In this document: positions 1-36,367 of the stretch, one piece after another
How positions within the stretch are numbered: the stretch's first letter is position 1
Layout: every line of letters starts with the position of its first letter
Assembly (NCBI RefSeq): GCF_000359585.1
Contig: NZ_APMH01000022.1
Coordinates: forward strand, 1 to 36,367
Length of the DNA: 36,367 nucleotides
Direction: 5' to 3'
Origin: Clostridium tyrobutyricum DSM 2637 = ATCC 25755 = JCM 11008
Lineage (GTDB): Bacteria; Bacillota; Clostridia; Clostridiales; Clostridiaceae
Notes under the pieces: generated by a model
What the model saw: the letters and a program-made list of their open reading frames with translations, nothing else
The model's database searches: none
Told to the model about the DNA's origin: nothing
Position numbers and translations under genes: made by a program

Positions 1-76
1 CCTGTCTCTTCAATATAAAGGATAAAGACATACATATCCATACTGTAATTAGCTTTATTGAAATTTTACCAACAGA

Positions 77-1198
77 TTACCTTTTGTAGAACTTCTTTAT
101 TGTATTGCATACAAAATCAACTTCATCTTCAGTTATTTCAGGATATATTGGAAGTGCTATGACTTCCTTTGAAAGTTTTTCAGCTATAGGAAAATCTCCT
201 TCTTTATATCCAAGATAACTAAAACACTTTTGAAGGTGAAGAGGTATTGGATAGTAAATACTGTTGCCTATTTCATTTTCTTTTAAATAAGCTGCCAATT
301 CATCACGCTTTTCTGCAAGTATGTTGAATACATAGTATACTCCCTTTTGTTCTCCTTTTATTTTAGGGAATCTTACATATTCACAATCAGAAAGTCTTTC
401 TTCATACCATTTTGCTACAGCAGCTCTTTTTTCTATGGCATTATCAATATACTTAAGTTTAATTGAAAGTACAGCTGCCTGAATTGTATCAAGTCTGGAA
501 TTATAACCTATGTAATCATAATGATATTTTTTTGATGCACCGTGTACTCTGAACATTTTAGCTAATTTTCCAAGTTCATCGTCATTTGTAACTATCATTC
601 CTGCATCACCATAGGCACCTAAGGTTTTAGTAGGGAAGAATGAAAATACACCCATATCACCAACAGTACCTGAATGTTTATATAAGGATCCAGTCCCTTT
701 CCAACGCATACCAAAGGCTTCCGCAGCATCTTCCAGTACCCTTAAATTGTGGAATTTTGCTATAGACATTATTTTATCCATGTTGCACATTTGCGAAAAT
801 AGATGAATAGGAAGTATTCCTACTGTTTTATCTGTGATTTTTTCTTCTATCTTGTTTGCATCTAAACTGAAACTTTCTTCATCTACATCTACAAATACAG
901 GTTTTGCATTATGTTTTGAAAGACATGATGCCGATGCTAAAAATGTAAAAGGAGAAGTTATAACTTCCTTGCCGTCTTTGAAACCAAGTATGTCTGAAGC
1001 TATTACGAGAGCATCCGTACCGGAAGCTACACCTATGGCATATTTTGCTCCAGTGTATTTTTTTATGGATTCTTCAAGATTGGATACTTCATCCCCAAGT
1101 ATAAAATTTCCACTTTCGATTACCTTTGATATGGCGCTGTTGAATTCTTCTTTTTTCTCGTGATATTCTCTTTGAGGACTGTAAAATTTAACTTTCAT
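77..1198 (-). CDS. DegT/DnrJ/EryC1/StrS-family sugar aminotransferase
   Basis: A 373-residue PLP enzyme of the family that transaminates nucleotide-linked keto-sugars, usually for surface polysaccharide or glycan synthesis. Visible marks are the cofactor-phosphate motif SGTDAL (residues 59-64), the EDAAEAFG segment (156-163) whose Asp should contact the pyridine nitrogen, and FSFFPTKTLGAYGDAG with the Schiff-base lysine at K191. Length is normal for the family. The ATG start has an AAAGGGTGG ribosome site about 8 bases upstream. It is the last complete gene of a minus-strand run, 20 bases after another member of the same family, so the two are probably co-transcribed. The sugar substrate cannot be read from the sequence. 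The gene lies at the window edge, so downstream partners (other sugar enzymes, transferases) may be outside. Confidence 0.88.
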   Translation of the reverse strand: MKVKFYSPQREYHEKKEEFNSAISKVIESGNFILGDEVSNLEESIKKYTGAKYAIGVASGTDALVIASDILGFKDGKEVITSPFTFLASASCLSKHNAKPVFVDVDEESFSLDANKIEEKITDKTVGILPIHLFSQMCNMDKIMSIAKFHNLRVLEDAAEAFGMRWKGTGSLYKHSGTVGDMGVFSFFPTKTLGAYGDAGMIVTNDDELGKLAKMFRVHGASKKYHYDYIGYNSRLDTIQAAVLSIKLKYIDNAIEKRAAVAKWYEERLSDCEYVRFPKIKGEQKGVYYVFNILAEKRDELAAYLKENEIGNSIYYPIPLHLQKCFSYLGYKEGDFPIAEKLSKEVIALPIYPEITEDEVDFVCNTIKKFYKR

Positions 1199-1218
1199 AT
1201 ATAATCCACCCTTTAATA

Positions 1219-2397
1219 TTATTTTTTAATTTTTTCTACAACATCTATAAGATTTTCCACTACGTATTCAGCATCTTCCCTTGAAAGAGTAGAGTACATT
1301 GGAAGAGTTATTTCATTTGCATACTGTGCATAGGCATTTGGATAATCTCCTATGGAATATCCTAGATTTTTATATGCAGTAAACATTGGAAGAGGCGTAA
1401 AATGAACATTGGTTGCAATATTTCTATCTGCCATTGCTTTTATTACATAATTTCTATCATCTTCTTTGAAATTTCTCAATCTAAGTGTATAAAGGTGATA
1501 GGAAGTGACTGTATCATCTTCTTTTTCAAAAGGAATTATTGCCCATTCTTTATCCTTTAGTGCATCTGTATATATGTCAAATATTGATTTGCGTATTTTA
1601 AGCATATTTTCATATCTTGAAAGCTGAATAAGACCTATGGCGGCATTTATATCTGTCATATTGCATTTATAACCTGGATATATTATGTCATATTTCCATG
1701 CACCGGCTTTCATCTTTGAAAGAGCATCTTTTGATTGACCGTGAAGGGACATCAATTTAAGATCTTTTACTAAATCTTCTTTGCCAAGTAAATTATTATT
1801 GTTGAAAGTTACTGCACCACCTTCAGCAGTAGTCAAATTCTTTACTGCATGAAATGAAAAAACATGAGCATCCATTTGTGAACCGACTTTTTTGCCTTTG
1901 TAGCTGGCTCCAAAGGCGTGTGCAGAATCGGATACCAGAAGTATGTCTTCACGCCCTTTGGCTTTTAATACTTCACGAATTTTATCATAGTCAACTGGAA
2001 CGCCTGCAATATCTACTGAATATATGGCTTTTGTATTTGGCTTTATAGCATCATATAATTTATCTATATCTATGAGAAAGCTATCCTTTTTTACATCTAC
2101 AAATGTAGGTTTTATTCCTCTATGAATAGATACACTTGCAGTGGCAGTATATGTATAAGGTGTAGTTATAACATCATCACCACTTTTTATATTAAATACC
2201 TGAAGTAGGAGTTCCAATCCTGCAGTAGCATTTCCAACAGCTACTGCGTGATTGGAATTGCAGTAATTTGCAAGCTGTTTTTCAAATTCTGCAGTTTTAG
2301 GACCTGTAGTTATCCAACCTGATTTTAAAACATCTACTACAGCATCTATTTCAGCTTGACTTATATCCGGGGGAGAAAATGTAATTTTTTTATTCAT
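1219..2397 (-). CDS. DegT/ArnB-like nucleotide-sugar aminotransferase
   Basis: A 392-residue PLP aminotransferase of the same superfamily as its downstream neighbour but a different branch. SGWITTGPK near the N terminus, the lysine motif FSFHAVKNLTTAEGG and PGYKCNMTDINAAIGL closely resemble ArnB (UDP-4-amino-4-deoxy-arabinose aminotransferase) and related 4-keto-sugar aminotransferases. The chosen start is the ATG at 2397, 11 bases after GAAGGG. A TTG three codons earlier lies almost on the ribosome site and is unlikely. It follows the MerR-methyltransferase gene by 28 bases on the same strand. The pair of aminotransferases suggests synthesis of an amino- or diamino-sugar, but the substrate is inferred only from family resemblance. 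Confidence 0.87.
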   Translation of the reverse strand: MNKKITFSPPDISQAEIDAVVDVLKSGWITTGPKTAEFEKQLANYCNSNHAVAVGNATAGLELLLQVFNIKSGDDVITTPYTYTATASVSIHRGIKPTFVDVKKDSFLIDIDKLYDAIKPNTKAIYSVDIAGVPVDYDKIREVLKAKGREDILLVSDSAHAFGASYKGKKVGSQMDAHVFSFHAVKNLTTAEGGAVTFNNNNLLGKEDLVKDLKLMSLHGQSKDALSKMKAGAWKYDIIYPGYKCNMTDINAAIGLIQLSRYENMLKIRKSIFDIYTDALKDKEWAIIPFEKEDDTVTSYHLYTLRLRNFKEDDRNYVIKAMADRNIATNVHFTPLPMFTAYKNLGYSIGDYPNAYAQYANEITLPMYSTLSREDAEYVVENLIDVVEKIKK

Positions 2398-2425
2398 AAA
2401 TATCAAATCCCTTCACTAAAATTAT

Positions 2426-3637
2426 TTAAATGTTAAGTGCTGTTTGAGCACTGAAAAAACCTGTATCCTTAGTTATATAAATGTAATCATTTTTCATTAT
2501 TTCAGAATGTAGAAAATCTGTCAAATTTTTAAGCTCTTTCCCGGTAAATGAGCTTTTATTATTTCCAGGCATGGAAAAAATATAATTCATAAGAGGTATT
2601 TCATCAGTTATTTTCAAACTGTCTTTATATCTTTTTAATTTTACATTGTTAAACCATTTATTCAACTTTTCCATACCATTTTCAAGTTGAAAGTTTTCAG
2701 TAAGGGTCCAGCTGTTTAATGTTAAATTTTTGGAACCAAAAACATTGACTATATCTCTCATTTCCTTCATATGATTTTTCCCAACGGTAGAAGCATATAA
2801 TGTTCCACCTGGTTTTAAAACTCTGTGTATTTCTGACAATGCTAGATTTATATTTGAAATATGATATAACATATTATTGGCAATTACAACATCAAAGCTA
2901 TTATCTTCAAAAGGAATTTTTTGTGCATCGGCTATTTTGAAATTAAATCTTCCCGAGTTTTCACCTAAATTTACTTCTGCATCTTTCAACATACCTTCAG
3001 AAAAATCAGTAAGAACTATATTCCAGCCTTCAGGTATTCTGTTTAAATTTTTTTCCCACAATTCTCCATCTCCACAACCAAGCTCCAATATGCGGGAATC
3101 TATTTTTATATTTAGATGTTCGAAAAACCAATTCATCCATCCTTTGGCATTTATACTGAATAGCTCATGAATCCTTATCCGTGCTTTTAAATTGGAAGCA
3201 TTTTCATATTGATTCATCCATTTTTGATCTGTATTTATTATACTTATTATATTTATGAATTTATCCCAATTTAATGTATTGCTGGTGTCCAGCATGTTTA
3301 TAGCTTCATCTATTGATTTTATTACCGCTTCTATGTGATGTACTTTTTCTTTCATTATAACCCGCTGTATTTCCAAAGATTTTTTTATATTACTGTCTTC
3401 CATATCATAGTTCATTATTTTTGATATGTCTTTTAATGAAAGACCTATGAATTTCAAAGTTAAAATTTTTTGTAATTTTCCAAAGTCCGATTTACTGTAA
3501 AGTCTGTGACCCGATTTAGTATAACTGCATGGTTTTAGTAGATTTATCTTATCATAATATCTTAAAGTTCTAAGTGTAACCCCGGATTTTTTTGCAAATT
3601 CTCCTGTGGTAAAAACAGGAGCTTCATTATTATTCAT
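2426..3637 (-). CDS. MerR-family regulator fused to a SAM-dependent methyltransferase
   Basis: A 403-residue two-domain protein. Residues 8-76 are a MerR winged helix (TTGEFAKKSGVTLRTLRYYD, then the wing GHRLYS and FIGLSLKDI). Residues 85-118 look like the MerR dimerisation helix. Residues 150-285 are a class I methyltransferase: motif I ILELGCGDGELW (183-194), acidic motif II LTDFSEGML (209-217), ADAQKIPF, and FDVVIANNMLYHI (249-260). Normal MerR proteins carry a small ligand domain at this position, so the methyltransferase, or SAM binding, may be the sensor or the output. It is the first gene of a run with two sugar aminotransferases. The ATG follows a GAGGAG site. The substrate is unknown. 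Confidence 0.88.
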   Translation of the reverse strand: MNNNEAPVFTTGEFAKKSGVTLRTLRYYDKINLLKPCSYTKSGHRLYSKSDFGKLQKILTLKFIGLSLKDISKIMNYDMEDSNIKKSLEIQRVIMKEKVHHIEAVIKSIDEAINMLDTSNTLNWDKFINIISIINTDQKWMNQYENASNLKARIRIHELFSINAKGWMNWFFEHLNIKIDSRILELGCGDGELWEKNLNRIPEGWNIVLTDFSEGMLKDAEVNLGENSGRFNFKIADAQKIPFEDNSFDVVIANNMLYHISNINLALSEIHRVLKPGGTLYASTVGKNHMKEMRDIVNVFGSKNLTLNSWTLTENFQLENGMEKLNKWFNNVKLKRYKDSLKITDEIPLMNYIFSMPGNNKSSFTGKELKNLTDFLHSEIMKNDYIYITKDTGFFSAQTALNI

Positions 3638-3654
3638 ATTTTATCTCCTCAAAT

Positions 3655-3685
3655 ATATTATCACATTACGTAACGTCACTTGCAA
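3655..3685 (-). promoter_or_regulatory. MerR-type promoter with 19-bp spacer and palindromic operator
   Basis: On the minus strand TTGCAA (3680-3685) and TAATAT (3655-3660) are separated by exactly 19 bp, the over-long spacer characteristic of MerR-regulated promoters. The spacer holds an imperfect palindrome, ACATTACGTAACGT (3663-3676, one mismatched pair). It sits about 18-50 bases upstream of the MerR-methyltransferase start, so autoregulation of that gene and the two aminotransferases is a good inference. Confidence 0.68.
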
Positions 3686-3706
3686 TATTTATATTAAAAT
3701 AATTTA

Positions 3707-3735
3707 TTGTTTTTACTTTGCGAGAAATCTATAAT
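3707..3735 (+). promoter_or_regulatory. Predicted sigma-A promoter of the M24 peptidase gene
   Basis: TTGTTT (3707-3712), a 17-bp spacer and TATAAT (3730-3735), 41 bases before the start codon. The -10 is perfect and the -35 is weak. It is divergent from the MerR promoter, about 22 bp away. Confidence 0.5.
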
Positions 3736-3776
3736 TATAGTAGTAACTAAGTATATTATTAAAGGAAGGAGAAAAA

Positions 3777-4853
3777 ATGAATTCATATAGGCTTGGAAAA
3801 GTGTTAGAACTTATGAAATCAAAAAATATACCGCAGCTTATTATATCAGATCCAGCATCAATATTTTATTTGACTGAAAAATGGATACATCCGGGTGAAA
3901 GGTTGTTGGCCCTTTATTTAAATGTAAACGGAAATAATAAATTGTTTATAAATGAGCTATTTCCTTTAAAGGAGGATATTGGAGCAGATAAAATATGGTT
4001 TAATGATACAGATGATGGAGTATTTCTAATTTCCAAATATGTAGATAAAAATTTGCCCGTGGGAATAGATAAAAATTGGCCGGCTAAATTTTTATTGAGA
4101 CTTATGGAACTGAAAGCTGGAAGTGCTTTCTTAAATGGTTCTGAAATACTGGATAGAATAAGAATGCGCAAGGATGACAGGGAAAAGGATTGTATGAGAG
4201 AAGCATCTAGATTGAATGACATTGCAATGGGAAAGCTTATAAAATTGATTTCTGAAAAAAATACAGAGAAGGACATGGAAAAATTTTTATATGATATATA
4301 TGAAAATTTAGGTGCGGATGGATTCTCTTTTGACCCTATTATAGCTTATGGGATAAATGGTTCAGATCCACATCATGAATCAGACAGTTCAATTTTAAAA
4401 CCAGGTGAAGCTATAACCATGGATATAGGATGTGTTAAAAATTCCTATTGTTCTGATATGACCAGAACTGTATTCTATAAATATGTTCCTGATGATAGTA
4501 GAAATGTATATGATGTAGTTTTAGAAGCAAACAAGAGGGGAATTGCAGCAATTAAACCAGGTGCAAGATTTTGTGATATAGATGCAGCTGCTAGAGAATA
4601 TATAGAAAGTCAAGGTTATGGTAAATACTTTACTCATAGAACTGGACATTCTATAGGAATAGAATGCCATGATTTAGGGGATGTATCTTCAACAAATATT
4701 GATAGAGTAAAGTCTGGAATGATATTTTCCATTGAACCAGGTATCTATATTCCAAACCGAATAGGTATTAGGATAGAAGATCTGGTTTTAGTTACAGAAA
4801 GTGGATGTGAAGTATTAAATAAATATGATAAAGATTTAACTGTAGTACAATAG
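3777..4853 (+). CDS. M24-family metallopeptidase (Xaa-Pro dipeptidase/aminopeptidase)
   Basis: A 358-residue pita-bread peptidase that removes N-terminal residues next to proline. Residues 1-130 form the creatinase-like N-terminal domain and 140-355 the catalytic domain. The five expected metal ligands are visible: D216 (MDIG), D227 (SDMTR), H291 (GHSIG), E320 (SIEPGIY) and E334 (RIEDLV), with H200 of PHHES as the usual substrate-binding histidine. The length matches bacterial PepQ/YpdF-type enzymes. The protein is cytosolic, with no signal peptide. An AAGGAAGGAG site precedes the ATG. It is monocistronic, followed by a terminator. Exact specificity (dipeptidase or aminopeptidase) cannot be told. 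Confidence 0.9.
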   Translation: MNSYRLGKVLELMKSKNIPQLIISDPASIFYLTEKWIHPGERLLALYLNVNGNNKLFINELFPLKEDIGADKIWFNDTDDGVFLISKYVDKNLPVGIDKNWPAKFLLRLMELKAGSAFLNGSEILDRIRMRKDDREKDCMREASRLNDIAMGKLIKLISEKNTEKDMEKFLYDIYENLGADGFSFDPIIAYGINGSDPHHESDSSILKPGEAITMDIGCVKNSYCSDMTRTVFYKYVPDDSRNVYDVVLEANKRGIAAIKPGARFCDIDAAAREYIESQGYGKYFTHRTGHSIGIECHDLGDVSSTNIDRVKSGMIFSIEPGIYIPNRIGIRIEDLVLVTESGCEVLNKYDKDLTVVQ

Positions 4854-4891
4854 AGTTGCATATAGTCAGCAAATATTGTAATATTTATTGG

Positions 4892-4924
4892 AAAGGCATT
4901 TTTTACATGTAAAATGCCTTTTAT
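4892..4924 (+). terminator. Intrinsic terminator after the M24 peptidase gene
   Basis: The 11-bp perfect stem AAAGGCATTTT / AAAATGCCTTT (4892-4902 and 4911-4921) has an 8-base loop and is followed by a short T stretch. Confidence 0.75.
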
Positions 4925-4935
4925 TAAGTCATATA

Positions 4936-4964
4936 TTGATATAATATCTTGAATTGTACATAAT
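4936..4964 (+). promoter_or_regulatory. Possible glnS promoter
   Basis: TTGATA (4936-4941), 17-bp spacer, CATAAT (4959-4964), about 30 bases before the glnS start. The leader is too short for a T-box and none is seen. Confidence 0.4.
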
Positions 4965-4995
4965 ATAAATAAGTTAACAGAAAAGGAATGATTTT

Positions 4996-6654
4996 ATGAG
5001 CGAAAATAAAGTTACTTCAAATTTTATAAAAAACATAGTTGCAGAGGATTTAAAGTCCGGACAATATAAAGAAATTATAACCCGTTTTCCTCCAGAACCA
5101 AATGGATACTTACATATAGGCCATGCTAAATCCATCGTATTGAATTTTGGATTGGCCGACGAGTTTAATGGGAGGACAAATCTTCGTTTTGATGATACAA
5201 ATCCTATAAAAGAAGATACGGAGTATGTAAAATCCATAAAGGAAGATGTAAAATGGCTGGGATACGATTGGGATGAACTTCATTTTGCTTCAAATTATTT
5301 TGATGAAATGTATAAACATGCGGTACTTCTAATAAAAAAAGGCAAAGCGTATGTATGTGATTTATCTGCAGAGGAAATAAGAGAATATAGAGGTACACTT
5401 ACAAAGCCGGGGAAGGAAAGTCCGTATAGAAACAGAACCGTAGATGAAAATTTAGAGCTGTTTGAAAAAATGAAAAATGGTGAATATAAAGATGGAGAAA
5501 AAGTTCTTAGAGCTAAGATAGATGTGAAATCTCCTAATATAAACATGAGGGACCCTATAATTTATCGTATAGCCCATGCATATCATCAAAATACAAAAGA
5601 TAAGTGGTGTATATACCCAATGTATGATTTTGCACATCCACTGGAAGATGCTATAGAAGGAGTGACACATTCCATATGTACTCTCGAATTTGAAGATCAT
5701 AGACCGTTATATGATTGGATTGTAAGAGAATGTGAAATGAAAAAGGTACCTAAGCAGATAGAATTTGCAAGGTTGAATATTACAAATACCGTTATGAGCA
5801 AGAGAAAATTAAAAAAACTTGTAGATGAAAAATTTGTGGATGGATGGGATGATCCTCGTATGCCTACTATTGCAGGCTTGAGAAGAAGAGGATTTACACC
5901 TGGATCAATTCGTAATTTTTGCAGGGCAATAGGCGTGGCCAAAGCTAGCAGTGTAGTGGATTCACAGATGCTTGATTATTTTTTAAGAGATGATCTTGAA
6001 AAGAAGGCTCCTAGAACCATGGCAGTTTTGAGACCTCTAAAAGTTGTAATAACAAATTATCCCGATGGAAAAATAGAAAATTTTGAAGTTGAAAACAATC
6101 CTGATGACCCTACTGCAGGAACTAGAAATGTACCTTTTTCAAAAGAATTGTACATTGAACAGGAAGATTTTATGGAAAATCCACCTAAAAAATATTATAG
6201 ATTATTTATAGGAAATGAAGTAAGATTGAAGAGTGCTTATTTCATAAAGTGTAATGAGGTCGTTAAAGATGAATCTGGAAATATAGTGGAACTTCACTGT
6301 ACTTATGATCCTGAATCAAGAGGTGGAAATAGTCCTGATGGGAGAAAAGTCAGGGGCACAATTCATTGGGTGAATGTAGAAACTGCAATTCCTGCAGAAA
6401 TCAGACTGTATCAACCATTGATTGTGGAAGATGGAGAAGATGGAAGTGACTCATTTTTAGACAATGTTAATCCTAATTCATTAGAAATACTTAATGGATT
6501 TTTAGAGCCTAATATGAAAGATGTAAAGTCCGGACAAAAGTATCAATTTTTCAGACATGGATATTTTAGTGCAGATCCAAAATACACTAAAGAAGGTAAG
6601 CTAGTATTTAATAGAATTGTTTCTTTAAAGAGTTCATTTAAAATAAAAAAATAG
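4996..6654 (+). CDS. glnS: Glutaminyl-tRNA synthetase
   Basis: A 552-residue class I aminoacyl-tRNA synthetase that charges tRNA-Gln with glutamine. The class I signature is [12 protein letters not shown] (32-43), and the second signature is the VMSKR variant of KMSKS (266-270). RFDDTNP (64-70) and the C-terminal anticodon-binding beta barrels (about 340-550, with [12 protein letters not shown] and [15 protein letters not shown]) are typical of GlnRS rather than bacterial GluRS. The length is normal. Many Gram-positive bacteria make Gln-tRNA only by amidation (GatCAB), so a dedicated GlnRS is a trait of a subset including many clostridia. The ATG follows an AAAAGGAATG site. It stands alone between two terminators. 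Confidence 0.97.
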
Positions 6655-6661
6655 ATATTAA

Positions 6662-6701
6662 AAATATGTAGATAAACTAATTAAAGTTTATCTACATATT
6701 T
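6662..6701. terminator. Bidirectional terminator between glnS and the DUF2156 gene
   Basis: A perfect 17-bp stem (6662-6678 and 6685-6701) with loop AATTAA, A-rich on one side and T-rich on the other, lies between convergent genes. Confidence 0.85.
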
Positions 6702-6702
6702 T

Positions 6703-7593
6703 TTAAACACTAATACAATATTTTTTACCCATAATAATTGGATGGTAAGATTTTTTGGCTTTTCTCAATCCTTCCAGACCAAGATCCTGTTCTCTATTTA
6801 TATACTTTACATCAGGTAAATACTTTTCAACAAAATATTTATTTATAAATGTATATATTCCATTTATATTTGGAAATCCTTTTTCTATATGTATAATTCC
6901 CATATCCGAATTTACTTTTTCACCTATTGTAAATGCAGAGATTTCATCATCTACATATACAGCAGCGGCCATCAAATTTAATTTTTCCATATAATTTGAT
7001 ATCTCGGTTATTCCTTCCAGTTCATAGTACAGATATTTATTAGCACTGTTTTTGGTGTTATACCATATTTGAGATGCTTTAAGTAAATCTTCTTTAACTT
7101 CAGGCTCAAAAAAGTCCCTAGTCTCATAATTATAAGTTTTTATAAAACGATTATAGTGATTTTTCTTTGAGTGAAGTTTTTTCCCGGATAGTGTCATGAG
7201 CTTTTGAGTATCATATATATAGTCAAAATTATCTATGTCTTCTTCAACATGCATGTTGCTATAAATTTTTTTCAGATCCTCTAAAAATCCATCTTCTGCA
7301 TCTCCAAAAAGATATGGCATATCATTAACTTGTCTGTACTCTTTAAGATTTTCTACTATATCTTTAAGACTTTTATCTGTGTATCCTATAGGCTGCATAA
7401 AGTAGTAATTATCATCGAAACCTCTTTTTTTAATAATTAATGCATCATCTAATATTGTGTAGCTGATATCACAGCCTTTTCTCCAAATTAAAAGACTTGT
7501 AAATGAGTATTCACAGGTACTAAATCTATAATCCTGTAAATATTTATCAAAGATCTCTTTGTCTTCGATAGTTAAGGGCTTAAATTCAAGCAT
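6703..7593 (-). CDS. DUF2156 (phosphatidylglycerol lysyltransferase C-terminal-like) protein
   Basis: A 296-residue soluble protein resembling the stand-alone DUF2156/LPG-synthase C-terminal family, which has two GNAT-like folds. The N-terminal opening (LTIEDKEIFDKYL, then CEYSFTSLLIWR) and the central GKKLHSKKNHYNRFIKTY segment are typical. The C-terminal part has HIEKGFPNINGIYTFINKYF and INREQDLGLEGLRKAKKSYHP. There are no membrane segments, unlike full-length MprF, so lipid aminoacylation is not implied. The ATG follows AAGGAG. It lies 32 bases downstream of a GNAT gene on the same strand and is probably co-transcribed with it. The biochemical role of this family is poorly established. Confidence 0.8.
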   Translation of the reverse strand: MLEFKPLTIEDKEIFDKYLQDYRFSTCEYSFTSLLIWRKGCDISYTILDDALIIKKRGFDDNYYFMQPIGYTDKSLKDIVENLKEYRQVNDMPYLFGDAEDGFLEDLKKIYSNMHVEEDIDNFDYIYDTQKLMTLSGKKLHSKKNHYNRFIKTYNYETRDFFEPEVKEDLLKASQIWYNTKNSANKYLYYELEGITEISNYMEKLNLMAAAVYVDDEISAFTIGEKVNSDMGIIHIEKGFPNINGIYTFINKYFVEKYLPDVKYINREQDLGLEGLRKAKKSYHPIIMGKKYCISV

Positions 7594-7625
7594 AAATAAT
7601 CTCCTTGTTATATTAATTAGTATTA

Positions 7626-8180
7626 TTAATAGTTATTTAAATTCTCCCATTCGGTTCTTAAAATACCATAGAGATACATATCGTATCTTTTGTTATCTCT
7701 ATGAATAAATTCTCTATATACACCTTCTCTTTTAAAACCTAGCTTTTCATATAGTTTTATGGCTGGAGTATTGTAAGACAATACAGTAAGTTGAATTCTA
7801 TGTAGATTCAATTCCTCAAATCCAAATTCCATAGTTAGGTTAAATGCTTCAGTTCCAATACCGAGACCTCTGTTTTGTTTTTCTCCAATACCTATATATA
7901 TAACTGCTGTTCCATTATTCCATAGTATATCCTCGAAACCAGTGACTCCTATGAATTTATCATCTTTTAAAGTTTTAATAGCAAATATAAATTTATCAGA
8001 TGATTTTTTTACATCATCTATCATAGGCTTTAGTTCGTCTATAGATCTTGGGAATGCTGCAATCATATCATAATTTCTTAAGAAAGGCATATCGTTGTAC
8101 CATTTTGTAAAATTTTTAAAATACTCTTCTTTAAATGAAGTAAGTATAATTTTTGATCCTTTCAATAGATTATTGGTCAA
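7626..8180 (-). CDS. GNAT-family N-acetyltransferase (RimJ/RimL type)
   Basis: A 184-residue acetyltransferase. The acetyl-CoA pyrophosphate loop is QNRGLGIGTEAF, followed by FGFEELNLHRIQLTVLSYN and AIKLYEKLGFKREGVYR, the standard RimL-type C-terminal half. I take the TTG at 8180 as start because AAGGAG lies 8 bases upstream. The GTG at 8189 overlaps that ribosome site. It is the first gene of a two-gene minus-strand unit with the DUF2156 gene. The substrate is unknown and could be a ribosomal protein N terminus, an amine or an antibiotic. Confidence 0.85.
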   Translation of the reverse strand: MTNNLLKGSKIILTSFKEEYFKNFTKWYNDMPFLRNYDMIAAFPRSIDELKPMIDDVKKSSDKFIFAIKTLKDDKFIGVTGFEDILWNNGTAVIYIGIGEKQNRGLGIGTEAFNLTMEFGFEELNLHRIQLTVLSYNTPAIKLYEKLGFKREGVYREFIHRDNKRYDMYLYGILRTEWENLNNY

Positions 8181-8237
8181 TTTGTACACTCCTTAATAAA
8201 AAGTTAAAATTAATAGATAATAATTTTTATATACATT

Positions 8238-8267
8238 ATTATAGCTTATAGTTGCATAGTAATTCAA
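8238..8267 (-). promoter_or_regulatory. Predicted promoter of the GNAT-DUF2156 unit
   Basis: On the minus strand TTGAAT (8262-8267), an 18-bp spacer and a perfect TATAAT (8238-8243), about 57 bases before the TTG start. Confidence 0.5.
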
Positions 8268-8293
8268 ATTAAAATATTATTTTTAACATATGG

Positions 8294-8321
8294 TTGATTT
8301 AAATTTTTTATGTGGTAGAAT
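8294..8321 (+). promoter_or_regulatory. Predicted promoter of the thiamine operon
   Basis: TTGATT (8294-8299), 16-bp spacer, TAGAAT (8316-8321), about 30 bases before the TPP aptamer. Confidence 0.45.
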
Positions 8322-8349
8322 AAATATGTAAAGAGTTAACAATTTAATA

Positions 8350-8498
8350 TTATAAGGAGAGGTCATGTGATGATCTGAGAGTGGAATGTTATTCCTTATC
8401 CTCATAACCTGATTTGGATAATGCCAACGTAGGGAGACGCAGCATACATATGGCTATTTTATATACAAATTCTATCAGGATTTGTATATTTTATTTTT
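8350..8498 (+). promoter_or_regulatory. TPP riboswitch with downstream terminator
   Basis: The conserved TPP (THI element) aptamer parts are present: CTGAGA at 8375-8380 and the long pyrophosphate-helix motif from ACCTGATTTGGATAATGCC through ACGTAGGGA at 8407-8435. It is followed by a 10-bp perfect hairpin, ATATACAAAT / ATTTGTATAT (8461-8470 and 8480-8489), and a TTTATTTTT run, so the expression platform is most likely transcription termination when thiamine diphosphate is bound. It lies upstream of thiS and would shut off the thiazole operon. Confidence 0.95.
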
Positions 8499-8596
8499 AG
8501 CATGTATTTGGATTGGATTATGGGGAAACAAGAAATTGTTTCCTTTTTTGCGTATATCTCTATAGTATTTTCATCTATAAGGGAGGTGTAGGTATT

Positions 8597-8791
8597 ATGA
8601 TAGTAAATGGTCAAGAAAGAAAATTTAAAGAAGGTATTACTGTACTTGAGCTTTTGAATGATTTAAAAATTGAACCTACTCATGTAGCTGTTGAAGTAGA
8701 CTTGGATATAGTAGATAAGGACAAATTTGAAGTTACAAAATTAGATAGCAGTTCAAAAGTAGAGATCATAAGATTTGTAGGTGGAGGTTGA
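8597..8791 (+). CDS. thiS: Sulfur carrier protein ThiS
   Basis: A 64-residue ubiquitin-fold carrier whose C-terminal thiocarboxylate donates sulfur to the thiazole of thiamine. It starts MIVNGQERKF, has the typical VLELLNDLKI and VAVEVDLDIV segments and ends in the diagnostic Gly-Gly (RFVGGG). The start is the ATG at 8597 after GGGAGGTG; an upstream in-frame ATG at 8513 has no ribosome site and would add a non-ThiS extension. It is the first gene after the riboswitch, 56 bases before thiG. No thiF (the adenylyltransferase that activates this C terminus) follows, which is unusual. Confidence 0.93.
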   Translation: MIVNGQERKFKEGITVLELLNDLKIEPTHVAVEVDLDIVDKDKFEVTKLDSSSKVEIIRFVGGG

Positions 8792-8847
8792 TGTATATAG
8801 TTAAAGATTAAGTCAATTATAATACTAATATATGGAGGTTTTATTAT

Positions 8848-9612
8848 ATGGATGAATTGATTATTGGAGGACAAAAATTAAATAGTAGATTGTTTGTAGG
8901 TACTGGCAAATACTCATCAGATGGAATATTGCCTGAAGTTTTGAAGTCCTCTGGTTCAAATGTAGTAACTGTAGCACTTAGAAGAGTTGATGTAAATTCA
9001 AATAGAGGAAATATTATAGATTTTATAGGAAAAGAATGCACATTGCTGCCAAATACTTCAGGGGCAAGAACGGCAGATGAAGTAGTAAGACTAGCCAAGC
9101 TAGGCAGAGCAGCAGGATGTGGAAACTGGATAAAAATAGAGGCAATATCTGATAATAAATATTTACTTCCAGATAATATAGAAACTATAAAGGCAACAGA
9201 AATTTTAGTAAAGGAAGGTTTTGTAGTTCTTCCATATATAAATCCAGATCTATCAGATGCTAAAAGACTGGTAGATGCAGGTGCAGCTGCCATTATGCCA
9301 CTAGGCTCTCCTATAGGTTCAAACAGAGGTATAAGAACTGAAGAGATGATCAGAATACTTGTAGATGAAATTGATATACCAATAGTAGTCGATGCAGGAA
9401 TTGGCAAGCCATCTGATGCAACCCTGGTTATGGAAATGGGTGCGGATGCCGTACTTGTTAATACAGCTATAGCTACATCAGAAGACCCTGTACTTATGGC
9501 GGAAGCATTTAAATATGCAGTAAAAGCTGGAAGACAGGCATATATTGCAAAAATTGGACCTGAAAGAAAAACTGCTTCAGCGTCTTCACCACTTACAGGA
9601 TTTTTGAATTAG
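8848..9612 (+). CDS. thiG: Thiazole synthase ThiG
   Basis: A 254-residue TIM-barrel enzyme that joins 1-deoxyxylulose 5-phosphate, dehydroglycine and ThiS sulfur to form the thiazole phosphate. Family marks are [16 protein letters not shown] at the N terminus, [29 protein letters not shown] (the Schiff-base lysine segment), [13 protein letters not shown] and the phosphate-binding [11 protein letters not shown]. The length is standard. The start follows TGGAGG. It sits between thiS and thiH with only 11 bases to the thiH start. Confidence 0.97.
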
Positions 9613-9623
9613 GAGTGATTAAT

Positions 9624-10733
9624 ATGGGTATTTATGAAGAAATACATCAATATGATGATTTTGATTTTGATAGTTTTTTTAACGATGTTACAGATAATCA
9701 AATAGAAAAAATCCTTCTTAAAGATAGAATTACAAGAGAAGATTTTTTGGCACTTTTATCTCCAAGAGCTGAAAAGTATATAGAGCCAATGGCAAAAAAA
9801 GCCAGGGATATAACTCTTAGAAATTTTGGGAAAAGTATAGTGTTATATACTCCTATGTATATTGCAAATTATTGTACAAATAAATGCATTTACTGTGGAT
9901 ACAATGTAGAAAACAAGATAGCACGAAAAAAAATGACTTATGAAGAAATTGAAAAAGAAGCCAAGTCTATAGCTGAAACTGGTTTAAAACATATAATACT
10001 TTTGACTGGAGAATCAAGATATCACTGTCCTATGGACTATTTAAAGGAAGCTGTTAAAATACTTAAAAAATACTTTGATTCCATATGTCTTGAAATATAT
10101 CCTCTTGAAGAAGATGAATATAGGGAATTAGTAAGCTTAGGGGCTAACAGTTTAACAGTATACCAGGAAACATATAATGAAGAAGTATATAAGAGTGTAC
10201 ATTTGGCAGGAAAGAAAAGGGATTACCGATATAGGCTAGAGGCTTTAGACAGAGGATGTAGAGCAGGAATACATTCAGTTGGTATGAGTGCACTACTTGG
10301 ACTTTACAAGTGGAGAAATGAAGTGTTTTTGACAGGAGTACATGCAGATTATATTTCAAGAACTTATCCATCCGTTGAAATAAGCATGTCTGTTCCAAGA
10401 ATAAGACCTCATGCAGGAAGTCCAATTAAAATATATGATGTTACGGATAGAAATTTTGTACAAGCAGCTATGGCATATAAAATATTTTTACAGAGAGCTG
10501 GTTTTAATGTAACTACAAGGGAAAGCGCAAAAATGAGGAATAATCTTATACCACTTGGAGTTACCAAGATGTCTGCTGGAGTTACTACAGAAGTAGGAGG
10601 ACATTCATTGAATGATAAAGATAAGGGAGAAGGCCAGTTCCAGATATCCGATGGAAGATCTGTAGATGAGATAAAGGCTACTGTAGAGAAGTTGGGATAC
10701 AATCCTGTCTTTAAAGATTGGCAGTTTTGTTAG
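9624..10733 (+). CDS. thiH: 2-iminoacetate (dehydroglycine) synthase ThiH, radical SAM
   Basis: A 369-residue radical SAM enzyme that cleaves tyrosine to dehydroglycine for the thiazole synthase; this is the anaerobic route, where aerobes use ThiO. The cluster motif is CTNKCIYC (CX3CX2C), followed by KKMTYEEIEKEA, LTGESR and YQETYNEEVY, all typical of ThiH. The chosen start is the ATG at 9624 because AGGAG (9611-9615) overlaps a possible GTG at 9615. The stop codon abuts the ATG of the next gene, indicating translational coupling. Confidence 0.96.
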   Translation: MGIYEEIHQYDDFDFDSFFNDVTDNQIEKILLKDRITREDFLALLSPRAEKYIEPMAKKARDITLRNFGKSIVLYTPMYIANYCTNKCIYCGYNVENKIARKKMTYEEIEKEAKSIAETGLKHIILLTGESRYHCPMDYLKEAVKILKKYFDSICLEIYPLEEDEYRELVSLGANSLTVYQETYNEEVYKSVHLAGKKRDYRYRLEALDRGCRAGIHSVGMSALLGLYKWRNEVFLTGVHADYISRTYPSVEISMSVPRIRPHAGSPIKIYDVTDRNFVQAAMAYKIFLQRAGFNVTTRESAKMRNNLIPLGVTKMSAGVTTEVGGHSLNDKDKGEGQFQISDGRSVDEIKATVEKLGYNPVFKDWQFC

Positions 10734-11321
10734 ATGGAAAATAAGGATATATTTAAATTAAAAGGTTCTAAGAAAATAATTGTAGTTACAAACAGGCACT
10801 TGGTAAAAGAAAATTTTTTAAATGCAATTGAGAAATGTGTTTTATATGGTGCTGATGCTGTAATGCTCAGAGAAAAGGATTTACAGTATGAAGAACTTAT
10901 GGAAGTTGGAGAACAGACAAAGAATATAACAGATAATTATGGAGTCCCACTTATAATAAATGGAAACTTCAGGGCATCCCTTGAACTTGAAACCTATGGA
11001 TTTCATACAGGTTTTGAAAGATTTAAGAGTATGAATAGAAGTGAAAAAAACAGCCTGTGTATTGGAGTTTCAGTACACAGTTCCAGAGAGGCCGTAGAAG
11101 CAGAAAAATTAGGAGCAGACTATGTAATGGCAGGCAATGTATTTGAAACTAGCTGTAAAATAGGGTTAAAGGGGAGAGGAATTAATTTTATAGATGATAT
11201 AGCAAATAAAATATTTATACCCGTAATTGCTATAGGGGGAATTGGACGTGAAAATATTGAGTCCGTTTTAGGTACCAAGGCAAGTGGTGCAGCTATAATG
11301 TCATATGCAATGAATCTTTAA
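10734..11321 (+). CDS. ThiE/TenI-family protein, probably thiazole tautomerase (TenI-like)
   Basis: A 195-residue barrel of the ThiE/TenI family. It has the phosphate-site motif AVMLREKDL and the C-terminal AIGGIGRENI. Where ThiE has an N-D-(R/D) magnesium site followed by HLGQ, this protein reads INGNF and FHTGFERF, so the key Asp and the Gln are missing. Instead it carries GVSVHSSREAVEAEKLGADYV and TSCKIGLKGRG, which match the TenI pattern (SVHS, T-x-C-K-x-G-L-x-x-R-G). I therefore favour thiazole tautomerase, which acts on the product of ThiG. Automatic annotation would probably say thiamine phosphate synthase. It is the last gene of the operon, with a terminator 7 bases after its stop. 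Confidence 0.8.
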   Translation: MENKDIFKLKGSKKIIVVTNRHLVKENFLNAIEKCVLYGADAVMLREKDLQYEELMEVGEQTKNITDNYGVPLIINGNFRASLELETYGFHTGFERFKSMNRSEKNSLCIGVSVHSSREAVEAEKLGADYVMAGNVFETSCKIGLKGRGINFIDDIANKIFIPVIAIGGIGRENIESVLGTKASGAAIMSYAMNL

Positions 11322-11327
11322 TGTAAA

Positions 11328-11363
11328 AAATACTATCAGTTTTCTAACTGATAGTATTTTTTT
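11328..11363 (+). terminator. Terminator of the thiamine operon
   Basis: A perfect 14-bp stem (11328-11341 and 11346-11359), loop TTCT, followed by a T run. Confidence 0.92.
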
Positions 11364-11478
11364 ATGTTTAAATAGTAACGTTTGTGAGGCTGTTTAATAC
11401 AATAGAAGTATAGAACACAAGATAAAAAATCAGAGTACCTATTAAGTAATATAAAAAGATGATAAGGAGGGGTCTATT

Positions 11479-11586
11479 ATGTCAAGAAAATGCGGAGGTC
11501 ACGATTCAGGCAGAAAGTGTGGATCAGGAAAAGAGGTATTAGTAATAATAATATTACTAATATTGTTCTGTGGAGTTAGTTGCTAA
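11479..11586 (+). CDS. Cys-rich hydrophobic-tailed micropeptide 1 (unknown)
   Basis: A 35-residue open frame, MSRKCGGHDSGRK then CGSGKEV, a hydrophobic run VLVIIILLILF and the end CGVSC. A strong AAGGAGGGG ribosome site lies 6 bases before the ATG. It is the first of three neighbouring frames with the same plan: MS start, a basic Gly/Cys-rich head, a short Ile/Leu segment and a CG-containing tail. The shared leader and similar proteins argue that it is translated. The hydrophobic stretch (about 11 residues) is short for a transmembrane helix. The plan is superficially like small spore-associated YjcZ-type peptides, but I cannot assign a family. Confidence 0.68.
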   Translation: MSRKCGGHDSGRKCGSGKEVLVIIILLILFCGVSC

Positions 11587-11714
11587 TACAGGTATTAGTA
11601 TGACATAGCCAATATTTATAGTAACAATTTAGCAATCTTACTAATATACTGTAATTGAACAAAGGATTAAAAATGAGTTAACTTAAAATATTTAGATGAT
11701 AAGGAGGGGTCTTT

Positions 11715-11819
11715 ATGTCACGTTCATGTAGATGTGGATCTAGAGGTGGAAATAGAGGAGTATTGGTAATAATAATAATACTAATACTTTGCTGTGGTGT
11801 TAGCTGCGGTGACAGATAA
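11715..11819 (+). CDS. Cys-rich hydrophobic-tailed micropeptide 2 (unknown)
   Basis: A 34-residue frame, MSRSCRCGSRGGNRG then VLVIIIILIL and CCGVSCGDR. It is clearly paralogous to the first micropeptide (shared MSR start, VLVIII core and CGVSC). The same GATGATAAGGAGGGG leader lies directly upstream (11695-11709). A terminator follows at 11860, so peptides 1 and 2 may share a transcript. No function is recognised. Confidence 0.68.
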   Translation: MSRSCRCGSRGGNRGVLVIIIILILCCGVSCGDR

Positions 11820-11859
11820 TAATTACTAATGAAACACTAGATAAATAATTAACTTTTAA

Positions 11860-11887
11860 AGAGGGACTTAATGTCCCTCTTCTATTT
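11860..11887 (+). terminator. Terminator after micropeptide 2
   Basis: The 8-bp stem AGAGGGAC / GTCCCTCT with loop TTAAT (11860-11880) is followed by TCTATTT. Confidence 0.75.
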
Positions 11888-11944
11888 ACAGAGGATTAAA
11901 AATTAATACGCTTGAAGTTTTTTGGATGATAAGGAGGGATTTTT

Positions 11945-12076
11945 ATGTCATGTAGACATACTCACAGATGTCATAGAGACAGAGGATGCGGTTGCGGATT
12001 CTTTGGTGGTGGAAATGAATGTATAATAATAATACTCATAATACTATTTTGTGGATGCGGAAGAAAATTTTGTTAA
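11945..12076 (+). CDS. Cys/His-rich hydrophobic-tailed micropeptide 3 (unknown)
   Basis: A 43-residue frame with a His/Cys/Arg-rich head (MSCRHTHRCHRDRGCGCG), FFGGGNEC, a hydrophobic IIIILIILF stretch and the tail CGCGRKFC. It has eight cysteines and three histidines in 43 residues, so metal binding or disulfide cross-linking is possible. It is the most diverged of the three copies but has the same GATGATAAGGAGGG leader (11925-11938) and ATGTCA start. It has its own terminator immediately after. Function unknown. Confidence 0.66.
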   Translation: MSCRHTHRCHRDRGCGCGFFGGGNECIIIILIILFCGCGRKFC

Positions 12077-12088
12077 TTGAATATTTCA

Positions 12089-12116
12089 GGAAAATGACTC
12101 TGTCATTTTCCTTCTT
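12089..12116. terminator. Terminator between micropeptide 3 and the HcpR-like gene
   Basis: A perfect 10-bp stem GGAAAATGAC / GTCATTTTCC with a 3-base loop (12089-12111) is followed by TTCTTT. It lies between convergent genes and its T side overlaps the stop codon of the minus-strand gene. Confidence 0.8.
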
Positions 12117-12793
12117 TAATCAAGCAATTCATACATATAATCTATATCTTTTATAGTTATTGTATTTTTATTCATCTCAATTAAATTTTCATTTTTCATG
12201 TTTATAAGTTCTCTCGAAAGCGAGGGACGGGGAACTCCAAGCTGCTCAGCTATTTCTTTCTTTGTCATATTTAATTTTATGGTTGAATTATTTTGAAATT
12301 TATATTGTTCTATTATATAAAAACATATCTTTTGTCTTAAAGTTTGATAGGACATACTTTTTACTTTCTTATTTAACATGAGTATTTTATTTGACAAAAG
12401 GGCCATAAAATTATTTAAAAATATAGGGCTAATGCTGCAAAGCTTCAGTATATTTTCTTTGGATATAAATAGTATTTTAGAATTATTGGAAGAAATTATT
12501 GTAGCAGGATATTTGTTCTTGTTTGAAAATATTATAACTTCCCCAAATATATTTCCAATGTTTAGTTTACTTATAGTAATGTTTTTACCTGAAGCATATA
12601 TTTTTTGAACTTCAACATTTCCATCAAGCAATATGCCTATTTTTGCACAATGCGAGTCTTCAATTGCAATGACTTCATCTTTCTCATAGTTTTTTACTAT
12701 ATAATTTATTTTACTTAGCAAATCTTTTATATTATTTTCAGTAAAATTATTCATTAAAATACATTTTCTTAGTGAGCCGATAAATACATCCAT
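12116..12793 (-). CDS. Crp/Fnr-family regulator, HcpR-like
   Basis: A 225-residue regulator with a cyclic-nucleotide-binding-type beta roll (about 30-130: GILLDGNVEVQKIY, ISKLNIGNIFGEVIIFSN) and a C-terminal winged helix (about 160-215: MTKKEIAEQLGVPRPSLSRELINMKNENLIEM). There is no N-terminal Fnr-type cysteine cluster, so it does not look like an O2 sensor of the Fnr kind. It is divergent from a ferredoxin-domain gene with a GTAAC-N4-GTTAC palindrome between them, the arrangement known for clostridial HcpR, which controls hybrid-cluster protein and a ferredoxin-like gene in nitrosative stress. The HcpR identity is inferred from this context. The start could alternatively be the ATG 13 codons in. 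Confidence 0.82.
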   Translation of the reverse strand: MDVFIGSLRKCILMNNFTENNIKDLLSKINYIVKNYEKDEVIAIEDSHCAKIGILLDGNVEVQKIYASGKNITISKLNIGNIFGEVIIFSNKNKYPATIISSNNSKILFISKENILKLCSISPIFLNNFMALLSNKILMLNKKVKSMSYQTLRQKICFYIIEQYKFQNNSTIKLNMTKKEIAEQLGVPRPSLSRELINMKNENLIEMNKNTITIKDIDYMYELLD

Positions 12794-12833
12794 AATACAT
12801 ACCTTTCATAAATAAATTATTTTATTGTTTGTG

Positions 12834-12875
12834 GTAACATAAGTTACTGATATTATAACACTATTTTATTATAAT
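12834..12875 (+). promoter_or_regulatory. HcpR-type operator and promoter of the ferredoxin-domain gene
   Basis: GTAACATAAGTTAC (12834-12847) is a palindrome with perfect 5-bp arms. A TATAAT at 12870-12875 places the likely transcription start near 12882, so the palindrome is centred at about -41.5, the class II activation position for Crp/Fnr proteins. Confidence 0.7.
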
Positions 12876-12913
12876 AAAATCATAAAATAAATATTAAATC
12901 GGGGGTATGTAAA

Positions 12914-13633
12914 ATGATAAGAAAAATTGTTAATATAGATAAAGAAAAATGTAATGGATGTGGATTGTGTATAGATGCCTGTCATGAAGGAGCAATAAAA
13001 CTTAAAAATGGAAAAGCTGAACTCATAAGTGATGAATATTGTGATGGCTTAGGTGATTGCCTTCCAGAATGTCCTACAGGTGCCATAAAAATAATAGAAC
13101 GAGAAAGCGAAGAATATAATGAGGAATTGGTTATGAAGAAAAAATCCCAGCAAAAAGCAGACAAAATTCCATGTGGATGTCCGGGTACAGTTGCAAGAAG
13201 TATTTTAAGGGCTGAAAAACCTAAGGTTAAAAATGTCAAAGAAAATATAAAAAATGACAGTATATCAGAATTAAGACAATGGCCGGTACAGTTAAAACTT
13301 ATAAATACTAGAGCACCCTATTTGAATGAGGCAGATTTACTGGTAGCAGCTGATTGTACAGCATATGCTTATTCCAATTTTCACAGTGATTTTATTAAGG
13401 ACCATATAACGGTCATAGGATGTCCTAAATTAGACGATATAGCTTATTATGAGGATAAACTTGCAGAGATTATAGCAAATAACAATTTAAAGAGTATAAC
13501 TGTAGTCAGAATGGAAGTTCCATGCTGTGGTGGTATAGTAAGTGCAGTTAAAAGTGCTATGTTGAAATCACAGACTATAATTCCATATAAAGAAGTTATA
13601 ATATCTACGGACGGAAATATACTTGACAGATAA
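12914..13633 (+). CDS. Ferredoxin-domain 4Fe-4S protein next to HcpR-like regulator
   Basis: A 239-residue protein. The N-terminal ferredoxin domain has a full first cluster motif, CNGCGLCIDAC (C13, C16, C19, C23). The second reads CDGLGDCLPECP (C43, C49, C53), with leucine where the middle cysteine normally is. The remaining 170 residues hold more cysteines (PCGCPG, AADCTAY, IGCPKLDD, PCCGG) and resemble a family of clostridial Fe-S proteins commonly found near hcp genes. The ATG follows GGGGG and the gene ends at a strong bidirectional terminator. Electron transfer in a nitric-oxide or hydroxylamine stress response is inferred from its regulator; no hcp gene lies in this window. Confidence 0.82.
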   Translation: MIRKIVNIDKEKCNGCGLCIDACHEGAIKLKNGKAELISDEYCDGLGDCLPECPTGAIKIIERESEEYNEELVMKKKSQQKADKIPCGCPGTVARSILRAEKPKVKNVKENIKNDSISELRQWPVQLKLINTRAPYLNEADLLVAADCTAYAYSNFHSDFIKDHITVIGCPKLDDIAYYEDKLAEIIANNNLKSITVVRMEVPCCGGIVSAVKSAMLKSQTIIPYKEVIISTDGNILDR

Positions 13634-13646
13634 ATATAAATTTATA

Positions 13647-13698
13647 AATAGTTTAAGAATCTCCTTTATTTTAGAGGAGATCTTAAACTATTTTGTTT
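13647..13698. terminator. Bidirectional terminator between the ferredoxin-domain gene and iadA
   Basis: A 17-bp stem with one bulged A (ATAGTTTAAGA-a-TCTCCT against AGGAGATCTTAAACTAT) is flanked by A-rich and T-rich sides, between convergent genes. Confidence 0.88.
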
Positions 13699-13701
13699 TG
13701 A

Positions 13702-14871
13702 TTATTTGTTATATTCAAACGTACCATATTTTACAGGCTTATAATTGCTTACCATAATGTTTCCTTTTGATATAACATATGCAATATTTAAATCATTGTC
13801 CAGGAGAAGTATATCAGCATCAAATCCTTCTTTTATGTGACCTTTGTTTTTAAATTTCAACAGACTGGAAGGAGATGAAGTTAAAGGAATCAAAGAATTT
13901 TCTATTGATATCCCCCTTTGGTATAATTCCTTTATAGTTTCCATGTTGGTAGTTGGCAAACCAACAGTTAATTTAAGCAGTTTGCCATTGTCATCAAATA
14001 TTGGCATACTTCCTCCTGCGTCGGAACTCATAGTCACATTATATGGGCATATATTTTCTTTTAGCAGTTTTATATACAAGTCTGTGGCTGATACTGCACT
14101 ATCACCTTCATTTTTTATTCCCGTAGTTATATCTATATATCCACCTGTTTTGACATATTCTATAGATTGTTTAACAAGTAAAGAATTTCTATTTACATGG
14201 GTTGGAAGCAAGTTTTCAGGAGGAATTTCTGAATTGTCAATTATATTAAATAGTGGCTCTAGTCCTCTTTTGCCATCCCCAAGGTGCATATACAATATTC
14301 CGCATTTTCCTGACAAAAGACCTCCTACTCTTGTTTCACTGGCAATATGTATCAGGTCACTGTATGAAGGGCAGCTGCTTCTGTGATCCGATATTGCTAT
14401 TTCTCCGGCACCTATTATTTTATCAACTAGAACTAAATCTCCACGCACTGTATCTGTTAGAGTTCTGGTTGGAACTTCATAGCATCCGGTCCAACAGTAA
14501 GTTGTAAGTCCTTCCTCCTCTAATGACTGCGCTTTTGCAACAAGGCTTCCCATACTTCTTGTAATACCGTCTGTACCTAGTAGTCCCACACATGTAGTAA
14601 TTCCACTCATAGTAAAGTTAGTAAGTACCATTTCAGGTGTTCGTGTATTAAAACCACCTTCACCGCCGGCACCATCAAAATGCATGTGCATATCTATTAA
14701 ACCAGGTACAGCAATTAGGCCTTCAGCATCTATTGTTGTAATTTCAGGAAAATTTCTCTTAGGTAAATCTATTCTGGGTGATATATAAGCTATTTTATCA
14801 AAACTTGCAAATATATTTTTCTTACCTAAAGGTTCAGGAGCATAAATATCTACATTTTTAATTAAGAGCAT
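13702..14871 (-). CDS. iadA: Isoaspartyl dipeptidase (beta-aspartyl peptidase), M38 amidohydrolase
   Basis: A 389-residue binuclear-metal amidohydrolase that cleaves beta-aspartyl dipeptides arising from damaged Asn/Asp in proteins. Metal motif PGLIDMHMH (H62, H64) is followed by the family signature GGEGGFNTRTPE (69-80). LPTHVNRN, the MHLGDG histidine and TMSSDAGGS supply the remaining metal and catalytic ligands. At the bridging position the E. coli enzyme has a carboxylated lysine in IGVKCAISDHRS; here the segment is IGAGEIAISDHRS, with Glu157 in that place. Length is normal. The ATG follows AAGGAAG. It is a single gene facing the ferredoxin-domain gene. Confidence 0.92.
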   Translation of the reverse strand: MLLIKNVDIYAPEPLGKKNIFASFDKIAYISPRIDLPKRNFPEITTIDAEGLIAVPGLIDMHMHFDGAGGEGGFNTRTPEMVLTNFTMSGITTCVGLLGTDGITRSMGSLVAKAQSLEEEGLTTYCWTGCYEVPTRTLTDTVRGDLVLVDKIIGAGEIAISDHRSSCPSYSDLIHIASETRVGGLLSGKCGILYMHLGDGKRGLEPLFNIIDNSEIPPENLLPTHVNRNSLLVKQSIEYVKTGGYIDITTGIKNEGDSAVSATDLYIKLLKENICPYNVTMSSDAGGSMPIFDDNGKLLKLTVGLPTTNMETIKELYQRGISIENSLIPLTSSPSSLLKFKNKGHIKEGFDADILLLDNDLNIAYVISKGNIMVSNYKPVKYGTFEYNK

Positions 14872-14944
14872 AGTTGAAACACTTCCTTGATATTAGTATA
14901 AAATTATTATATATTTTTTTTACTGAATTTATACTAACTAATAA

Positions 14945-14974
14945 AGAGGATTAAATGTATCCATTTAATCCTCT
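14945..14974 (-). terminator. Hairpin overlapping the birA stop codon
   Basis: A perfect 13-bp stem AGAGGATTAAATG / CATTTAATCCTCT with a 4-base loop. On the minus strand the birA stop codon (14951-14953) lies inside the distal arm and only a short TTATTAG tail follows. It may work as a terminator or as a 3'-end stabiliser. Confidence 0.6.
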
Positions 14975-15937
14975 TATTGATATTTCACCTGATATTAGTT
15001 TTTCTATAGAGCCATCTTTGTATTGAACTACAAGTTCACCATTTTCTTCTATATCGATGGCCTTAGCATAAAATTCTTTTCCAGAATGCAGTATTTTTAT
15101 GTCATTCCCAATTACTGCAGAATATTTTTTGCATATTTCTATTGATTTTGTTACAGTAAAATTTTCTTGAAATTCATCATATAATTTTTCGAATTCATTT
15201 ATTAAAGTTCCAAGAAAAATCTTTCTATTTATAGATGAATTGGTTTCAATTTTTAAAGAAGTAGCCTTATTTAAAATATCTTTATTAAAATCTGTCTTGT
15301 CAAGGTTAGCATTTATACCCATGCCAACTATTACGTAGTTTACTCTATTGAGTTCAGCACTCATTTCTGTAAGTATTCCACATATTTTTTTATCATTCAT
15401 AACTATGTCGTTTGGCCATTTTACAAATGCATCTATTTTTAATGATTTTAGTGTCCTTATCATTGCAGCGGCAGCTATTTGAGTTATTTTTGAAACATTT
15501 ATTGGATCTACATTGGGTCTTAAAATTATGGAAAGCCATATTCCCTTATATTTTGGGGATACCCAATTTCTGCCCAATCTGCCGTGTCCCATTGTCTGTT
15601 CTTCAGAAACTATTATAGTTCCATTGGGTTCGCCTTTTTCAGCTAATTTTTTCCCCACTGTATTTGTAGAATCTATGCTATCAAAATAAAAGAATTCTTG
15701 ACCTATGTATTTTGTATGAATTATATTTTTTACTTCCTCATAAGTTAAAATGTCAGGGGAGGATATTAATTTATATCCTTTTTTAGAATATGAATCTATA
15801 GTATAGCCTTCTTTTCTGAGTATATTTATATATTTCCATATAGCTGTACGGCTAACTCCCAATTTTTCACTTATTATTTGTCCAGATATAAAATCTTCAG
15901 TACTTTTTTTCAGCAAGTTTAATATGGCATCTTTCAT
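14951..15937 (-). CDS. birA: Biotin-protein ligase / biotin operon repressor BirA
   Basis: A 328-residue bifunctional protein: N-terminal helix-turn-helix (about 5-60: EDFISGQIISEKLGVSRTAIWKYINIL), central ligase domain (about 80-265) and C-terminal SH3-like domain. The ligase makes biotinyl-AMP and attaches biotin to carboxylases. The nucleotide loop reads EEQTMGHGRLGRNW (usually GRGRxGR; His for the first Arg), and the catalytic segment VKWPNDI and KICGILTEM are present. The ATG at 15937 is preferred because AAAGGTG lies 5-6 bases upstream; a GTG three codons earlier overlaps that site. The DNA-binding domain implies that it also represses biotin genes located elsewhere. Confidence 0.95.
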   Translation of the reverse strand: MKDAILNLLKKSTEDFISGQIISEKLGVSRTAIWKYINILRKEGYTIDSYSKKGYKLISSPDILTYEEVKNIIHTKYIGQEFFYFDSIDSTNTVGKKLAEKGEPNGTIIVSEEQTMGHGRLGRNWVSPKYKGIWLSIILRPNVDPINVSKITQIAAAAMIRTLKSLKIDAFVKWPNDIVMNDKKICGILTEMSAELNRVNYVIVGMGINANLDKTDFNKDILNKATSLKIETNSSINRKIFLGTLINEFEKLYDEFQENFTVTKSIEICKKYSAVIGNDIKILHSGKEFYAKAIDIEENGELVVQYKDGSIEKLISGEISIRGLNGYI

Positions 15938-16087
15938 AAAAATCACCTTTCTTTCATACAGTGGTATTATACTACACTTACAAAAAATATAGAAGAAAAA
16001 ATGATTTTAAAATTTGCATATTTTATTTAATCCTCAGAAGGAATATAATAAAATTAGGGAAGTCAATATTAAATAGGGGGTCTTTTT

Positions 16088-16309
16088 ATGCTGAATGGTA
16101 AAAAAATTCGTCATATAAGAGAAAGGTTGGGGTATACAACATTGGATATTCAAAATCTTACAAAAGATGCTGGCTTTGGGACTTCAATATCTAAATCCTA
16201 TCTTGAGGAATTAGAAAGAGGAGACAAGAAAAATCCAAGTTTTGACAAAGTTGTTGTTATTGCTAGGATATTGGGATGCAAAATTGATGATTTAATATTA
16301 AGTGTTTGA
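16088..16309 (+). CDS. Small Xre-type helix-turn-helix protein
   Basis: A 73-residue single-domain regulator of the Cro/CI-HTH type: KKIRHIRERLGYTTLDIQNLTKD, then KSYLEELERGDKKNPSFDKVVVIARILGCKIDDLI. The domain fills the whole protein, so there is no sensing part; it may dimerise or act as a partner of another regulator. GGGGG lies 8 bases before the ATG. It sits alone between divergent birA and rnz, with a possible weak terminator at 16378-16403. Target unknown. Confidence 0.85.
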   Translation: MLNGKKIRHIRERLGYTTLDIQNLTKDAGFGTSISKSYLEELERGDKKNPSFDKVVVIARILGCKIDDLILSV

Positions 16310-16377
16310 TTTGAGACTTCTCGTTGAATTTAAGTAAGTACCTGTTGGTGATAAAATTATTAATGAAAAACAGTTGG

Positions 16378-16409
16378 GACTGCAACTCATATTTGCTGCA
16401 GTCTTAATT
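16378..16409 (+). terminator. Possible weak terminator after the Xre gene
   Basis: A 7-bp stem GACTGCA / TGCAGTC with a 12-base loop (16378-16403) is followed by TTAATTT. Confidence 0.4.
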
Positions 16410-16436
16410 TAACATATGACAAGGAGATAAATATTT

Positions 16437-17348
16437 ATGTTGGATTTATGTTTGCTTGGTTGTGGAGGAGGTATGCCCACTCCGGAAAGATTTTTAACTT
16501 CTATGGTTCTTTCATATAATGGCAGAAAACTACTTATAGATTGCGGGGAGGGAACTCAGGTAAGTTTGAAAATCTATAAATTAGGATTTAAATCTATAGA
16601 TACAATATTATTTACACATTTTCATGCTGATCACATAGCTGGGCTTCCAGGCCTGCTTTTGACTATAGCAGGTTCAGGAAGAAAAGATCCTATAACTATA
16701 ATGGGGCCTTCTGGATTATGTAATACAATAGAAGGATTGAGGGTTATCGCTCCCAGTCTGCCATATGAATTAAACCTTATAGAGTTCAATGCAGAAGAAA
16801 AATGTTCACAAAAAATGGGTGCTTTTAATATAAGAGCACTTCCAGTAGATCATGGTATACCATGTATTGCGTATTCTATTTATATTCCAAGAAATAAAAA
16901 ATTTGACAGGCAAATGGCCGAAAATAATAATGTTCCTATTAAATTATGGAATACACTGCAAAAGGGTGAAAATTGTAAATACCAAAATGTTGTGTATACC
17001 CCAGATATGGTTTTAGGAAAAGAGAGAAGAGGAATAAAAGTATCTTACTGTACTGATTCAAGACCAACTTCAGATTTAATACAATTTGTTGAAAACTCCA
17101 ATTTATTTGTATGTGAAGGTACTTATGGAGATGAAGAAAAATTTCAAAAGGCAGTAGAGTATAAGCATATGTTGTTTAGTGAATCAGCTGAAATTGCAAA
17201 ACAAGCTAATGTAGAAGAACTTTGGTTGACACATTTTAGTCCATCTATGATTAATCCTGAAGAATATCTTCAAAAAACTAGGAATATTTTTTCCAATACT
17301 GTATTGGGACGGAATGGCTTAAAGAAGAGTCTTGGGTTTGAAAATTGA
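16437..17348 (+). CDS. rnz: Ribonuclease Z
   Basis: A 303-residue metallo-beta-lactamase-fold endonuclease that trims tRNA 3' ends. The zinc motif THFHADH lies at residues 60-66 (H61, H63, D65, H66), PVDHGIPC supplies the next histidine, and VSYCTDSRP and LTHFSP near the C terminus supply the remaining ligands. The short N-terminal [13 protein letters not shown] is the standard RNase Z beginning. Length fits the short bacterial form. AAGGAG lies 11 bases before the ATG. Confidence 0.95.
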
Positions 17349-17632
17349 AATTAGTGATAAAATATTATCACAAGGATTATGGATCTTATTTCCTTAAAAA
17401 GAAAGTTGTATAAAGTATTGTCATAGAATACATAAATATTTTCCAAATAAATTTATAGTATTTACAAATTGGAAATTGATAATATTTTCAATTTAGGGCA
17501 TAATATTAATTTACAAAAAAGTTTGTTAAAAATATCGCAAAAAAGCTTGATTTAAATAACTTGTATAGTGTATAATTAAGATAAAGAAAAGCTTAACAGA
17601 ATAAATTAGAAAATTAAAGGGAGTTGATTGGA
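17349..17632 (+). other. Intergenic region, 284 bp
   Basis: It holds a small hairpin GTGATAA-AATA-TTATCAC (about 17353-17370) without a T run and the predicted promoter at 17547-17576. Nothing else is recognised. Confidence 0.5.
17547..17576 (+). promoter_or_regulatory. Predicted promoter of the 113-residue unknown gene
   Basis: TTGATT (17547-17552), an 18-bp spacer and a perfect TATAAT (17571-17576), 57 bases before the start codon. Confidence 0.55.
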
Positions 17633-17974
17633 ATGAGTAAATATAAAGTTGGAGACGAATTAATAATAGTGACAAATCCTTCAGAGGATGCAAAAAAACT
17701 GGAGAATTTAACTAAACTAGAAGTGAAAGACAAGTTTGCTCAAATCTCCTGGGGGCTAAAAATAGTGAACGTAGAGTTCGATAATCCTAATGTAACTTTA
17801 ACCTATCAGAATTTATATGGTGATGTAAATAAAGTTTTTGCAATTTGTAACGATGTAGCTAATTTTGACCATGAAAAAGTTCTTGAAAAGGCGTTGCTTA
17901 AAGCATTTCAGACAGAGATTATAAATATAACAACTATTAAAAATGTAAAGCAAGATGAAAGATGTCGTTTATAA
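17633..17974 (+). CDS. Conserved-looking hypothetical protein, 113 residues
   Basis: Not recognised. It begins MSKYKVGDELIIVTNPSED, a beta-rich start, has the central segment WGLKIVNVEFDNPNVTLTYQNLYGDV and a helical C terminus (HEKVLEKALLKAFQTEI). There is no signal peptide, membrane segment or cysteine cluster (two scattered Cys). The ATG at 17633 is preferred over the TTG at 17624 because AAAGGGAG lies 9 bases upstream. It has its own promoter and terminator, so it is a monocistronic gene and probably real. Confidence 0.75.
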   Translation: MSKYKVGDELIIVTNPSEDAKKLENLTKLEVKDKFAQISWGLKIVNVEFDNPNVTLTYQNLYGDVNKVFAICNDVANFDHEKVLEKALLKAFQTEIINITTIKNVKQDERCRL

Positions 17975-18000
17975 TATAAATTATATGTTTTATCTTTAAT

Positions 18001-18037
18001 ATAAAGAGAGGATAGTTTCTATCCTCTCTTTATATTT
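18001..18037 (+). terminator. Terminator after the 113-residue unknown gene
   Basis: A perfect 14-bp stem (18001-18014 and 18020-18033), loop GTTTC, followed by an A/T-rich tail with TTTT. Confidence 0.88.
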
Positions 18038-18042
18038 TATAC

Positions 18043-18071
18043 TTGACATTAAGAGATTTTTAACGTACAAT
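18043..18071 (+). promoter_or_regulatory. carAB promoter
   Basis: A perfect TTGACA (18043-18048), 17-bp spacer and TACAAT (18066-18071), the best sigma-A promoter in the window. It lies upstream of the attenuator leader. Confidence 0.75.
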
Positions 18072-18099
18072 AGGCGTTAGAAATTAAGTGAAAAATACA

Positions 18100-18250
18100 C
18101 TTTAAATTGGTCCTGTGAGGCCAGAAAGAGGTATATAATGAATAATTGTTTTTATGTATTAAAAAAAAGATTAGTTATATATAAACTTATAAAAAGGTAA
18201 TGAAAAAATTATTTTGTAAATAGTTTTTTATTACCTTTTTATTTTTTAAT
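18100..18250 (+). promoter_or_regulatory. PyrR-type attenuator of carAB
   Basis: The leader carries GGTCCTGTGAGGCC (18109-18122), which fits the PyrR RNA-binding consensus TCCNGNGAGG as known from Bacillus pyr leaders. Downstream a long stem (about 18191-18208 with 18223-18240, one G-U pair) ends in a T-rich tail and forms the terminator. Under high UMP/UTP, PyrR bound to the first element should favour the terminator. The start codon of carA is about 45 bases further on. Confidence 0.85.
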
Positions 18251-18292
18251 AGATAAGTGTGTTTTTGCTGTAAAAATACAGGAGGTATATTT

Positions 18293-19342
18293 ATGAAGGG
18301 AAAGCTTATATTAGAAAATGGACATATCTTTGAAGGTGAAGCTTTTGGGTATTTAGAAGATAGTATAGGAGAAGTAGTATTTAATACTGGAATGACAGGT
18401 TATGAAGAGATACTTACAGATCCATCTTATTATGGTCAAATTGTTGTAATGACATATCCACTTATAGGAAACTATGGAATAAACTTAAATGATATGGAGT
18501 CCTCAAAACCTACCGTCAAAGGTTTTATAGTTAGAGAAAATTGCCACAAATCCAGTAATTTCAGATCTGAATTAGAGCTTGAAGACTATTTGAAATTGAA
18601 TAAGATTATAGGAATTTCCGGAATTGATACAAGGGCACTTACAAGACTGCTTAGAAATAGTGGTACTATGAAGGGAATTATAACTGTTGAAAATTTAAGC
18701 TTTTCTGCTGTAAAAGATGAAATAAGATGTTTCTCAAATAAAAATGCAGTTTCTGAAGTTACAAGTAAAAATGTCTATTCAATAAATGGAACAGGTAAAC
18801 ACGTTGCTATTTTGGATTTCGGAATAAAAAACAGTATAATAAAATCATTTGCAGACAGAAAATGCAAGATTACTGTATTTCCATCATTTACTCCTGCAAA
18901 AGATGTATTGAAAGTAAATCCTGACTTGATTTTCTTGTCTAATGGACCGGGAGATCCATGTGATCTTAAACATGAAATAGAAAATATAAAACAACTTATA
19001 GGAAAAAAACCTATCGTTGGAATATGTCTTGGACATCAACTTTTAGCATTGGCTCTTGGTGGAGAAACATCAAAGCTGAAATTTGGTCATAGGGGATGCA
19101 ATCATCCTGTTAAAAATCTGGATACAAATAGAGTTTATATAACTTCACAAAACCATGGATATTATGTGAATAAACTTCCACAGGACATGGAGATTACTCA
19201 TGTTAGTGTAAATGACAATACTGTTGAAGGTATGAGACATAAAAAATTACCCATATTTTCAATACAGTTTCATCCGGAAGCTGGGCCGGGACCAGCAGAT
19301 AATAATTACATATTTGATGAATTTATGAAGTATTCACTTTAA
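18293..19342 (+). CDS. carA: Carbamoyl-phosphate synthase small (glutaminase) subunit
   Basis: A 349-residue subunit that hydrolyses glutamine and passes ammonia to CarB. The N-terminal CarA-specific domain (KLILENGHIFEGEAFG, GEVVFNTGMTGYEEILTDPSY) is followed by a class I amidotransferase domain with the nucleophile motif GICLGHQ, then FGHRGCNHPV, TSQNHGY and FHPEAGPGP. The ATG at 18293 has GGAGG 7 bases upstream; an in-frame ATG at 18257 would add residues that overlap the leader. The coding region ends 31 bases before carB. The PyrR-type leader implies the product is used mainly for pyrimidine synthesis. Confidence 0.96.
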   Translation: MKGKLILENGHIFEGEAFGYLEDSIGEVVFNTGMTGYEEILTDPSYYGQIVVMTYPLIGNYGINLNDMESSKPTVKGFIVRENCHKSSNFRSELELEDYLKLNKIIGISGIDTRALTRLLRNSGTMKGIITVENLSFSAVKDEIRCFSNKNAVSEVTSKNVYSINGTGKHVAILDFGIKNSIIKSFADRKCKITVFPSFTPAKDVLKVNPDLIFLSNGPGDPCDLKHEIENIKQLIGKKPIVGICLGHQLLALALGGETSKLKFGHRGCNHPVKNLDTNRVYITSQNHGYYVNKLPQDMEITHVSVNDNTVEGMRHKKLPIFSIQFHPEAGPGPADNNYIFDEFMKYSL

Positions 19343-19373
19343 ATCATAAATAAGCTGAAAGGAGATAAATTAA

Positions 19374-22300
19374 ATGCCATTAAATAAAAATATTAAAAAA
19401 GTACTAGTTATAGGATCTGGTCCAATAATAATTGGCCAGGCAGCAGAATTTGATTATTCAGGTACTCAAGCATGTGAGTCTTTAAGAGAAGAAGGAATAG
19501 AAGTTGTACTTATAAACAGCAATCCTGCAACAATAATGACCGATAGGGAAATAGCAGATAAAGTATATATAGAGCCATTGACAGTGGAGTTTGTAGAAAA
19601 AGTTATAAAAGAAGAGAGACCAGATAGTCTATTGGCTGGAATGGGCGGACAGACAGCATTAAATCTTACGGTGGAATTGCATGAAAAAAAGATACTTCAA
19701 AAATACAATGTAAATATAATAGGAACTTCAATAGAGGCTATAGAAAAAGGCGAGGATAGAGAATTATTCAGGGATACTATGCAAAAGATAGGTCAGCCTG
19801 TAGTGGACAGTGCCATAATAACTGATATGGAAAGTGGCAGGAAATTTGCAAAGAAAATAGGTTATCCTGTTATAGTAAGGCCTGCTTATACTCTTGGAGG
19901 AACAGGCGGCGGAATAGCTAATGATGAATATGAATTGAATACTATACTGGAATCGGGATTGGAACTGAGTTCAATTCACCAAGTACTTCTTGAAAGAAGT
20001 ATAAAAGGATGGAAAGAAATAGAATATGAAGTTATGAGGGACAGCTTTGGAAATTGTATAACAGTATGTAATATGGAAAATATAGATCCTGTAGGAATCC
20101 ATACAGGGGATAGTATAGTTACAGCTCCAAGTCAGACTTTGTCTGATAAAGAATACCAGATGCTTAGAAGTGCATCTATAGATATAATAAATGAAGTTGG
20201 TATTGAAGGTGGATGTAACGTACAGTTGGCACTAAACCCCAATTCCTTTGAGTATGCAGTTATTGAAATAAATCCCAGGGTAAGCCGTTCATCTGCATTA
20301 GCATCAAAAGCTACAGGATATCCTATTGCTAAGGTTGCTGCAAAAATAGCTTTAGGATATGGACTGGATGAGATAGAAAATGCAGTTACAAAAAAAACAT
20401 TTGCATGTTTTGAACCGTCATTGGACTATGTAGTAGTAAAAATTCCAAAGTGGCCTTTTGATAAATTCCAGAATGCAGATAGGGAACTTGGAACAAAGAT
20501 GATGGCTACAGGTGAGATTATGGCAATAGGAAGCAATTTTGAAGCTGCACTTTTAAAGGGTATAAGATCTCTTGAAATAGGTGCCTATTCACTGGACTAT
20601 GAAAAATTTAAAAATTCTAGTCTTGAAGATTTAAAAAATATAATTATATATGCTGATGATGAGAGAATATTTGCATTGGCAGAAATGTTGAGACGAGGCT
20701 ATAGGGTAGAAAAATTATCGGAGATTACAGGAATTGATAAATTCTTTATATATAAGCTAAAGTGGATAATAGACCAGGAGGAAAAATTAAAAAACAGTAC
20801 TATAGATGATCTTGATAAAGATTGGTTAAGAATGCTTAAGAAAAAAGGATTTTCAGACAAAGGAATGGCTGATATGCTGAAAATATCACCAGATGAAATA
20901 TATAAGCTTAGGATCATATGGAATATAAGACCAGCTTATAAAATGGTAGATACTTGCGGTGGAGAATTTGAAGCACTTTCACCATATTATTATTCTACTT
21001 ACGAAGAACATGATGAAGTTAATGTATCAGAAAATAAAAAAGTAGTCGTAATAGGTTCTGGACCTATAAGAATAGGCCAGGGAATAGAATTTGACTATGC
21101 ATCTGTACATTGTATAAAAATACTTAGAAAACTTGGAATAGAGACTATAATAGTAAATAATAACCCCGAAACGGTAAGTACGGATTTTGATATTTCAGAT
21201 AAATTGTATTTTGAGCCTATAACTGAAGAAGAAGTTCTAAATATAATAGACAAGGAAAAGCCTTATGGGGTAATCCTTCAATTTGGAGGAGAGACTGCAA
21301 TTAAGCTGGCGGAGTTTTTAAAGGAGAAAAACATAGTTACGCTTGGTACTACAGCAGATCAAATAGATATGGCGGAAGATAGGGAAAAATTTGATGATTT
21401 GCTTGAAAGATTGGATATATCAAGACCTAAAGGAAAGGGTATCTGGTCTATCGAAGATGGTTTGAAGGAAGCCAAAAGAGTTGGATTTCCAGTGCTTGTA
21501 AGACCTTCATATGTACTTGGTGGTCAGGGTATGGAGATAACTTATAATGAAGATGAATTGACATATTATTTATCAAAGGCCTTTGTAAAAGATAAAAAGA
21601 ATCCTATATTGATAGATAAATATTTGATGGGAAGAGAAATAGAAGTAGATGCAATATGTGATGGAGAAGATGTATTAATACCAGGCATCATGGAACATTT
21701 AGAAAGGGCAGGTGTACATTCAGGTGATAGTATAACTATGTATCCAACTCAGAATGTTGATGATGATATGAAGTCAAGAATACTGGATTATACTAAAAAG
21801 TTGGCACTTGGCATAGGAATCCATGGAATGATAAATATACAGTTTATAGAATATAGAGGTGAATTGTATGTAATAGAAGTCAATCCTAGAGCCTCAAGGA
21901 CAGTTCCTTATATAAGTAAAGTGAGTAATGTTCCTATTGTAGATATAGCAACCAAGGTAATGCTGGGACAAAAACTTAAGGAAATAGGATATGGCGTTGG
22001 AATTTCAAAAGAGCCTGATATAGTGGCAGTAAAAGTACCTGTATTTTCAACCCAAAAGCTTCCAAATGTCGAAGTTTCACTGGGACCTGAAATGAGGTCT
22101 ACAGGAGAAGTCCTAGGAGTTGGAAAAACACTTACGGAAGCACTTTACAAAGGATTTGTAGCATCCAAAATGTTTTCTTACAATAAAATAGATACTATAC
22201 TTGCAACTATAAGTGACCATGACAAGGAAGAGTTTTTACCCATAGCTAAAGAAATAAATAAGTTGGGTATAAAATTTGCCGCAACTAAAAATACTTCAAA

Positions 22301-22580
22301 GCTATTGATGGATAATGGAATAGAAGTTAAAGAAGTGAGAAAGGTCAATGAGGAAAGACCTAATATTATAGATATAATAAAAAATGAAGAAGTAGATTTG
22401 GTAGTGAATACTCCAACAAAGGGAAATGACTCCACAAGAGATGGATTCCATATAAGAAGAGCTGCAATTGAGAGAAATATAGAGGTTATAACTTCATTGG
22501 ATACATTTAAAGCAATGGCTTATGTAAAATCCAAAAATATAAATATCGATACTTTAGACATATTTTCAGAATATAAATAG
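19374..22580 (+). CDS. carB: Carbamoyl-phosphate synthase large subunit
   Basis: A full-length 1068-residue subunit with two homologous ATP-grasp halves. The first half (1-400) starts [23 protein letters not shown] and makes carboxyphosphate; the linker region is about 400-550. The second half starts again at [21 protein letters not shown] (about 552) and phosphorylates carbamate. The C-terminal allosteric domain (about 935-1068, [20 protein letters not shown]) is of the MGS type, where UMP or ornithine usually bind. No frameshift is seen. A GGAGAT site precedes the ATG. It is in an operon with carA; no terminator is evident after it. Confidence 0.97.
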
Positions 22581-22648
22581 AATCAGAAGTAAATTAAATT
22601 GTACATTCTTCATACAATATAGTAACAGCAATTATGAAAGGTGAATTT

Positions 22649-23239
22649 ATGAGTAATAAAAAGTGCGGTTACTATATTCAACTTGATGATATAGCTGAAA
22701 AGTTTTTAAGAATTGGGCAATTTCTAGGGGAAGGACACAATGGTATAGTATATTTGCTTCCGGATGATAAAGTTATAAAGATTTTTAAAGATAAAAAAGT
22801 GTGTGAAAGTGAGTTTAATATATTAAAAAAAACTACTAAAAGCAAACACTTTCCACAGATTTACTATCACGGATCCAACTATATTGTTAGAAGCTATGCG
22901 AGAGGTGTGAGACTTGATTATTATATTAAGGAAAATGGACTTGATTACAATGCTGCATATAGTATTATTGAGCTCTTAAAAGAATTTAAAAAACTTGGGT
23001 TTACAAAATTGGACATAAGATGCAAAGATTTGTACTTAGATGAAAACTTCTATTTAAATGTCATTGATCCAAAAAATAATTATTCCAAACATTGTATCTA
23101 TCCCAGACATTTGATGAAGGGATTGAATAAACTTGGAGTACTTGGAGATTTTTTAGATGCAGTTAATAGTGAATACACCGAAGTTTATGATGATTGGAGT
23201 TTTAGAATAAAAAGGTATTTAAAAAGAGGAATAAAATAG
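22649..23239 (+). CDS. Small protein-kinase-fold protein (possibly degenerate kinase)
   Basis: A 196-residue protein with the elements of a minimal kinase fold. They are a glycine loop (LGEGHNGIVYLL), a lysine strand (KVIKIFKD), a helix-C-like glutamate (CESEFNILKK), a catalytic-loop-like KLDIRCKDLYLDENF and a DFG-like VIDPKNN. The usual HRD is replaced by the sequence around LDIRCKD. Residues after the DFG-like site are short, so the C-lobe is truncated compared with a true Ser/Thr kinase. The start at 22649 is favoured by AAAGGTG 5 bases upstream. It lies between carB and the PucR-type regulator. It may be a small-molecule kinase, a pseudokinase or an RIO/Bud32-like protein; the role is unknown. 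Confidence 0.72.
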   Translation: MSNKKCGYYIQLDDIAEKFLRIGQFLGEGHNGIVYLLPDDKVIKIFKDKKVCESEFNILKKTTKSKHFPQIYYHGSNYIVRSYARGVRLDYYIKENGLDYNAAYSIIELLKEFKKLGFTKLDIRCKDLYLDENFYLNVIDPKNNYSKHCIYPRHLMKGLNKLGVLGDFLDAVNSEYTEVYDDWSFRIKRYLKRGIK

Positions 23240-23250
23240 TGTTTATTATT

Positions 23251-23288
23251 ATGGTATTATATTTAAATAGATATAATACCATTTTTTT
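23251..23288 (+). terminator. Terminator after the kinase-fold gene
   Basis: A perfect 12-bp stem ATGGTATTATAT / ATATAATACCAT (23251-23262 and 23271-23282) followed by six or more T residues. Confidence 0.88.
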
Positions 23289-23314
23289 ATACTAAATATA
23301 CTGGAGATGAAAAT

Positions 23315-24520
23315 ATGTTTGTTACTTGTAAAAGTATGTTAAATTTGCCTGGCCTTGAAGAAATGAAGATAGTAGCTGGAAAAAACGGTTTAAATAGACC
23401 TATTAGCTGGGTTCATGTAGTTGAACTTACGGATGTTGCCAAATGGGTAAAGGGTGGGGAACTTTTGTTTACTACTGGAGTAGCTATCGGAAATAATACA
23501 GAAATACTATTAAAATTTGTAAAAGATATTAATATGAGAAAATTATCAGGGCTTGTTATTAATGTAGGACCCTATATTAAAGAAACTCCAAAGAAAGTTA
23601 TAGAATTTGCAAATAGTGTTGATTTTCCAATATTTGAGCTGCCATTTCAAGTTAGATTAATAGATGTAACACAAAATATATGCAGAAATATATTCACTCA
23701 AAAATTAGAAAAACAATCCATGAACAATTTTATGAAGGAAATAATATTTGAAGATATAAAAATTACTGAAGAAGTATTAAATAGAGCAAATTTGTATGGA
23801 TATAATCCAAATAAATTTTATTGTGCCATGGTAGTAGATATTGATGGTTTTATAGATACGTCAAAAGGAGATATAATCTCCAATATAAACAATAATATAC
23901 AAGAAATTGTGGATATGGTAATGCATAAAAACAATAAGAAATATCTCTATGCCATCCAAAGTGATACGTTTTTTTTCATGGTACCTTTAGATGATATGAG
24001 TGATATTGAAGATCATATAAAATATATAGCTGAATCTGTAAAAAAAGAAATTATTACAAATATAAAGCCTATAACTGTAAGTATAGGAACAGGTGGAATT
24101 TGCAATGATTTAAGAAATTTTAATAAAGTTATTTTGGAAGCAAGAAAGGCATTGAAAACAGCAAAAATATATAAAAAAACTAACTGTATAGTAAATTACA
24201 AGGAGATTGGTATATTTAGATTATTCCTTGATATGAATAATCATGTAGAAATGGAGAATATATTTTATGAAAATTTGGGAAAATTAAAAAGTTATGATGA
24301 GAAAAATTCTTCTGATTTAATGGAAACTTTAATTACATATTTAAAACAAAATAGAAATCTTGGAAATACGGCTGAAAAATTATATATTCACAGGAACACT
24401 ATAAAATATAGAATTAAAAGGATTGAAGAAATACTAGGCTGTGATCTAAAAGATGAAAATACTGTTTTTGACATCAAGTTATCCATAAAGATTGGAATAT
24501 TTTTAAATTCAATACATTGA
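23315..24520 (+). CDS. PucR-family transcriptional regulator of the pyrimidine catabolic operon (inferred)
   Basis: A 401-residue regulator with the PucR N-terminal domain (about 5-125: LEEMKIVAGKNGLNRPISWVHVVE, then WVKGGELLFTTGVAIG). A middle GGDEF-like/CdaR-type region spans about 155-300. The C-terminal PucR helix-turn-helix (about 336-397) reads LITYLKQNRNLGNTAEKLYIHRNTIKYRIKRIEEILG, split here by two gaps of context. This family activates purine or amino-compound catabolic genes in response to a metabolite. It lies immediately upstream of, and points toward, the reductive pyrimidine degradation operon, so it most likely controls that operon; a candidate operator is at 24611-24644. The ATG follows GGAGATG. 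Confidence 0.87.
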   Translation: MFVTCKSMLNLPGLEEMKIVAGKNGLNRPISWVHVVELTDVAKWVKGGELLFTTGVAIGNNTEILLKFVKDINMRKLSGLVINVGPYIKETPKKVIEFANSVDFPIFELPFQVRLIDVTQNICRNIFTQKLEKQSMNNFMKEIIFEDIKITEEVLNRANLYGYNPNKFYCAMVVDIDGFIDTSKGDIISNINNNIQEIVDMVMHKNNKKYLYAIQSDTFFFMVPLDDMSDIEDHIKYIAESVKKEIITNIKPITVSIGTGGICNDLRNFNKVILEARKALKTAKIYKKTNCIVNYKEIGIFRLFLDMNNHVEMENIFYENLGKLKSYDEKNSSDLMETLITYLKQNRNLGNTAEKLYIHRNTIKYRIKRIEEILGCDLKDENTVFDIKLSIKIGIFLNSIH

Positions 24521-24562
24521 ATTTTCATTTTATTTTTAAAATGCTAAAAATAAAATGAAAAT
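24521..24562 (+). terminator. Hairpin directly after the PucR-type regulator gene
   Basis: A perfect 18-bp A/T-rich stem (24521-24538 and 24545-24562) with a 6-base loop begins at the base after the stop codon. No T tract follows, so termination may be partial. Confidence 0.6.
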
Positions 24563-24610
24563 ATTAAAAATAATACAATTTTTATACATAAAAATTAACA
24601 AAAACATAAC

Positions 24611-24644
24611 CATGTACAAAAGGTATTAAATATATTTGTACATG
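24611..24644. promoter_or_regulatory. Candidate PucR-type operator (inverted repeat)
   Basis: CATGTACAAA (24611-24620) and TTTGTACATG (24635-24644) form a perfect 10-bp inverted repeat separated by 14 bp, with arm centres 24 bp (about two helical turns) apart. It lies between the regulator gene and the operon and ends one base before the predicted -35, a normal activator position. Confidence 0.65.
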
Positions 24645-24645
24645 A

Positions 24646-24675
24646 TGGACATATGATTTTATTTTAAAATATGAT
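24646..24675 (+). promoter_or_regulatory. Predicted promoter of the pyrimidine degradation operon
   Basis: TGGACA (24646-24651), 18-bp spacer, TATGAT (24670-24675). Both boxes depart from consensus, as expected for an activated promoter. It lies about 83 bases before the first gene. Confidence 0.45.
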
Positions 24676-24757
24676 AAATTATATACATATTAATTGATGA
24701 TTTACTAAATAAACAATAAATTAATTAACAAATCAGATGTAAGGCAGGGCGATATTT

Positions 24758-25906
24758 ATGAATTATTCCATATTTCAATCTCCTAGGGATATACTCTATG
24801 GACAAGATACAGTAAATTTGGTAGGTGAAAAGGCTATAAAATTTGGAAAGAAAGTTATGATAATTACAGGAAAACATTCTTCTAAAAAAACTGGAGCATT
24901 GGACAAGGTTCTTGACAGTTTGAAGAAAAATAATCTGGATTTTGTAGTTTTTAATGATATTGAATCAGACCCGAGTGCAAACACAGTAAGAAAAGGAGTG
25001 GAAGTAGCCGGAGAAAATGGTATAGATATAATAGTAGCTTTAGGAGGAGGAAGTGCATTGGATGCTTCCAAAGCTATAAGCATGGTGGCTTCTAATGGAG
25101 GAGATATTGTAGATTATGAAGATAATATTCCTCATAAAGAGGGAATCCCGATAATAGCAGTTCCCACTACTGCAGGTACAGGCAGTGAAGTAAGTAAATT
25201 TTCTATAATAACGGATACTGATAGAAAAATAAAAATGTTGATTGCAAATGATTTATTGATACCTAAAGTAGCAATTTTAGATCCGAAACTTACTTTAATG
25301 ATGCCTCCTAGTGTTACAGCTGCCACTGGTATGGATGCCTTTACTCACGCTATTGAAGCATATATATCAAAAGCTTCCCAGAGGACTTCCGATTTATATG
25401 CTATAAAAGCTATAGAACTTATAAGCAGAAATTTGGCGAAAGCAGTATTAAAGGGAGATGATTTAGAAGCCAGAGAAAATATGATGGTTGGGCAAATGTA
25501 TGCAGGATTAGCTTTTACCAATTCTTCTACAGCACTAGTTCATTCTATGTCAAGGCCTCTTGGTGCGTATTATGGAGTCCCTCATGGACTTGCTAATGCA
25601 TTGCTTCTTCCAGAAGTTATGAAGTTTAACAGAGCTGCTTGTGCAGATAGATTTAAGGCGATTGCAGCAGCTATGGGAGAAAATATACATGGAAAATCCA
25701 CAAGAGAAATTAGTTATATGACTATAGATACTATAAAGAATGTATTTTTGGAAACTGGATTACCAACTAAGCTAAAAGAGGTTGGAGTTGATGAAAGTAA
25801 TTTTGAAAACATGGCTGAAGATGCCATAAAGAGCAGGACTACTTTACTTAATCCAAGAAAGCCAACGGTAGAGCAGCTTATAGAAATATATAAAACCATA
25901 TATTAA
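24758..25906 (+). CDS. Iron-containing alcohol dehydrogenase, probable malonate semialdehyde reductase
   Basis: A 382-residue group III (Fe) dehydrogenase. The nucleotide-binding ALGGGSALDASKA (95-106), VPTTAGTGSEVS (135-146) and metal ligands D193, H197 (GMDAFTHAIEAY), H262 (LVHSMSRPLGA) and H276 (GVPHGLANALL) are all present. On its own it could be a butanol, 1,3-propanediol or 4-hydroxybutyrate-type dehydrogenase. Its place as first gene of a uracil-degradation operon, 15 bases before a beta-alanine-type aminotransferase, suggests reduction of malonate semialdehyde to 3-hydroxypropionate. For thymine it would reduce the methyl analogue. A similar extension of the reductive pyrimidine pathway has been described in Gram-positive bacteria; the assignment here is by context. 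Confidence 0.85.
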   Translation: MNYSIFQSPRDILYGQDTVNLVGEKAIKFGKKVMIITGKHSSKKTGALDKVLDSLKKNNLDFVVFNDIESDPSANTVRKGVEVAGENGIDIIVALGGGSALDASKAISMVASNGGDIVDYEDNIPHKEGIPIIAVPTTAGTGSEVSKFSIITDTDRKIKMLIANDLLIPKVAILDPKLTLMMPPSVTAATGMDAFTHAIEAYISKASQRTSDLYAIKAIELISRNLAKAVLKGDDLEARENMMVGQMYAGLAFTNSSTALVHSMSRPLGAYYGVPHGLANALLLPEVMKFNRAACADRFKAIAAAMGENIHGKSTREISYMTIDTIKNVFLETGLPTKLKEVGVDESNFENMAEDAIKSRTTLLNPRKPTVEQLIEIYKTIY

Positions 25907-25921
25907 ACAGGGGGAATCAAA

Positions 25922-27286
25922 ATGGAAACTTTAAAAAATGATGAATTGGATTTGACAGCTGATACTATAAAGAAATATGATAGAAAATATAACTTGCATT
26001 CATGGAGTGCACAGAAAAAAATAGATCCACTTGTTATTACAAAAGCTGAAGGAATTTATTTTTGGGACAGTACAGGAAAAAAATATTTTGACATGTCATC
26101 TCAGTTGGTTAATTTAAATATAGGGCATGGAAACAGGAAAGTAATAGAGGCTATAAAGGAACAGGCAGATAAAATGCCATTTATGGGTCCTGGATATGCA
26201 GTTGATGTAAGAGCAAAACTTGCTGAAAGGGTAATAGAAAAAGCTCCGGACAATATGGATAAAGTATTTTTTACTTTGGGTGGTGCAGATGCCAATGAAA
26301 ATGCTATAAAAATAGCTAAAATGTATACAGGCAAATTTAAAATATTTTCACGATATAGATCTTATCATGGTGCGAGTTTTGGTGCCGCAAATTTAAGTGG
26401 TGAGCCAAGAAGATACACATGTGAGCCTGGAATTCCTGGATTTGTAAAATTTTTCGACCCATATATTTACAGGGAAAAAATAAAATTTGAAAGTGAAGAA
26501 AAGGCAACAGAATTTTATCTTGGAAAGTTGGAAGAACAGCTTATATATGAAGGTACTGATAAAGTGGCAGCTGTGTTTATAGAAACTATAACTGGAAGTA
26601 ATGGAGTAATTATTCCACCAAAAGGATATTTACAGGGAATAAGAAGATTATGTGACAAATATGGAATACTCATGATATGTGATGAAGTCATGGCTGGTTG
26701 GGGAAGAACAGGAGAATGGTTTGCCTGCAACAACTGGAATGTAAAACCTGATATAATTACCTTTGCAAAAGGAATTACTTGTGGATATGTGCCACTTGGA
26801 GGTGTTTTGGTAGATAAAAAAATAGCAGAATATTTTGACGATAATGTACTTATGTGTGGACTTACTTATAATGCACATCCTTTAGCCTGTGCTGCAGGTT
26901 GTGCAACATTGGAAGTTTATGAAGAAGAAAAATTAATAGAAAATTCAAGAAATATGGGAGCTATTTTAGGTGAAAAGCTTGAAGAGTTAAAGGAAAAGCA
27001 TTCTAGTGTAGGAGATGTAAGATATATAGGCCTATTCTCAGCAGTAGAACTTGTTAAGGATAAAAATACTAGAGAAGCACTAGTACCTTATGGAAAAGAT
27101 CCAGAAGGAAGGATGACAAAAATTATTGGAATGCTTAAAGAAAAAGGATTTTCAACATATTCTCATGAAAATTCTATAATGATAGCTCCACCTCTTATCA
27201 TAAATAAGGAAGAACTGGAAGAGGCTTTGGATATTTTAGATGATGTAATGGATTCTGTTGATGAATATGTAGAAAAATTAAAATAA
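25922..27286 (+). CDS. Class III PLP aminotransferase, probable beta-alanine aminotransferase
   Basis: A 454-residue omega-amino-acid aminotransferase. The PLP lysine is K283 in ITFAKGITCGYVPLGG and the cofactor aspartate is D254 in MICDEVMAGWGRTGEW. SYHGASFGAANLSG (147-160) and TYNAHPLACAAG are also typical. The sequence resembles taurine/beta-alanine/4-aminobutyrate aminotransferases. Within this operon the expected reaction is beta-alanine (or 3-aminoisobutyrate) plus a keto acid to malonate semialdehyde, releasing the second pyrimidine nitrogen as an amino acid. Whether pyruvate or 2-oxoglutarate is the acceptor cannot be read. The ATG follows AGGGGG. It is 22 bases upstream of the M20 hydrolase start. 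Confidence 0.9.
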   Translation: METLKNDELDLTADTIKKYDRKYNLHSWSAQKKIDPLVITKAEGIYFWDSTGKKYFDMSSQLVNLNIGHGNRKVIEAIKEQADKMPFMGPGYAVDVRAKLAERVIEKAPDNMDKVFFTLGGADANENAIKIAKMYTGKFKIFSRYRSYHGASFGAANLSGEPRRYTCEPGIPGFVKFFDPYIYREKIKFESEEKATEFYLGKLEEQLIYEGTDKVAAVFIETITGSNGVIIPPKGYLQGIRRLCDKYGILMICDEVMAGWGRTGEWFACNNWNVKPDIITFAKGITCGYVPLGGVLVDKKIAEYFDDNVLMCGLTYNAHPLACAAGCATLEVYEEEKLIENSRNMGAILGEKLEELKEKHSSVGDVRYIGLFSAVELVKDKNTREALVPYGKDPEGRMTKIIGMLKEKGFSTYSHENSIMIAPPLIINKEELEEALDILDDVMDSVDEYVEKLK

Positions 27287-27308
27287 AAATATGAGAAGGT
27301 GTATTAAA

Positions 27309-28535
27309 ATGAAAAATATAAATTGTGATAAAGATAGAATGAAAGATAAAATAGTTACATTTAGTAAATTTGGTGATACAGGAAGAGGTGGAATAACAAG
27401 ACTTGCATTATCAGAAGCCGACCTTAAAGCAAGATCAGAATTTACAAAGAGAATGAAAGCACTAGGGGCGGAAATTATAACAGATGATATGGGAAATATG
27501 TATGCTACTTTCAAAGGAGCAGAGGATCTTCCACATATTGCGATGGGTTCACATTGTGATTCTGTAGTGCAAGGTGGAAATTATGATGGTATTTTAGGAG
27601 TAATGACAGCTATGGAAGCAGCTGAAACTATTGTCACAGAAAATATACCTCACCGTCATCCAATTACAGTCATGATCTGGACTAATGAAGAAGGAGCACG
27701 TTTTGATCCTGCAATGATGTCATCTGGTGTTATTACGGGTAAATTTGACAAGGAAAAGATGCTGGCATCAAAAGATGTAGAAGGTGTGACTTTTGGTGAA
27801 GCTTTGGATGCAAGTGGTTACAAGGGCGATGAAAGTAACAGGATAAATCCTAAGGATTATATGGCTCTTTTGGAACTTCACATTGAACAGGGGCCAGTTC
27901 TTGAATCCAAAAAAATGGATATAGGTGTTGTAGAAGGCGTTGTTGGAATGGTAAATTATGAATTCGAATTTATAGGACAGGCTGGACACGCAGGAACTGT
28001 TCCACAGAAGATGAGAAAGGATGCTCTTTTAGCAGCTTCTGAAGCCATTCAATATCTTCACAGAGAACTTGATAAGCTTGATGATAAGCTTGTATATACT
28101 ACTGGTAGAATTAATTGTTCACCAAATGTACATACGATTATACCAGATGATGTTAAATTTACTTTGGATGCAAGACATCAGGATCCCAAAGTAATACAAC
28201 AGGTAGTTGAAATTATCAGGAACATTCCTTCTGAGCTTGCAAAATGTAAAGTTAGCTATAGAGAATTATGGTCACGTAAAACCATCAGCTTCAACAAAGA
28301 ACTGGTAGATTTAGTTGAAAAAAATGCAAATGAATATGGATATTCAAATATGAGAATGTATAGTGGGCCAGGACATGATGCTCAATTTGCAGCTGACATG
28401 CTCCCTGTAACTATGATATTTGTTCCAAGTATCGGAGGAAATAGTCATTGTGAAATAGAGAAAACTCCTGTTGATAATTGTTTAAAGGGAGCTAATGTAC
28501 TTCTCAGAACTATATTGGACATTGATAAAAAATAA
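27309..28535 (+). CDS. M20-family carbamoyl-amino-acid hydrolase, probable beta-ureidopropionase
   Basis: A 408-residue di-metal amidohydrolase of the N-carbamoyl-L-amino acid hydrolase / allantoate amidohydrolase / beta-ureidopropionase group. Metal motifs are GSHCDSVVQGGNYDG, the catalytic pair in WTNEEGARF, LELHIEQGPVLE, and the C-terminal NSHCEIEKTP. GPGHDAQFAADM and the substrate-binding TGRINCSPNVHTIIP are also typical. In this operon it should hydrolyse N-carbamoyl-beta-alanine (from dihydrouracil) to beta-alanine, CO2 and ammonia. I use the ATG at 27309 because AAGGTG lies 9 bases upstream; an in-frame ATG at 27291 precedes that site. Confidence 0.9.
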   Translation: MKNINCDKDRMKDKIVTFSKFGDTGRGGITRLALSEADLKARSEFTKRMKALGAEIITDDMGNMYATFKGAEDLPHIAMGSHCDSVVQGGNYDGILGVMTAMEAAETIVTENIPHRHPITVMIWTNEEGARFDPAMMSSGVITGKFDKEKMLASKDVEGVTFGEALDASGYKGDESNRINPKDYMALLELHIEQGPVLESKKMDIGVVEGVVGMVNYEFEFIGQAGHAGTVPQKMRKDALLAASEAIQYLHRELDKLDDKLVYTTGRINCSPNVHTIIPDDVKFTLDARHQDPKVIQQVVEIIRNIPSELAKCKVSYRELWSRKTISFNKELVDLVEKNANEYGYSNMRMYSGPGHDAQFAADMLPVTMIFVPSIGGNSHCEIEKTPVDNCLKGANVLLRTILDIDKK

Positions 28536-28556
28536 CAATGCAAGCAAGAGGGTTAT

Positions 28557-28594
28557 ATCCATAGCTTTATATAAAATATAAAACTATGGATTAT
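28557..28594 (+). other. Intra-operon hairpin before the permease gene
   Basis: An 8-bp stem ATCCATAG / CTATGGAT encloses an A/T-rich loop of about 20 bases in the 86-bp gap between the hydrolase and permease genes. There is no T run, so it is a candidate RNA processing or stability element rather than a clear terminator. Confidence 0.4.
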
Positions 28595-28621
28595 ATTAAA
28601 TAAAAGGAAGAAGGGATTATT

Positions 28622-30106
28622 ATGGAACAAGCTGTAGATAAAAAAGTTCATGAACTGGATATGGAAGACAATTCAATAATAAAAGAAAGCAAGCTTTATA
28701 ATGATGATATTGCTCCAGTAGCAGTCAAAGATAGGACTTGGAATACCTATAATTTCACAGCTCTCTGGGTAGGTATGGCACATTGTATACCTACATATAT
28801 GATGGCAGGAAGCTTAATAGCTCTTGGCATGAACTGGAAACAGGCATTATTTACTATTACTATCGGTAATCTTATAGTTTTGATACCAATACTTTTAAAC
28901 GCACATCCTGGTACTAAGTACGGAATTAATTTTCCAGTGTTTTCAAGAGCATCTTTTGGAGTATTTGGTGCGAACATACCTGCAATACTTAGGGCGGTTG
29001 TAGCATGTGGATGGTTTGGTATAAATACCTATATTGGGGGAAGTGCACTTAATGTATTGCTTTCAGCCATAATACCGGGATGGAAGACCCTCGGGGGAAG
29101 TTTTCAAATAGCTGGTTTGAGTTTGTCGGCAGGAATTACATTTATGATATTCTGGGCTCTTGAAATGTTTGTTATATTCAAGGGAATGGAACAGCTTAAA
29201 AAATTTGAGAACTGGGCAGCTCCACTGGTATTGGTTCTTGCCCTAGTTTTAATGATTTGGGCAATTTCATCTGCACATGGTTTTGGCCCTCTTTTAAGTG
29301 AAGGTGGAAAATTGAAAACTATGGGAAGTTTTATGAAAGTATTTCCAGCGTCGCTTACAAGTATGATAGGATTTTGGGCAACTCTTTCATTGAATATACC
29401 GGATTTTACGAGATATGCAAAGGGGCAGAAAGAACAAGTTATAGGTCAGGCTATAGGTCTTCCAGTAACTATGACAATATTCTCTGCTATGGGAATAATA
29501 ATAACTTCTGCTACCGCTGTAATATATGGTCAAAGTATGTGGGATCCAGTGCAGATAATATCTAAATTCACTAATCCTATAGTAATATTTATTGGATTCT
29601 TCGGTATAGTAGTAGCATCCTTGTCTGTTAATATAGCTGCCAATATTGTATCACCTGCAAATGACTTTTCAAATGTGGCTCCAAAATATATAAGTTTCAA
29701 AATGGGTGGACTTATTACAGGAATAATAGGAATACTTATAATGCCATGGAAGCTGCTTGCAGATCCAAGTGGATATATATATTCATGGCTTGACACATAT
29801 TCTGGAATTTTAGGACCGGTGGCTGCAATAATTATATGTGACTACTGGATTGTAAAGAGAAAAAAATTGAACTTGAAGGATTTATATATGACTAAAGGAG
29901 ATTATACTTATTCTAAAGGATTTAATCCAAAGGCAATTATTGCACTGGCAATAGGAATTTTTGCAGCATTAATAGGAAAGATTGTACCCGGATTAAGTGG
30001 ATTGTTCAGTTATGCATGGTTTGTAGGATTTGGTGTATCTTTTGTAGTATATTATGTATTAAATATATCTTCTGTAAAGAGTAAGAATATGGATGAAGCT
30101 GTTTAA
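28622..30106 (+). CDS. NCS1-family nucleobase permease (uracil/hydantoin/allantoin type)
   Basis: A 494-residue integral membrane transporter with about 12 hydrophobic segments. Family marks are the N-terminal VKDRTWNTYNFTALWVGMAHCIPTYM split over TM1, NAHPGTKYGINFPVFSRASFG, RAVVACGWFGINTYIGG and NIPDFTRYAKGQ. It imports a nucleobase or related ring by sodium or proton symport. The operon suggests uracil and/or thymine, or dihydropyrimidines and hydantoins. An acidic N-terminal tail of about 30 residues precedes the first membrane segment. GAAGAAGGG lies before the ATG. Confidence 0.92.
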   Translation: MEQAVDKKVHELDMEDNSIIKESKLYNDDIAPVAVKDRTWNTYNFTALWVGMAHCIPTYMMAGSLIALGMNWKQALFTITIGNLIVLIPILLNAHPGTKYGINFPVFSRASFGVFGANIPAILRAVVACGWFGINTYIGGSALNVLLSAIIPGWKTLGGSFQIAGLSLSAGITFMIFWALEMFVIFKGMEQLKKFENWAAPLVLVLALVLMIWAISSAHGFGPLLSEGGKLKTMGSFMKVFPASLTSMIGFWATLSLNIPDFTRYAKGQKEQVIGQAIGLPVTMTIFSAMGIIITSATAVIYGQSMWDPVQIISKFTNPIVIFIGFFGIVVASLSVNIAANIVSPANDFSNVAPKYISFKMGGLITGIIGILIMPWKLLADPSGYIYSWLDTYSGILGPVAAIIICDYWIVKRKKLNLKDLYMTKGDYTYSKGFNPKAIIALAIGIFAALIGKIVPGLSGLFSYAWFVGFGVSFVVYYVLNISSVKSKNMDEAV

Positions 30107-30132
30107 AGCTAATATGAAAATTAATTTATCAA

Positions 30133-30168
30133 GTAAAAGATTTTTGGTATTTACTGAAAATCTTTTAC
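30133..30168 (+). other. Strong intra-operon hairpin between permease and dihydropyrimidinase
   Basis: A perfect 12-bp stem GTAAAAGATTTT / AAAATCTTTTAC with a 12-base loop. The following ACATTATTTTAAG is only moderately T-rich. It may be a partial terminator or processing site that sets different expression of transporter and catabolic enzymes. Confidence 0.6.
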
Positions 30169-30192
30169 ACATTATTTTAAGAGGTGATAATT

Positions 30193-31557
30193 TTGGATGT
30201 AATTATAAAAAATGGTATTATAATAACAGCATTGGAAACTTATAAAGCAGATATAGGAATAAAAAATGGGAAAATTGTAACAATAGCATCTAAGTTGGAT
30301 GATAGTAGTGCAGAGATAATTGATGCATCAGGAAAATATGTACTCCCAGGTGCTATAGATGGACACACTCATCTTCAAATGCCTTTTGGTGGTACAGTAT
30401 CTTCCGATAGCTATGAGGCAGGTACGAGGGCTGCAGCTTGTGGAGGAACAACTACAGTTTTTGATTTTGCTATTCAACAAAAAGGACATGGTTTAATACA
30501 GACAGCCAAGGAGAGAGATGCTCTTTGTGCACCACAGGCATGTGTAGACTATGCATTTCATGTAGTTATAACTGATTTAAGACCTGAAATTTTAGATGAA
30601 TTCCAGGATTCTGTAAATTTTGGTGTTCCGAGTTTTAAAGTATTCATGGTATATAAAAAAGAGGGATTAATGGCCGATGACGGTATGCTTTACAGTGTAT
30701 TGAAAAAATCAAAAGAAGTAGGGGCTATATTGGCAGTTCATGCAGAAAATCCTGATTTAATAGATATAAGAACTGAAAAATTCTTAAAAGAAGGCAAGAC
30801 ATCTGCATGGTATCATTATTTATCAAGACCTGAATTTGTAGAAGCTGAAGCGGACAAGAGGGCAATACATTGGGCCAAACAACTTGATGCACCACTTTAT
30901 ATAGTTCATCTTGCGAATAAAGAGGGAATGGAAGAAGTTAAAAAAGCGAGAGATGAGGGATATGAAATATATGCAGAAACATGTCCACAATATTTATATT
31001 TTACAAATGAAGTATTTAAAAGAGAGGATGGAAGAAATTTTGTATGTTCTCCACCTATGAAAGGACAAGAAAGTCAGGATGCACTTTGGAAAGGAATAAA
31101 AACTGGTGATATTGCTACAATTGCCACAGATCATTGCCCATTTCAAAGTTATGAAAAAGATTGGGGCAAGGATGATTTCACCAAAATACCAAATGGCTGT
31201 GCCGGTATAGAAAATATGTATCCTTATATGCTTAGCGAGGCTAATAAGGGAAGATTATCATTTAATAAAGTAGTTGAAATTTGTTCTACAAATCCAGCAA
31301 AGATATATGGGTGTGCACCTCAAAAAGGAAGTATTACAATAGGTGGAGATGCTGATATTGTAATATATGATCCAACAAAGGAATTTACTATATCCCAGAA
31401 CAATATGCACTCCGATTCAGATCATACTATATGGGAAGGTGTAAAACTAAAAGGATATCCTTTTATGACATTTTCAAGAGGAAAATTGGTTTATAAAGAT
31501 GGCGAATTTTTAGGAAAACCTGGCTGGGGAAAATTTTTAAGAAGAAAAAGAAAATAA
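30193..31557 (+). CDS. hydA: Dihydropyrimidinase / D-hydantoinase
   Basis: A 454-residue amidohydrolase that opens the ring of dihydrouracil or dihydrothymine to N-carbamoyl-beta-amino acids. Metal motif GAIDGHTHLQMPFGG (H58, H60), the carboxylated lysine K149 in SFKVFMVYKKEG, VHAENPDLI, YIVHLANKEG and ATDHCPF cover the binuclear site. CPPMKG-type substrate loop SPPMKGQESQDALW is present. Length is normal. The start is taken as TTG at 30193, 6 bases after AGGTG; the GTG at 30184 overlaps that site. It lies between the permease and the dihydropyrimidine dehydrogenase genes. Confidence 0.94.
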   Translation: MDVIIKNGIIITALETYKADIGIKNGKIVTIASKLDDSSAEIIDASGKYVLPGAIDGHTHLQMPFGGTVSSDSYEAGTRAAACGGTTTVFDFAIQQKGHGLIQTAKERDALCAPQACVDYAFHVVITDLRPEILDEFQDSVNFGVPSFKVFMVYKKEGLMADDGMLYSVLKKSKEVGAILAVHAENPDLIDIRTEKFLKEGKTSAWYHYLSRPEFVEAEADKRAIHWAKQLDAPLYIVHLANKEGMEEVKKARDEGYEIYAETCPQYLYFTNEVFKREDGRNFVCSPPMKGQESQDALWKGIKTGDIATIATDHCPFQSYEKDWGKDDFTKIPNGCAGIENMYPYMLSEANKGRLSFNKVVEICSTNPAKIYGCAPQKGSITIGGDADIVIYDPTKEFTISQNNMHSDSDHTIWEGVKLKGYPFMTFSRGKLVYKDGEFLGKPGWGKFLRRKRK

Positions 31558-31586
31558 ATCACAAATCAAAAAGGGAGGAGTTATGT

Positions 31587-31907
31587 ATGAAAAATCATAA
31601 AAAATTCAATGAGCTTATAGAAGAGTCATCACGATGTCTTTTGTGTTATGATCCCCCCTGCAGTAAGGCATGTCCAGTTGGAAAGGAGCCAGCGGCTATA
31701 ATTATGTCCTTGAGATTTAAAAATTATGAAGGTGCTTCTTATAAAGCTATTGAATATTTAAAAAAGGCAGGACAATGTGGCAAAGCTTGTAACAACAAAA
31801 TGTATTGTCAGAGAAATTGTATAAGGGGTAAAATAGACAGATCCATAAAAATAAAGATTGTACAAGAATCATTATACAAAGGGAATGTATATGAGGAGGT
31901 GAAATAG
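31587..31907 (+). CDS. Stand-alone two-cluster [4Fe-4S] subunit (PreT/DPD N-terminal domain only)
   Basis: A 106-residue protein equal to the N-terminal Fer4_20 domain of PreT, GltD and mammalian dihydropyrimidine dehydrogenase, with nothing after it. It has CLLCYDPPCSKAC (C17, C20, C25, C29) and CGKACNNKMYCQRNC (C64, C68, C74, C78). Q93 in IKIKIVQ aligns with the glutamine that ligates one cluster in DPD (Q156 of the pig enzyme). All eight expected cluster ligands are therefore kept. The roughly 300-residue FAD/NAD(P)H domain of PreT is absent, and no remnant is found downstream because the stop abuts the ATG of preA. Probable role: electron relay to the FMN/Fe-S subunit from an external donor such as ferredoxin. 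GGGAGGAG lies 6 bases before the ATG. Confidence 0.9.
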   Translation: MKNHKKFNELIEESSRCLLCYDPPCSKACPVGKEPAAIIMSLRFKNYEGASYKAIEYLKKAGQCGKACNNKMYCQRNCIRGKIDRSIKIKIVQESLYKGNVYEEVK

Positions 31908-33116
31908 ATGAAAGATCTCTCTATAAAATTTTGTGGTGTAAAATGTGAAAATCCATTTTTCCTGTCATCATCTGTAGTTGGAAGCAACTATGAGATGTGT
32001 GCTAAAGCTTTTGAAATGGGCTGGGCTGGTATAGTATTTAAAACTATAGGATTTTATGTACCGGAAGAAGTATCTCCTAGATTTGATATCATTGGTAAGG
32101 AAAGTACTCCTTTTATCGGCTTTAAAAACATGGAACAGATTTCAGATCATCCATTGGAAGAAAATTTAAAATACATGAAAGCGCTTAAAGAGAGCTATCC
32201 GGATAAAGTTTTAGTAGCATCTATTATGGGTAGAACGGAAGAAGAATGGACTGAACTTGCAAAATTAGTTACAGAAATAGGATCTGATATAATCGAATGT
32301 AATTTTTCATGTCCTCAAATGGCTGAAAATTCTATGGGATCTGATGTAGGACAAAATCCTGAATTAGTAGAAAAGTACTGCAGTGCAGTAAGACGCGGAA
32401 CATCACTTCCGATACTTGCCAAAATGACACCAAATATTTCTGATATGGTAATTCCTGCAGTGGCTTCAGTGAAAGGTGGAGCAGATGCTATAGCTGCAAT
32501 TAATACTATAAAAAGTATAACAAGAGTGGATTTGAATAATTTCACTCCATATCCAATAATAGATGGAAAATCATCTGTATCTGGATATTCTGGAAAAGCT
32601 GTAAAACCAATAGCTCTTAGATTTATACATGATCTTGCTAAGAGCAATAAATTGAATGGAATTCCTATAAGCGGCATGGGTGGAATAGAAAACTGGGAAG
32701 ATGCAGTGGAATTTATGCTTCTTGGATGTTCCAATATTCAGATTACTACGGCTGTTATGCAGTATGGATATAGGATAATAAATGATTTAATTGATGGATT
32801 AAGTTTGTATATGGAGAAAAAAGGATTTGATAAATTAGAGGATTTGGTAGGTATAGCACTTGACAATATAGTTCCGGCAGAAGCACTTGATAGAAGTTAT
32901 ATAATATATCCGAAGTTTAAAAATGAAGATTGTGTAGGCTGTGGAAGATGTTACATATCCTGTTATGATGGTGGTCATCAGGCCATAAAATGGGATTATG
33001 AAAGCAGAAAACCCCAGCTTATTGAAGATAAATGTGTTGGATGTCATCTATGTGCAAATGTTTGCCCGGTGGCTGATATAACAATTGGAAACAAGAAATA
33101 CAAGGTTACCCTATAA
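31908..33116 (+). CDS. preA: Dihydropyrimidine dehydrogenase catalytic subunit PreA
   Basis: A 402-residue FMN enzyme that reduces uracil and thymine to the 5,6-dihydro forms. The FMN barrel has [18 protein letters not shown] with the catalytic acid C135 in the flexible loop, [33 protein letters not shown] and [12 protein letters not shown]. The C-terminal ferredoxin domain has two full 4Fe-4S motifs, C342/C345/C348/C352 and C376/C379/C382/C386. It is very close in plan to E. coli PreA. Its ATG directly follows the stop of the small Fe-S subunit, and its GGAGGTG site lies inside that gene, so the two are translationally coupled and likely form a complex. It is the last gene of the operon. Confidence 0.95.
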
Positions 33117-33123
33117 TTTTAAG

Positions 33124-33172
33124 AAATTGCGCAATTTAAAATTTATATTTTAGATTGTGCAATTTTTATTTT
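33124..33172 (+). terminator. Terminator of the pyrimidine degradation operon
   Basis: A 19-bp stem with two G-U pairs (33124-33142 and 33147-33165), loop TTAT, then a T-rich tail. Confidence 0.85.
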
Positions 33173-33258
33173 ATTAAAAATATAAAGTGTAGATGTATTC
33201 AAATTAATTTTAATGTATAATTATGTGAGATATTAAATTATATTGGAAGTGAATTAAT

Positions 33259-33792
33259 TTGAAAAAAAGAGTATTGACTATTATATTTTTTACAGCGTTT
33301 GTAATTTCTGCATACAGCGGATATAATATTAATAAATTTTATAAATATAAGAATAATAAAATAGAAAAAAATATTGAACACTCAAAAATACAAAATAATA
33401 ATGAAAAAGGATATTTTTATGTTTTTACTTCAAAAAGTGAGATATCCAAATTAATAGGAATTGAAAACAAGTTCGGTTTTGTAGATAAAAATTTTTATGC
33501 CGATAGTTTTATAAATACTGACTGGTATTTTTGGGGAAATGAAGACAGTATAATAAATAAGCCTCTTAAAATTATAGCAGTAAATGATGAAGGGGAATCC
33601 ATGCAGGTATCCAGAATAGATAAAATTTCTGAAGACGGAAATATATCTACTGCAAAGCAAAATTTAAATATAAGGATTCCAAAGCAGGGAGTCTGGCATT
33701 TAAATATTTATATAGATAATAAGTTATTTGGAAAAACTACAATAAATGTAAGAAAACCTGTATCTGATTTTACAGAACCATTACAATTGTAG
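33259..33792 (+). CDS. Membrane-anchored/secreted protein of unknown function
   Basis: A 177-residue protein with an N-terminal signal or anchor (MKKRVLTIIFFTAFVISAYS) and no lipobox cysteine. A Lys/Asn-rich linker follows, then a beta-rich domain (about 50-170) containing YFYVFTSKSEISKLIG, WYFWG and the paired strands GVWHLNIYIDNKLFGKTTINV, which suggest an immunoglobulin-like fold. Start is TTG at 33259, with GGAAGTG about 8 bases upstream. It lies 20 bases before the nucleoside-phosphorylase-like gene and may share its transcript with the spore photoproduct lyase gene. No family is recognised. Confidence 0.72.
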   Translation: MKKRVLTIIFFTAFVISAYSGYNINKFYKYKNNKIEKNIEHSKIQNNNEKGYFYVFTSKSEISKLIGIENKFGFVDKNFYADSFINTDWYFWGNEDSIINKPLKIIAVNDEGESMQVSRIDKISEDGNISTAKQNLNIRIPKQGVWHLNIYIDNKLFGKTTINVRKPVSDFTEPLQL

Positions 33793-33812
33793 GTGAAAGA
33801 GGTGAAATAAAA

Positions 33813-34646
33813 ATGATTCTTTTAGCAACAGCATTATATTGTGAAGCAAAACCGTTTATAGATGTTTTTTCCCTTAAAAAAGACAGTTCTATAAACAAGT
33901 TTCAAGTATTTAAAAATGATGACATAATTCTTGTGGTTACAGGGACTGGATGTATAAATATGGCATGTGCATGTACTTATTTAATAAGTGCATTTGAAGT
34001 AAGTAAATATGATACTTTTATAAACATTGGGATTTGCGGTAGTTTGGATGAAAATATAAGTATTGGAACAACTATATTATGTAATAAAATTATAAACAAC
34101 AGCAGTAAAAGGGAGTTTTATCCAGATATGATAATCAAGCATCCATTTAAAGAGGGAAGCATAGAGAGTTTTAGTAAAATAGTAGAAAAAGCTGATAGTA
34201 AATACATACAAGGTGATATTGTAGATATGGAAGCAGCAGGCTTTTTTGAAGCTGTATCAATATTCATGCCTCCGCATAGGATTTTTACTTTAAAGATTGT
34301 ATCTGACCATTTGGATAGTAAAAATTTAAACAGGAATGATGTAGAAAAATTAATTCAACAAAATTCACACAATATAGTTCGATGGATTCTTGACATAAAA
34401 GATAACAGCATAAAGCCAAAAGGAATTCTTTCTGAAAAGGATATGGATTATATAAATGAGATAGTGGACAATTTAAAATTATCTGCTTATATGCAAAATA
34501 AGTTGAAAAAACTTTCAGGGATATATAAATTGAGAAATGATAATCTGACTTTGGCCCTGGAGCCTTTTACGCAAATCTATTGCAAGTCGAAACATGAGGG
34601 GAAGATGTATTTTGAAGGACTTGTCAAACAACTTGAATTTTTCTAG
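33813..34646 (+). CDS. Nucleoside phosphorylase-like protein linked to spore photoproduct lyase
   Basis: A 277-residue protein. Residues 1-190 look like the MTA/SAH nucleosidase and purine nucleoside phosphorylase fold: LLATALYCEAKPFI at the start, VVTGTGCINMACACTYLI, FINIGICGSL, and GDIVDMEAAGFFEA, where the Glu corresponds to the ribose-binding residue. The phosphorylase domain is short, with the region after the glycine motif reduced. Residues 200-277 are an additional helical segment of unknown role. It overlaps the next gene by 14 bases, so the two are tightly coupled. Whether it is catalytic is not known. GAGGTG lies before the ATG. Confidence 0.78.
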   Translation: MILLATALYCEAKPFIDVFSLKKDSSINKFQVFKNDDIILVVTGTGCINMACACTYLISAFEVSKYDTFINIGICGSLDENISIGTTILCNKIINNSSKREFYPDMIIKHPFKEGSIESFSKIVEKADSKYIQGDIVDMEAAGFFEAVSIFMPPHRIFTLKIVSDHLDSKNLNRNDVEKLIQQNSHNIVRWILDIKDNSIKPKGILSEKDMDYINEIVDNLKLSAYMQNKLKKLSGIYKLRNDNLTLALEPFTQIYCKSKHEGKMYFEGLVKQLEFF

Positions 34647-35622
34647 CTTTTCTCATATTTATGTAGAGAATGAAGCACTGAAAAATAAAAATACACAAGA
34701 TATATTATCTCATTTTAAAAAGTCAAATATAATAAAAATAAGTCATTATAAAGATGTATTTTTTAGGAAAAATCAGGACTTTGCAGTTCAGAAACATAGT
34801 CCCAAATTGATACTTGCAGTAAAACATGGAAATTTTATCTATGACGGTGCACAAGTATGTGAGGATTTTGGAAATAAGTATTTTTATTATACGTCTTCCA
34901 TAATGAATTGTATTTATAATTGTGAATATTGCTATTTACAGGGAGTGTATACATCGGCAAATATAGTTATATTCGTAAATTTAGATGATGTATTTCATGA
35001 AGTAGAATCTCTTTTAGAAAAACATCCAGTATATTTGTGTATATCTTATGATACGGATATACTGGCATTTGAGCATATAACAGGCTTCACCAAAAGATGG
35101 ATAGAATTTGCTGGCATTCATAAAAATTTGAAGATAGAAATAAGGACCAAGAGTGCCAATTTTAAGTGCATAGAAAAATTGGAGCCCTTTTCAAATGTAA
35201 TACTTGCATGGACACTTTCTCCAGAAGAAATATCAAAAACATATGAGATTGGTGCTCCAGGATTTAATTCAAGATTGGAAAGTATTAAAAGTGCGGTATC
35301 AAGTGGTTGGAATTTAAGGATATGTTTTGATCCAATTTTATATTTGAAAAATTGGGCAATATATTATAAAGATTGTATAGACAGGACTTTTGAGGCTGTT
35401 CCTTCTGAAAAGATTCAAGATATAAGCATAGGTGTATTTAGAATTTCCAAAGATTATCTAAAGAGAATGAAAAAAGTAAATCCATACTCAATAGTACTGT
35501 CATATCCCTTTAAAGTGCAAAATGGAGTATGTACTTATGCTGATATACATCATAAAACAATGATAGATTTTGTGTATAACCTACTCAGCAAATATGTTGA
35601 AAAAGAAAAGATTTTTATATAG
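34633..35622 (+). CDS. splB: Spore photoproduct lyase family radical SAM protein
   Basis: About 329 residues. The radical SAM cluster motif is CIYNCEYCYLQG (CX3CX2C; C93, C97, C100 from the chosen start). SANIVIFVN and the cysteine in YLCISYDTDI (C136) correspond to the conserved Cys of B. subtilis SPL (C141). The enzyme reverses the thymine dimer called spore photoproduct in germinating UV-damaged spores. The start is uncertain: TTG at 34633 gives cysteine numbering close to B. subtilis (C90/C94/C97) and the usual N terminus before FSHIYVE, while an ATG at 34594 lacks a ribosome site and would overlap the previous gene more deeply. GAAGGA lies 13 bases before the TTG. Confidence 0.87.
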   Translation: MNFSSFSHIYVENEALKNKNTQDILSHFKKSNIIKISHYKDVFFRKNQDFAVQKHSPKLILAVKHGNFIYDGAQVCEDFGNKYFYYTSSIMNCIYNCEYCYLQGVYTSANIVIFVNLDDVFHEVESLLEKHPVYLCISYDTDILAFEHITGFTKRWIEFAGIHKNLKIEIRTKSANFKCIEKLEPFSNVILAWTLSPEEISKTYEIGAPGFNSRLESIKSAVSSGWNLRICFDPILYLKNWAIYYKDCIDRTFEAVPSEKIQDISIGVFRISKDYLKRMKKVNPYSIVLSYPFKVQNGVCTYADIHHKTMIDFVYNLLSKYVEKEKIFI

Positions 35623-35639
35623 TAAAGAGGGGTAACTTT

Positions 35640-36335
35640 GTGAAAACTGCAATTATAACAGGAGCATCTTCAGGAATAGGTGCTGAAATTTCAAAAAAAC
35701 TTATAAGTATGAATTACAAGGTATATGGTTTGGGAAGAGATTTTTCAAAGTCTAAAATATACAGTAAAGATTTTATAGAAAAAATTTGTGATATAACAGA
35801 TACAAATAAATTATGTAAAACTATAGAAGAAATAAAAGGTGACAATGAAATAAGTTTACTTGTAAATAATGCTGGAGTAGGATATTTTGGACCTCATGAA
35901 GAATTGAACCCTAAAAAAATTCATGAGATGGTATCAACAAATTTAGAAGTACCACTTATATTATCAAATATACTTTTAAGGAACCTAAAAAAGAATAAAG
36001 GTACAATAATAAATATATCTTCTGTAACTGCAAGGGAAGTAAGTACTTATGGGTGTGCCTATTCAGCTACAAAATCAGGTCTGAGCCATTTTTCAGAAAG
36101 TCTTTTTGCAGAAGTTAGAAAAACAGGAGTTAAGGTTGTATCAATTCATCCTGATATGACAAAAAGTAATTTTTACAGAAATGCAAATTTTAGAGAAGAC
36201 AATAGCCAGAAGGAATTTTATATAAATTGTGAAACTATAGCAAATATAGTTCAAAGTATACTAACCCAGGATTATGGTGTAGTTATAACTGATATTACTT
36301 TGAAGCCACAAAAACATAGAATAAAAAGAAAATGA
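35640..36335 (+). CDS. Short-chain dehydrogenase/reductase (classical SDR)
   Basis: A 231-residue Rossmann oxidoreductase. TGASSGIG (7-14) is the NAD(P) glycine motif and NNAG (76-79) is typical. ISSV provides the catalytic serine, and Y141 and K145 in YSATKSG complete the catalytic set. LGRDFSKSK after the second strand has an arginine that often marks NADPH preference. Start is GTG at 35640 after AAAGAGGGG. It is 17 bases downstream of the spore photoproduct lyase gene and probably co-transcribed. The substrate is unknown. Confidence 0.88.
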   Translation: MKTAIITGASSGIGAEISKKLISMNYKVYGLGRDFSKSKIYSKDFIEKICDITDTNKLCKTIEEIKGDNEISLLVNNAGVGYFGPHEELNPKKIHEMVSTNLEVPLILSNILLRNLKKNKGTIINISSVTAREVSTYGCAYSATKSGLSHFSESLFAEVRKTGVKVVSIHPDMTKSNFYRNANFREDNSQKEFYINCETIANIVQSILTQDYGVVITDITLKPQKHRIKRK

Positions 36336-36367
36336 TTAATAGACCAGCTAGTAAAAGTCAATAGAAA

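What the first reader, a model, noticed from the sequence alone, without database searches (positions are those of the whole stretch)
31587..33116. Dihydropyrimidine dehydrogenase with a stripped electron-input subunit
In E. coli, PreT (about 410 residues) passes NAD(P)H electrons through FAD and two N-terminal Fe-S clusters to PreA. Here the PreT position holds only the 106-residue two-cluster domain. It keeps seven or eight cysteine ligands and the unusual glutamine (Q93), and it is translationally coupled to an intact PreA. The FAD and NAD(P)H domains are gone. Because every ligand is conserved and the frame is cleanly ended, this looks like an evolved subunit, not decay. The simplest reading is a dihydropyrimidine dehydrogenase fed by ferredoxin, flavodoxin or another flavoprotein, coupling pyrimidine reduction to the low-potential electron pool of an anaerobe.
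Basis: partly seen in the sequence, partly recalled or inferred. Interest (0 to 1): 0.8.

Follow-up and report, generated by a model that had tools for sequence, protein, structure and literature searches.

The report
Ferredoxin-fed uracil reductase, split form
This clostridial uracil-degrading enzyme has lost the part that takes electrons from NAD(P)H and most likely draws them from ferredoxin instead; the same split enzyme was already described in a 2020 paper, so the find is real but not new.

Summary
A 106-residue two-cluster Fer4_20 protein (31587-31907) sits in frame, with no spacer, before an intact PreA (31908-33116), inside a uracil-degradation operon. No PreT was found in the genome, and no PreT-type FAD/NAD(P)H domain near PreA in 22 split or medium loci.

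The reading (evolved subunit, ferredoxin-fed) is well supported but already in print. Wang et al. 2020 (PMC7332683) showed that the fused homologue PydAc reduces uracil with reduced ferredoxin, and named this split version in C. pasteurianum. I found no assay of the split pair.

One supporting argument fails: Q93 is not conserved here. It is Q in 84 of 84 full-length PreT, but Q 8, H 8, M 2 of 18 split forms and Q in 0 of 26 fused forms. In pig DPD the glutamine binds the cluster next to FAD.

In passing I found a 252-258-residue form in four species that lacks exactly the NAD(P)H domain and keeps a degenerate FAD domain: a probable living intermediate. All 39 PreA without a full PreT fit one clade, though rooting is open. 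My joined mini-PreA model was too poor to test docking.

The parts
31587..31907 (+). Small N-terminal ferredoxin subunit (mini-PreT / separate Fdx1 ORF of split PydAc), 106 aa, two predicted 4Fe-4S clusters
31894..31900 (+). Ribosome-binding-like AGGAGGT for PreA, inside the end of the mini gene
   Evidence: read
31908..33116 (+). PreA / PydAc FMN domain plus C-terminal 8Fe ferredoxin domain, 402 aa, catalytic Cys135
30184..31557 (+). Dihydropyrimidinase (PydB), 523 bits to TIGR02033 (cut-off 393)
28622..30106 (+). NCS1 nucleobase:cation symporter (uracil uptake, inferred)
27291..28535 (+). M20 amidase / carbamoylase, likely ureidopropionase (PydC)
25922..27286 (+). Class III aminotransferase, likely beta-alanine aminotransferase (PydD)
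24758..25906 (+). Iron-containing alcohol dehydrogenase, likely malonic semialdehyde reductase (PydE)
23315..24520 (+). PucR-type regulator

Best explanation
A two-gene, ferredoxin-dependent dihydropyrimidine dehydrogenase: the split form of clostridial PydAc. The small subunit carries the two N-terminal 4Fe-4S clusters of DPD. It docks on the C-terminal ferredoxin domain of PreA, probably of the partner protomer in a 2+2 complex as in pig DPD. Reduced ferredoxin, made by pyruvate:ferredoxin oxidoreductase, gives electrons one at a time to the cluster that FAD feeds in the NAD(P)H enzymes (nFeS2). They pass through nFeS1, cFeS1 and cFeS2 to FMN, which reduces uracil while Cys135 supplies the proton. 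The other operon enzymes then take dihydrouracil to beta-alanine and malonic semialdehyde. The form arose by loss of the NAD(P)H-binding domain and then the FAD domain from a PreT ancestor. Shown here: the parts, the operon, the absence of PreT, and grouping with the fused enzymes (the kind shown to use ferredoxin). Inferred: complex shape, electron route, donor for this very pair, direction of evolution.
For: Fused homologue assayed with reduced methyl viologen and ferredoxin; the paper's introduction says not NAD(P)H, though the results I read show no NAD(P)H trial; split version named (PMC7332683). Mini has Fer4_20 only. Own genome: of 6 Fer4_20 matches, the others read as NfnB beside NfnA, GltD beside GltB, a 772-aa protein (two matches) beside a molybdopterin-type ORF, and an aldo/keto reductase below cut-off; none is PreT. 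In 22 split/medium loci the only families found in at least 21 are mini, PreA and dihydropyrimidinase; clostridial and E. coli PreT FAD/NAD(P)H domains match nothing at E 1e-3 except the medium subunit of L252 itself. Pyd-type dihydropyrimidinase (60% id or more) in the stretch held: split 17 of 18, medium 4 of 4, fused 26 of 28, full-length PreT 4 of 84. PreA without full PreT (39 rows) and with it (26 rows) separate at 100/99; held as one clade with distant outgroups they score 15.8 lnL better than the free tree (p-AU 0.859). Genome has two PFOR genes, RnfC and a 57-aa 2[4Fe-4S] ferredoxin. Electron order from a review (PMC8097209 passages).
Against: I found no assay of a split pair. The joined mini-PreA model had low confidence over the mini part (block pLDDT 37-60), so docking is untested. 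No ferredoxin gene lies in the operon. Flavodoxin-like genes exist too. The outgroup-rooted free tree put PreT inside the forms without it, which would favour repeated loss or a regain. The Q-to-H/M change could also be drift.
Confidence: 0.85

Rival explanations
1. Same enzyme, but flavodoxin, not ferredoxin, is the physiological donor, always or under iron limitation.
For: Own genome holds two short flavodoxin-family frames (143 and 152 aa).
Against: Fused PydAc works with ferredoxin (PMC7332683). No small gene other than mini is shared by most of the 22 split/medium loci next to PreA (families there outside the operon genes were not identified).
Confidence: 0.08
2. An unlinked NAD(P)H flavoprotein such as NfnB or GltD docks on the small subunit and restores a normal PreT in trans.
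For: NfnAB-like and GltBD-like genes are in the genome; 30 Pyr_redox_2 matches exist, most not identified further.
Against: NfnB and GltD carry their own Fer4_20 domain and sit beside their own partners; no PreT-type FAD/NAD(P)H domain is near PreA in 22 loci, apart from the medium subunit's own remnant.
Confidence: 0.04
3. The small gene is a decaying remnant and PreA works alone or not at all.
For: PreT remnants do exist elsewhere, e.g. the broken copy in L084.
Against: 22 positions are invariant over 17 split proteins, eight Cys among them; uninterrupted frames of 97-135 aa in the 18 split loci; constant place just before PreA.
Confidence: 0.01

Closest known systems
PydAc, ferredoxin-dependent dihydropyrimidine dehydrogenase of Clostridium chromiireducens, and its split variant in C. 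pasteurianum (Wang et al. 2020, PMC7332683)
   Same: FMN domain, two ferredoxin domains, no FAD/NAD(P)H domain, Pyd operon; the C. pasteurianum version has the same two-ORF split
   Different: The assayed enzyme is one ORF. In the fused relatives examined, position 93 is never Gln (0 of 26) and position 64 is a gap (26 of 26); of the four fused rows I printed, three have a Cys one column later (CxxC instead of CxxxC) and one does not
E. coli PreTA, NAD-dependent dihydropyrimidine dehydrogenase
   Same: PreA 65% identical (L205); Fer4_20 domain with the same cysteines
   Different: Has the FAD/NAD(P)H domain; falls on the other side of the PreA tree; 80 of 84 full-PreT loci show no Pyd-type dihydropyrimidinase in the stretch held, some of them short
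Pig/human DPD
   Same: Same four-cluster chain and FMN site by sequence
   Different: One chain with FAD and NADPH domains
Fd-GltS versus NADPH-GltS (GltBD)
   Same: Precedent for ferredoxin replacing the GltD-type FAD/NADPH module (PMC8097209 passages)
   Different: By that review Fd-GltS resembles the alpha subunit alone (FMN, one 3Fe-4S); here the two-cluster domain is kept

Membership tests
PydAc (ferredoxin-dependent DPD) | FMN (DHO_dh) domain plus C-terminal 8Fe ferredoxin domain | tested here: met
PydAc (ferredoxin-dependent DPD) | N-terminal two-cluster domain present, here as its own ORF | tested here: met
   PF14691; ligand census
PydAc (ferredoxin-dependent DPD) | No FAD/NAD(P)H domain in the polypeptides or nearby | tested here: met
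   for the polypeptides; for PreT-type domains nearby
PydAc (ferredoxin-dependent DPD) | No PreT-type subunit elsewhere in the genome | tested here: met
   genome 99.99% complete in 76 contigs
PydAc (ferredoxin-dependent DPD) | Lies in a Pyd gene cluster | tested here: met
PydAc (ferredoxin-dependent DPD) | PreA groups with fused PydAc rather than PreT-linked PreA | tested here: met
   (100/99, unrooted); the free tree with distant outgroups disagrees
PydAc (ferredoxin-dependent DPD) | Reduces uracil with reduced ferredoxin, not NAD(P)H | not testable with these tools
   needs purified protein
PreTA (NAD-dependent DPD) | FAD and NAD(P)H domains in the PreT subunit | tested here: not met
   106 aa, Fer4_20 only

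The most novel reading that the evidence does not exclude
Ferredoxin-fed DPDs arose once from a PreT-type enzyme, stepwise: first the NAD(P)H-binding domain was cut out, leaving a 250-residue subunit with a degenerate FAD domain that still survives in Clostridium, Oscillospiraceae and Pectinatus and may be a new docking or flavin module; then the rest was lost (mini), and in another branch mini and PreA fused. With FAD gone, the glutamine ligand of the entry cluster was released and replaced by His or Met, retuning the cluster so that ferredoxin can load it directly.
Probability: 0.35. Interest if true: 0.55.

Novelty: already known. Interest (0 to 1): 0.3.

Why it matters
It shows how an enzyme is rewired from NAD(P)H to the low-potential pool of anaerobes by deleting a module and keeping the wire. 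The series full PreT, medium, mini, fused makes that rewiring testable step by step. It also suggests that genes labelled 'NAD-dependent dihydropyrimidine dehydrogenase subunit PreA' in anaerobes (as the fused one on the Selenomonas plasmid) need not be NAD-dependent.

Tried and rejected
Structure of the joined mini-PreA chain: mean pLDDT 73.1, mini part 37-60 by block; not used as evidence. I did not run a fold search on it.

Rooting with four distant PreA rows gave a ladder with PreT nested inside the forms without it. A constrained tree with those 39 rows as one clade scored better, and without the four distant rows the split is 100/99. The root remains open; the long outgroup branch is a known hazard. 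The test of fused as one clade did not finish. Split alone as a clade: 22.8 lnL worse, p-AU 0.152, not rejected.

Decay of the small gene, a hidden PreT in the genome, and a linked PreT-type flavoprotein were looked for and not found. Of the 30 Pyr_redox_2 matches in the genome only those in Fer4_20 proteins were looked at further; other kinds of flavoprotein near the split loci were not searched for by family.

The 84 full-PreT rows include near-copies. L170 and L204 were called fused from their length and their N-terminal Cys pattern by eye; Pfam Fer4_20 does not match them, and they are not in the 26 of the ligand census.

Isoprene-reductase paper PMC10134865 (passages): a Fer4_20 protein, but with a FAD/NAD(P) domain; not this system. 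PMC11580864 (passages) treats DPYD split homologues; 'ferredoxin' does not occur in it. PMC13285125 only cites Wang et al. in its reference list as far as the search showed.

Full report
OBSERVATION. The window holds exactly what was described: a 106-aa ORF at 31587-31907 and a 402-aa ORF at 31908-33116. The first matches Pfam Fer4_20 (PF14691, E 2.7e-16) and no other Pfam family at E 0.001; the second matches DHO_dh, Fer4_21 and NCBIfam PreA NF006183 at 633 bits. The small protein has eight Cys and Q93. Pig DPD aligns ungapped over residues 11-79. PreA C135 aligns with pig C671, the catalytic residue according to PMC8097209 (passages). TAG and ATG abut in frame, and AGGAGGT precedes PreA.

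CONTEXT. Upstream on the same strand: dihydropyrimidinase, NCS1 permease, M20 amidase, class III aminotransferase, iron-containing alcohol dehydrogenase and a PucR regulator. This is the reductive pyrimidine (Pyd) pathway extended to malonic semialdehyde; the roles of aminotransferase and dehydrogenase are inferred from PydD/PydE as named in PMC7332683.

ALREADY IN PRINT. Wang et al. 2020 (PMC7332683; parts 1-3 of 4 read) purified PydAc of Clostridium chromiireducens, an FMN enzyme with two ferredoxin domains and no FAD/NADPH domain, and measured uracil reduction with reduced methyl viologen and with reduced ferredoxin. Their introduction says 'but not NAD(P)H'; the results I read describe no NAD(P)H trial. 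They write that a related variant in C. pasteurianum DSM 525 has the FMN and one ferredoxin domain in one ORF and the second ferredoxin domain in a separate ORF. That is this arrangement. They did not assay it. PMC12507026 (passages) extends the idea to UacX in uric acid degradation. Searches showed no later work on the split pair in the held library.

GENOME. Six Fer4_20 matches in the own genome: the window gene, NfnB next to NfnA, GltD next to GltB, a 772-aa protein with two matches, beside a molybdopterin-type ORF, and an aldo/keto reductase below cut-off. These names are my reading of the ORFs and neighbours, not family searches. No PreT. Two pyruvate:ferredoxin oxidoreductases, one RnfC over cut-off, a 57-aa 2[4Fe-4S] ferredoxin and flavodoxin-family frames are present.

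DISTRIBUTION. In the order, 225 genomes were searched; 56 have PreA over cut-off, in 59 loci. Classified: 17 split in 16 genomes (window included), 1 medium, 20 with full-length PreT, 20 fused, 1 broken PreTA left out. In an even sample of 391 genomes of the class, 22 have PreA over cut-off, and apart from the window's own genus no frame under 150 aa was among the listed matches (the list is cut). A scan of named genomes gave 465 relatives, of which the best 80 were kept: 11 split, 4 medium, 1 whole DPD-like fusion of 838 aa, 64 with full-length PreT. Named split carriers include C. luticellarii, C. ragsdalei, C. thailandense, C. acidisoli, C. akagii, C. algoriphilum and C. lacusfryxellense.

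PARTNER SEARCH. In 22 split/medium loci the FAD/NAD(P)H domains of a clostridial and the E. coli PreT find nothing at E 1e-3 except the medium subunit of L252 itself (E 3.5e-4). The families shared by at least 21 of 22 loci are mini, PreA and dihydropyrimidinase. A dihydropyrimidinase at least 60% identical to the window's is present in 17 of 18 split, 4 of 4 medium, 26 of 28 fused, but only 4 of 84 full-PreT loci (flanks differ in length, so these are lower bounds).

LIGANDS. The Cys at 17, 20, 25, 29, 74 and 78 are present in 18 of 18 split, 4 of 4 medium, 84 of 84 full PreT and 26 of 26 fused; Cys 68 in all but one fused; Cys 64 in all split, medium and full PreT. Fused rows have a gap at 64 (26 of 26); of the four printed, three carry a Cys one column later (CxxC), one does not. 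Position 93: full PreT Q 84 of 84; split Q 8, H 8, M 2 of 18; medium H 3, Q 1 of 4; fused Q 0 of 26, M 17 (all). The review (PMC8097209 passages) places the glutamine ligand on nFeS2, the cluster that takes electrons from FAD. So this ligand is fixed where the FAD domain is intact and free where it is not. I infer that the entry cluster is retuned; drift is not excluded.

TREES. Of 58 PreA of the order, rows without full PreT (split, medium, fused) and PreT-linked rows part at 100/99; with 65 rows including more medium forms and E. coli, again 100/99 and in 100% of 200 bootstrap trees. Adding four distant PreA, the free tree nests PreT inside the others, but the tree with those 39 rows as one clade is 15.8 lnL better (p-AU 0.859). 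Fused is one clade; split is not (3 changes), though split as one clade is not rejected (p 0.152). A single switch away from NAD(P)H, with the FAD remnant lost more than once, is the reading I prefer; the root is not settled.

MECHANISM AND VERDICT. Most likely a split, ferredoxin-dependent dihydropyrimidine dehydrogenase, with the route ferredoxin - nFeS2 - nFeS1 - cFeS1 - cFeS2 - FMN - uracil by analogy with DPD. Parts and context are shown; donor, docking and route for this pair are inferred. The docking model failed. The finding is real and correctly read, but already published as a kind.

Noticed in passing
[not shown]
   Followed up: partly
position 93 of the window small subunit and its relatives: The nFeS2 glutamine ligand is invariant (84 of 84) in full-length PreT and varies to His, Met and others in split, medium and fused forms.
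   Followed up: partly
L239 5959-8475: Bacterial 838-aa natural fusion Fer4_20 + Pyr_redox_2 + DHO_dh + Fer4_21, the same domain order as mammalian DPD, but its PreA part groups with PreTA rows of anaerobes.
   Followed up: no
L204 3701-5209 (Selenomonas ruminantium plasmid pSRC1), L170 1198-2691: Divergent fused enzymes without a FAD domain on a long branch; the plasmid one is annotated 'NAD-dependent ... PreA'. No dihydropyrimidinase in the stretches held; possibly UacX-like (guess).
   Followed up: partly
L084 7961-10476: Broken PreTA copy: PreT cut to 232 aa and PreA in two frames, in a genome that also has an intact PreTA (L093). Described only.
   Followed up: no
L209 (Deinococcus psychrotolerans plasmid): preA without a PreT gene beside it; an SDR oxidoreductase lies upstream and a dihydropyrimidinase downstream.
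   Followed up: no
window 18257-22580: Carbamoyl-phosphate synthase small and large chains end about 0.7 kb before the PucR gene of the Pyd operon, with an unassigned 201-aa ORF between.
   Followed up: no
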